The notes under the pieces are model-generated. The model worked only from the letters and a program-made list of their open reading frames with translations. It was not told the DNA's origin and made no database searches. From assembly GCA_903905585.1 (NCBI GenBank), contig CAIVHB010000167.1, positions 1 through 46,300 of the forward strand: 46,300 bases of DNA, read 5' to 3'. Of this stretch, positions 1 to 46,300 are shown piece by piece. How positions within the stretch are numbered: position 1 is the first letter of the stretch; each line of letters starts with the position of its first letter. The position numbers and the translations under genes are program-made. The DNA is from an uncultured Ferrovum sp. (lineage in GTDB: Bacteria; Pseudomonadota; Gammaproteobacteria; Burkholderiales; Ferrovaceae).

Positions 1-63
1 CTCACCAGCCTCGTTAATAATGCAAGTTCCTGACCCACAACACCGTGTATCAATAGCAGCCAT
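1..63 (-). CDS. Small cysteine-rich protein, N-terminal part only (gene runs off the window)
   Basis: Reading the minus strand from the ATG at 63 gives 21 codons that stay open to the window edge. The peptide begins MAAIDTRCCGSGTCIINEAG. The CC-x3-C spacing at the N-terminus resembles a short Cys-rich protein found in many betaproteobacteria, often next to DCC/DUF393 genes as here; I know no function for it. The cysteines suggest a metal or redox role, which is inference only. It is divergent from the DCC-family remnant that starts at 110, with 46 bases between them. Confidence 0.5.
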   Translation of the reverse strand, partial: MAAIDTRCCGSGTCIINEAGE

Positions 64-109
64 TTTTCTTGTGCCCTTGGTTTATGAAGAGGTTTAAATA
101 AACTTTAGT

Positions 110-496
110 ATGACCCAATTACAAAAGCTCACCCTTTTCTATGACGCTTCCTGCCCTTTGTGTGAAGCGGAGATCACCTATTTATCACGAAGAAATCAAT
201 TAGGTTTACTTGCTTTTATTGATATTCACTCAACCCATTTTGACCCTGAACAGTCTGGAGTATCGTGACAGCAAGCAATGGACGCGATGTACGGACAATA
301 TGAGGATGGCACCCTGATTAAAGGGGTTGAGGTCTTCGCACAAAGCTATAGCAGAGCCAACATGAAAGTACTTGCATGGGTCTTCAGCAGGAAAACACTG
401 CGCCCCCTCCTCAACTTATCCTATTATTTCTTTGCACGAAACCGTCATACGATCTCAAAACTGATCGGGCCCACTGCCCGAAAATTAGTGGGGTAA
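110..496 (+). pseudogene. DCC-family (DUF393) thiol-disulfide oxidoreductase-like gene with in-frame TGA
   Basis: An ATG at 110 opens a frame beginning MTQLQKLTLFYDASCPLCEA, which carries the D-x-x-CPLC motif that defines the DCC/DUF393 family (small thioredoxin-like predicted oxidoreductases). The frame meets TGA at 266-268, then continues in the same frame from QQAMDAMYGQ to a TAA at 494-496. The second half (about 75 codons) has the expected family C-terminus, with a conserved G-V-x-V-F and a hydrophobic segment. Total length would be about 128 residues, normal for the family. From memory of homologues, a Cys is common at the stop position (G-[VI]-S-C). Simplest reading: a nonsense mutation or sequencing error. 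Recoding of TGA as selenocysteine is conceivable, but I see no convincing SECIS hairpin. Confidence 0.7.
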
Positions 497-547
497 ATTG
501 AATAGGCGCACAAAGCCCTCTCATGGATGACGCACTATTCACATCGT

Positions 548-1033
548 TTAAGCCACACTCAACGCAATCAAAGCGACGGTGGTTAGTTGGATTCGCAAGG
601 GGATAAACCATTGAGGGAATGAGATTGCATGACTCATTCTCCAATCTTGTACTAACTGAGCAATGAAACCCACACACAAGACCCAAGGTGTGATGGCCGG
701 GCAACCTATACTGATGGCAACCCATGCAATTAAGGCAGGGCAAACACTCCAAATATAGCTGAGCGTTTGATCACGTTCTGATAGATCCTTTGCAAACATA
801 GCAAAAGCCCAATGAAGCGCCCCCACAAAAGAAAGAATCACCGCGCCATAGTTCCACAACAGGCTTTGCCAAATCTCAACATGGTCCGGATTGAGATAGA
901 CCAAAACCGCCGGCACAAAAAACGGGATTGTTCCGCCAAAGCCCAGTAATAAAATCGTGATGGGGTGATTTTGGTTAAATATCCGATAAAATTCATCGGC
1001 GACAAAGAAAGTTGTAGGGGTGTGTTTCTTCAA
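548..1033 (-). CDS. DUF3429 family inner-membrane protein
   Basis: The 161-residue product has about five hydrophobic segments and matches the DUF3429 pattern: a conserved W-x-Y-G-A-V-I-L-S-F-x-G-A-L-H-W stretch near residues 60-75 and a late Q-D-W-R near residue 130. Function is unknown; some eukaryotic relatives (TMEM69) are mitochondrial membrane proteins. The ATG at 1033 gives a short polar N-terminus before the first membrane segment. It stands alone, divergent from the HiPIP gene with about 100 bases between the starts. Family assignment is from motif recognition; no role can be inferred from context. Confidence 0.75.
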   Translation of the reverse strand: MKKHTPTTFFVADEFYRIFNQNHPITILLLGFGGTIPFFVPAVLVYLNPDHVEIWQSLLWNYGAVILSFVGALHWAFAMFAKDLSERDQTLSYIWSVCPALIAWVAISIGCPAITPWVLCVGFIAQLVQDWRMSHAISFPQWFIPLRIQLTTVALIALSVA

Positions 1034-1135
1034 TTGCCCAAGATTTCTATCTGCTTATAGAAACTTTTTGATATAAATAGTATCTGTAGTAAGTTCTTTA
1101 TTTCTGCTTTTCAACCTCTTTCAGGAATCATAACC

Positions 1136-1447
1136 ATGCGTTCAAATCTTCCCCGTCGTTCCTTTTTAATGAGCCTTGTTGCCTCTGGTGCGGCTCTATT
1201 CACCATGGCCAATGCCTTCGCAGCAAAAGTTGAGGCCAATGACCCCCAAGCACTTGCTCTGGGTTATGTTCCCGAAGCCTCCAAAGCGGATGCTAAGAAA
1301 TTTCCCAAATATGCTGCTGGCCAAAAGTGCGCTTCTTGCCAACTCTACCAAGGTGGTGCAGCGGATCACGGCGGGTGTGCTTTGTTTGCTGGTAAAGAGG
1401 TGATGGCAGCAGGATGGTGCAGCGCTTATCAGAAAAAAGCGGGCTAA
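1136..1447 (+). CDS. hip: High-potential iron-sulfur protein (HiPIP), Tat-exported
   Basis: This 103-residue product is a classical HiPIP. A twin-arginine signal (RRSF at residues 7-10, then a hydrophobic stretch ending ANAFA) implies folding with its cluster in the cytoplasm and Tat export to the periplasm. The [4Fe-4S] ligands are Cys65, Cys68, Cys81 and Cys95, with the family spacing C-x2-C-x12-C-x13-C, and the conserved Tyr near the mature N-terminus is Tyr44. HiPIPs carry single electrons at high potential; in purple bacteria they reduce the tetraheme PufC cytochrome of the reaction centre. The gene is monocistronic: an AGGA site lies about nine bases before the ATG and a strong terminator follows. 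It probably serves the reaction centre encoded at the right end of the window. Confidence 0.93.
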   Translation: MRSNLPRRSFLMSLVASGAALFTMANAFAAKVEANDPQALALGYVPEASKADAKKFPKYAAGQKCASCQLYQGGAADHGGCALFAGKEVMAAGWCSAYQKKAG

Positions 1448-1501
1448 GTGATAGTGCCTAGTTTCGGCTGAGTACTTAGGTTTTAATGCCTAGGCACGTA
1501 T

Positions 1502-1539
1502 AAAAAAGCACTTGCGCCACTGGCCAAGTGCTTTTTTTT
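1502..1539 (+). terminator. Rho-independent terminator after the HiPIP gene
   Basis: An inverted repeat pairs AAGCACTTG with CAAGTGCTT around a ten-base loop (CGCCACTGGC), followed by eight T residues. The A-run before the left arm also pairs with the T tract, so the hairpin may work in both directions. It lies 55 bases after the HiPIP stop codon and marks a single-gene transcript. Confidence 0.85.
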
Positions 1540-1647
1540 GGTGGGTTACACGCACATTTCTTTTTTACAAATACCCTTCGCTGAGTGAATGCATACCGTG
1601 AGGATAAAAAGATATTTCATTTTCAATTGCTGCCCGTCAACGCCAGC

Positions 1648-2550
1648 ATGACGCTGCTTTATTATCTTACTCATTTAGTTTTGGCTTTGGCATTGGGTTT
1701 CGCCTCACCCACAAGGGCTGAATCTGAACCCCATACTATTGATGAGTCAGCGTCCTCCATTTTTGACCTCCTCAAGGGCAAACCCCTTTCGATGGAGACG
1801 CTTGTAAGTATGATGCGGGCGCAGGACATCGTTCTCCTAGGAGAACGGCATGATCATCCCGCCCATCACCTCGCTAGGGCCCAGTTAATTCAATCTTTAG
1901 CTTGCGCAAAATGTAGCATCATTGCTGAACATTTGCCGGCAGGACATCAAGTCCTATTTTCTGACTCTTTATTGGGCGCTCTAGAATCAGCAGGTTTTGA
2001 TGCTAAGGGTTGGAATTGGCCTTTGCACGAACCCCTTTTTAGGGCGATCCAGTTACAAAATATCACTCTACTTGGCGGTAACATTTCTCATACGCTGACT
2101 TCGGATATTTTTAGGCGCGGCAAAGACGCAATCCCTATTGATCTTCTTAAAGAATATAACTCAAGCCCACTCTCTGATATTTCCAGGAAAAAACTGGATC
2201 AAGATCTTAAAGATGGACATTGCGGTCAATTATCAGATCAATTTTTGCCCCCTATGAGGCTCATCCAACGAATAAAAGACGCCTCATTCGCCCAATTACT
2301 AGCCGATCACACCCCCTCGCTTTTCATAGCAGGGAATGGCCATGTAAGAAAAGATTATGGAGTACCACAGATCTTAGCTGCGATCGCTCCCCATCTAAAA
2401 ATACTAAGTATCGGTTTCATCGAGCAAGACGATTGGACCCCCGAATCACAGCACATTTTGGGTGATCTGTATGATGTGGTGTGGATAAGCAAAAACAATC
2501 CAAGATCAGATCCTTGCAAAGACTTCTCGGCGCCACACCTTAAAAATTAA
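1648..2550 (+). CDS. ChaN-like (DUF399, Tiki-superfamily) protein, probably exported
   Basis: The product carries the ChaN/DUF399 hallmark I-V-L-L-G-E-R-H-D early in the mature protein, followed by H-H-x-x-R, and a late S-L-F-I-A-G-N-G-H-V segment. Both parts are typical of the EreA/ChaN/Tiki fold. The Campylobacter ChaN is a haem-binding lipoprotein; other members are metal-dependent hydrolases, so the substrate is open. The frame is open from a GTG at 1585, but starting at the ATG at 1648 gives a good signal peptide (hydrophobic core, then a likely cut after S-P-T-R-A), so I prefer 1648. There is no lipobox Cys at the cleavage point. The ribosome-binding site is weak for either start. Confidence 0.78.
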   Translation: MTLLYYLTHLVLALALGFASPTRAESEPHTIDESASSIFDLLKGKPLSMETLVSMMRAQDIVLLGERHDHPAHHLARAQLIQSLACAKCSIIAEHLPAGHQVLFSDSLLGALESAGFDAKGWNWPLHEPLFRAIQLQNITLLGGNISHTLTSDIFRRGKDAIPIDLLKEYNSSPLSDISRKKLDQDLKDGHCGQLSDQFLPPMRLIQRIKDASFAQLLADHTPSLFIAGNGHVRKDYGVPQILAAIAPHLKILSIGFIEQDDWTPESQHILGDLYDVVWISKNNPRSDPCKDFSAPHLKN

Positions 2551-2636
2551 AATACCTAAAATCTAAATGATCGGTTTATACGACGATTGTTAGATCATTC
2601 GTTCAACTACACCTTCTAACCCTACCCTCCCACATT

Positions 2637-3098
2637 ATGCGTGAACGTATTTATATCGTTGTATTGACCATGCTGGTTGGCGCCCAAGCTGCCGTGGGCT
2701 ATCTTGTGGCCCCCACTTTGTTTGATGTCATATCCGATCGAAGTTATGCCGGTTCGATTGCCGGTGCAATTTTTGAACGAATGGGTTGGTTAAGCTTAGT
2801 GGGCTTGCTGATGCTCTTAGGCTTGCGCTGGAAATTAGACAAAACATTGATCGCTCGCGCCAAATGGGACTCTGCAATCATTCTAGCGATGCTAGGACTC
2901 ACTGCTTTAGGACATTTTCTCATTCGTCCTTGGATTGCACATGTGCGGGCAACCATTCAGCAGTCAGGTGGTTTTGAAACGTGTGATCCTGCTATGCGCG
3001 CACAATTTGGCTTATTGCATGGCACTTCAAGTTTGATTTTTTTATTGGTCTTTATTTTGGGTTTAAGTTTGATTTTTCGTCTTAGACTAAAACCATAA
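2637..3098 (+). CDS. DUF4149 family four-helix membrane protein
   Basis: The 153-residue product has four predicted membrane helices: residues about 5-27, 45-62, 78-98 and 130-150. Features of the DUF4149/TMEM205-like family are visible: a helix 1 with G-A-Q-A-A-x-G-Y-L-V-A-P-x-L-F, and F-G-x-L-H-G-x-S-S near the last helix. These proteins are common in betaproteobacteria and have no established function. It is convergent with the chemoreceptor gene downstream, with an inverted repeat between them. Confidence 0.75.
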   Translation: MRERIYIVVLTMLVGAQAAVGYLVAPTLFDVISDRSYAGSIAGAIFERMGWLSLVGLLMLLGLRWKLDKTLIARAKWDSAIILAMLGLTALGHFLIRPWIAHVRATIQQSGGFETCDPAMRAQFGLLHGTSSLIFLLVFILGLSLIFRLRLKP

Positions 3099-3125
3099 AA
3101 TCCAGACCCCTTACCTTTCACACAT

Positions 3126-3151
3126 GAAAAAGGGAGTGAGAACACTCCCTT
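3126..3151 (-). terminator. Terminator between DUF4149 and chemoreceptor genes
   Basis: The nine-base inverted repeat AAGGGAGTG / CACTCCCTT has a four-base loop (3130-3151). On the minus strand it is followed by a T run (TTTTTC), so it should end the chemoreceptor transcript coming from 4857. On the plus strand no T tract follows, so it is a weaker stop for the DUF4149 gene. Confidence 0.75.
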
Positions 3152-3234
3152 GATCAAGTGCGAGTCGCTGATTTACCGTGACTTCAGCGATCAGGTTTTA
3201 AAGTACCTGAAAAATAACTCGCCTAGCTCACCCA

Positions 3235-4857
3235 CTACAATTTAAACCGCGCGACTAACTCATCAAGCTTTGAAGCTAAACCTTTCAGACTGACTGTCGT
3301 TTTTTCAATTTCGTCAGTTTCAGTAGAATTTTGCTCAGCCATGGCAGCTATACGCTCAACGTTGTTGACCACATGTTGAGTGGCGACATTCTGCTCTTGT
3401 AAGGCATGCGTAATTTCAGCAACTGCTGCTAAAACATGGGATGCCCCCTCACGAATATCTGCCATAGAAGCTCCTGCTTGCTGAGCAAGTTCAACACCAC
3501 CTTTAACCCGATCGCTTCCGTCACGCATACTCTCTACTGCAGTCTCAGTACCACTTTGAATGCTACTAATCATCGTGCTAATTTCTCGGGTAGATTGTGA
3601 TGTGCGCTCTGCAAGTTTGCGCACCTCATCGGCTACAACAGCGAAACCCCTACCTTGCTCTCCAGCCCGAGCGGCCTCAATAGCAGCATTGAGTGCGAGT
3701 AGATTTGTTTGATCAGCAATTTCCTTGATCACGTTCACGATGCTAGAGATTTGGTGCGACTGTTCGCCCAATGTTTGAACGTGTTGGGCAGAGTCCTTTA
3801 CTGAATCGGCTACCTTAGTCATTTCCGTGGCAGCTTCTTCTACGATTAACAGCCCCCGATTCGATGACTCGCCTGCCCGCTCGGCTATTTTGTTGGCATC
3901 GCGCGCATTACTAGCCACCTGCTCAATACTTGAATTGACTTCCTCCATCGACGCAGCCATGTTGGCTGACGCCTCTGATTGATCTCGAGAGCTAGTAGCC
4001 ACTAAAGAGGCCGAATGTGCAAGATGTTCAGTCAAATTCGATACTGCATTGGCACTTGCCACTACGTCCTTAATGAGACTTTGAAAGCTTTCAACCATAC
4101 TATTGAAGGAGTGGCCAATGTCATTAATTTCGTTTTTACCTTTAATCAAAACTCTTCTAGAAAGATCATTAGAAGTTTCAATTGATAAAATGACATCGCG
4201 AATTCGGTCAATTGGTCCCGTGATATTTCGGATGATTAAAAATAGCAGGGCTGCAATCGCAGCAGATATGCCTAAAGAGATTGTCCCAAGCTCTATCGCA
4301 TTTGAGTAAAAGACCTGATCCACATCGTCGATATAGATGCCAGACCCAATGACCCAACCCCATGGCTGATAACCAATTACATAGGCAACCTTACGAACTG
4401 ATTCTGATGATCCAGGCTTGGGCCATAGGTACTCAACAAAACCAGCACCATTTGCCTTAACCACGTTTACATACTCTACAAAGATATTTTTGCCACCCGC
4501 TTCTTTGACCTCAGATACGTTTTTACCGACACGCTGGAGTGTAATAGGATGCATCAGGAGTGTTGGGGTCATATCGTTGACCCAAAAATATTCCTTTTTG
4601 TTGTAGCGAAGTTCCTTTAAAACACTCAGTGCAGCGGCCTGGGCATCGGCCTCTGACATCTCGCCCTTCACTTGCAAATCGTGATAATGGGAAACAATAC
4701 CCGCGGCGACTTCGACCAAGTTTCGAGTATTTGATTTGCGATCTTCGAGAAGACTTTCTTTATCAGAAAATAATGAGATGGAACAAATTGTGGCCATGCC
4801 GACTAAAGCGACAATAAGTATGAAAACTAATTTGCTCTTGATCGTATTGAGAAACAC
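3235..4857 (-). CDS. Methyl-accepting chemotaxis protein with periplasmic single-Cache domain
   Basis: This 540-residue receptor has the standard layout: a membrane helix (about residues 10-28), a periplasmic single-Cache domain (about 30-190, with E-Y-F-W-V-N-D and [10 protein letters not shown] motifs), a second helix (about 195-213), HAMP, and a long cytoplasmic coiled-coil signalling domain. Its tip carries the near-invariant [21 protein letters not shown]. sCache receptors of this type often sense small organic acids, but the ligand cannot be read from sequence. Apart from a truncated cheB, no other chemotaxis gene is nearby, so it must signal to a CheA/CheW system elsewhere. A terminator lies after its stop. 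Confidence 0.95.
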
Positions 4858-5075
4858 ATCAGTCCCTTAAGAAAAATTTCAACTATTGACAAGTATATTA
4901 TCGATTGATTGCTGTGAGGAGATTCATTCACCAACTATTTTTGACCAAAAAAAAGGGCATGAAAATGCATCGAATTCACAACAAAATAGGTATTCTATTA
5001 AATTGGAGTTGATCATACTTCATGTAGATTGCGAAAAGATTTCGTCATCATACTTTCACAGTATCCTCTGGGTTT

Positions 5076-5624
5076 TTAAAGCTTCTTGGGATACCTCTCG
5101 TAATACGCATTCAGAGCAAATGAAAAGAGGATGGAGAACTGCTCCTCTTTTGACATATGAATCAGATCAAATCCATCCCATTTTAAGATAGATAAGCATC
5201 GTTGGCACACCGTTAAGCGCTGAGAAAACTGAGTCGTGTGATCGCCAATCCAATTCATCACAAAGTGATCGTCTTCTTGTTGAGTGACTGCATAGCGATA
5301 CAAACGCTTGTTATCTTTCATTGCTGCCACGGTGGGACAGAACGCAACGTGAAAAGCCGGAAGAGTTTGCTCATCTCTCACTAAGCCGTGATCACGTATG
5401 TAAATAGCAACGCGATAACCTTTAAAGCTAAGGGTATCGTCATTTTCTACCTTGACCAAATCCAAGTCAGAAAGCGCTATGCCCTCTTCTGCTAAGACTG
5501 AAAGTTCAATCGCGCTCAGCAATTCAGGGATTTCAAGGCGTGTAAATTTGGGAACCAGTCGCGCCCCCATTCTTAAACGTAATTCTGTCAGAGTGGGATC
5601 ATCTAAAAAATCGAGAAGCTTCAC
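5076..5624 (-). CDS. Third component of a Zorya-like operon; possible effector lacking a visible HNH domain
   Basis: The ATG at 5624 overlaps the ZorB-like stop by four bases (ATGA), so this 182-residue protein is part of the zorAB transcript. I do not recognise it with certainty. Its central part (F-H-V-A-F-C, then M-K-D-N-K-R-L-Y-R-Y-A-V-T, then V-C-Q-R-C-L) resembles a domain I associate with the N-terminal half of some HNH-type defence proteins. There the paired Cys of C-x2-C are followed by a catalytic module; here translation stops soon after, at Y-P-K-K-L, and the next 19 in-frame codons show no HNH motif. By position it corresponds to the ZorE-type effector of type II Zorya. It could be a truncated effector, a distinct effector, or a regulatory subunit. 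Confidence 0.55.
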   Translation of the reverse strand: MKLLDFLDDPTLTELRLRMGARLVPKFTRLEIPELLSAIELSVLAEEGIALSDLDLVKVENDDTLSFKGYRVAIYIRDHGLVRDEQTLPAFHVAFCPTVAAMKDNKRLYRYAVTQQEDDHFVMNWIGDHTTQFSQRLTVCQRCLSILKWDGFDLIHMSKEEQFSILFSFALNAYYERYPKKL

Positions 5625-6346
5625 TTCAATGCGCGATCTGTTTCAGTGATCGATTCTGCAATCTTTGCAAGACGCTCTTCTGAGTTGGTCACGATACGAA
5701 ACTCCACTCGTTGTGATGCCGTCTCATCAATCGGATTACTTTCTAAGCCCCCAATATGAATCGGATGCGATGAAGATAAGCCGTTTGCAGTAATGACCTG
5801 ACGAAGCCAATCAATTTGCGCGCGCGCATCGGAGTTACTCAACACATACTCTAAGGTTGCTCTGGTTCTTTCCTGTGAAAGCTTCATATTTTTAAAGTAA
5901 GCCTCTTCGGTGCTAGCCGCTCCTTTAGTCCACCTAGGGGAGGTATGCCCTTCGATTCTTACCTCTTTAATGCTAGATTTAAATTTTTCACTATTCAGTA
6001 CCTTCAGATATTTAGGGATGAATTCGTCTAGGATAAGCTTGAATTCTGGTTTTAGAGTTGCTTGACCCGTATCAAATAAAACTTCAGGATTTTTAAATTT
6101 AAGCGTCATATCACCCAGAAGTTCAGCGTCCCACTGTTTGAGCTTTTCAGAGAACTCCGTTTGCAAAGCTTTTTTTAATGCCTGCCGCGTCGTTTCGTAT
6201 TCCTGCACAAGAAGAGTAGTGGTTTGCTGAACCATAACCATATAAGAAATGGCGACCAACATAAAAACAAGCATTAATCCTGTCATCATGTCAGCCATGG
6301 GGATCCAGTAACTCTGGCCTTCTGCGTATTCTTCATCCATCTTCAA
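5621..6346 (-). CDS. zorB: ZorB-like OmpA/MotB-family stator protein
   Basis: The 241-residue product has one N-terminal membrane helix (about residues 17-40) with an acidic residue at Asp19 in M-A-D-M-M-T-G-L-M. This is the position expected for the proton-carrying Asp of MotB/ExbD/ZorB proteins. An OmpA-like peptidoglycan-binding domain follows (F-D-T-G-Q-A-T-L-K-P, then I-E-G-H-T-S, then a late S-Q-R-V-E-F-R-I). In Zorya systems, ZorA and ZorB form a proton-driven inner-membrane motor anchored to peptidoglycan that senses phage attack. Start and stop codons overlap both neighbours by four bases, showing tight translational coupling. Other MotAB-like stators are possible, but the partner gene supports Zorya. 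Confidence 0.8.
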   Translation of the reverse strand: MKMDEEYAEGQSYWIPMADMMTGLMLVFMLVAISYMVMVQQTTTLLVQEYETTRQALKKALQTEFSEKLKQWDAELLGDMTLKFKNPEVLFDTGQATLKPEFKLILDEFIPKYLKVLNSEKFKSSIKEVRIEGHTSPRWTKGAASTEEAYFKNMKLSQERTRATLEYVLSNSDARAQIDWLRQVITANGLSSSHPIHIGGLESNPIDETASQRVEFRIVTNSEERLAKIAESITETDRALK

Positions 6347-7707
6347 AGCCCTTTGCTGATTTGAACCACTTCTCTGAGCTTGTCTGTTAAGGGAGCATAA
6401 TCTTCCACAAACTTGGCACTGAGCGAAGCCAGTTGCCGCGATAAGGTTTCTAATGCAGTGTTGAGTTCTTTCTCAAGGGATTCATCCAGTGAAGCAACAC
6501 CCTGTTTAAGAATATCCATATTTTGGTTCAAGGCTTCGGTCGTCTGCTGTTGATTCTCTTTATTAGATTGGGTGAGCAGATCGTTCATGTCTTTCTGCGT
6601 CTGTTTTATATTCTCTCCAAGCGATTGAATGGTGTCGCCTATCGAAGTATGGGTCTGACCAATGGTTTCTTTTAAGATCTGGCCCAAGTTTAAAATCGCA
6701 GTGCGCAAATCTTCGCTACTTTGAATATGAATGTCTTTCATTTGCTGTGTCACTGACGATGCTTCAACGGTCACCTGCATCATCCCGCTTCTCACGGCCT
6801 CTAGCATCTCTGTAGATTTTGTAGAGAACTCAGGTGTGACCTCCGCAAGTTTGGAAAACAGTTCACTTAAACCTTTTTGTTGATCCACCAATAAGGTGCG
6901 ATTGTTTTCTAGAAACTCAATTTGAGTTCTAAGATCCTGAGTGATTTGCGAGAAAGTATTGGCTTTGTCTACAAATACTTCTAATGCATACACTGCTTTC
7001 AACATATTGGATGCCGCAGACTCTTGTGCATTCTTGATGATTTCAAGTTCATCTTTATATTTTGTTTGCCACATCACAAGCTTGCCTACAGAGGTATTCA
7101 GCTTTTTAAAGTTATCGCCAAATTGCTCATGGAGCTTGCTATTGAAATCGTGAATCACGTTTTTCAAAGCTTCAATCATGGCTTTTTGAGTGTTATCCAC
7201 CATGTGCGAAGCAAAGTTTTTAAACTCTCGAATATATTCTTCACCCTGATCTTTTTGTTCTTGTCTGAGTAACTTCATTTGGGTGAGCAGCGTTCCTTGC
7301 TCAGTGCCAACCAAACCCAGTCTGAGCGCCTCTATTGCTTCAATCAGCTCAGCAACGGGCACAAGACTCATCGCACCCGATACATTAAGCGTTTCACGCT
7401 TAGCCAACTTTCGAAAGCGTTGTGCAGTCCTTAAAACGAGCGCGCTCCCTACCCCAAATAAGGATGAAATAAAAGCGGTTCTAATGGCCCCAAGTAAAAC
7501 CGGCATGCTGCTGATGAGATCATTGGGATTAAGATTCCAAAGGGCTAAAACAACACCCAAAAAACAGCCAAAAATACCCAAGGTAGTGAGTATTTCTGCC
7601 CCATAACTGATGGCAAAACGATCAAACCTGTATAAGAAAAAAGTGAGCGATCCTAAGATACAGCTCACTACAACCAAATCAACGAGAGACTGTGCATTCA
7701 TATTCAA
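6343..7707 (-). CDS. zorA: ZorA-like MotA/TolQ/ExbB proton-channel protein with long coiled-coil tail
   Basis: The 454-residue product has N-terminal membrane helices and a block T-T-L-G-I-F-G-C-F-L-G-V-V-L-A-L around residues 41-56. A P-V-L-L-G-A-I-R-T-A-F-I-S-S-L-F-G segment follows; both are close to the ZorA signature. From about residue 130 onward it is almost entirely heptad-rich coiled coil, rich in Q, E and K. In characterised Zorya this forms a cytoplasmic tail that relays signal from the motor to the effector. The gene begins a three-gene operon with zorB and a third gene downstream. Only nine bases separate its ATG from the stop of a truncated PatB/MalY gene, so the operon may have been inserted there, and promoter placement is unclear. 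Confidence 0.82.
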   Translation of the reverse strand: MNMNAQSLVDLVVVSCILGSLTFFLYRFDRFAISYGAEILTTLGIFGCFLGVVLALWNLNPNDLISSMPVLLGAIRTAFISSLFGVGSALVLRTAQRFRKLAKRETLNVSGAMSLVPVAELIEAIEALRLGLVGTEQGTLLTQMKLLRQEQKDQGEEYIREFKNFASHMVDNTQKAMIEALKNVIHDFNSKLHEQFGDNFKKLNTSVGKLVMWQTKYKDELEIIKNAQESAASNMLKAVYALEVFVDKANTFSQITQDLRTQIEFLENNRTLLVDQQKGLSELFSKLAEVTPEFSTKSTEMLEAVRSGMMQVTVEASSVTQQMKDIHIQSSEDLRTAILNLGQILKETIGQTHTSIGDTIQSLGENIKQTQKDMNDLLTQSNKENQQQTTEALNQNMDILKQGVASLDESLEKELNTALETLSRQLASLSAKFVEDYAPLTDKLREVVQISKGL

Positions 7708-7716
7708 TAGCCTTTA

Positions 7717-8199
7717 TTACTTGCATACACTCTGAATAATCGAAAGCGCTTGGATCAACCGAGAGCGTTGCGTTCCAAAATTTAATCTTACAAATTCGGA
7801 CTGTCCAAACTGGCTACCCGGCGAAGTGGCCAAGCCTGCATCCAATAAAATCTGATGGGGGTTGGAATGTAATAATTTTGAGCAATCTATCCATGCAAGA
7901 TAACTCCCTTCTAAATTACTCAGCGAGAGGGATTCCATCCCCCTTAAATTGGATTCAATCAGATCTCTGTTACCTCTTAGGTATCGCAGAAGTTCCCGTC
8001 TCCAGGGCTCACCCTCTTTCAAGGCAGCTTGCGTAGCCGTGTAAGCCAATGCAGAAGGTCCTGTGATTGTTTGATAAAGGCCGGTCTGCATGGCTTTACG
8101 TAATGCGGGGTTTTCAGCAACGGCCCAAGCCAAACCTATTCCTGGAATATTAAAAGTCTTATTCACTGACATTAAAGTCACCGTTCTGTCTGAGATGGA
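7717..8199 (-). pseudogene. 5'-truncated PatB/MalY-type C-S lyase (class I/II aminotransferase fold)
   Basis: The frame is open from 8199 and encodes about 160 residues matching the C-terminal portion of PatB/MalY cystathionine beta-lyases. It begins at the PLP-binding segment D-R-T-V-T-L-M-S-V-N-K-T-F-N, and continues through G-E-P-W-R-R-E-L-L-x-Y-L-R-G-N-R-D and a late G-x-x-F-G-Q-S-E-F-V-R-L-N-F-G. A full enzyme has roughly 380 residues, so the first half, with most of the PLP pocket, is missing. A stop codon (8200-8202) closes the frame upstream, and no matching N-terminal half was seen nearby. The remnant is presumably inactive. It abuts the Zorya-like operon, which may mark an insertion boundary. 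Confidence 0.8.
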
Positions 8200-8358
8200 T
8201 TAAGCATATGAGTTGAATGAAGGATAGGATCTTAGGCTGCGCGACATAATTTCAGTCATAGTTTGAACTATAAGCGTTAAGAATGTTCTGTTTAAAAATG
8301 AAAAAGGGTCTGAACAACTCCTTTCTACAAGTACTGAAGCAAATTTAAGGAATACACA

Positions 8359-8637
8359 ATGAAAGCAAGCTGGAATAACGTAGTCATCGCAGAGTCTGAT
8401 GTAACCGAAGTCGTTGAAGGAAAACATTATTTCCCCATCAGTGCATTAAATATGAACTACTTCAAAAAGTCAGACACAACAACTGTCTGCTCTTGGAAAG
8501 GAACGGCAAATTATTACACCGTCGAAGTGAATGGCAAATCTAACCCCGATGCAGCTTGGTACTACGCTGATCCTAAATCAGCTGCCAAGAACATCGCTGG
8601 TTATGTGGCTTTCTGGAAAGGTGTTGAGGTGAAATAA
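8359..8637 (+). CDS. DUF427 domain protein
   Basis: The 92-residue product is a single DUF427 domain. It has K-A-S-W-N-x-V-V-I-A-E-S at the N-terminus, V-E-G-K-H-Y-F-P, T-T-V-C-S-W-K-G-T-A-N-Y-Y, an A-A-W-Y-Y-A-D-P motif and a closing I-x-G-Y-V-A-F-W. The fold is a small beta barrel of unknown function that often sits next to photolyase genes, as here: the cryptochrome/photolyase start codon lies three bases after this stop. An AAGGA ribosome-binding site precedes the ATG. Co-transcription with two photolyase-type genes suggests a light- or flavin-related context, which is inference only. Confidence 0.88.
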   Translation: MKASWNNVVIAESDVTEVVEGKHYFPISALNMNYFKKSDTTTVCSWKGTANYYTVEVNGKSNPDAAWYYADPKSAAKNIAGYVAFWKGVEVK

Positions 8638-8640
8638 GCT

Positions 8641-10260
8641 TTGCAAGTTGTTTGGTTCAAACGTGATTTAAGAGTCTTTGATCATGCTCCCTTAGCCTCT
8701 GCGCTGAGGCAGGGAGCGGTTCTGCCCTTGGTGATCGATGAAGCCTCAATATTGTTCGCCCAAGACCAATCACTTCAGCATGGGCAATTTCGTGAAGAGT
8801 GTCTCGAAGAACTCAGGCGTGAATTACTCAAAATCGGAGCGATTCTGCATCGGGAGTGTGGAGAAGCGGTCCAAGTACTAGAAAAAATATGGACCACCCG
8901 GAAGTTCAGCCATCTTTGGAGCCATGAAGAAACAGGAAATGCGCTCACCTATCGACGCGATTTAGCAGTGAGAGCATGGTGTAAAACACGCAAGGTCGAA
9001 TGGATAGAATACCGGCAGTTTGGAGTCATTCGCAGACTCAAAAGCAGAGATGGTTGGTCAAACCAATGGGATATGCTGATGCGTTCACCCTGTATTTCCC
9101 CAATCCAACGTTTATCCGGAGTCGTTTTACCCAAATCCATTTATTCCGATGCGCATCCTTTCAAAAATTTTTCTGATGCATCCAAATGGACTTCACAGAC
9201 ACCCAAACGGTTTTCAGAAATTAAGGACAAACCGCAAAGGCAGCGAGGGGGGCGCAAAGCAGCTCTGATGTTACTCTCCAGCTTTTTAGAGGGACGTGGC
9301 GCCAATTATTCTAAAGGGATGTCCAGCCCCCTATCTGCTGAAATGGTCTGCTCACGTCTGAGCCCGCATCTCTCGCAGGGCACGGTTTCAATCAGAGAAA
9401 TCGTACATGCGCTTCAGGAAAAACGCGTAGAAATCGATACCCTCCCCATTCACCTCAAACCTAAAGGGATGGCGGGAGCCATGCGCGCATTCGAAAGCCG
9501 ACTCTATTGGCATTGCCATTTCATTCAAAAACTTGAGAGCCAGCCTAGTATTGAATTTGAAAATATTCATCGTGGCTTTGATGGTATGCGTGAAACGCAG
9601 TTTGATGCATCACGATTTCAGGCATGGAGTAAAGGTGAAACAGGCTACCCCATGATCGATGCTTGCATGCGCATGTTGGCACAAACAGGTTGGATCAACT
9701 TCAGGATGCGGGCCATGCTCGCTTCCTTCTCTGCTTACCAGCTCTGGCTTCACTGGCGAGAGCCTGCACTGCATTTAGCACGAGAATTTTTGGATTATGA
9801 ACCTGGCATTCACTATTCTCAAATTCAAATGCAAAGTGGTGTAACAGGAATCAACACGCCACGGATGTATAACCCAGTTAAGCAAGCGCGTGATCAAGAC
9901 CCTGATGGTATGTTTGTGAAACGTTGGATACCCGAATTGCAGTCGGTTCCTCATGATTGGATTTTTGAACCTTGGTTAATGCCGCCTAGCCTTCAAAACC
10001 GTTTTGGCTTGGTGCTGGATAAGGATTATCCAAGCCCCATCGTAGATCATGAAGTGGCTGCACGTGAGGCTAAGCAACGTTTAAGCTTATTTAGACAGGC
10101 AACTGACTTTCGCTCTACTGCAAAAAAAGTGTTGTCTCGACACGGGAGTCGCCAATCAAATGATCGCAATGTGACAGAGAGAAAGAAAAAAACACCCTCT
10201 ACCACTTCGTCCAAAGCAATATCTAAACGGGACACTCAAGGCACTTTCGATTTTGGCTAA
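8641..10260 (+). CDS. Divergent cryptochrome/photolyase-family flavoprotein
   Basis: The 539-residue product starts at TTG with GAGGTGA about ten bases upstream. The N-terminal alpha/beta antenna domain is clear (V-V-W-F-K-R-D-L-R-V-F-D-H at residues 3-15). The C-terminal FAD domain has T-G-Y-P-M-I-D-A-C-M-R-M-L near residue 333. Two class I CPD-photolyase landmarks are altered: the usual H-N-R becomes N-F-R, and the D-G-D-L-A-S-N-x-x-x-W-Q-W segment is replaced by D-Y-E-P-G-I-H-Y-S-Q-I-Q-M-Q-S-G around residues 385-400. The last 60 residues are basic and low in complexity. It belongs to the superfamily and probably binds FAD, but whether it repairs DNA or senses light cannot be decided. It overlaps the next photolyase gene by eight bases. 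Confidence 0.88.
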   Translation: MQVVWFKRDLRVFDHAPLASALRQGAVLPLVIDEASILFAQDQSLQHGQFREECLEELRRELLKIGAILHRECGEAVQVLEKIWTTRKFSHLWSHEETGNALTYRRDLAVRAWCKTRKVEWIEYRQFGVIRRLKSRDGWSNQWDMLMRSPCISPIQRLSGVVLPKSIYSDAHPFKNFSDASKWTSQTPKRFSEIKDKPQRQRGGRKAALMLLSSFLEGRGANYSKGMSSPLSAEMVCSRLSPHLSQGTVSIREIVHALQEKRVEIDTLPIHLKPKGMAGAMRAFESRLYWHCHFIQKLESQPSIEFENIHRGFDGMRETQFDASRFQAWSKGETGYPMIDACMRMLAQTGWINFRMRAMLASFSAYQLWLHWREPALHLAREFLDYEPGIHYSQIQMQSGVTGINTPRMYNPVKQARDQDPDGMFVKRWIPELQSVPHDWIFEPWLMPPSLQNRFGLVLDKDYPSPIVDHEVAAREAKQRLSLFRQATDFRSTAKKVLSRHGSRQSNDRNVTERKKKTPSTTSSKAISKRDTQGTFDFG

Positions 10261-11809
10261 CTCTAAAAGTACTTCAAAACTCATCTTGATCCTGGGTGAT
10301 CAACTCAGTCTAGGTTCTCCCTGCCTTAAAGAAATCAATACAGCTCAAGATCGTGTGTTGATGATTGAAGCAGCGGAAGAATCCACAACGGTCTGGTCCA
10401 GCAAGCAACGCATCGTAGTATTCCTCTCAGCGATGCGACATTTTTCAGAGAAGCTTAAAACGCTAGGTTTTCCGGTTGAATATTTATCACTCCAAAACCC
10501 CTTGTATGCGGGAGATCGCATCGTTGAACGCCTAGAATCCTTCATCGTATCTTTTCATCCCGCCAAGGTACTGATGCTTGAAGCAGGTGAATGGCGATTG
10601 GGCCAAGAGATTTCTGCTCTTTGTAAGAAACACGATCTTCCTTTGAGTGTGATCGAGGATTCACATTTTTTATGTTCGCATCAAGACTTTCAGGCATTTG
10701 CGAAAGGCAAAAAACGCATCATTATGGAAAACTTTTATCGCACGATGCGGCGTCGTGAAAACGTGCTCATGAATGGCGAAGAACCCATAGGCGGTGAATG
10801 GAACTTCGATAGCGAAAACCGTAAATCCTTTGGTAGCAAAGGCCCACAAGGCATTCAAGATCCGATTCGATTTCCTCCTGACCGCATCACCCAACAGGTC
10901 ATCGAAGAAGTCTCGCAGCGTTTTGCAGATCACCCAGGAACGCTGAATCACTTTGGGTGGCCCGTGACACGTGAGGATGCCTTGGTGGCCCTCAATGACT
11001 TTATTCAACACCGCTTACTCACCTTTGGCACACACCAAGATGCCATGTGGACGGATCAGGCCTTCCTCTCGCATGCACTCATCGGTTCCTCACTCAATCT
11101 TAAATTGCTTGATCCGCGTGAAGTCATTCAAGCTGCTGAAGCTGCCTACCAGAAGGGTTCAGCCTCTATTCAGGCAGTGGAAGGCTTTATTCGGCAAATC
11201 TTAGGTTGGCGTGAATTTATTCGGGGCATGTATTGGCTCGATATGCCCGCAATGAAAGAGGCCAATCATTTTGACCATCATCATCCATTACCTGCGTGGT
11301 TCTGGACGGGCAATACTCAAATGCGGTGCATGAATGAAGTCATTACCAGCACTATAGCCCAGGGCTATGCCCACCACATACAACGTCTGATGGTGCTTGG
11401 GCTGTTTGGCCTGGTAGCAGAAATTAACCCCAAAGAAGTATCGGATTGGTTTTTATCGGTGTATGTCGATGCAGTAGAGTGGGTAGAACTCCCCAATGTG
11501 ATGGGCATGGCACTGTTTGCCAATGGCGGACGCTTTACTAGCAAACCCTATGTGGCTAGCGGTGCGTATATCCATCGCATGAGCAATTACTGCAAACAAT
11601 GCCCCTACCAGCCTGAGCAAAAAGTGGGAGAACAAGCGTGCCCCATCACCCAACTGTATTGGAATTTTCTGGACAAACACGAGCAAGACTTCGCTTCTAA
11701 TCCGCGTACTTCGCTGATGATTAAAAACCTTCAACGCATTGAGCCTTCAGTGCGCGAGCAAATAAAGAACGAGGCAGAAATCATTCTCAACAATTTAAAC
11801 GCACGGTAA
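10253..11809 (+). CDS. phrB: Iron-sulfur bacterial cryptochrome/photolyase, (6-4)-photolyase type
   Basis: The 518-residue product belongs to the FeS-BCP/CryPro group typified by Agrobacterium PhrB, a (6-4) photolyase. Four cysteines occur at 359, 447, 450 and 463; the spacing 88-3-13 is identical to the [4Fe-4S] ligands of Agrobacterium PhrB (350, 438, 441, 454). The N-terminal antenna domain begins L-I-L-I-L-G-D-Q-L-S. The FAD domain holds G-W-R-E-F-I-R-G-M-Y-W and N-x-M-G-M-A-L-F-A-N-G-G-R-F-T-S-K-P-Y-V-A-S-G-A-Y-I. It should repair UV (6-4) lesions using blue light. The TTG start at 10253 overlaps the preceding gene, showing co-translation of two light-dependent flavoproteins. Confidence 0.93.
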   Translation: MANSKSTSKLILILGDQLSLGSPCLKEINTAQDRVLMIEAAEESTTVWSSKQRIVVFLSAMRHFSEKLKTLGFPVEYLSLQNPLYAGDRIVERLESFIVSFHPAKVLMLEAGEWRLGQEISALCKKHDLPLSVIEDSHFLCSHQDFQAFAKGKKRIIMENFYRTMRRRENVLMNGEEPIGGEWNFDSENRKSFGSKGPQGIQDPIRFPPDRITQQVIEEVSQRFADHPGTLNHFGWPVTREDALVALNDFIQHRLLTFGTHQDAMWTDQAFLSHALIGSSLNLKLLDPREVIQAAEAAYQKGSASIQAVEGFIRQILGWREFIRGMYWLDMPAMKEANHFDHHHPLPAWFWTGNTQMRCMNEVITSTIAQGYAHHIQRLMVLGLFGLVAEINPKEVSDWFLSVYVDAVEWVELPNVMGMALFANGGRFTSKPYVASGAYIHRMSNYCKQCPYQPEQKVGEQACPITQLYWNFLDKHEQDFASNPRTSLMIKNLQRIEPSVREQIKNEAEIILNNLNAR

Positions 11810-11826
11810 TCCTACTTCAGGTATCA

Positions 11827-12411
11827 CTAGATCAGATCCTCAATCAATGAAGCTAAAGTCTCAGGCTCAAGGCTGCCCACATGCATCGGGTATTCGGGGT
11901 GATAGCACCCCACCATGATCTGGGCGCCGGCTTTCAGTGACTGCCTTGCCGCTAGGGGTAACTCAAAGCGCAAAAAGTGAACAGCAGCAGTCTTGTCTTC
12001 TTCCACATAATCCATGTCTTCATCGGCAACCGCATAGATACGGGGTTGCCCCTCGACTTGAATGAAGACCTGTTTTTCCACTCCCTTCATGCGTTTTAGG
12101 ATGTCTATGCGATCAGGGCGACCTGGATATTCCAACAACATGGAAGCTTTGAGATTAGACCCTGTTGGAACCAATGCCTTCACAGAATCTATTTCATCTT
12201 GAATCTTTTGTGGATCAATCAGATTTTTGATTCGCACCATCTCTAACACTTGGTAACGCACCAAAAACTCGTTTTCAAAATCTAGCTTCATGTGCTCTCC
12301 CAACATCACTGTTCTTTGCTTTCTGAGCGCGATCGCTTTCTTGCGCATCTCAGGGCGCACAGTTTCATAGATTTGTAAGGTCAAGAGATTCTGGGGAGTG
12401 ATGGAAGACAT
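11827..12411 (-). CDS. DUF3501 family protein
   Basis: The 194-residue product fits DUF3501: an early E-T-V-R-P-E-M-R-K-K-A-I-A-L-R-K-Q-R, then F-E-N-E-F-L-V-R-Y-Q-V-L-E-M-V-R-I, and a C-terminal V-H-F-L-R-F-E-L-P and H-P-E-Y-P. No enzymatic function is established. The family often occurs beside rubrerythrin-like and FAD/Fe-S oxidoreductase genes, but here it stands alone, convergent with the photolyase gene with only 17 bases between stop codons. There is no signal peptide or membrane segment, so it is probably cytoplasmic. Confidence 0.85.
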   Translation of the reverse strand: MSSITPQNLLTLQIYETVRPEMRKKAIALRKQRTVMLGEHMKLDFENEFLVRYQVLEMVRIKNLIDPQKIQDEIDSVKALVPTGSNLKASMLLEYPGRPDRIDILKRMKGVEKQVFIQVEGQPRIYAVADEDMDYVEEDKTAAVHFLRFELPLAARQSLKAGAQIMVGCYHPEYPMHVGSLEPETLASLIEDLI

Positions 12412-12625
12412 AGATGTGCGCGCTTATTTTTCAATTAAGCTTTAGATTCTAAGAAGTTTAACCGCATATTAAGAATAGTAAAGTTGGAGTTTTGAACTTG
12501 ATAGGCTCTCAAATGATAACCTTCTGGATGAGATGCGCCACGAGAACAAGACTTTTATTCAAAACACCTATTTTGCAAACAATCCTTTGTGCACCACTCT
12601 TCTGATTACTTATTGAATATCGCTC

Positions 12626-14824
12626 ATGGAAATCAAGGTTAACTTTCTCGATAAGCTGCGTCTTGAAGCCAAGTTCGATGACTTCACGGTCATTGCCGAT
12701 CAGCCGATTCGTTATAAAGGGGATGGCTCAGCCCCCGGTCCCTTCGATTATTTTTTGGCCTCATCGGCTTTATGTGCAGCCTACTTTGTAAAGTTGTACT
12801 GCGATACGCGCAAGATCTCCACCGAACATATTCGCCTCTCGCAAAATAACATTGTAGATGCGGAGAACCGTTATCAGCAGACCTTCAAGATTCAAGTTGA
12901 GTTACCGGCAGACATTTCTGAATCAGATCGTCGAGGCATTGTGAATGCGATCGAGCGCTGCTCTGTGAAAAAGGTAGTGCAAGCCGGTCCTGAGTTTGTC
13001 ATTGAAGAAGTGGCGAGTTTGGACGCCGATGCACAGGCTTTGCTGAGCCTACCAGCATCGTCTGAGGCCCAAACCTATATCGCAGGGAAAGATCTCCCAC
13101 TCGAGCAAACCATCGCAAACATGTCAGGCATTTTGGCGAACTTGGGCATCAAAATTGAAATTGCGTCGTGGCGCAACCTCATTCCCCATGTATGGTCCTT
13201 GCATATCCGCGATGCGCGCGCGCCGATGTGTTTTACCAACGGCAAGGGCGCGACAAAAGAGAGCGCCTTGGCATCCGCTTTGGGAGAATACATCGAGCGG
13301 CTCAATAACAACCATTTCTATGCGGGTGTTTTTTGGGGCGAAGAGATTGCCCATGCCGATTTTGTGCATTATCCCAATGAACGCTGGTTCAAGCCGGGCA
13401 AAAAGGATGCGCTCCCAGCGGAAATCCTGGATGCGTACTGTTTGAACATCTACAACCCTGATGGCGAATTACGTACTTCGCATTTGATCGACACCAATTC
13501 AGGCAATGTGCAGCGCGGTATCTGTGCTCTCCCTTTTACGAGGCACTCAGATGGCGCCGTCGTCTATTTCCCATCCAACCTGATTGAAAACCTATTCGTC
13601 AGTAACGGAATGAGTGCGGGGAATACACTGGCCGAAGCGCAGGTGCAATGCCTCTCAGAAATTTTTGAGCGGGCGGTGAAGCGTGAAATCCTGGAAGGTG
13701 AAATTGCTTTACCCGATGTGCCGCAAGCGGTACTGGCGAAATATCCCAGCATCCTAGCCGGCATTCAAGGACTAGAAGAACAAGGTTTTCCAGTATTGGT
13801 CAAAGACGCCTCTCTGGGCGGAGCGTATCCCGTGATGTGCGTCACGTTGATGAATCCTCGCACCGGCGGTGTCTTTGCCTCGTTCGGCGCACACCCCAGC
13901 TTTGCAGTCGCACTAGAGCGCAGCCTGACGGAATTGCTGCAAGGTCGCAGCTTTGAAGGCCTGAACGATTTACCCCAGCCCAGCTTTGAAAGCAACGCGG
14001 TGACTGAGCCCAATAATTTTGTAGAACATTTTATCGATTCCAGCGGCATCGTGTCGTGGCGGTTTTTTAGCACCAAAGCAGACTTCGAATTTGTTGAATG
14101 GGATTTTACCGCCCAAGGCGAACACGCTAATGTTGAGGAAGCTAAAGCCCTGTTGGGCATTCTCGAGGACATGGGCAAAGAAGTGTATAGAGCAACCTAT
14201 GATCAGTTGGGTGCCATCGCCTGCCGGATTTTAGTGCCCGGTTATTCTGAGATTTACCCCATAGAAGATTTGATCTGGGATAACACCAACAAGGCACTCT
14301 TATTCCGCGCCGATATTTTGAACTTGCATCGCTTGGATGATGCCTGCCTGGCTGCACTGCTGGAGCGCTTAGAAAATAATGAGCTGGATGACTACTCTGA
14401 TATTGCCACTTTGATCGGTATTGAATTTGATGAGAATACCGCTTGGGGTAAATTGACCGTTCTCGAGTTAAAGCTATTGATTCATCTTGCCCTACAGCAA
14501 TTTGAAGAAGCGCTCGAGCGCGTAGGGGCCTTCTTGCAATACAACGACAATACGGTAGAGCGCGGATTGTTTTACCAAGCCTTGAAAGTGGTACTAGAAG
14601 TGCAGCTGAATGAAGACTTAGAACTACAAGATTACGTGGTGAACTTTAGAAGAATGTTTGGCAACGCTCGAATGGATGCAGCCCTAGGATCCGTAGAAGG
14701 CAGTATACGCTTCTTCGGTTTGTCCCCTACCAGCATGAAACTAGAGGGGCTGGATCGGCACCACCGCCTCATCGATAGCTATAAGAAGTTGCATGTGGCT
14801 CGAGCGAACGCCGTATCGCGCTGA
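12626..14824 (+). CDS. ycaO: OsmC-YcaO fusion protein
   Basis: The 732-residue protein fuses two domains. Residues about 1-140 form an OsmC-type peroxidase-like domain, and both family cysteines are present (Cys50 in S-S-A-L-C, Cys112 in I-E-R-C-S). Residues about 165-570 form a YcaO ATP-dependent domain with the Mg-ATP-binding helix E-A-Q-V-Q-C-L-S-E-I-F-E-R. The C-terminal part resembles the helical TPR-like extension of E. coli YcaO. E. coli YcaO enhances RimO-dependent beta-methylthiolation of ribosomal protein S12; YcaO enzymes in general activate backbone amides with ATP. No RiPP precursor or partner gene is adjacent, so a housekeeping role is more likely. It is a known architecture in proteobacteria and is convergent with umuC. 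Confidence 0.92.
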   Translation: MEIKVNFLDKLRLEAKFDDFTVIADQPIRYKGDGSAPGPFDYFLASSALCAAYFVKLYCDTRKISTEHIRLSQNNIVDAENRYQQTFKIQVELPADISESDRRGIVNAIERCSVKKVVQAGPEFVIEEVASLDADAQALLSLPASSEAQTYIAGKDLPLEQTIANMSGILANLGIKIEIASWRNLIPHVWSLHIRDARAPMCFTNGKGATKESALASALGEYIERLNNNHFYAGVFWGEEIAHADFVHYPNERWFKPGKKDALPAEILDAYCLNIYNPDGELRTSHLIDTNSGNVQRGICALPFTRHSDGAVVYFPSNLIENLFVSNGMSAGNTLAEAQVQCLSEIFERAVKREILEGEIALPDVPQAVLAKYPSILAGIQGLEEQGFPVLVKDASLGGAYPVMCVTLMNPRTGGVFASFGAHPSFAVALERSLTELLQGRSFEGLNDLPQPSFESNAVTEPNNFVEHFIDSSGIVSWRFFSTKADFEFVEWDFTAQGEHANVEEAKALLGILEDMGKEVYRATYDQLGAIACRILVPGYSEIYPIEDLIWDNTNKALLFRADILNLHRLDDACLAALLERLENNELDDYSDIATLIGIEFDENTAWGKLTVLELKLLIHLALQQFEEALERVGAFLQYNDNTVERGLFYQALKVVLEVQLNEDLELQDYVVNFRRMFGNARMDAALGSVEGSIRFFGLSPTSMKLEGLDRHHRLIDSYKKLHVARANAVSR

Positions 14825-14836
14825 TCCACTCTCTAC

Positions 14837-16114
14837 CTAAGTAACCTGTGGAAGTTCGCTCCAAGCAGTGGTATAGCGCGGCGAAAGATTGCCTCGATTC
14901 ATTTTCCAAATCCCTTCCGCCTGTTCTGATGCTGTGCGAAGTGTTCCCCTACCCCATCGTTGATTGATGCGATCCATGATGCCCATCAAGGTATCTGAAC
15001 GCTCTGAGTCCTCCATCGAACCAAATAGATCAGCTTGGACAAGCGCGGTGGGCCGTATTTCAGATAACATCACCCCTGCCTTTGCATAGGCGAATCCCCT
15101 GCGGTAAATTCTGCGTAAGCCCCTACCCGCCCATTTCACCAACTCGCGGGTATCTTGCGTCGCTTCAGGTAAAGGAATCGTAATGGAGCGCTGGTATTGA
15201 GGCTCTTTTAAAGCAAAGGGATTGGTTCGGATAAAAAGGGTCAACGCCCCTGCCACAGAATCTTGCGAACGTAGTTTTTCTGCGGCACGCGTAGCATGAA
15301 AAGCCAGCGCGTCGGCCAAGTGTTCAAATGCACCAATACGCTGGCCAAACGAACGGCTAGAGACAATCTGCTTTTTATCGGGGGTAGTCTCTTCCAGTTC
15401 TAGGCAAGCAATCCCTTTTAACTCCATCACGGTACGTTCTAGCACCACCGAAAATCGCGCCCTCATCCTGCCAGGATCGGCATTGCGTAAATCTTGCACG
15501 GTATGAATGCCCATTTTTTCTAGTCTCGGGGCCAGTCTAGATCCTACGCCCCAAGTTTCACCTACCTTAATTTTGGCTAATAGCGCGCTGAAGTCTGCGG
15601 GGGGGATGGTGGTGAAATCACACACGCCCGCCGTTCCTGCATGCCCCTTCTTGGCGCAATGATTGGCGAGCTTCGCCAAAGTTTTGGTTTCAGCAATCCC
15701 TACGCAAACTGCCAGCCCCAGCCAATCCTGCACACGTTGCTTAATCTCTGTACCGTAGGTTTCAAAACCTCTGGCAGCAAAGCCATCCAAAGACAGAAAG
15801 CTCTCATCAATCGAATACACCTCCACATGGGGTGAAAACCCCTCAAGCACCTCGACGACCCGATTGCTCATATCGGCGTACAAGGCATAGTTGGAAGACA
15901 TGGCTTGAATGCCAAATTGCTTGGCTTCATCTCGTATCTTGAACCATGGAACACCCATCGGAATACCCAAGGCCTTGACCTCTGCACTCCGTGCCACCAC
16001 ACAGCCGTCGTTATTCGACAACACGACCAAAGGCACTCCTTCGAGCTTGGGGTCGAAGAGCTTCTCACACGAAGCATAGAAATTATTGCAATCCACCAGC
16101 GCAAATACGGTCAC
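14837..16114 (-). CDS. umuC: UmuC, catalytic subunit of DNA polymerase V (Y family)
   Basis: The 425-residue product is full length for UmuC. The palm begins [14 protein letters not shown]; the second metal site is [19 protein letters not shown] and the UmuC C-terminal region follow. With cleaved UmuD it performs error-prone translesion synthesis during the SOS response. Its ATG overlaps the umuD stop by four bases, the usual umuDC operon. Transcription should be under the LexA box upstream of umuD. Confidence 0.97.
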
Positions 16115-16581
16115 GCCGGAAGCCGCCTGAATTTTCCGATCACCACCCCCCAGACCAGTAATTCGCAGCCTTCTGTGATGTTCAGTGGGGGGTATAAGGG
16201 GTTAGCAGAAACCAGCGCTACCCCTTCTCCTTCAGTGATCTGAAGACATTTCACCAGCCGTTCACCATTTACAAATGCAATCACGATGCTGCCATGCGTG
16301 GCCGTCACGCTACGATCTACCACGAGCAAGTCTCCATCAAATATCTGGGCGCCTTCCATGCTGTCGCCCTGCACCGTAAAAAAGAAAGTGCTGACAGGGT
16401 TACGAACCAGATATTCATTGATATCCAGCTGTCCGTCCTCGTAGCCCGCTGCGGGAGAAGGAAATCCAGCGGGTACTTTGATCTGATCGAACCGAAGCCA
16501 CAGGCGTGGAGCATTCTCGCGCGCCTTGCGCAGCGGGGGCAAAGCAGGATCTGCAGGGATTAGGGAGTCAAGCTCAAACAT
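16111..16581 (-). CDS. umuD: UmuD, SOS-cleaved polymerase V subunit
   Basis: This is a LexA/UmuD-type S24 self-cleaving protein. Counting from the ATG at 16581, the cleavage site is Ala45-Gly46 (P-A-A-G-Y), the serine nucleophile is Ser74 (G-D-S-M-E-G-A) and the lysine is Lys111 (E-R-L-V-K). RecA filaments trigger cleavage to UmuD', which joins UmuC to form Pol V. An in-frame TTG two codons upstream (16587) is also possible and has slightly better spacing to a GGAAAG motif. A perfect LexA box lies about 28 bases upstream of the start. Confidence 0.96.
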
Positions 16582-16608
16582 AGCCAAGAAATGCTCTTTC
16601 CTTAAATA

Positions 16609-16624
16609 CTGTAAATATATACAG
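16609..16624 (-). promoter_or_regulatory. LexA (SOS) box controlling umuDC
   Basis: The sequence CTGTAAATATATACAG fits the consensus CTGT-N8-ACAG perfectly, and the palindrome extends outward (AATACTGT...ACAGTATT). It lies 28 bases upstream of the umuD start, overlapping the likely promoter. LexA binding here would repress umuDC until DNA damage. Confidence 0.93.
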
Positions 16625-16753
16625 TATTTATCCCTTGATCCATACTAAATTTCAGTACAAGGCACGAAAACCCAAGCGGTCGATGGAGTTAATTTAATCC
16701 GATCACAGGCAAATAGCGTCTGCGAGGTCAGCCCGCGTATTGTGTAAGTATTG

Positions 16754-17647
16754 TTATAGGGTTGATGCCTTCCCTAAAACTTGGTTTTTCTTTTCTATTA
16801 AGTGCCAAATAAAGGGCGTAAAAATCAATTCCATAGAAAGAGGCATTTTTCCACCGGGGACTACAATCGTGTTTGCTCTGGACATAAAACTATCGTCAAT
16901 CATTTTGAGCAAATAAGGGAAATCAATATTTTTGGGGTCTGCGAAACGGATCACTACCATGCTCTCATCCGCGGTGGGGATATCCCTCGCAATAAACGGA
17001 TTAGAAGTATCGACCATGGGTACGCGTTGAAAATTCACATGGGTACGTGAAAACTGCGGAACGATGTAGTTCACATAATCAGGCATTCTTCGCAGAATCG
17101 TATTGGCCACCGCCTCGGTACTATAACCGCGTAGATTTTTATCTCTCCAGAGCTTTTGAATCCACTCTAGGTTGATCACGGGCACCACGCCCACCAGCAG
17201 ATCAGGGTATTGGGCAATATTGTGATCAGGGGTAACAACAGCCCCATGTAACCCCTCATAGAACAGAATGTCTGTGTCGGATTCAAGATCTTTCCAAGGC
17301 GTGAAGGTACCGGGCTCCTGATGATACAAAGCCGCATCTTCTATATTGTGAAGATATTTGCGGGCTTTACCTTGTCCAGTTTCAGAATAGGTTTTAAAGA
17401 GCTGTTCTATTTCTGAAAATAAGTTATTTTCCGATCCGAAATGGCTAAAGTTTTTATTGCCACATTTCTCTGCCTCAGCTTGCTGCACCTCCATCTCTGA
17501 TCGATTAAAGCGATGAAAGCTATCCCCTTCAATGATTGCTGCCTTAACACGCTCTCGACGAAAAATATTCGAGAAGGTACTCGTGACGGTAGAGGTACCA
17601 GCACCGGAAGAACCGGTGATGGCAATGATCGGATGACGAACTGACAT
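16754..17647 (-). CDS. prkB: Phosphoribulokinase (bacterial class I)
   Basis: The 297-residue product matches bacterial octameric phosphoribulokinase in length and motifs: P-loop G-S-S-G-A-G-T-S-T (residues 12-20), catalytic E-G-D-S-F-H-R-F, F-Y-E-G-L-H-G, and R-R-M-P-D-Y-V-N-Y-I-x-P-Q-F-S-R-T-H-V-N-F-Q-R-V-P. It phosphorylates ribulose 5-phosphate to ribulose 1,5-bisphosphate, the Calvin-cycle CO2 acceptor. No RuBisCO or other cbb gene is in the window; enterobacteria also carry prkB without RuBisCO, so autotrophy is not proven. The gene starts four bases after the peroxiredoxin stop, so the two probably share a transcript. Confidence 0.93.
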   Translation of the reverse strand: MSVRHPIIAITGSSGAGTSTVTSTFSNIFRRERVKAAIIEGDSFHRFNRSEMEVQQAEAEKCGNKNFSHFGSENNLFSEIEQLFKTYSETGQGKARKYLHNIEDAALYHQEPGTFTPWKDLESDTDILFYEGLHGAVVTPDHNIAQYPDLLVGVVPVINLEWIQKLWRDKNLRGYSTEAVANTILRRMPDYVNYIVPQFSRTHVNFQRVPMVDTSNPFIARDIPTADESMVVIRFADPKNIDFPYLLKMIDDSFMSRANTIVVPGGKMPLSMELIFTPFIWHLIEKKNQVLGKASTL

Positions 17648-17651
17648 AAAT

Positions 17652-18308
17652 TTATTTAGGTTGCTTGACGATTCTCAAATAGGGCTTAGGTGCTTTCCAA
17701 CCTTCAGGGAATAAAGTTTTTGCGTCATCATCAGAAACCGAACCCGCAATAATCACGTCTTCCCCTTCTTTCCAATTTACAGGAGTCGCGACTTTATGTT
17801 TTGCAGTAAGTTGTATTGAATCTAAGGCGCGAAGGATCTCATCAAAGTTTCTCCCCGTGGTCATGGGGTAGGTCATCGTCAGTTTGATTTTTTTGTCTGG
17901 CCCAATAATAAAAACGGAACGCACGGTGGCATTGGTCGCAGCTGTTCTGCCGTCTGATGCGACTTCACCCGCAGGAAGCATGTTGTAGAGCTTTGCTACC
18001 GCCAAATCGGTATCCCCAATCATGGGATATTTCACAGCATGGCCTTGCGTCTCTTCAATATCCTTAGCCCAGTTACCATGGTTTTCAACGGGATCAATAG
18101 AAAGCCCGATCAGCTTGGTGTTGCGCTGAGTGAATTCACCTTCGATTTTGGCCATGTAGCCCAGTTCTGTTGTGCAAACCGGGGTAAAGTCTTTGGGGTG
18201 CGAAAATAGGATGGCATAGTGATCGCCAATCCAATGGTGGAAATCAATCTCACCATGCGTCGTTTTGGCAGTGAAATTGGGGGCGATATCATTGATTCTG
18301 AGCGACAT
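17652..18308 (-). CDS. 1-Cys peroxiredoxin (Prx6 family)
   Basis: The 218-residue product has the Prx6 layout: thioredoxin fold with peroxidatic Cys45 in F-T-P-V-C-T-T-E. It also has the Prx6-type L-S-I-D-x-V-x-x-H, F-I-I-G-P-D-K-K-I-K-L-T-M-T-Y-P-M-T-T-G-R-N-F, and a C-terminal extension ending G-W-K-A-P-K-P-Y-L-R. It reduces hydrogen and organic peroxides. No resolving Cys is seen, as expected. The gene sits directly upstream of phosphoribulokinase on the same strand and is divergent from the next gene with about 130 bases between starts. Confidence 0.94.
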   Translation of the reverse strand: MSLRINDIAPNFTAKTTHGEIDFHHWIGDHYAILFSHPKDFTPVCTTELGYMAKIEGEFTQRNTKLIGLSIDPVENHGNWAKDIEETQGHAVKYPMIGDTDLAVAKLYNMLPAGEVASDGRTAATNATVRSVFIIGPDKKIKLTMTYPMTTGRNFDEILRALDSIQLTAKHKVATPVNWKEGEDVIIAGSVSDDDAKTLFPEGWKAPKPYLRIVKQPK

Positions 18309-18437
18309 AAAGTTCTCCTCATTATTGTTGAAGCATATCTTAGACTAAGCAGCCTTTTAGTTTAAGGCACATTTCTTTTGGTAACACGCAGCAAAAATAT
18401 TATCTAAAGCTACTCACTTTATACAGCTTATCAAGTT

Positions 18438-19211
18438 ATGAGCCAATTTGAACGCTATATCGGAATTGATTATTCGGGGGCAAAGACGCCTAATTCCCCC
18501 TTAAAAGGTCTTCGTGTGTACTGTTCTGAAGACGTATCGATGCCCAATGAAGTTCCCCCACCCCCCAACCGTAAACACTGGAGCCGTCGCGAAATAGCAG
18601 AATGGTTGGTTTGTGAGTTGCACAAAAAGATCCCTACTTTTGTGGGCATTGACCATGGTTTCTCTTTTCCTCTGCGTTATTTTGATCAGCATCAGCTAGC
18701 CCTGAATTGGGACGCGTTCCTGATCGATTTCCAAAAACATTGGCCCACTGATACAAATATCTATGTCGATTTTGTTCGCGACGGTGCGGAAGGCAATGGC
18801 GCGGCTCGCATGGGTCATTCCCGCTGGCGGCGCTTGACTGAAGAACGTTCGATCAAAGCCAAGTCGGTCTTCCACTTTGACGTGCCAGGTTCGGTAGCCA
18901 AATCGACGCATGCAGGGCTTCCCTGGTTGCTACATATACGAAAAAACCTTGGGGATCGTATCCATTTCTGGCCCTTTGATGGATGGACGATTCCTGAAGG
19001 CCGATCAGTCATTGCTGAGTCTTATCCTGCACTATGGAGCAAATACTTTCCTATTCAGGATCGAACTCAAGATCAGCATGATGCTTTTAGTATTGCTGCC
19101 TGGGTATCCCGTACTGATCACTTAGACGGTCTTGCCTCCGTTTTCACTCCAGACTTAAGCGAGGCAGATCAGGCCACTGCACGAATAGAAGGATGGATTT
19201 TGGGAGTCTGA
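18438..19211 (+). CDS. Hypothetical protein with RNase H-like (DUF429-type) features
   Basis: The 257-residue product starts Y-I-G-I-D-Y-S-G-A-K, resembling the first strand of RNase H-like/DUF429 domains. It has a second acidic strand F-V-G-I-D-H-G-F-S-F and a late D-Q-H-D-A-F-S-I-A-A-W, like the closing acidic motif of that fold. Together these give the spaced Asp residues expected of a metal-dependent nuclease-like fold. No signal peptide or membrane helix is present. A specific function is not recognised; DUF429 proteins have been predicted to be nucleases. Confidence 0.65.
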   Translation: MSQFERYIGIDYSGAKTPNSPLKGLRVYCSEDVSMPNEVPPPPNRKHWSRREIAEWLVCELHKKIPTFVGIDHGFSFPLRYFDQHQLALNWDAFLIDFQKHWPTDTNIYVDFVRDGAEGNGAARMGHSRWRRLTEERSIKAKSVFHFDVPGSVAKSTHAGLPWLLHIRKNLGDRIHFWPFDGWTIPEGRSVIAESYPALWSKYFPIQDRTQDQHDAFSIAAWVSRTDHLDGLASVFTPDLSEADQATARIEGWILGV

Positions 19212-19431
19212 GTTTAGCGACATTTCTTAGGTCGACAGGACTGCATCCCTTACGCAAACCTCAAGCATTTTCTATGGTCTCATTGATTGATCAAGACGGC
19301 TGCGTTATCGAATGGCCTGCAAAGGTTGGGAGGTAGAGCAAATCAAAAGCACCAAGGTGTCTCATCGAACATACAAGGGTTTAAAGTAGGAACACAGTGA
19401 CCAAATAGCTTAGCGCGACAAGGCCATTCTC

Positions 19432-21204
19432 ATGAAAGCCAGATCCTTGACCTCACCACCGGTGGCCAAGACTCCTGTTAAACTGATTGCTTGCCGATTA
19501 GAAGATTTTGATCGCGCCTACCGTGCGCAATTAGCTCAGCTTACTCAAGGCATATCTCCGGCATCATTGATTAGCGCCTATATGGATTGGCTCGTTCATT
19601 TATCCATCTCTCCTGGCAAGCAAATAGAGTTAATGACGCACGCTCAGCAAAATTTGATTGTGCTCTCAAAGCAAGTCCTGCAATGTTCCAGCGATCAAAC
19701 CACTCCATGTATTCAACCACTCAGCCAAGATAAACGTTTTAAAAGTGAAGCGTGGCAGAGCTGGCCATTCAATCTGTTTTATCAATCGTTCCTCCTCAAT
19801 CAACAATGGTGGCACCGCGCCACATCCGATGTAGTGGGAGTCAGTGCGCACCATAAACAAATGACCACTTTCTTTGCACGCCAGTGGCTAGATGTGTTTT
19901 CGCCATCTAATTTCTTGCTCACCAACCCAGAGGTACTTGCAGAAACACTGAAAACCAGGGGCAATAATTTATTGAAAGGCGCACAAAATAAACTCAACAA
20001 TGCCATTCAAATTGCTACAGGTAAAACACCCAAAGACGCACTCAAGTTTCGCCCTGGTCACGAGGTTGCTGTCACACCTGGAAAAGTGATTTTCCGCAAT
20101 CACTTGATTGAGCTCATTCAGTATTCTCCTCAAACTGAAAAGGTATTCCCTGAACCCATACTGATCGTTCCATCTTGGATTATGAAGTACTACATCCTTG
20201 ATCTCTCGCCGCAAAATTCTTTAGTTCGCTATTTGGTAGATCAGGGTCATACCGTCTTTATGGTGTCTTGGAAAAACCCAGATGCAAGCGATAGCCATCT
20301 AGGCATGGACGACTATCTTAAGGATGGCGTGATGGCTGCGATGGATGCAGTCAGTTCGATATTGCCGCAGCGCAAAATTCAGGCAACCGGGTACTGCCTG
20401 GGGGGAACTCTCCTTGCCATTGCGGCAGCATACATGGCCCGTAAAAATGATGAACGACTGCAATCCCTCACCCTTCTCGCGAGCGAACTTGATTTTTCTG
20501 AACCTGGTGAACTAGGTTTATTCATTGACGAAAGCCAGCTCGCCTATCTGCAAGACCTGATGTCTGAGAAAGGATATTTAGATGGCAAACAGATGGCTGG
20601 AGCCTTTGCCATGCTGAATTCACGCGATTTAGTCTGGTCGCGGATGGAGCATGAATATCTAATGGGAAATAATCTCATCACAAGTGACTTGAGTGCATGG
20701 AATGCAGATGCCACACGCATGCCCTATCGTCAGCATCTCGAATATCTAAGAAGCCTTTATCTTCATAACGACTTAGCCGAGGGGCGCTATCTGGTCGAAA
20801 AAAGGCCTATTGCTTTATCAGATATTCGCATTCCTGTATTTGTTGTGGCCACCCAAAAAGATACCGTCTCGCCTTGGTTCTCGGTATACAAACTGCATTT
20901 GCTCACCGATACCGAAATCACTTTTTGCTTAACCAGCGGGGGTCATAATGTAGGTATTGTTAACCCACCGGGCCTTGGGGCTAAGCGAAGTTATCAACTT
21001 GCCACACGTATTCGCAGTGAACACTATGTTGACCCCGCCACTTGGTTTGATACGGTAACAACGCATGAGGGATCATGGTGGCCTTCTTGGGAAGCTTGGT
21101 TACACGCCCACAGCACTCAGCGCAGCGCCCCACCCCCCATGGGTGACACAACGCATAACAAAAAATTAGTGAATGCACCCGGACACTATGTTCTTTCAGT
21201 TTGA
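19432..21204 (+). CDS. phaC: Class I poly(3-hydroxyalkanoate) synthase
   Basis: The 590-residue product has the length and motifs of class I PhaC. The catalytic Cys322 lies in the lipase-box-like G-Y-C-L-G-G. The catalytic Asp is in V-V-A-T-Q-K-D-T-V-S-P-W and the His in S-G-G-H-N-V-G-I-V-N-P-P, all in an alpha/beta-hydrolase core after an N-terminal region rich in Trp. It polymerises (R)-3-hydroxyacyl-CoA into PHA storage granules. No phaA, phaB or phasin gene is adjacent, so the monomer supply pathway lies elsewhere. The gene is followed after about 50 bases by a hydratase gene on the same strand. Confidence 0.96.
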   Translation: MKARSLTSPPVAKTPVKLIACRLEDFDRAYRAQLAQLTQGISPASLISAYMDWLVHLSISPGKQIELMTHAQQNLIVLSKQVLQCSSDQTTPCIQPLSQDKRFKSEAWQSWPFNLFYQSFLLNQQWWHRATSDVVGVSAHHKQMTTFFARQWLDVFSPSNFLLTNPEVLAETLKTRGNNLLKGAQNKLNNAIQIATGKTPKDALKFRPGHEVAVTPGKVIFRNHLIELIQYSPQTEKVFPEPILIVPSWIMKYYILDLSPQNSLVRYLVDQGHTVFMVSWKNPDASDSHLGMDDYLKDGVMAAMDAVSSILPQRKIQATGYCLGGTLLAIAAAYMARKNDERLQSLTLLASELDFSEPGELGLFIDESQLAYLQDLMSEKGYLDGKQMAGAFAMLNSRDLVWSRMEHEYLMGNNLITSDLSAWNADATRMPYRQHLEYLRSLYLHNDLAEGRYLVEKRPIALSDIRIPVFVVATQKDTVSPWFSVYKLHLLTDTEITFCLTSGGHNVGIVNPPGLGAKRSYQLATRIRSEHYVDPATWFDTVTTHEGSWWPSWEAWLHAHSTQRSAPPPMGDTTHNKKLVNAPGHYVLSV

Positions 21205-21254
21205 GGAACATCAGGTATGCTTTTACATCCACAAACATGTAAAAACTCAAAGCA

Positions 21255-22007
21255 ATGATCGAAGATTCTCTAGTGCATGCACTTGCCACTGCTACCCCCA
21301 ATTCCCTCGATCCTTTCGACTTTTCCAATCACGATCTTCCTAAAACTTTGGATGATGCGTATAGGGTTCAGTTAGCCCTTTTATCCGCAAGAAGAGAACA
21401 GGTTGCAGGATGGAAGGTGGGAGGTCAGGGTACAGAGGGTAACCCCATCTGTGCTGCTATTGGAAACCATCATCTTTTTGATGTCGAAGCGGCTGCTGCG
21501 CAACATTTTTACCCTGGTGCGGGATTAGAGTTAGAGCTTTACTTCACTCTGGGTCGTGAATTCAAGGCTGAAGACATTCACCTATCGGATGAAGAGATCT
21601 TAAATTCAATCGCATCCTTTGGGATGGCAATTGAATGGGTACAAAGTCGATTCAAAGGCTGGCCAAACGTGAATAAACTTTTGCAGTTGTCCGATGTACA
21701 GAATAACGGCGCTCTTTTGGTTGGGCCATCTTACCCTTATGATCCATCATATGATTTGATGTCCCCGCACCCAAACTTCACCCTTGAGGGTAAATCGATT
21801 CTAAAGGGAGCAGGGATGAACCCTGCAGGAGATCCTCGTGATCTCCTTCCTTGGGTGGTCAGGCATTGCTGTCATTATCAAATTAAACTCCATTCAAACA
21901 CCATCATCACCACCGGCAGTTACTCTGGCATTCATTTTCCAGAATCAGGAGGACACCTCCAAGCTTCTTTTTCAGGTCTGCCGCTCATTGAATTGCAGTT
22001 ACTCTGA
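21255..22007 (+). CDS. 2-keto-4-pentenoate hydratase-like protein (FAH superfamily)
   Basis: The 250-residue product resembles MhpD/XylJ-type hydratases: Q-V-A-G-W-K-V-G near residue 54, [13 protein letters not shown] with the metal-binding acidic residues near residue 90, and T-T-G-S-Y-S-G near the end. Such enzymes hydrate 2-oxopent-4-enoate in aromatic meta-cleavage pathways. No other pathway gene is present and the family is broad, so the true substrate may differ. Its stop overlaps the end of the convergent chemoreceptor gene by nine bases. Confidence 0.85.
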
Positions 22008-23729
22008 TCGATAGCCTATCCGTAAGCCACCCCAATGACGCCCCTTTACATAGATGGGTGCAGAAATATCATGCAAGATTTCACCTGTGTCGCGTCTGTA
22101 AGTTTGCAGCAGGAAGGGTATTTCATGCGTTGCACAGCGAACACCCACTGCATCGCTAAAGATGCGCTTTGTTCTATTGAAACGAAGATCTTTCTTATAA
22201 TCTCCCGTCAGGGGTTGTGAAGAGCGTTTATTGTGGGTGGGACAATAACCATCTTCTGCAACAGAAAAAACATAAGCCATTTCTGGATGCTTCGCTAAAA
22301 CTTCATCTTGAATTGCAGGAAAAATTTGATCGGTTAACTGATCAAAAGCACTTTTGAATTTTTGCGGGTTAGTATGGGGAATGGGTGTGTAGTTGCGGCT
22401 AAACAAGGCATCGATTGATATTTTTCCTGCGTCAATGGCTTCATCTAATGATTTAGCAATGGTTCTGGCAGACTCTGCAACAATCCCAGGCATTTTTTCG
22501 TGCAAACGCATCGCGATCTTGCCACTTTCGCCCAATTTGAACACGGTGCCAACTTCTTTAAAGTTGGTGGCCAGATAATCAAGTTGCCTTGCTTCTTGAA
22601 GCGTACGCTCAGCGCCATGATTGTTCCGAACGGCCAAACCTTTAATCTCTTGAATGCTTTCTGCAATATGATCGCCTTTACGACGTTGTTCCGTCATGGC
22701 TTCAGCAATAAAAGTAACCTTATCCATCGTGCTTTCTGCACCACGATTGATCTCATCTAAAGCTTCAGCGGCTTGATGAGCAAGCGCTGTTCCCTCCTGA
22801 GCCTTTGTGGCCCCAGCCTGAATGGCACTAATTGCACTCACGGTTTCTTTTTGAATCGCCTGAATCACTTTAACGATATCTTCTGTAGCAGTAGTGGTGC
22901 GCTCAGCAAGCTTTCTGACTTCATCAGCAACCACTGCAAATCCCCTTCCCTGTTCACCAGCGCGCGCTGCTTCAATGGCAGCATTCAAAGCCAGAAGGTT
23001 GGTTTGATCTGCAATTTCACGAATTGACTGTGCAATGCCTGAAATGGAATTAGATCGCTCACCTAAAGCGTGCATCACATCAGACGAATGTTGAACTGCC
23101 TCGGCAATCCTAGAAATCTCATCAGAGGCATCGCTCACTATTTGAGCCCCTTTCTGAGATTGTATTTTGGCATGACGGGTCATTTCTGCCGCGTCCTCAC
23201 CTTGCTGGGCAACTTTAGCGATATCACTGGCCATATCAGCAATTGCATCGGCTGCTGATTCTGAAGCAGCATGCTGCTGAGCCGAACTACTCGAAGTATC
23301 TTCAGCATCTTGAATTAACTGAATGGCAACATCAGCTACCTGAGAGGAACTGAATACCACACGCGTAATAATTCCGTGAAAGCTTGCCAGAAGGGCGTTA
23401 TACGAGAGAATGAGTGGCGCAATAACAGAGCCTGAAACAATCGTGACTCTCCTTGAAAGATCCCCATCTAAACGAGTTTGATCAATGATTTCTCTGATTG
23501 CATCTAAAGGTTTCAACACCATTGACGAGAAAATGGCAACCGCAGCGATGGCCGTCAAGATGGCCGTCAATACGATGAGTATGGGGCTAATGTGTTGAAT
23601 AACAGTAGATAACAGTTGCTCCGCTGCAATAGCGAGACCTGCAAAAATAAGACCGCAAAATACGGCATAAATCGATACTTTAAAAGTAGGTGAAAGTTTC
23701 ACTAAAAAAATCCAAAAATAAAAGAACAC
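21999..23729 (-). CDS. Methyl-accepting chemotaxis protein with C-terminal cytoplasmic sensor domain
   Basis: The 576-residue receptor has two membrane helices close together (about residues 15-35 and 45-68) with almost no periplasmic loop, then HAMP. The signalling domain carries the conserved [17 protein letters not shown] tip. After it comes an extra region of about 140 residues (about 435-576) with [11 protein letters not shown], two Cys (C-P-T-H-N and R-C-A-T-H-E) and W-G-G-L-R-I-G-Y. This ending resembles PAS/Cache-like sensors that sit C-terminally in some betaproteobacterial receptors, so it likely senses a cytoplasmic or redox cue. It lies 12 bases downstream of the damaged cheB and may share its transcript. 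Confidence 0.92.
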
Positions 23730-23741
23730 GATTCACTTATA

Positions 23742-24722
23742 TCACAACCAGTTTTGACGCTGAATTTCAGCTGCCATTTGTGAAAGAGGCAGTTGCTTTT
23801 GGACTGCCCCGCGCTTAAACGCTTCCTTCGGCATGCCATAGACGATCGAGCTTTCTTCGTCTTGCCCTACTGTGTGTGCACCCGCCTCACGCATTTCTAA
23901 CAAACCTGCTGAGCCATCATCTCCCATTCCCGTGAGAATAATGCCCAGCGCGTTGCTGCCAGCATACTTAGCAACAGAGCGAAACAAGACATCTACAGAA
24001 GGTTTGTGACGATTGACCAATGGTCCATCTATCACGTCTACATGATATTGCGCACCACTTCTTTTCAAGACCAGATGTTTGCCGCCAGGCGCAATTAAGG
24101 CGGTGCCCGCCACCACACGATCACCGCTCTCTGCCTCACGCACTTCAATTTCACACAGACCATTTAAACGCTTTGCAAACGCTGTAGTGATTCTTTCAGG
24201 CATGTGCTGAACAATCACAACGCCCGGTGAAAGCCTAGGAAGGGCGCACAAAATTTCTTCCAAAGCTTGCGTGCCTCCTGTTGAGGCACCGATGGCCACA
24301 ACGCGTTGAGTAGTTTGGGAAAGTGAACTCGAAGGTTTTATCTGATCTGACAAATCACTTGCTGAAGTTACCTGCGTGGATTTTTTATGCTGAAACGTTT
24401 TGGGATGGGATGCAGCAGCAGCTTTTACTTCTCCGATCAATTCTGCTGATGCGTCTTTAAGAAAATCTCGCAGTGAAGACTTAGGCTTGGTCACAATACT
24501 CACCGCTCCAGCCGACAATGCTTGAAGTGTGGTCTCAGCCCCTTTTTCGGTCAACGTAGAACAAATGACCACCGGAGTAGGTCGCTCTGCCATGATCATT
24601 TTCAGGAATGTAATGCCATCCATCCTTGGCATTTCAATGTCCAGCGTGATGACATCTGGCCAGTTTTCTTTCATCTTTTGCATTGCAAAGATAGGATCAG
24701 TGATGAGGGTTTCGGGGAACTT
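23742..24722 (-). pseudogene. cheB: CheB protein-glutamate methylesterase lacking the start of its receiver domain
   Basis: The reading frame matches CheB from the D-P-I-F-A-M-Q-K-M segment onward. The receiver phosphorylation site ([11 protein letters not shown]) and the full methylesterase domain are present (G-A-S-T-G-G-T with the catalytic Ser, V-Q-H-M-P-E, and I-L-T-G-M-G-D-D-G). The first roughly 35-40 residues, with beta strand 1 and the paired acidic residues of the receiver, are missing. The frame is closed by TAA at 24723-24725, and the sequence further upstream is an AT-rich leader for the divergent photolyase cassette. An internal ATG at 24683 could still make a 313-residue protein with an unregulated esterase domain. 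No cheR, cheA or cheW gene is nearby. Confidence 0.8.
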
Positions 24723-24775
24723 TTATAAACACGTAAAATCTTAAAGAATTAACTTAATAAAATTAAGAGGCTTAC

Positions 24776-25546
24776 GTGAGCCTGCCGCTGACACTCCCAT
24801 TAGAAAGAACTGAACGTTTAAAGGTCATTCGTGAGGCCTTTCCTGAATTAAACGGGCCAGATTGTCCTACACCAGGAGGGCGTGCGCAGGCATTCATTAC
24901 GCTATCCGGCATGGATCCCGTTGCCTATGGTCGCAGTCGCAATTATCTGGATGGATCGGTTACGCGCTTATCCGCATTTATACGTCATGGTTGTATTACC
25001 CTTTCTGAAGCCCGCCAAATATCGCTATCGCGTTGGTCGAGCTCGCAGGCCTTTAAGTTCATTTTTGAGCTTGCTTGGCGTGATTTTTGGCGTAGGGTTT
25101 GGAAAACCTTAGGGCCTGCCATACGCAAAGACATAGAAAAGCCCAAGGTCAAGCTTGGCCATGACCCGTTGCCCAATGATATTCGCCAAGGACAAACAGG
25201 GTTGCCCTGTATGGATGCATTTGTTCATGATCTTGTGGATACAGGCTACGTACACAATCATGCCCGGATGTGGTTCGCTGCTTACTGCATCCATTTTAGA
25301 AAACTCTCCTGGCGCTCATGTGCAGATTGGTATCTCGGCAATTTAATTGATGGCGATCTGGCCTCTAATCATTTGTCCTGGCAATGGGTAGCCTCAACTT
25401 TTGGATCCAAGCCTTACATCTTCAACAAAGAAAATTTGGCTAAGTATTCGGGAAACAAATGGTGTGCTTCATGCCAGGCTTCCTGCCCCTTTGATGACTC
25501 CTACCCAGGATTGCAAAAAAAACTATTTGGAGAGCAAAGCCAGTGA
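24776..25546 (+). CDS. Stand-alone photolyase/cryptochrome FAD-binding domain protein
   Basis: This 256-residue product corresponds only to the C-terminal helical FAD domain of photolyases; the N-terminal antenna domain is absent. Hallmarks are intact: G-S-V-T-R-L-S-A-F-I-R-H-G near residue 62, Y-V-H-N-H-A-R-M-W near residue 160, and G-D-L-A-S-N-x-L-S-W-Q-W near residue 195. A short C-terminal W-C-A-S-C-Q-A-S-C-P follows. FAD binding, and perhaps repair or light sensing, is therefore plausible. The GTG start has AAGAGG about seven bases upstream. The stop overlaps the next gene's GTG, and that gene looks like the missing antenna-type domain, suggesting a two-subunit photolyase. Confidence 0.85.
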   Translation: MSLPLTLPLERTERLKVIREAFPELNGPDCPTPGGRAQAFITLSGMDPVAYGRSRNYLDGSVTRLSAFIRHGCITLSEARQISLSRWSSSQAFKFIFELAWRDFWRRVWKTLGPAIRKDIEKPKVKLGHDPLPNDIRQGQTGLPCMDAFVHDLVDTGYVHNHARMWFAAYCIHFRKLSWRSCADWYLGNLIDGDLASNHLSWQWVASTFGSKPYIFNKENLAKYSGNKWCASCQASCPFDDSYPGLQKKLFGEQSQ

Positions 25547-26016
25547 ATACAGTGTTGTATTTCCATGATGAGATGCTCAACCCTGAGCATAAGCTTCTCA
25601 CTATGTATCCAGATATCCCGAGGGTTTTTATATTTGATACAGCACAAATCGAAAGAGATGGCTTTAGTCTAAGACGCTTACAGTTTATTGCTGACTGCGT
25701 GGCGGAAATCCGTCCTATACAAGTCTATAAGGGAGTCATCAGTGAGGTGTTGAAGGATATGGGAGCAGAATTGATCATTACCCAAAAAACCCCACAGCTC
25801 CATATTTCATCTGGCTTAAATGGGTTCAAAGTACAGTGGCATGATGAACCCGAATTTGTATCCTTCCGCGGACGTCTTAAACGATTCATGCACTACTGGA
25901 AAGCCGTTGAGCCTGAATTAATCGGTTCCCCCAATGTGATTGAATCCCCAGATGCCCCCTCTTCTGCCCCTTGCGAGCACAAGCAACACTCTATTTCATT
26001 TGAAGATGCAGCTTAG
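25543..26016 (+). CDS. Photolyase alpha/beta (antenna)-domain-like protein
   Basis: The GTG at 25543 overlaps the previous stop (GTGA), so this 157-residue protein is translationally coupled to the FAD-domain gene. Its N-terminal part follows the photolyase alpha/beta-domain pattern: an initial strand T-V-L-Y-F-H-D-E-M-L-N-P, then R-V-F-I-F-D-T at the second strand, R-R-L-Q-F-I-A-D-C-V-A-E-I, I-Q-V-Y-K-G and an I-I-T-Q-K-T-P strand. The usual R-D-L-R is replaced by D-E-M-L. The last 35 residues are Pro/Ser-rich and look disordered. I infer that it partners with the FAD-domain protein. The likeness is structural-pattern based, so confidence is moderate. Confidence 0.68.
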   Translation: MNTVLYFHDEMLNPEHKLLTMYPDIPRVFIFDTAQIERDGFSLRRLQFIADCVAEIRPIQVYKGVISEVLKDMGAELIITQKTPQLHISSGLNGFKVQWHDEPEFVSFRGRLKRFMHYWKAVEPELIGSPNVIESPDAPSSAPCEHKQHSISFEDAA

Positions 26017-26019
26017 CGA

Positions 26020-26889
26020 TTGATTAACGAACTCATCCGAATAACGATTCGGGAAATGGTGGGAGGTAGAGGGCCACCTACCGCCTTCCTCGAGCCTAAA
26101 GGCGATCCCGGGCTATTCGGTCCAGAGTCGATTGCGTGGAAAGTGCATGCCGATTTTGTTTCTATGATGATAGGCGGCATCAGCTCTCTGGTTCTTCAGG
26201 CCATGCATCCCAGAGCGCTGGCTGGAGTGTGGGACCATTCTACGTTTAGAGAAGACCTCACCGGAAGATTAGGCCGAACCGCATTTTTCATTGCGGCCAC
26301 AACCTACGGTTCACAGGAAATGGCACAGCGGTCGATCAACAAAGTCAATGCCATTCACCAGCACATCACAGGTGTGGATGAATTTGGGCGCCCTTACCGT
26401 GCCACCGAACCCGAGTTATTGGCCTGGGTTCACATCACTGAAACGTTCAGCTTTTTAAATGGATATCAAAAGTACTGTAACCCTAAGCTCACAATAGCCC
26501 AGCAAGACCAATATTTTAAAGAAATGAAAATGCTAGGAGAGATGATGGGCGCAAAAGATTTACCTGCAACTTTAGCTGAAACACATTCAGCCATCTTAGC
26601 TTACCTACCCGAACTGCACTATGGCGCTAGGGCTCAAAGCATTGTGAAACTGTTGGATGATTTTCCAACGCATGCGTTGAGCAAACCCTTGCTAAAACTC
26701 ATGAGCAAAGCAGGCTTTTATAATCTTCCCGATTGGGCTTTTGAAAAACTAAATAAACCCATCCCTGGCATGATTCAACGATCCGTTGTGACTGCTGCGG
26801 TTGATCTCATTGCCATACCTATACGAGATGCCCTTAAAGATGGCGTCGCAGCCCACGCCCGACGCCGCGTCTCTTTAGCTGAACATTAA
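26020..26889 (+). CDS. MpaB/DUF2236-family oxygenase-like protein
   Basis: The 289-residue product fits the DUF2236/MpaB family: G-L-F-G-P-E-S-I-A-W-K-V-H, an early L-Q-A-M-H-P-R-A-L-A-G-V-W-D-H-S, then an R-L-x-R-T-A-F-F-I-A-A-T-T-Y-G segment, V-H-I-T-E-T-F and a C-terminal basic tail. Fungal MpaB and rubber oxygenase Lcp are relatives; in Lcp a b-type haem is bound through His, and comparable His residues are present here. The TTG start lies three bases after the preceding stop, so it forms a three-gene unit with the split photolyase genes. The substrate is unknown. Confidence 0.83.
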   Translation: MINELIRITIREMVGGRGPPTAFLEPKGDPGLFGPESIAWKVHADFVSMMIGGISSLVLQAMHPRALAGVWDHSTFREDLTGRLGRTAFFIAATTYGSQEMAQRSINKVNAIHQHITGVDEFGRPYRATEPELLAWVHITETFSFLNGYQKYCNPKLTIAQQDQYFKEMKMLGEMMGAKDLPATLAETHSAILAYLPELHYGARAQSIVKLLDDFPTHALSKPLLKLMSKAGFYNLPDWAFEKLNKPIPGMIQRSVVTAAVDLIAIPIRDALKDGVAAHARRRVSLAEH

Positions 26890-26971
26890 CCTCTAAGAGA
26901 TCAATGTGTTCAATGTGTATAACCTGAATGCGCCCCTTTGATGGAGACAAAATGAATGCAGCATGAAATAC

Positions 26972-28003
26972 TTACATGAACTCTTTTGCAAGATCTACCG
27001 ATGATCTTACGTTGAGGTGGTCGAAGTTTTTCGTTAACCAGTTTGCGGCAAACGAACGACCACGATCGCGAAGCATCATCAAAAAATCCCAATCATAAGA
27101 AAATCTCGATGCAACCGATAAATCCATCATGGCTGCATCCGCTCGTAAGGAATGTATAAAGACATGTTTGAGTTTGTCTTTAAACTCATCCTTAATCCAA
27201 CCTTGGTTTTGCATTTGTTGCACAAAATAGATTGCTCGCAGCTCTTTGATTAACGAGGTGTTGAAGGTAATTTCACTCACACGGTTCGCAATATCATCAG
27301 CCGAAGTAGGAACGCCGGGTCGTTCTATTGGATTATTGTGAACAACAAGAATATCTCTAGAATCACAGGAATAGATCAAGGGATACAGCACTGGATTACC
27401 CATGAAAGAACCATCCCAGTAATGCTCAGAATCGATCTCTACCGCATTGGAAAGATGAGGAAAACAAGAACCGGCAAGAATCACATCGATGCTAATCGTA
27501 GAAGAATCAAAGACTTCAGTTCTTCCAGACCTTACATTCGTTGCTGTGAAAAACAGTTTAGTTTTGGCATTTTTATTCAGTTCTTCAAAATCAATTGCCT
27601 CGCCCAGTATCTGCCGCATGGGATTGAAATTGGTGGGGTTGATGATGTGCGGCGGTAAAATACCAATCAACATTTTCGATAATGCCGTTGAAACAGCATG
27701 TTCAATCTTAACGCCCATCAGTTTTTCTATTGGCGTGAGTTTTACCATTCCATAGGATTGACCCACATCTGAGATAGACTTCCAAAAATGATGTAATGCT
27801 TCCCGCGCAAATGCATTTCCTTTCATTACTCCAAAAGCATAGACTGCAGCGTTCATTGACCCAGCACTTGTAGAAGAAATACCTTCAATTTCGACTCGAT
27901 CATCTTCAAGGAATTTATCCAGCACCCCCCATGCAAATGCACCATGTGCCCCTGCACCTTGAAGCGCTACATTGATCTTTTTTTTACCTTCCCTTGGATT
28001 CAC
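26972..28003 (-). CDS. Patatin-like phospholipase
   Basis: The 343-residue product has the patatin oxyanion loop G-A-G-A-H-G-A-F near residue 16, the nucleophile motif S-S-T-S-A-G-S (the usual leading Gly of G-x-S-x-G is Ser), and the catalytic Asp in Y-W-D-G-S-F-M-G-N-P. A Ser-Asp dyad lipid acyl hydrolase is expected. No signal peptide is evident. The N-terminal M-N-P-R-E-G-K-K-K precedes the first strand directly, so the start is well placed. It is convergent with the MpaB-like gene and divergent from the anion transporter gene, with about 170 AT-rich bases between starts. Confidence 0.92.
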   Translation of the reverse strand: MNPREGKKKINVALQGAGAHGAFAWGVLDKFLEDDRVEIEGISSTSAGSMNAAVYAFGVMKGNAFAREALHHFWKSISDVGQSYGMVKLTPIEKLMGVKIEHAVSTALSKMLIGILPPHIINPTNFNPMRQILGEAIDFEELNKNAKTKLFFTATNVRSGRTEVFDSSTISIDVILAGSCFPHLSNAVEIDSEHYWDGSFMGNPVLYPLIYSCDSRDILVVHNNPIERPGVPTSADDIANRVSEITFNTSLIKELRAIYFVQQMQNQGWIKDEFKDKLKHVFIHSLRADAAMMDLSVASRFSYDWDFLMMLRDRGRSFAANWLTKNFDHLNVRSSVDLAKEFM

Positions 28004-28176
28004 TTCTCAACCTATCTCATCATTTTTTTATAAGTCATCATGCGCAGCAAATCATCTAACCTATTGGTGTAAATAATTAAAATTTACTTTTTTTAAGTAT
28101 ACGCACAAATGCTTAAGAACTATAATGTAAAAAATTGTGTCAAGAATGGAATGTATTTTTAAAATTAGGCGATTCA

Positions 28177-30306
28177 ATGCACTCTTTTTGGTTTAAGCAG
28201 ATTTCGGCCGGAATAATAAGCGGCTTAGGACTTTCCGTTTTTGCTTTATCCTGCGGAGCCTTGCTGGTTTCGTTGCACTTCTCACAAATTCTTGGAGTAG
28301 CGATGGGCTCAATGCTCATCTCAGGAATTGTTGGCTCCTGTTACGGCTTAGTGAGCAAGGATAAATCTCTGGTATGCGGGCCAGACGCGAATGCCATTTC
28401 GGTGATGGTAGCCTCGCTCATCACGCTTGAGACAGTGAGCCAAAGCACTGCATCGAGTGCCGAATTACTAGCCGCTGTCATCATCCTTTGTTCCATTACC
28501 GCAGCCATTTCACTTTTTTTGATGTCTCATTTCAAGCTTGGGATATTGATACGCTTTATCCCATTCTCGGTGACGGCTGGTTTCCTCGCAGCGAGTGGCT
28601 TCTTAATGATTAATGGAGCCTCTCAAGTTATTTCAGGCATACCGATATCATTCAGAGGAATGAGTGCTTTAATTGCGCAACCGTTTCAACCAGAACTCTT
28701 TGTTGGAATAATGATTGCTTGGTTTTTACTTCATTTTTCAAAGAAAATACCTGCCGGTATATTAATACCTATTGTCCTATTTTCTTTTTTAATCATTATC
28801 AATGTATTCACACGAACAGGTATTTGCATAGAAGATTTCTGCAAACCTGAACACTGGTTTTTTTCAGAAAATGCAGGAATGCCTTGGATACCAATATGGA
28901 AGATTGATTGGTTTTCATTACCATTCGATTCTGTTTTAAGTATTTTTCCGTCAATACTGATTGCAGTATTTGTTTCAATATTAACCATCCTGATTACACT
29001 ATCAAGTATTGAGATGACGTATTCTCAAGAGTTCGCATTAAGCGAAGAATTGGGAAATCATTCAATCATTTCATTAATTTGTGCGGTATGTGGAGGTTTT
29101 ATACCTGTTCTCGCAATAGCTCGAATTAGTATTAATAAGTCTATTGGTGGCTTATTACCCGCTGGCATCATTTCTGGTGGATTTGCTTTGATGACAATCT
29201 TAGGCGCTAATGAGTTACTTACATTAGTACCCAGAGCCTGCCTGGGAGGCTTGTTGATGTTTCTGGGTATAAACCTCGTGAAGACATGGACATTGAGTCA
29301 GCGAGAAAAAATTGAATTCTTTGAGTTTTTACAAATTCTAGTCATTGTTTTTGTTGTCGCACGGTATGGATTTCTGGCTGGGTTTATCACGGGTATTGTC
29401 TTTGCATGTATCTTTTTTGTTTACACCTATTCAAAAATACCTGTCACTTTTTTGCGCACCGACCTATCTGTAATAAGTAGTAGCGTAGCGCGATCAGACA
29501 GTGATCTAGAAGTTTTAGAAAACCATGGTAAAAAAGTGAAGGTCTTTCGCCTGTCAGGATATGTGTTTTTTGGTTCAGTATTTGAACTTGATGATGATCT
29601 GAATCAATTAGATATCAGCGAATACGATTGTATTATATTTGATTTAACCAAAGTCACTGGACTGGATAGCGCAGCGACCAAAGCTTTTCAAAGGATCATA
29701 CAGCGTTATATTTCCTCTGAAATGTTATGGTATTTTTCGTATCCTCCTTTACTTGAAACAAATTTAAAGCTGATTTTAAGTATCGAAAAATTGAATCATT
29801 GCATCAAACTTTTTAATTCTTTCGATCTTGCAAATGAAGCGGCTGAAAATCTTTTGATTGAAAGGTATGGAGAACTCCAGGCTGAACAAAATTGTTTTTT
29901 CTTTTTAAAAAATGCAAGAGATGTAAAAAAATTCAAGGGATACTGTCAAGCAATGACGGTTGAAGCAAAAGAAATTATGATTCATGATGGTGATCAATCA
30001 GATCAAATCTTCTTTCTAGAAAATGGCGAGCTTGAGGTTATTAAACAATCCGGTGAACAGGAAATCAGATTGGCTAAATTAAAGTCTGGATCTGTGGTGG
30101 GTGAAATGGCTTTCTTCAATGGTGGATTTCGTGCTGCAAGTGTCAGAGCAACATGTAAATCCGATGTTTTCGTTTTATCTGCAGACTCCTACAGAGAAAT
30201 GTCAAAGCACAGTCCTATTTTATCCACTCAACTTGAACGTTATTTAATTAGAAAACTTACAAAATCACTTGTTCAGACAAATAAGCTGATTACCTCATTT
30301 GCATAA
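28177..30306 (+). CDS. SulP/SLC26 anion transporter with STAS and cyclic-nucleotide-binding domains
   Basis: From the ATG at 28177 the protein has about 709 residues; a TTG at 28135 in the same frame is less likely. The first roughly 430 residues are a multi-span SulP-type membrane domain, with C-G-P-D-A-N-A near the expected anion-binding region. A STAS domain follows (K-V-K-V-F-R-L-S-G-Y-V-F-F-G-S, then D-L-T-K-V-T-G-L-D). The final roughly 150 residues form a CRP-type cyclic-nucleotide-binding domain with the phosphate-binding cassette G-E-M-A-F-F-N-G-G-F-R-A-A-S-V, including the cAMP-contacting Glu and Arg. Transport should therefore be gated by cAMP or cGMP. The next gene, 15 bases on, encodes a cyclase, which supports this. 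The anion is unknown; sulfate and bicarbonate are candidates. Confidence 0.88.
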   Translation: MHSFWFKQISAGIISGLGLSVFALSCGALLVSLHFSQILGVAMGSMLISGIVGSCYGLVSKDKSLVCGPDANAISVMVASLITLETVSQSTASSAELLAAVIILCSITAAISLFLMSHFKLGILIRFIPFSVTAGFLAASGFLMINGASQVISGIPISFRGMSALIAQPFQPELFVGIMIAWFLLHFSKKIPAGILIPIVLFSFLIIINVFTRTGICIEDFCKPEHWFFSENAGMPWIPIWKIDWFSLPFDSVLSIFPSILIAVFVSILTILITLSSIEMTYSQEFALSEELGNHSIISLICAVCGGFIPVLAIARISINKSIGGLLPAGIISGGFALMTILGANELLTLVPRACLGGLLMFLGINLVKTWTLSQREKIEFFEFLQILVIVFVVARYGFLAGFITGIVFACIFFVYTYSKIPVTFLRTDLSVISSSVARSDSDLEVLENHGKKVKVFRLSGYVFFGSVFELDDDLNQLDISEYDCIIFDLTKVTGLDSAATKAFQRIIQRYISSEMLWYFSYPPLLETNLKLILSIEKLNHCIKLFNSFDLANEAAENLLIERYGELQAEQNCFFFLKNARDVKKFKGYCQAMTVEAKEIMIHDGDQSDQIFFLENGELEVIKQSGEQEIRLAKLKSGSVVGEMAFFNGGFRAASVRATCKSDVFVLSADSYREMSKHSPILSTQLERYLIRKLTKSLVQTNKLITSFA

Positions 30307-30321
30307 TAGGGTTTGAAACAT

Positions 30322-32436
30322 ATGTTTTCAAAAAACAGCTTTAAACTCCGTATTGTTCTTAGTTTGTTTTTTATTAGTTTCACAATACCTTCATTTTTAG
30401 CGTTTCTTTCTTATTCTTATTTTTCTAATTTGAAAAATTATGAAAGTGACGCCAAAGAACTTATTTCAAGACACAATACCGAAACCATTAAAGATCTATC
30501 AAGTTTATTTACTCCCATTGCAAGCTCTCTGACTTTTTTAAAAGGTCAAATTGAAAGAGATCCAAGTTCTTTACGCAGCAGTAAACTAGATTACTCACTC
30601 ATCGATCATTTAAGAAGTAACGACCGCCTTGTTTCTGTTTTCGTTGTGACACAAGATGGTTTGTGGCGTTACATACAAAAAAATGATGGGGTGACTCTGA
30701 TAGCAGGCAGAAAGCCTCCTAAAGAAACGGCTTTCACTATTTGGAATTACGATAAGCTCAATACCAAAGACAAAACCATATCCAACTACACCTTTTATAA
30801 AGATGTGGATGTCCCCATTGAAAGTTTTGTTTTAACGAATGCCTTTGATGCGCGTGTTCGCCCCTACTTCAAAAACATGTTGGAGCGCATTCAGAAAGAT
30901 CCCTCTGGTAAATTTATTCAGATCAACGACCCGTACATCGCTTTAGTCAATAGAAAACCTACATTTTTGCTTGCTACACCTTTGATTATAAAAGGTGAGT
31001 TTGCGGGTCTCATTGCAGAGTCCTTTGATATTGCAACGATATCTAGCTTCCTTAAATCGAATGAAGTCAGTCAATCCAGTGAAACCTACATCATTAATGA
31101 ATTAGAAAATGTCATGGTACGAACCAAAAGTTCCGATACCTATGTTGAACGTTCTGATGATGGTTTGCTCAATTTTAAAAAAATCGATCATTTTAAAGAT
31201 TCACCGGTTCAGTTCATATCATCAGAGCAAGCATCCCAAAAATCGGAGCGCTTCGAATTTATTGATAACAACGGTAAACGATTTTTAGCCCAATTCTCTG
31301 TTTTTCCTGTTCAATACAATCAATCATGGCGAGTATTGTCGGTAGCGCCCATCGATGATTTTTTAGATGGTTTAAAGCAAAGCAATAATGAATTAATCTT
31401 ATATAGCTCATGCATTCTAATTGTTTTAATCATTGCTTGTTATTACGCTTCAAGAATTATCTCTAAACCTCTTGAGCGCATTACGGGCGATGTTCAGAAT
31501 CTTTTAGAACTTAAAACAGCAAATACCCAAGACAAGCCAACTTCCATTTATGAGCTCAGTGTATTATCCAACGCGGTAAATAAATTAAAGGTCACGCTGA
31601 ATGCCTTTATTTGCTTTGTGCCTCGTGGCCTTGTGAATGATTTATTAATATCCGGTCAGGCAATTGAAACAGGGGGTGAAAGCCGCTACCTCACGATGCT
31701 TTTCTCCGATCTCAAGGATTTTTCTACCCTTTCGGAAATTACCCCGTCCAGAGAGTTGTTAAGGCGTGTTTCTTCCTATCTTGAGTTATTCACCCATGCA
31801 ATCAATGAAGAAACGGGAACCGTTGATAAATTCATCGGTGATTCTGTTATGGCATTTTGGGGAGCCCCCTTGCTCAACCAAGACCATGCTTATCATGCAT
31901 GCGTAGCAGCCATTAAAGCCAAAGTGAGAATGAAAGACCTCAACGCGCAATTATTAAAAGAAGGCCACCCTCCTCTCGTAGTAAGAGTTGGCATTCATAC
32001 GGATGCGGTGTTGGTAGGGAATATTGGTTCTCAAGAAAGAATGAGTTACACCGTCATGGGTGATGGCGTAAACATTGCTTCACGCCTTGAGGGAATCAAT
32101 AAAGAATTTGGTACCAGCATCTGCGTGAGTCACAATGTCTTTAAAGAGACTGGCGAGAGGTTATGGCTCAGACCTATTGATCAAATCGCAGTGAAAGGCC
32201 GTAAGGGCTTGATTCAAATTTATGAGTTGCTGGGCATTCGCGATTCTCTAGAAGAAATCAATGCCGATCAGCGATCACAAGCTTTATGTACTGCAACTGA
32301 AAAAGCTTACCGATTGTATGCGGCTGGCAAATTTGTCGAGGCAATGGAGTGTTATAAACAGAATGATGCGCAATATAACGATGGCCTATCTAGGATCATG
32401 GCAGCCAAATGTCTCACTCATATGAACCCCCAATAA
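30322..32436 (+). CDS. Membrane class III adenylate/guanylate cyclase with periplasmic Cache-type sensor
   Basis: This protein of about 704 residues has an N-terminal membrane helix and a periplasmic double-Cache-like region (to about residue 350). A second helix (I-L-I-V-L-I-I-A-C-Y-Y-A), a HAMP-like linker and a C-terminal cyclase domain follow. Metal-binding Asp residues are visible in M-L-F-S-D-L-K-D-F-S and in F-I-G-D-S-V-M-A-F-W-G-A-P, and the Y-T-V-M-G-D-G-V-N-I-A-S-R-L motif supplies transition-state residues. It should make cAMP in response to a periplasmic ligand. I prefer the ATG at 30322, about ten bases after ATAGGG, over the TTG at 30313. It is co-transcribed with the cyclic-nucleotide-regulated SulP transporter. 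Confidence 0.92.
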   Translation: MFSKNSFKLRIVLSLFFISFTIPSFLAFLSYSYFSNLKNYESDAKELISRHNTETIKDLSSLFTPIASSLTFLKGQIERDPSSLRSSKLDYSLIDHLRSNDRLVSVFVVTQDGLWRYIQKNDGVTLIAGRKPPKETAFTIWNYDKLNTKDKTISNYTFYKDVDVPIESFVLTNAFDARVRPYFKNMLERIQKDPSGKFIQINDPYIALVNRKPTFLLATPLIIKGEFAGLIAESFDIATISSFLKSNEVSQSSETYIINELENVMVRTKSSDTYVERSDDGLLNFKKIDHFKDSPVQFISSEQASQKSERFEFIDNNGKRFLAQFSVFPVQYNQSWRVLSVAPIDDFLDGLKQSNNELILYSSCILIVLIIACYYASRIISKPLERITGDVQNLLELKTANTQDKPTSIYELSVLSNAVNKLKVTLNAFICFVPRGLVNDLLISGQAIETGGESRYLTMLFSDLKDFSTLSEITPSRELLRRVSSYLELFTHAINEETGTVDKFIGDSVMAFWGAPLLNQDHAYHACVAAIKAKVRMKDLNAQLLKEGHPPLVVRVGIHTDAVLVGNIGSQERMSYTVMGDGVNIASRLEGINKEFGTSICVSHNVFKETGERLWLRPIDQIAVKGRKGLIQIYELLGIRDSLEEINADQRSQALCTATEKAYRLYAAGKFVEAMECYKQNDAQYNDGLSRIMAAKCLTHMNPQ

Positions 32437-32479
32437 CATCACGTCTGTGAGGTATATTTTTATATCTACCAACGCAAAT

Positions 32480-33622
32480 TCAGCTTCTAAAAATATCAAA
32501 GGGTTCAATTTTTAAGACTTTTCTGATGCCGATATAACTAGATAAAGCGGCCATGAATAAGACCAGAACAAAAGCCCCAAATAGGTTCGTATAAGTAATG
32601 ATGGCTGCATAGTTAGGTAGATTCGCATGCGCGATCATAATCATCATAGTGACTAAGCCGATCCCTAGCCCATACCCTGTTAAAGAAGTAAAAGTGGCCA
32701 TAAAAAATATCATCAAAATCAGTTGGCTATTTTTTGCGCCAATTGCTTTTAAGGCACCAAATTTGTCAAGATTCTCAAGAATAAAGGTGAAGAAGGTCGT
32801 ACCAGAAATGCTGAGACCTACAATGAAACTAATCACTGTCATCATCAAGATATTGACCCCCACACCTGTTTTAAAAACATAGAAAGACGTCACTGCATCG
32901 TTAAATTCTTTCTTGGTTTTTGCAACATAACCCAGCTCAGCAACTGCCCTTTGAATGGAAATAACTGCGGCCTCCGATTTAGGCTGGACTAAAATATAAG
33001 AAATATTGAAGCGGGACGTTGGGATATAGGATGTAGCGCGATGAAAAGTTGTATAAAGAGTGGGCACACCATTCAAGCCATTGGCTGCAACCGCAGCAAT
33101 CCCAACAATCACGCTTCGATGATCGTTGAGTTCAAAGTTGGTTCCTAATTGAGGGTTTTCGAGTTTTGAGAACTCAGAATCATGAACCACAATGAAGCCA
33201 TTATCGGCAAAGATATCTTTGATTTCTCCTTGCTCTAATAGAGGACGCCCAAACAAAGTCTGGTCATCTAGTCCAATCACACTCACCCCTTGATAGGTTC
33301 CATCCGTCAAACGCACTTGTCCACCGCCGATAAAAACAGGGACGGCATAACTCACCCCATCCAAACTTCTCACCGCATTCAGTAGCTTATCCGGCAACGG
33401 TATAGGACTGCTAGGCGTGGTTACTGCCGGATCCATCACCCACACAGAAGCACCAATATTGGTAACGGTGGAATAAGCGCGATTCAAAATCCCCACAAAC
33501 ATGGAAGTGGTTTGCATCATCAAAAAAACAGAGAAGGTAATACCCAGTAACAAGGCAAAAAACTTACCCTTATCATTGACCAGTAACTTAAATCCTATTC
33601 GAAGAATACCCATATTTCTCAT
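32480..33622 (-). CDS. devC: DevC/FtsX-type ABC transporter permease
   Basis: From the ATG at 33622, which overlaps the upstream stop by four bases (ATGA), the product has 380 residues. It follows DevC: one N-terminal helix in G-K-F-F-A-L-L-L-G-I-T-F-S-V-F-L, a large periplasmic region beginning G-A-S-V-W-V-M-D-P (the MacB/FtsX type), then three C-terminal helices with F-F-T-F-I-L-E-N-L-D-K-F-G-A-L-K-A-I-G-A. With the DevA-like ATPase, DevB-like adaptor and outer-membrane factor encoded upstream it makes a tripartite exporter. The frame extends upstream to 33712, but that part overlaps the outer-membrane factor gene and is not coding. Confidence 0.9.
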   Translation of the reverse strand: MRNMGILRIGFKLLVNDKGKFFALLLGITFSVFLMMQTTSMFVGILNRAYSTVTNIGASVWVMDPAVTTPSSPIPLPDKLLNAVRSLDGVSYAVPVFIGGGQVRLTDGTYQGVSVIGLDDQTLFGRPLLEQGEIKDIFADNGFIVVHDSEFSKLENPQLGTNFELNDHRSVIVGIAAVAANGLNGVPTLYTTFHRATSYIPTSRFNISYILVQPKSEAAVISIQRAVAELGYVAKTKKEFNDAVTSFYVFKTGVGVNILMMTVISFIVGLSISGTTFFTFILENLDKFGALKAIGAKNSQLILMIFFMATFTSLTGYGLGIGLVTMMIMIAHANLPNYAAIITYTNLFGAFVLVLFMAALSSYIGIRKVLKIEPFDIFRS

Positions 33623-35091
33623 GAATGCAGATCGGGTGGGTTCCACCACCCTCCCCCTAAAGAAACAAAAAGCGATACCGTATCCTGAAGGCGTTGAGCA
33701 TAAGCCTGCCAATAATTGATCTGCGCTTGTTGATACAAAATTCTGGCATTAAGTACTGCCCCATAATCTGTGAGGCCTGCCGCATTGTTTAGCTCTGCCA
33801 GGGTGAAAGTTAATTCTGCATCAGCTTTAACTTGATCTAACGCTGCCAAGTAGGAGGCATCATGCTGAAGAGCGGTGAGTGCATCGCTCACATTTGCAAA
33901 TGCGTTAAGAACTGTTTGCCTGTATTGCGCTTCTGAACTCACCAGTTGTTGAATAGCGGCCTCTTTTTGATAGGACAACGTACCCCCTGTAAAAAGAGGA
34001 AAATTGATCGAAGGGCCAATTGACCAAAATCTTTGTGATGGACCATTCAAGGCATTCAATTGTGGGCGGGTAAATCCTCCCCCTGCAGTCAAACTGATGC
34101 TAGGCCAAAGCATTGCAGTCGCCACACCAACCGCTGCACTATTAAAATGCATTTGCGCTTCAGCAATCAAAATATCCGGGCGCTGCCGCACCAGTTCAGA
34201 AGGCAAGCTAAGTGGCAAATCCGAGGGCAAAGTCATGGTTCTGAGTGTTGCATTGGGCAATGACGCTTGAGAGGTATCTTCCCCCAACAAACTCGAGATG
34301 AAATGATCTATTTGATCTTTTTTCTGTTCTGATTGAGCCAACGCGGCTCTGCTGTTTTCGAGTGATTCAGAAACACTCAAAATACCGGCATATGACGTCA
34401 TTCCTGAATCAGCTTGGTTTTCGAGTAATTGTTTTTGAAGCTTTAAGTCATGAATTAAGCCAAGTTCTAGCTGAATGACTTCGTGATATGCCGCCTTCGC
34501 TATTGCTGCATTCACCATATTCGCCTCTACACTCAGATAGGCGGCACGAGTAATGTTGAGTTGTGCTTCAGCACTCGCCTCTAATCCCTCTACAGTCCGT
34601 CGTTCAAGGCCAAATAAATCTAGGGTGTAGCTAACCAACCCGCTAAGGGTGCTGACATTGAATTCAGCAGACGAAAGGCTTGAACCATTCACAAGGGGCG
34701 CATTGCGTTGATGGCTCGCGCTGAGCCCTATATTCACTTGAGGATAAAAAACACCCATCCCTGCTCTTACTGCATCCTGGCTTCGCCGCAGACTAGCCTT
34801 TGCCGCCTCAAGACTTGGGTTCTGTGCAAGTGCTTGATCCACCCATTGATTGATTTCAGCAGACTTAAATAAGTGCCACCAATCGGAGTGCAACACCTGC
34901 TTTGGATTAAAGTGTTGAGCCTTGCCAACTGCCGCAACTGTGCCAGTTTGATCGGCGTGATTGCTCAAATACGCTTTTTGTGAAGAAGCGGCAGGACGCA
35001 GAAAATCAGGCCCCATAGCGCAAGCACTCAAAGCAAATGCCATCAAGCGCAATACTATCCCTACGCGTCGGCTATTGAAAAATACAAGCAT
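33619..35091 (-). CDS. NodT/TolC-family outer-membrane efflux lipoprotein
   Basis: The 490-residue product has a lipoprotein-type signal (L-M-A-F-A-L-S-A-C at about residues 16-24), then M-G-P-D-F-x-R-P, the usual NodT-family start. Two long helical repeats typical of TolC-like proteins follow. R-R-S-Q-D-A-V-R-A-G in repeat 1 and L-P-S-E-L-V-R-Q-R-P-D-I-L-I-A-E in repeat 2 are family hallmarks. It should form the trimeric outer-membrane channel of the exporter encoded by this operon. It starts two bases after the adaptor stop and is coupled to the permease start. Confidence 0.93.
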   Translation of the reverse strand: MLVFFNSRRVGIVLRLMAFALSACAMGPDFLRPAASSQKAYLSNHADQTGTVAAVGKAQHFNPKQVLHSDWWHLFKSAEINQWVDQALAQNPSLEAAKASLRRSQDAVRAGMGVFYPQVNIGLSASHQRNAPLVNGSSLSSAEFNVSTLSGLVSYTLDLFGLERRTVEGLEASAEAQLNITRAAYLSVEANMVNAAIAKAAYHEVIQLELGLIHDLKLQKQLLENQADSGMTSYAGILSVSESLENSRAALAQSEQKKDQIDHFISSLLGEDTSQASLPNATLRTMTLPSDLPLSLPSELVRQRPDILIAEAQMHFNSAAVGVATAMLWPSISLTAGGGFTRPQLNALNGPSQRFWSIGPSINFPLFTGGTLSYQKEAAIQQLVSSEAQYRQTVLNAFANVSDALTALQHDASYLAALDQVKADAELTFTLAELNNAAGLTDYGAVLNARILYQQAQINYWQAYAQRLQDTVSLFVSLGGGWWNPPDLHS

Positions 35092-35093
35092 GA

Positions 35094-36179
35094 CTATTTT
35101 TTGCCAATATAAACATCAACAAGCTGCCCAGGATAAATAGCCGTGTGTTCAGGTTTCAGAAATTTAAATATCACTGGCAAAACCCTTAAATCCACCTTCT
35201 CTTGCCTTTGATTGGCCAACTCAATTTTAGGAGTGAGGATGGGCTGAATACGATCAAAAGTCAGTTTTACTTTCTGATTACTTCCTTGCAATGTCATTTC
35301 TGCTTGAATATTTTGTGGGTCAGGTAAACGCGAAACGAGAACCTCATCTACAAAGCAACGTACTGACATGCTGTCTTGCAAAGCACCCATGATGATCAGA
35401 GGATCATTGTTTTGCGTATAGGGATTGTAAGTTCCCTGCGCCATGGCATACGAACCAGGGCTTGCATTGACAGCGAGAACAACCCCCTCTACTCGGGCGC
35501 GGATGACATACTTATCCAGAGATGCTTTGGAAGCCTCATAAGATTGAAATAAAGACTGAACCTGTTTTTCTTGGTTTTGAATATCGTAAGTCCATGCTCC
35601 TGCTTGGGTAAGCTGCAACTGACGCTCAGCGACCTTCAAAGCAGCTTCAGTTTGCAGAACGGTATCCCGAGCAATGTCGAGTACATCTTTGCTAATTGAT
35701 CGCGCATCCAGTTCATAAGAAGCCTTTCGCTTCGCATATTGATCGGATGCTGCTTTCAAGTTGGCTTCTCCCTGCGCTACTTGCGCCTTGGCAATATCAA
35801 GTGCCTCAGGTCTTGGTAAGGCATGGAGTTCTTCGAGTAAAGCTTTGGCTGCTTCAGCTTGAAGGTGTAATTGCTTTGTGGTGGCACGTTGTACGGTGTC
35901 ATCTAAAACAATAAGCGGCGCTCCGACTTTAACGATTTGTCCCTCACGAACAAGAACTTTTACGATGGCAGAAGCCACCTCAGGATAAATATTGATATTA
36001 GATCCACTACCCTGGGTACTTTCGATGATGCCATTTGCAAATATTGCACTCTCATAAGGGCTACTTGCGGGAATAAATACGGGTGCTTGCGCAGGATGTT
36101 GTAAAGAAAAATACCACGCCGCTACTCCCCCAAAGATCAGACCTAAACCCGCAATCCAAAAGATCCCCTTCTTTTTCAT
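35094..36179 (-). CDS. devB: HlyD/DevB-type periplasmic adaptor subunit
   Basis: The 361-residue product is a membrane-fusion protein. It has an N-terminal membrane anchor (residues about 5-25), then G-I-I-E-S-T-Q-G-x-G, a biotinyl-lipoyl-like hybrid (V-L-V-R-E-G-Q-I-V-K-V-G-A-P-L-I-V-L-D), a long coiled coil of about 120 residues, and a closing beta-barrel with I-Y-P-G-Q-L-V-D-V-Y-I-G. It bridges the DevC-like permease and the outer-membrane factor. Its ATG overlaps the ATPase stop by four bases. In cyanobacteria DevBCA exports heterocyst glycolipids; the substrate here is unknown. Confidence 0.92.
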   Translation of the reverse strand: MKKKGIFWIAGLGLIFGGVAAWYFSLQHPAQAPVFIPASSPYESAIFANGIIESTQGSGSNINIYPEVASAIVKVLVREGQIVKVGAPLIVLDDTVQRATTKQLHLQAEAAKALLEELHALPRPEALDIAKAQVAQGEANLKAASDQYAKRKASYELDARSISKDVLDIARDTVLQTEAALKVAERQLQLTQAGAWTYDIQNQEKQVQSLFQSYEASKASLDKYVIRARVEGVVLAVNASPGSYAMAQGTYNPYTQNNDPLIIMGALQDSMSVRCFVDEVLVSRLPDPQNIQAEMTLQGSNQKVKLTFDRIQPILTPKIELANQRQEKVDLRVLPVIFKFLKPEHTAIYPGQLVDVYIGKK

Positions 36180-36874
36180 GGCTCCTCGCTTTCAAACTTC
36201 GAAATCTTTCCGTTTTCCATATATACAATACGGTCTGCAAATTCATTGATCCGTGCGTCATGCGTCACAATCAAAATGCACCGTTGGGGATTAAGGATTT
36301 TTTCTTTGACAAAAGCAATAATCCTTTTCCCCGTATCTCCATCAAGTGATGCCGTGGGTTCATCCATCACTAAAATTTCTGGGCCGGCCACCAGCGACCT
36401 TGCGATCGCTACCCGCTGTTGCTCGCCTCCTGATAACTGAATGGGCAAGATATCTAAGCGCTTGCCTAGATTCATCATCCTCAGCATCTCTCTGGCTCTA
36501 TCCAAAGAACGATCCCAGTTTTCACCTCTGAGGATAAGAGGTATCGCAACATTTTCAGCCGTGGTCAGTCGGGGAAAGAGATGAAAATCCTGAAATACGA
36601 ACCCCATATGATTCAAACGAAAATCTGCCAAGGCATTATTGTCTTTAGCCCAGAGATCTTCCCCCATCACTTCAACAGAGCCAGAACTAGGACGCAGAAT
36701 GCCAGAGATCATGCTTAAAAAAGTGGTTTTACCGCTACCTGAAGGACCAACAATAAACAACATCTCACCAAAGTTTGCGGTGAAATGCACATCGCTCACC
36801 GCTAGGGTTCTAGCATCGGCTTCACCAAACCATTTACACAGCCCACGAGCTTGTATTGCAATGTGTTCATTCAT
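36176..36874 (-). CDS. devA: DevA/LolD-type ABC transporter ATP-binding protein
   Basis: The product (about 232 residues from the ATG at 36874) has all ABC ATPase motifs: Walker A G-P-S-G-S-G-K-T-T, Q-loop F-V-F-Q-D-F-H-L-F-P, signature L-S-G-G-E-Q-Q-R-V-A-I-A-R, Walker B I-L-V-M-D-E-P-T-A-S-L-D and an H-loop His in V-T-H-D. It belongs to the MacB/LolD/DevA group that powers tripartite exporters by mechanotransmission. An upstream ATG at 36907 in frame is possible, but it overlaps an AAGGAG element better read as a leader signal. It is the first gene of the devA-devB-outer-membrane factor-devC operon. Confidence 0.93.
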   Translation of the reverse strand: MNEHIAIQARGLCKWFGEADARTLAVSDVHFTANFGEMLFIVGPSGSGKTTFLSMISGILRPSSGSVEVMGEDLWAKDNNALADFRLNHMGFVFQDFHLFPRLTTAENVAIPLILRGENWDRSLDRAREMLRMMNLGKRLDILPIQLSGGEQQRVAIARSLVAGPEILVMDEPTASLDGDTGKRIIAFVKEKILNPQRCILIVTHDARINEFADRIVYMENGKISKFESEEP

Positions 36875-36913
36875 GAAATAATGGTATGCTGAATACAGCT
36901 CCTTCATATTGAT

Positions 36914-36994
36914 ATGGGTCAAACTCACTCTAGCTTAGATCGCGTGATTGCCTCACGCAGAGGCATCCCCATCATTGATGATGGGGTAAGATGA
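36914..36994 (+). CDS. Possible 26-codon leader ORF coupled to the hydrolase gene
   Basis: A short frame beginning MGQTHSSLDR runs to a TGA that overlaps the hydrolase ATG (ATGA). It is charged and has no hydrophobic segment or recognised motif. The coupling suggests a leader peptide or chance; I see no clear ribosome-binding site for it. It also overlaps the 5' region of the divergent devA gene. Reported only because of the overlap. Confidence 0.18.
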   Translation: MGQTHSSLDRVIASRRGIPIIDDGVR

Positions 36995-37911
36995 GATACT
37001 TTTTGATCGCTCTTGGAGTTCTGCTACTAGCAGGATTCTTTTTTCTCTGGACCCCAGATCAGAAACGCGAAACGCTAGCGCAACGTTACAAAACAGAAGG
37101 AATGCGTTTTCTTCAACTGTCTGATTCACAGGTGCGAATCAGCGAGAGCGGTTCTAACAATCCAGAAGTCTTGGTATTACTTCATGGCTTTGGCTCAAGC
37201 TTAGAAACTTGGGATGATTGGGTGAAGCCTTTGTCGTCACGGTATCGCGTGATTCGTTGCGATATGGTGGGTTTTGGCTTAAGTGGTCCTGCCAGCATGC
37301 GCGATTATTCGGATGAAGCCGACGTGCGGCGCATCGCTGAGATGCTAGATCAACTTCATTTAGATAAAGTCACGCTGATTGGTCATTCACTGGGTGGTCG
37401 TGTCGCTTGGAATTTTGCGGCACGTTTTCCCGCCCGAACCAATAAGTTGGTTCTCATCGCACCGGACGGATTTCCTGATCTCAAAACCGTTGGAGAGCAT
37501 ACCTATGCGTTGCCGCAATTTGCAAAGCTGATGAAGTATGTTTTACCTTCTTTTTTAGTGAAGCAATCGATGGCACCCGCCTATAGTGATCCTCATCACA
37601 TGACCGATGCCATCGTGCAACGCTATCAAGATATGTTGACTGCACCGGGGGTACGACAAGCGCTCATGGATCGAATGCAGCAAACCATGAACACCGATCC
37701 TACCGAGCGCCTTAAAAGCATCACCGCCCCTACCCTACTGATGTGGGGCGAGAATGATGCCATGATCCCTGTAGAAAACTCCCTGTCTTATCTCAAGATC
37801 ATGCCTCAAGCCAAGCGAGTAGTCATTCCAAAACTGGGCCATCTTCTATTCGAAGAAGCCCCAACCAAGACACTGTCTGTGCTGACTGAATTTCTAGAGA
37901 TGAATTCATAG
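36991..37911 (+). CDS. Alpha/beta hydrolase, membrane-anchored
   Basis: The 306-residue product has an uncleaved-looking N-terminal helix (residues about 4-21), then a classical alpha/beta-hydrolase domain. It contains the oxyanion-hole motif L-L-H-G-F-G-S-S, the nucleophile elbow I-G-H-S-L-G-G, the acid residue in L-M-W-G-E-N-D-A-M-I-P, and the His in L-G-H-L-L-F-E-E-A-P. Substrate specificity cannot be read; epoxide hydrolase, haloperoxidase and esterase relatives all share these features. It is convergent with the pufC paralogue, about 75 bases separating the stops. Confidence 0.9.
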   Translation: MRYFLIALGVLLLAGFFFLWTPDQKRETLAQRYKTEGMRFLQLSDSQVRISESGSNNPEVLVLLHGFGSSLETWDDWVKPLSSRYRVIRCDMVGFGLSGPASMRDYSDEADVRRIAEMLDQLHLDKVTLIGHSLGGRVAWNFAARFPARTNKLVLIAPDGFPDLKTVGEHTYALPQFAKLMKYVLPSFLVKQSMAPAYSDPHHMTDAIVQRYQDMLTAPGVRQALMDRMQQTMNTDPTERLKSITAPTLLMWGENDAMIPVENSLSYLKIMPQAKRVVIPKLGHLLFEEAPTKTLSVLTEFLEMNS

Positions 37912-37986
37912 AAGCCTCCCCAACTTGAATTTTGAACTTAGGTTTTTGGATCTGTAGTTTCCTGGTCTAGAATTTAGGGTCAGCGT

Positions 37987-39099
37987 TTAGTTTTTGGATT
38001 TCATCCCCCCTAACACCCCTTTTTTGGTAACGGGCTTCTCATCTTCTTCATCATCATCTCTATCTGAGTGTGGGTGAGGCCCGGGTACATAGTCAGGCGT
38101 TTTGGAAGCAATGAGCTCAGGATAATCCTGAACCATTGGGAATCCATACAAAGGCTTGTTCACCCCCTGATGGCAAGTGGCGCAGTAAATCTTTGGCCCG
38201 TCACCTGCTGGCCCCATGCGATTGAGAGGCAATAAGGTCGCTACCGTGGCTAAAGTGGTGTTATTTAAATCGCGCACCATCCGAATGCCATACCACGCAG
38301 TAGCCCGTTGCGGTCTACTCTGTTCCCAAGAATAAAAGGCTCGAGTGTTATGGCAGAAATCGCAGTTTACCCCCAATGATTCCGACATCACCATCATCAT
38401 TCCGTAGGTGTATTTAGCCTGCTTAATCGAACGGCGATTTGTGTTGTCGGCTAGGGCGTCCGTACCCACAATGCGTAGGTTATCATTGCCTAATAAATAA
38501 TGCTCTAGAACATCGGAAGGAAGCCCCGTATTGCCAGATGAAGCGGTAGGAAGACGCATAGGTGATCGGCCTGCAACCATTCCATGGGGATCGTTGTCAT
38601 TCGGTTTAAACCATATTTTTTGAGGGACATTATTCCCTCGATGGCAAGTCCAGCAGGTCACGCCGGTTTTCCCTACGTGCTCTTTCCAATCGCTATTAAT
38701 GTGGCGCACCATTTTGATCATTTCGCGCGCGACTAACTTAGGGTACTTGGTGTCCTCTTCGTAGTAAGGGGCGTTATGACAATACCCACAACCTTGCCCT
38801 GGTGCGACCCAATTCTTAATCGAGATCATGGTCCGGCCAAACTCTGACTTACTGTAGTCCCCGAGTAGTTGCACATTTTCATAGAATTCACCTGCGCGAG
38901 GGCCATCAGGATTTGCGGCAGGAAGAGGAACAGGTACTTTGTTTTTTTCAGCGAGCATGGCGATATCATGAGGTTTCGCATTTTGAACCAAGCCCAGCCC
39001 ACGGGGACCGAGCTGGGTGGTTTGCGTTTTCTCGCAAGCTGCGCTTAGAAACACTATTGCAGCGATAAGCAGAGGTGTTCCTAGGCGCGATAGTTGCAT
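37987..39099 (-). CDS. pufC2: Second tetraheme PufC-like cytochrome, lipoprotein
   Basis: Counting from the ATG at 39099, this 370-residue protein has a lipobox (L-S-A-A-C, Cys22) and four haem motifs: C104-G-Y-C-H, C149-W-T-C-H, C246-D-F-C-H and C306-A-T-C-H. The spacing and flanks (W-V-A-P-x-Q-G-C, T-C-x-x-C-H-R-G, S-L-G-V-N-C, Y-C-A-T-C-H-Q-G-V) match the reaction-centre PufC encoded at 43657-44814. It is a full-length paralogue with an acidic tail (D-R-D-D-D-E-E-D-E). An earlier in-frame ATG at 39147 overlaps the HiPIP-like gene. It is last in an operon with a Cyc2-like porin-cytochrome and a HiPIP-like gene, so it may be a dedicated electron entry point to the reaction centre. Confidence 0.92.
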   Translation of the reverse strand: MQLSRLGTPLLIAAIVFLSAACEKTQTTQLGPRGLGLVQNAKPHDIAMLAEKNKVPVPLPAANPDGPRAGEFYENVQLLGDYSKSEFGRTMISIKNWVAPGQGCGYCHNAPYYEEDTKYPKLVAREMIKMVRHINSDWKEHVGKTGVTCWTCHRGNNVPQKIWFKPNDNDPHGMVAGRSPMRLPTASSGNTGLPSDVLEHYLLGNDNLRIVGTDALADNTNRRSIKQAKYTYGMMMVMSESLGVNCDFCHNTRAFYSWEQSRPQRATAWYGIRMVRDLNNTTLATVATLLPLNRMGPAGDGPKIYCATCHQGVNKPLYGFPMVQDYPELIASKTPDYVPGPHPHSDRDDDEEDEKPVTKKGVLGGMKSKN

Positions 39100-39139
39100 G
39101 CTCTTACGCCTTTTTTTCAATAGAGCTTTTGTTATAAAT

Positions 39140-39520
39140 TTAAGCATCACTATGTTTTTTCTCAGTTTTTTTGTCCGCCCAGCCTTGACAGTAGCAATGT
39201 GAGCACACTTCACCAACCAAAAGCGCACAACTGCCCTTCTCGCTGTCTTTGGCTACGCCGGGCTCGAGTAGGGATACCGTGACTTTAGGATAGCCTTCAC
39301 TGTAGGGCTCAAAATTGGCACACCCCAAGCAGTTGTGACCCTTCTCATCGGGTGTGGTCTGGAAATAGAAATCTTCTTTATCAGATTTCCCTTTCTTTTT
39401 CTTGGCAGCAGCGGGTATCGATTGCATACCAATTGCCACTACACCAATCGCTGCAAGGAGTTGTGCCGCTTTACCCATCACTACGCGTCTTTCGGGTTGC
39501 TGAAGGTCTTGCTTACTCAT
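39140..39520 (-). CDS. Divergent HiPIP-like iron-sulfur protein with six cysteines, Tat-exported
   Basis: The 126-residue product has a twin-arginine signal (E-R-R-V-V-M at residues 10-15, then a hydrophobic stretch ending I-P-A-A-A). The mature part contains C64-L-G-C67, C98-A-L-L-V-G and C111-Q-G-W. This is the order of a HiPIP (C-x2-C ... C-A-L-x-x-G ... C), but with a roughly 17-residue insertion between the second and third Cys. Two extra cysteines (106 and 109) are present in a C-x2-C-x-C cluster. A Lys-rich segment follows the signal, and the C-terminus is charged. An excellent GAGGAGAG site precedes the ATG. It lies between the Cyc2-like and second pufC genes, consistent with a periplasmic shuttle. 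Cluster type is inferred. Confidence 0.78.
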   Translation of the reverse strand: MSKQDLQQPERRVVMGKAAQLLAAIGVVAIGMQSIPAAAKKKKGKSDKEDFYFQTTPDEKGHNCLGCANFEPYSEGYPKVTVSLLEPGVAKDSEKGSCALLVGEVCSHCYCQGWADKKTEKKHSDA

Positions 39521-39606
39521 TCATCTCTCCTCGTTAATGTGTTTTGATCACTTTTTAATAAAACTTCTCATTAAAAACTACAAAAAAAATAGGACTGAAC
39601 ACTGTC

Positions 39607-41106
39607 TTAATACAAGGACCACCACCCTAAATAGATCGTGTTGTTATCCCGAGCGTTTCTTCCAAAGCCGTTGTAATTGGTGCTAGCACCATTAAATTTG
39701 CTGTAGTCGGTGTATTGCAAAATGAGCCTGTTGCGACGTCGGTCCTCAGCATTATCCCAAGCAAATAGCCAGTTCAGCTCATAGATCATGGCTTGGCTAT
39801 TGGGACTATTCTTGAAATAAGCACTTGTAACACTGGAACCCGCCGCGCTGGTCGCAGCCCCATCGGGATATAAATTAGCATCTGAACTTCCTGATACGCG
39901 CTGATAACCCACACTCATTCCATACCATTTTTCATAGTAGTAACTGACCTTAGTATTGATCGCGCTAAGGTTGTTTCTTAGGTTGGATGAATTTTGTTGA
40001 ATAAATGACCCGTTCAAAGTTTGATCTTCATGCAAGTAATTAAACATGAAGCTCAGGCGATGCTTATCAGTGATGTATTGGTACTGCGCATCAATGCCTT
40101 TATCGTCATACACATCTGATGGCCCACCGCTTAACTGCGAGCCCCCTCCTGGTGTGGGATAAATACGCGGACGAAAACCATATGTACCAATCTCTACAGA
40201 CTGCACTCCGTTCTGCCAATCCTTCTGAAAAGCTAAGCGATAATAGGGTGCCAGACCATCTAGATTTGTAGTGCTGTTATTAATGGTGAAGGCGTGAAGA
40301 ACGCTTCTCGCATTGGTATAAGCACCCGCTTCAACGTAAAACAGGCGATTAATAAGTGAGTAAAAAGTCACTCCTACGACTGAATGCCCCAAATTATTGG
40401 CTGGCGATAAACTCGGGTTCATCCCCAGAATAGGAGCAGCGCCTGGCGTCACAGCCACCGAGGATGACAGATAGGGCCAGCCCCATACCCCCGTGGTGTT
40501 GTAAATATCGGACATCCCGGGATTATTATTCACGCTCATCCCATACAGTATTTTTAGGTTTTCGGTTTTATACTCCTCCTCGGGTACAAACCGAATTTCA
40601 GTGTTGTCTTGTGAGGCTTGATGGGTGATCCCATCATAGGTGTACTGGCAGAAGCATCCAATACCGTCGGCCAGCTTACCATTCAGAAAAAGAGAACCTG
40701 CCTGAAAGAGTGTTTGCCCATTGTATTGCTTAGGTACTTGTGCTGAATCGGCTGCACTTCCAGTAATCGAAGAATATCCCTGCTGCGATACATCCTGAGT
40801 AGAGGTCCGGGATACCTGCAACCACATCGCAAGAGGGATCACGGGCGGGGGATCATTGAAGTTGAATGAGACCAGAGGGCGGTTGGCCTCCTCGCTCTCT
40901 TTCATGTCCTTCATTTCTTGATAGCCACCAAGCTTAAAGCGGCGGCCTACATTGGTGAGCTCTAGCCAACTCATGTGGCATTGCGTACAGTCCCAACCCG
41001 TTTGGCGGGCAAATGAGGGAACCGCGTTGGCGTCATTGTGATAGACGAAAAGCAGGCTAAACAGAAGCAACAGGATGGGCATCCTGAACAAAATACGTGA
41101 GCGCAT
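39607..41106 (-). CDS. cyc2: Cyc2-like fused monohaem cytochrome-porin (outer membrane)
   Basis: The ATG at 41106 follows a GGGAGGA site by seven bases; the frame is open from a TTG at 41121. The 499-residue product has a signal peptide ending A-N-A (about residue 28). The mature N-terminus V-P-S-F-A-R-Q-T-G-W leads into a single haem site C40-T-Q-C-H44 and L-T-N-V-G-R-R-F-K-L-G-G-Y. The A-x-P-x-F-A-R-Q-T-G plus C-x-x-C-H start is the hallmark of Cyc2, the outer-membrane iron oxidase of many neutrophilic and acidophilic Fe(II) oxidisers. The remaining roughly 440 residues alternate polar and aromatic residues, as in a beta barrel, and end in W-W-S-L-Y with a terminal aromatic. Related porin-cytochromes need not oxidise iron, so the donor is inferred. 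Confidence 0.82.
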   Translation of the reverse strand: MRSRILFRMPILLLLFSLLFVYHNDANAVPSFARQTGWDCTQCHMSWLELTNVGRRFKLGGYQEMKDMKESEEANRPLVSFNFNDPPPVIPLAMWLQVSRTSTQDVSQQGYSSITGSAADSAQVPKQYNGQTLFQAGSLFLNGKLADGIGCFCQYTYDGITHQASQDNTEIRFVPEEEYKTENLKILYGMSVNNNPGMSDIYNTTGVWGWPYLSSSVAVTPGAAPILGMNPSLSPANNLGHSVVGVTFYSLINRLFYVEAGAYTNARSVLHAFTINNSTTNLDGLAPYYRLAFQKDWQNGVQSVEIGTYGFRPRIYPTPGGGSQLSGGPSDVYDDKGIDAQYQYITDKHRLSFMFNYLHEDQTLNGSFIQQNSSNLRNNLSAINTKVSYYYEKWYGMSVGYQRVSGSSDANLYPDGAATSAAGSSVTSAYFKNSPNSQAMIYELNWLFAWDNAEDRRRNRLILQYTDYSKFNGASTNYNGFGRNARDNNTIYLGWWSLY

Positions 41107-41347
41107 TTCTTTTCCTCCCAACTACATTTCAACCACTAAGTCTCTGTGGACTCATGATGGTTTATTTCTCTGTTCTAGTTTTTCCCCTTAAACAAGAATC
41201 TCCTTGTATGTAAAAACATGAGTGATCAATGCTGGGTTGAAAGTATGGGACTTAAAAATTAAAGCCATATCAATAACACCCTACATCATTTTTAATGTTG
41301 TTCTGTAAAATAGTGTAAGTCAAGCTGCGCTGCACTACTTTGTGCGT

Positions 41348-42763
41348 TTAAGCTGTCTTTCTAGCAAGCTCAGTCAATGTAATTTCAATTTCTTTCTCAG
41401 GGCGCGTTGTGAGTCTTGCTGCGGGGCGAACGCTATCTGGGTCAAGCACCCTAAAATCAAAGGTATTCATTAGCCTTGCAAGAATGAGGGTTGCCTCAAG
41501 GGTAGCAAAGGCGGCACCGACACAGACACGAGGACCAAGGCCAAAAGGAATATAGGCACCCACGGCATGGGCTTTATCTTCCTCATTCACAAAACGATCC
41601 GGATCAAAATGATTCGGATTACTCCATAAATCGGCATGGCGGTGCAAACTCCAAGGCGCAATCATGATCATATTGCCGCGCTTCACCGCATAGTGACCAA
41701 TCGTAGTGTCCTTTAAAGCAACGCGCGGAATAAAAGTGATGGGCGGATACAAACGCATCGATTCACGGAAAACATTGCGGGTGTAGCTTAAGCGCTTTGC
41801 TTTTTCTAGGGTGAGTTCACCCTCGCCCACTACAGACTCATATTCTTGACGCATGCGTTTTGCTGCATGAGGGTGCTGAGACAAAATGTAAAAAGCCCAA
41901 GTAAGTGCGCTGGCTGTGGTCTCATGGCCCGCCAAGAAAAACACGCCCAGTTGATCAATCAATTCCTCGCGAGAAAATCCTTCCCCTGTTTCAGGATCAC
42001 GGGCCATCAGCAAGGCTTGAGCGATATCATCAGGGCCAGTCTCTAATCGTTCCTTACGCTCATCCAGCATCACTCCAATATGAGACCGAATTCGCTCGCA
42101 CGCTGCGGCAACAGCGGGGGGTTGAGGAATAGATTCCCAGGGTTTGCCCAGTATCAATCTACCTAAATCTACGCTTGCACAGCTGCGTTCAAAGATCAAA
42201 AAGTCTTCAAATACACTGCGCGCTACCCCTTGATCTAATGAGGTAGAAAAAATAGCTCGACACACAATATCTGCGGTCAATCGGCTCATCACTTTATCGA
42301 GAGACAACACCTCACGTTTGGCTGCAGACTGTTTTAAGTCTCTCACATGATCTTCAGTAGCCTCAAACATCGACGCATAGGAACGATCAATGCGCATATG
42401 AGAGAACGCTGGATCAATCATGCGGCGCTGACGCTTCCATACCTCTCCATGAGAGACAAACATAGATCGTCCCACCAAGCCTTCTAGCGCACTCACCATC
42501 AAATCGTTTTTAGGAAAGATGTGCTGAGGGTCCTTGAGAATGTCCATCACCATGGCAGGATCATTCACCAGCACGATTCCGCGTCGAGACCAACCCAAGC
42601 GACCAATCTTGACGGTGTAGGCTTCGGCAGGAAGTAAGCTCAACAGATTGCGTTCACCGCGTGCAATCACCCGCAGTAACGAAGCGATCGCAGATAAAGG
42701 TTCAGGCGCGGGGGGGCGGTAAGCCACTTCTGGGTTGGGACACACCGCCAATACCGTATTCAT
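41348..42763 (-). CDS. Cytochrome P450
   Basis: The ATG at 42763 shares one base with the stop of the upstream membrane-protein gene (TGATG), giving 471 residues. P450 hallmarks are complete: I-helix F-L-A-G-H-E-T-T, the E-x-x-R of the K-helix (F-R-E-S-M-R), and the haem loop F-G-L-G-P-R-V-C-V-G with thiolate Cys414. No membrane anchor is present, so it is soluble and needs redox partners, none of which are encoded here. The reading frame extends upstream to 43105 but that part is a shadow of the neighbouring gene. Its position beside the puf operon suggests a pigment-related substrate (carotenoid hydroxylases occur in similar P450 clades), which is only inference. Confidence 0.93.
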   Translation of the reverse strand: MNTVLAVCPNPEVAYRPPAPEPLSAIASLLRVIARGERNLLSLLPAEAYTVKIGRLGWSRRGIVLVNDPAMVMDILKDPQHIFPKNDLMVSALEGLVGRSMFVSHGEVWKRQRRMIDPAFSHMRIDRSYASMFEATEDHVRDLKQSAAKREVLSLDKVMSRLTADIVCRAIFSTSLDQGVARSVFEDFLIFERSCASVDLGRLILGKPWESIPQPPAVAAACERIRSHIGVMLDERKERLETGPDDIAQALLMARDPETGEGFSREELIDQLGVFFLAGHETTASALTWAFYILSQHPHAAKRMRQEYESVVGEGELTLEKAKRLSYTRNVFRESMRLYPPITFIPRVALKDTTIGHYAVKRGNMIMIAPWSLHRHADLWSNPNHFDPDRFVNEEDKAHAVGAYIPFGLGPRVCVGAAFATLEATLILARLMNTFDFRVLDPDSVRPAARLTTRPEKEIEITLTELARKTA

Positions 42764-43497
42764 CAAGCGATCACCGAAGAAGACGACAGTTTGCTGGGGC
42801 GTTTTGAAGCGCGAATACGAATCCAGTGATACAAGATAATCGCCACACCCATCACCAAAGGGATCGACCAGGTGATAGGGCTCAATGCAGCTTTGGGTAA
42901 AAGATGAACCGCACCAAAAGCAGTGAACGCGGTATAGACAGAAATACCGGTTCCCACTAAGGCCTTTACGTGTTCCATAAGGTAAGCATAAGCCGGCGGC
43001 TGATCTGTAAATGAGAACCACAGGTTGGTGGCGGCTGAAGCCACTCCAATGATCGGCATTCCCAAGAGTAATGGTTGGCCAATCACAATACCTTGCCAGC
43101 CGCAATTTAAGGCCAGAATCACAACGATGATTTGCAGCGTTACAGAGAAAAAACTCCGGTTACGCCGATGATCGCGCTTATTACGCACCACCTCTAGTCC
43201 ATGCCAAGCCAAACTCACGGTAAGTAGGGCGAGATAAATCATCATCCAACCAAATACCGCCTGCGTCATGACGGGTTCCATCAACAGATGGGGATGCGTG
43301 GCAACCGGATCGCGCAGGGTACACACCCCCATACTGAAGGCCATACTGGCTGTCACCATCATCAACCAGCAGAATATTTTTCCCCAAAAGCGATGATTCA
43401 TTGCCCCTTTCTTACCGATCACCGGAACCCAAAACATGACAAGTCCCGTTGCGCCAGCAACAACATGAATAATTAAAAAAAACTTGAAGGGCCACAT
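42763..43497 (-). CDS. DUF2306-like multi-span membrane protein
   Basis: The 244-residue product has about seven membrane helices. The first carries H-V-V-A-G-A-T-G-L-V, followed by a K-K-G-A-M-N-H-R-F-W-G-K-I-F-C-W pattern that resembles DUF2306-type membrane proteins, whose conserved His residues suggest haem or metal binding. Function is unknown. It is coupled by a one-base stop/start overlap to the P450 gene downstream and follows the puf terminators. Its own promoter presumably lies between 43500 and 43575. The pairing raises the possibility that it supports the P450 (membrane docking or electron supply), but nothing in the sequence proves this. Confidence 0.65.
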   Translation of the reverse strand: MWPFKFFLIIHVVAGATGLVMFWVPVIGKKGAMNHRFWGKIFCWLMMVTASMAFSMGVCTLRDPVATHPHLLMEPVMTQAVFGWMMIYLALLTVSLAWHGLEVVRNKRDHRRNRSFFSVTLQIIVVILALNCGWQGIVIGQPLLLGMPIIGVASAATNLWFSFTDQPPAYAYLMEHVKALVGTGISVYTAFTAFGAVHLLPKAALSPITWSIPLVMGVAIILYHWIRIRASKRPSKLSSSSVIA

Positions 43498-43578
43498 TTT
43501 ATGTATGCTAGTCCTATTATTAAGGTATTTGCCGATAGTTCAAGCACTTACTAATAAAGTATTCGCTATTCAAAAAGA

Positions 43579-43596
43579 ACCCCGCCGAAGCGGGGT
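43579..43596 (-). terminator. Second hairpin terminator after the puf operon
   Basis: On the minus strand the seven-pair stem ACCCCGC/GCGGGGT closes a TTCG tetraloop and is followed by TTCTTTTTG. A C(UUCG)G-type loop is exceptionally stable. It lies about 30 bases beyond a first terminator, so read-through from pufC is well blocked before the membrane protein/P450 pair. Confidence 0.85.
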
Positions 43597-43617
43597 GCGC
43601 ACCAGGGGAAAAGCACG

Positions 43618-43650
43618 CAAAAAAACTGCGGAGCGGGGATGCTCCGCAGT
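43618..43650 (-). terminator. Primary Rho-independent terminator of the puf operon
   Basis: A perfect ten-base inverted repeat, ACTGCGGAGC/GCTCCGCAGT with a six-base loop (43625-43650), is followed on the minus strand by seven T residues. It sits directly after the pufC stop at 43657. It separates the reaction-centre genes from the downstream P450 and Cyc2-like operons. Confidence 0.92.
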
Positions 43651-43656
43651 GAGCCA

Positions 43657-44814
43657 CTAGTTCGCTGCCGTTTTGGCAGCACTTCCAATTTCTGCCTCTA
43701 GCTTTGCAGAAGCATTGCTTCTTGATTTCTTATTCTTTTTTGGCGATGACTCTTCGCTAGAATCCTTTGCTGCGGGAGCCACAACTACGCTTGGCGATGG
43801 GCCTTGAAGTTCGGGATAATCCCGAGCCATACTGACTCCATACAAAGGCTTGTAAACACCCTGGTGGCAAGTAGCACAGTAGGTTTTTGCCACATCACCC
43901 GTTGGGCCCAAACGATGCGCTGGGAACACTTCAGTCAAAGGCTTCATATAGTCATTGTTTAAATCTCTAACCATACGAATGCCATACCAAGCAACTGAAC
44001 GCTCAGGAGTACTTTGCTGCCAATCTGCAAAGGCTCGCGTGTTATGGCAGAAGGTACAGTTCACACCTAATGACTTAGAGAAATGCATCATCAATGCATA
44101 GGTCCACTCCGTTTGCTTAATCGACTGGCGATCTTCACCGGTTGGAATAGCGGTTGTGGATGCCATACGAATATTATCTTTGTTGTCGAGATAATTTGTG
44201 AAGGGATCAAAAGGAAGTGATGAATTACCCATCGATGGTTTTGGAGAACCCACGCCCATACGATTCCCTAAATAGCCCATTGCAGTGCGGGGGCCCTCAT
44301 CCTTAAACCAGATATTCGAAGGGACTGGATTGCCCCGGTGACAGGTATAACAGGTCACCCCGGTTGCCTGAACATGCGATTTCCAGTCAGCGTTGATATG
44401 ACGTGTCATCTGCAGCATTTTTCTAGCGACGACCTTGGTATACAGAGAGTCATCCGCAAAATTTGCCAAGTTATGGCAATACGCACACCCTTGCTGAGGC
44501 GCTACCCAGTTAGAGATCGAAAGCATGACGCGTGTAAATTGCCCGGCAGAAAGATCACCCAAGACTTGAACATTTTTATACACTTGCGACGCTCTTGGGC
44601 CACTGGGATCTGCAGCAGGAATCCCTTCAGGGACTTGATTGGCTGCAAAGTTTGCTTGCATTGTGGCGGGATGCTCCACATCCACCATTCCCGTCCCCCT
44701 AAAACCCCATTGAGCTGTTTTATTGGGAGGCAATTCACATCCTGCTAGCAATGCAATAGAAGCAATCAGCAAAAGTGTCTGGCGAGTGAACCGAGAAAAA
44801 TAGGTTTTATCCAT
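43657..44814 (-). CDS. pufC: Photosynthetic reaction centre tetraheme cytochrome c subunit
   Basis: The 385-residue product is a lipoprotein (lipobox L-L-A-G-C, Cys26) with four haem sites: C110-A-Y-C-H, C155-Y-T-C-H, C253-T-F-C-H and C313-A-T-C-H. Met-containing helices before sites 1-3 (V-M-L-S-I, M-L-Q-M-T, A-L-M-M-H) are the expected axial-ligand helices. It sits on the periplasmic face of the reaction centre and re-reduces the photo-oxidised special pair, taking electrons from HiPIP or cytochrome c. It is 13 bases downstream of pufM and is the last puf gene before the terminators. A Lys/Ser/Ala-rich C-terminal tail extends beyond the haem domain. Confidence 0.96.
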   Translation of the reverse strand: MDKTYFSRFTRQTLLLIASIALLAGCELPPNKTAQWGFRGTGMVDVEHPATMQANFAANQVPEGIPAADPSGPRASQVYKNVQVLGDLSAGQFTRVMLSISNWVAPQQGCAYCHNLANFADDSLYTKVVARKMLQMTRHINADWKSHVQATGVTCYTCHRGNPVPSNIWFKDEGPRTAMGYLGNRMGVGSPKPSMGNSSLPFDPFTNYLDNKDNIRMASTTAIPTGEDRQSIKQTEWTYALMMHFSKSLGVNCTFCHNTRAFADWQQSTPERSVAWYGIRMVRDLNNDYMKPLTEVFPAHRLGPTGDVAKTYCATCHQGVYKPLYGVSMARDYPELQGPSPSVVVAPAAKDSSEESSPKKNKKSRSNASAKLEAEIGSAAKTAAN

Positions 44815-44827
44815 GGAAAACGTATCC

Positions 44828-45808
44828 TTAGTTGGTTGGCGCGCCAGGCAACGTGGCCGGATCCACTACGGGCATGATTGGGTAGGCTGGGGCAACGTGG
44901 TGTTTAACAGCCCATAAATACCAGTTATCTACAGCAGTTCCCGTCAGCAAGATTCCAATACCACCTGTGAGTGGGCAGAGAATTGCAAACCACCAAGCCC
45001 AACGGTGAACGGATTCCATCGTGGCGTTAAAACCCATGGTCCAGCGCCAGAACAAAGCAGCACGTTCAGAGGCGGTTCCACGATCAATAATCTGCTCGAT
45101 TTCGCGTTCACCACCATAACGCCCCACGGCCAAGATGGTGGCGCCATGCATCGCAAACAGCAGCGCCGAACCATACAGAAAAACAATCGACAACATGTGG
45201 AAAGGGTTATAGAACAGATTGCCATAACGCAGAGACAAAGCAGCAGTCCAGTCTAAATGAGGGAAGAAACCAAATGGAGGTGCTTCACCCCATGCACCCA
45301 TGAGTATCGGACGGAAGAAACCCAGCACCATATACAGCCAAATCGCGGCACCAAACGCCCAACAAACATGCAATCCCAATCCCAGTTGTTTGGCGATACG
45401 ATAAGTACGTATCCACCACAGGAAAATAGCGGCAGTCAAAAATGCACCGTCGATCAACCACCACCCTCCTTCGCGTAATGGAGGGGTATGCAATCCATAA
45501 GCGGGTGAAGGAGGTTCCAGTGCTAACCAAGGCCATAATCGAAGAAATTGAACGGGATCCCAGTTCACTGAAGCCCACATATTGAGACCAATAATCTCAA
45601 AAGCGATCACACCACATAGTATCGAGGCGATACCAAACCAGCCCAAAAAAATAGGGCCAATTCGAGCATTACCAATCTTACCAGCAAGGTAAAGATGGAA
45701 AGAGCCAGAACTCCTATCGAATACGGTGTTCTCCTCCATGGGCACCGTATGGGGATGGGCGCTCCTAACCTGAGTACGGGTAAAGATATTTTGATATTCA
45801 ATATTCAT
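44828..45808 (-). CDS. pufM: Photosynthetic reaction centre subunit M
   Basis: The 326-residue product has five membrane helices with the expected pigment and iron sites: [25 protein letters not shown] (helix D area, including bacteriochlorophyll and non-haem-iron His), [11 protein letters not shown], and E-S-V-H-R-W-A-W-W. It pairs with PufL to hold the special pair, bacteriopheophytins, quinones and the iron. It starts 12 bases after pufL with a GGGGAGAG ribosome-binding site. The C-terminal extension ending P-G-A-P-T-N is usual for PufM with a bound cytochrome subunit. Confidence 0.97.
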
Positions 45809-45820
45809 GATGCTCTCCCC

Positions 45821-46300
45821 TTATTTCCAGAACGGCAAGTCAAGCCACCATGACCACCACTCAGGCCAGCCTTTTGTCCAAAATGGTCCGCTAATAATGA
45901 TGCAAACCGCACTCCAAAAAACAGCATTGAGCGCTAGCACTAAACCAAGGCGGTGAATGCCTAAAGTTCCAACTGAGTAGCCAATTAAATCTAAGAAGTA
46001 GGTATCTTCATGTTCAGGGGTTTTTACAATCTGTCCACCACCCGGGTTAGTCGCTGACAACACCAGCGCTCCATGCAAGGCCAAGGCTAAACAGTTGGTA
46101 AAGAAGAAGGTGATCGCCAACATGTGCGCAGGGTTATAGTGGAAATGCAGGTATTGATAACCCACATTAGAGACCCAGTCTAAGTGCGCCAAGATTCCAT
46201 AAGGGAAACCATGACCCCAAGCACCCAGCAAGAGGGGGCGGATCACCACCAAGCTCACATACGCAAAAATTGCAACGCTGAAGGCAAATGGAACGTGATA
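45821..46300 (-). CDS. pufL: Photosynthetic reaction centre subunit L, C-terminal part (gene runs off the window)
   Basis: The frame is open to the last base and gives the final 159 residues of PufL. It contains [47 protein letters not shown] with an iron-ligand His, [10 protein letters not shown], and a Trp-rich end (W-P-E-W-W-S-W-W). The upstream part, and probably pufB and pufA, lie beyond the right edge. Confidence 0.96.

Follow-up and report, generated by a model that had tools for sequence, protein, structure and literature searches.

The window, as we call the whole 46,300-nucleotide stretch analysed here, carries three consecutive genes on its minus strand at 37987-41106, which encode a Cyc2-type outer-membrane cytochrome-porin (39607..41106), a HiPIP-like protein with a twin-arginine leader (39140..39520) and PufC2, a second tetraheme reaction-centre cytochrome (37987..39099). 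The genome, that of a lake bacterium, very likely belongs to the phototrophic genus 'Ca. Solisferrum' (GTDB CAIVHB01; PMC13390463) in the Ferrovaceae. On the same strand lie the genes for the canonical reaction-centre cytochrome PufC1 (43657..44814; PF02276, NF040706), PufM (44828..45808; PF00124) and PufL (45821..46300; PF00124), the last cut by the window edge. Another contig, C44, shares 297 bases with this edge (97% identity) and carries either the remainder of pufL or a strain variant. A sequence-only reading of this DNA had placed three consecutive minus-strand genes about 2.6 kb from pufLMC; all three are present, with 2.55 kb between the end of PufC1 and the start of Cyc2. Following pufC1 on the minus strand is a terminator-like hairpin (43625..43650; 10 pairs, 7 of them GC, and a T run), the strongest of 12 such sites in the region against 7.0 expected from shuffles, which probably keeps the puf and Cyc2 operons apart. 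Scoring of the region upstream of the Cyc2 operon (41107..41347, minus strand) yielded no sigma-70-like promoter.

The Cyc2 protein has a leader and the motif A-V-P-S-F-A-R-Q-T-G-W-D-C-T-Q-C-H, and its reading frame extends beyond the ATG at 41106 to a TTG at 41121. It fits a published screen for Cyc2 (PXFAR[Q/K][T/Y] upstream of CXXCH and a length of at least 365 aa; PMC8406198), with PSFARQTGWDCTQCH and a length of 499 aa. As the sequence-only reading had anticipated, an AlphaFold2 model (mean pLDDT 79.8, pTM 0.81) predicts an N-terminal haem domain followed by a barrel of 16 strands, counted by hand, spanning residues 92 to 498. Nearly all of the best 50 Foldseek matches listed for this model are, by title, outer-membrane barrels, and the TM-scores by query length of the porin matches are mostly 0.34-0.42. 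The protein also falls inside Cyc2 diversity, as had been proposed, in our own tree of Cyc2 sequences. There it groups in a clade of Burkholderiales sequences separate from the usual Ferrovum type, and it is 29-36% identical to 11 aligned Ferrovaceae Cyc2s. This tree has 57 rows from 80 named loci (23 were dropped by a motif filter and L091 was added by hand) and contains no Acidithiobacillus, Mariprofundus or Leptospirillum references and no Chlorobium row.

A HiPIP gene lies directly downstream of Cyc2 in 10 of the 13 members of this Burkholderiales clade. A further 29 Cyc2 loci were screened outside the tree, 25 of which yielded a Cyc2 ORF, and the HiPIP regular-expression screen gave a single match among the 29, which was not HiPIP-like. 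One locus outside the clade, L118, carries a plausible HiPIP some 700 bases downstream of Cyc2, and the remaining matches were judged spurious by eye. Two HiPIP genes, those of L091 and L096, escaped our ORF filter and were recovered by direct frame reading, so the absences that the filter gave at the 68 loci outside the clade are soft.

The HiPIP-like protein of the window is Cys-rich and 126 aa long. Taken by itself, its sequence makes a weak case for a HiPIP: a Pfam search gave no match up to E 10, and the best PDB match is a HiPIP at E 0.84. The case through its family is good. Four cysteines in C-x2-C / C / C order (C64, C67, C98 and C111) and the twin arginine are invariant in all nine aligned sequences, of which six, the window protein not among them, match PF01355 (E up to 1, best 1.9e-9). 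A joint family profile retrieves solved HiPIPs (best E 2.4e-12), among them PioC (E 7.9e-9), which is the HiPIP in a known pathway of photoferrotrophy. Two extra cysteines, C106 and C109, lie beside the last cluster cysteine. The predicted fold was dropped as proof of HiPIP identity because the model is too poor (pLDDT 49; weak fold match, E 0.63). HiPIPs are known donors to PufC, and a co-crystal structure exists (PMC7889895).

PufC2 matches PF02276 at 403 bits (cut-off 22.4) and the PufC equivalog NF040706 at 416 bits (cut-off 150), and carries four CxxCH motifs and the lipobox LSAAC. Its start is likelier to be the ATG at 39099 or at 39147, the latter overlapping the HiPIP stop, than the GTG at 39228. 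Of the 62 columns outside the CxxCH motifs whose conservation reaches at least 95% across 55 canonical PufCs, the window PufC2 keeps 57 (92%), at the low end of the canonical sequences themselves (from 89% up, median 100%). In our trees it forms one clade with the PufC2 of bog_994, a bog MAG of another Burkholderiales family that keeps 59 of the 62 columns. This clade stands apart from Ferrovaceae PufC1 with support of 100/99 (100/98 in a tree with 64 rows), yet the two long branches meet, and removing either leaves the other without a supported home. An origin of PufC2 by duplication of PufC1 within the genus was rejected: the tree separates the two and the constrained tree is disfavoured, though narrowly (p = 0.043), in a test whose groups were named only after the tree was seen. 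Constraining all second PufCs to one family was not rejected (p = 0.51). A search for a plasmid origin gave no match among 72,556 plasmid records, which says little.

As a check, the sequence-only reading had proposed seeking this three-gene order near puf genes in other genomes. The order recurs in two families: in a sister Ferrovaceae MAG (G003), presumably from Kiruna (Ki1), Sweden, whose operon contig is identical to CAIPTD010000115.1 of 'uncultured Ferrovum sp. Ki1-0-7m_bin-0142', and in bog_994 (PLEY01000126.1), there in a copy that is not near puf. Identities between bog_994 and the window are 53% for Cyc2, 46% for HiPIP and 54% for PufC2. The arrangement is not due to chance, as a MAG from a second family has the genes in the identical order. 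Both Ferrovaceae genomes with the operon encode PufL, PufM and PufC1; bog_994 has pufL and the start of pufM at one contig end, with a partial PufC found at a different contig end, and its 53.6-kb operon contig gave no PufM or second PufC match.

Our combined findings lead us to favour, with modest confidence, the reading that the operon encodes an electron-uptake line feeding the photosynthetic reaction centre. The outer-membrane Cyc2, with its single haem, would oxidise an extracellular donor, most likely dissolved Fe(II), and the exported HiPIP-like protein would ferry the electrons through the periplasm. From there they would pass to PufC2, a tetraheme lipoprotein, and on to the photo-oxidised special pair; PufC2 would either take the place of PufC1 on some of the reaction centres or act as a relay to PufC1. 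Here we infer what the donor is, which way electrons flow, that HiPIP pairs with PufC2, that PufC2 docks at the reaction centre and how the cell profits.

The wire to the reaction centre suggested by the sequence-only reading thus survives as the best reading, with the barrel predicted, the protein inside Cyc2 diversity and the genes linked in relatives; its label of photoferrotrophy went too far, and so did its naming of the donor. In its strict sense, with Fe(II) and light driving CO2 fixation, photoferrotrophy is unsupported in the window organism because the RuBisCO large subunit (PF00016) had no match in its genome or in the sister MAG. At completeness of 99.5% and 94%, respectively, a missed gene is possible. 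Phosphoribulokinase is present despite the lack of a RuBisCO match, and bog_994 has RuBisCO. Given that no RuBisCO was found, the pay-off in the window organism may be photo-lithoheterotrophic. The missing RuBisCO also speaks against the uptake line, as does SoxB, which scored above its cut-off in all 6 genomes searched for it, since thiosulfate could then feed the reaction centre. A 2026 paper on the Ferrovaceae gives thiosulfate or Fe(II) as the likely donor and goes on to prefer thiosulfate in three of its four species (PMC13390463). Further points against the uptake line are the position of the window Cyc2, as far as we know, outside the biochemically tested sequences, the poor HiPIP model, the long PufC2 branches, the distance of the bog_994 operon from puf and the rarity of co-occurrence: among 399 Burkholderiales genomes PufC was found in 48, Cyc2 in 88 and both in 4, with about 11 expected if independent. 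These counts are lower bounds, with the overlap counted by eye and few candidates scored per genome; the only adjacent Cyc2 and PufC in the survey were the window's copies.

Of the alternatives, respiratory Fe(II) oxidation fares best, although we regard it as unlikely. Electrons would pass from Cyc2 and HiPIP to a terminal oxidase or bc1, and PufC2 would be a periplasmic tetraheme buffer with no need to contact the reaction centre. The Cyc2-HiPIP pair occurs at seven loci in other Burkholderiales (L092-L098), six of which have no tetraheme gene in the sequence examined (the contig of L092 stops 228 bases after the HiPIP gene), and both of the two genomes tried that have the pair without PufC2 (L095 and L098) are without a Photo_RC match. 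A role in iron oxidation has been suggested for the Ferrovum HiPIP-41 (PMC10879576), and 'Ca. Solisferrum' has been placed in oxygenated water (PMC13390463). Against this respiratory route, an operon with PufC2 was seen solely in three genomes, all of them puf-bearing (the window's, G003 and bog_994), and the canonical PufC positions that PufC2 retains are taken to be more than a free cytochrome needs.

Less likely still, and in our view improbable, is a donor other than Fe(II), such as humics, Mn or a solid surface, extracellular or periplasmic, with the Cyc2 of this clade serving as a general electron inlet. The clade includes Telluria, Massilia and Pseudoduganella, which to our knowledge are not known as iron oxidisers. 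In the literature consulted we met no biochemistry on a member of the clade. Additional functions of Cyc2 have also been suggested (PMC8406198). However, Fe(II) at the sites of two 'Ca. Solisferrum' species was 3.3-54.6 mg/L, and Cyc2-type iron oxidation is reported to be a common trait in the Ferrovaceae (PMC13390463). Finally, an incidental adjacency, in which a spare PufC and a Cyc2-HiPIP pair sit decaying or neutral on the margin of the photosynthesis genes, is already disfavoured and very improbable: two genomes (G002 and G004) do have the same pufC - membrane protein - P450 block without the operon, which makes the operon an accessory insertion or a loss, but the order is kept, with proteins about 50% identical, in a second family whose copy does not adjoin puf, the ORFs are intact in all three genomes, and few changes between the window genome and G003 are non-synonymous (none of three in PufC2, one of three in HiPIP; Cyc2 dN/dS 0.13).

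In its wider form, the uptake line would be a Cyc2-based, HiPIP-relayed mode of phototrophic uptake in PufLM bacteria, with a duplicated PufC for an extracellular donor and exchangeable donor cytochromes; the module, a Burkholderiales Cyc2-HiPIP pair joined to a divergent PufC, would be common to two families by transfer or ancient descent. We advance this tentatively, at somewhat less than an even chance. If true, it would link the widespread iron-oxidation protein Cyc2 to a type II reaction centre through gene order as well as co-occurrence. The argument for thiosulfate in phototrophic Ferrovaceae, so far as it draws on missing PioAB, would lose force. As a compact marker, the operon would help to detect such organisms in lakes and bogs rich in iron, and the idea of one reaction centre with exchangeable donor cytochromes would become directly testable.

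Among the closest known systems, a pairing of HiPIP and PufC occurs in genus g9 of family f2 (G164 and L086), where a gene judged HiPIP-like by eye, with no NCBIfam match, precedes a second PufC; it differs in having no adjoining Cyc2 and no Cys in the leader, and a monoheme cytochrome c gene lies nearby in G081. In Ferrovum and Acidithiobacillus, Cyc2 is likewise followed by a periplasmic acceptor, a Cyc1-like diheme cytochrome c, an arrangement also found in Ferrovaceae relatives and at the window genome's own Cyc2 copy on contig C26, whereas the acceptor of the window Cyc2 would be HiPIP and then PufC2. In green sulfur bacteria the reaction centre is of type I and lacks PufC. Photoferrotrophic Chlorobium has a Cyc2 (Cluster 1) proposed to start Fe(II) oxidation, and it is mainly for green sulfur bacteria that Cyc2 phototrophy has been discussed; the window Cyc2, in contrast, belongs to the Burkholderiales clade linked to HiPIP. 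A genomic proposal also exists for photosynthetic or acidophilic Acetobacteraceae, purple-type phototrophs and their kin, but there Cyc2 lies beside mono- or diheme cytochromes, with electrons proposed to reach cytochrome oxidase, and we found no Cyc2-HiPIP-PufC operon described in the available text (PMC10715153). For 'Ca. Solisferrum', PufLM, PufC, Cyc2 and sox are already reported, with the Cyc2s assigned to cluster 2 (PMC13390463). Phototrophic Cyc2-bearing Ferrovaceae are therefore already in print; of the Cyc2-HiPIP-PufC2 operon and the second PufC we found no mention in the available text of that paper, and the term 'HiPIP' is absent from its main text. The purple-bacterial photoferrotrophy operons described in the literature consulted are Pio and Fox. 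PioABC of Rhodopseudomonas palustris TIE-1 similarly joins an outer-membrane inlet and a HiPIP (PioC) that serve a PufLM-type reaction centre, but its inlet is the decaheme PioA with the porin PioB, neither of which is among the window operon's genes. We thus do not file the operon as Pio, though it may work like Pio, with the monoheme Cyc2 in place of PioAB and a reaction-centre cytochrome of its own.

Our combined findings indicate that the module of a Cyc2-type cytochrome-porin, a HiPIP-like protein and a second tetraheme PufC (PufC2) is real, conserved and unusual. The sequence-only reading had claimed a run of three minus-strand genes, and the ORF listing bore this out, with the ORFs for Cyc2 (39607-41121, ATG at 41106), the HiPIP-like protein (39140-39520) and PufC2 (37987-39228) lying consecutively on that strand. 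For PufC2, the likeliest start codons are ATG 39147, which would make the gene overlap the HiPIP stop, and ATG 39099, from which a clean lipoprotein leader with LSAAC at its end is read; depending on the start chosen, the HiPIP and PufC2 genes overlap or have 40 bases between them. A gap of 86 bases separates the Cyc2 gene from the HiPIP gene; a run of eight T, with no terminator score, was seen in it (39521-39606). The set is probably a unit apart from puf, because a strong terminator-like hairpin (43650-43625) follows pufC1, the canonical pufC, in a scan that gave 12 terminator-like sites in the region versus 7.0 expected. No sigma-70-like promoter was scored upstream of the operon in a scan that returned 5 promoter-like sites, fewer than the 9.6 in shuffles.

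The window Cyc2 has all 48 columns that are invariant across a 12-row Cyc2 alignment. Its AlphaFold2 model (48 sequences; pLDDT 79.8, pTM 0.81) contains the barrel anticipated from the sequence, with 16 strands counted manually from the DSSP list, and Foldseek searches with this model led to porins, mostly at TM-scores of 0.34-0.42 by query length. In a 75-row tree with SH-aLRT supports only, the window Cyc2 grouped with locus L090 and with bog_994, a MAG of another Burkholderiales family (PLEY01000126.1), with support of 100. This grouping was nested in a 13-row Burkholderiales clade, also with support of 100, distant from both the Ferrovum type and the two other Cyc2 copies of the window's genome. 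A HiPIP gene lies directly downstream of Cyc2 in 10 of the 13 clade members (the window and loci L090-L095, L096, L097 and L098), the HiPIP ORF of L096 having an in-frame stop; the sequence of L099 stops 113 bases beyond Cyc2, and L100 and L101 have no HiPIP gene within 2.5 kb of Cyc2. Three of these ten loci (the window, L090 and L091) also have a tetraheme gene, with L092 uninformative as its contig stops 228 bases past the HiPIP gene. Each of the three Cyc2 genes in the window's genome has different neighbours: HiPIP and PufC2 in the window, a diheme cytochrome c on contig C26 (L041), and two cupredoxin-like proteins and a multicopper oxidase-like protein on contig C105 (L042), where the amicyanin match of the first cupredoxin-like protein fell below the cut-off and the multicopper oxidase-like protein below every cut-off.

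The HiPIP-like protein is hard to recognise from its own sequence alone. Nonetheless, its four cluster Cys and twin Arg recur in eight relatives encoded downstream of Cyc2, and the family profile matched 16 PDB sequences at E ≤ 1, of which 15 are HiPIPs, including PioC, the HiPIP of the purple-bacterial PioABC photoferrotrophy system. It carries two extra Cys (VCSHCYC), common in the alignment only to the sister MAG G003 and bog_994 (VCKHCYC). Other Ferrovaceae matches were weak (E 0.001 to 0.1).

The window's genome yielded no more than two PufCs. PufC2 is about 50-55% identical to both PufC1 (43657-44814) and the bog_994 PufC2, so kinship cannot be read from identity alone; it is the tree that shows a putative kinship with the latter (support 100/99, and 100/98 with 64 rows). 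Long-branch attraction may lie behind this grouping, because neither protein has a supported neighbour when the other is omitted from the tree. The PufC2 tree agrees with what the window and bog_994 otherwise have in common, namely gene order, HiPIP type and the kinship of their Cyc2 proteins. Of 62 columns conserved among 55 canonical PufCs, PufC2 retains 57, a value near the bottom of the canonical range: the median row has all 62 and only two rows retain fewer than PufC2. Changes common to both PufC2s are Leu to Val and Glu to Lys, the latter sited by manual reading just before the haem-3 helix.

The three-gene order, which had been proposed for a search in other genomes, recurs in G003 and bog_994, and the operon is thus present in two of the five genomes of the window's genus and in bog_994. 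The latter is outside the window's family, because that family has 32 genomes whereas 145 were drawn from a larger group for the family of bog_994; in this draw, the PufC of G424 has the same place as that of G169 of family f8. The puf genes of bog_994 are partial, and its operon contig (53.6 kb) gave no PufM match and no second PufC match. In 399 Burkholderiales genomes, PufC was found in at least 48 and Cyc2 (E ≤ 1e-20, up to four candidates scored per genome, some matches partial) in at least 88. By eye, four have both (G000, the window's genome, and G004, G125 and G345), side by side only in the window; no PufC is present in the sequence read near Cyc2 in G125 and G345. Phylum-wide, 20 of 398 genomes scored above the cut-off for PufC, with two PufCs in the window's genome alone. 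A second PufC was also found in G381 and in genus g9 (5 genomes), where it has no leader Cys (L083-L087); in G164 of this genus a HiPIP-like gene precedes it without Cyc2 (L086:8633-10274), making a HiPIP-PufC pair separate from the window's. The two PufC fragments in each of G238 and G352 may be one gene. In G002 and G004, which are without the operon, the genes after pufC encode the same membrane protein (61%) and P450 (61-64%) as those of the window.

The window corresponds to contig C167 of a MAG of 2.29 Mb with 99.5% completeness and 4.7% contamination. PufC was found in 4 of the 32 genomes of its family, all in genus g1, and phototrophy has been reported for a single Ferrovaceae genus, GTDB CAIVHB01, proposed name 'Ca. 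Solisferrum' (PMC13390463), which we infer to be g1. G003 is of the same genus and is Ferrovaceae by NCBI name; one of its contigs has exactly the sequence of CAIPTD010000115.1, 'uncultured Ferrovum sp. isolate Ki1-0-7m_bin-0142', where Ki1 presumably stands for Kiruna Ki1 (Sweden), which appears in a dataset on stratified lakes and ponds (PMC8121793). A sunlit habitat fits the presence of two genes of the photolyase family and of one more, partial match to an FAD-binding photolyase (8641-11809 and 24776-25546). The right window edge (46004-46300, inside pufL) overlaps bases 1-297 of contig C44 at 97%, not 100%, identity, probably reflecting two strain variants within one MAG. Contigs C71 and C8 of this 2.3 Mb MAG (4.7% contamination) each carry a full-length SoxB gene, which may reflect admixture of a second strain. 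Between the sister MAGs, the first 191 residues of Cyc2 (39607-41106 versus L039:2914-4425) are identical, with divergence in the C-terminal half and indels around residues 417-427. Their PufC2 (370 aa) is identical, and dS is 0.21 for PufC1 versus 0.01 for PufC2. The pattern looks like recombination, diversifying loops or mis-binning.

A profile search for the RuBisCO large subunit gave no matches in G000, G003 and G004, one partial match (53 bits) in G002, and matches in bog_994 and in G001, which has no Photo_RC or PufC matches. The weak matches may be RuBisCO-like proteins, since the control search also matches Bacillus subtilis. A phosphoribulokinase (NF011997, 497 bits) is encoded at 16754-17647, in a genome without a detectable RuBisCO large subunit. 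According to PMC13390463, the Calvin cycle was not found in genus CAIVHB01, with MAG incompleteness named as a possible cause, the likely donor is thiosulfate or Fe(II), and thiosulfate is suggested for three of four species from the presence of sox and the lack of PioAB. SoxB was above cut-off in all six genomes searched and in none of 14 controls. The operon weakens the argument for thiosulfate drawn from missing PioAB, and does not thereby settle the donor.

The operon would likely serve as a light-driven electron inlet. Electrons from Fe(II) outside the cell would enter Cyc2, a kind of protein known to oxidise Fe(II) (PMC8406198), and would pass to the HiPIP, on to PufC2 and then to the special pair. 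As precedents, a co-crystal has HiPIP bound to PufC beside haem 1 (PMC7889895), and PioC is a shuttle between PioAB and the reaction centre. Titles and abstract openings listed from the open literature held no description of a Cyc2-HiPIP-PufC2 operon, and a search for a second pufC found nothing. Cyc2, HiPIP, operon and Burkholderiales together matched only PMC10654088, whose title and abstract opening are without such an operon. Among the matches listed, only PMC10715153 combines cyc2, pufC and HiPIP. Ferrovum HiPIP-41, with a potential of 571 mV, resembles the window HiPIP in that it, too, has an additional Cys close to the cluster (PMC10879576). Cyc2-driven iron oxidation has been proposed for acidophilic and photosynthetic Acetobacteraceae; unlike in the window, however, their Cyc2 adjoins mono- or diheme cytochromes and the electrons are proposed to go to cytochrome oxidase (PMC10715153).
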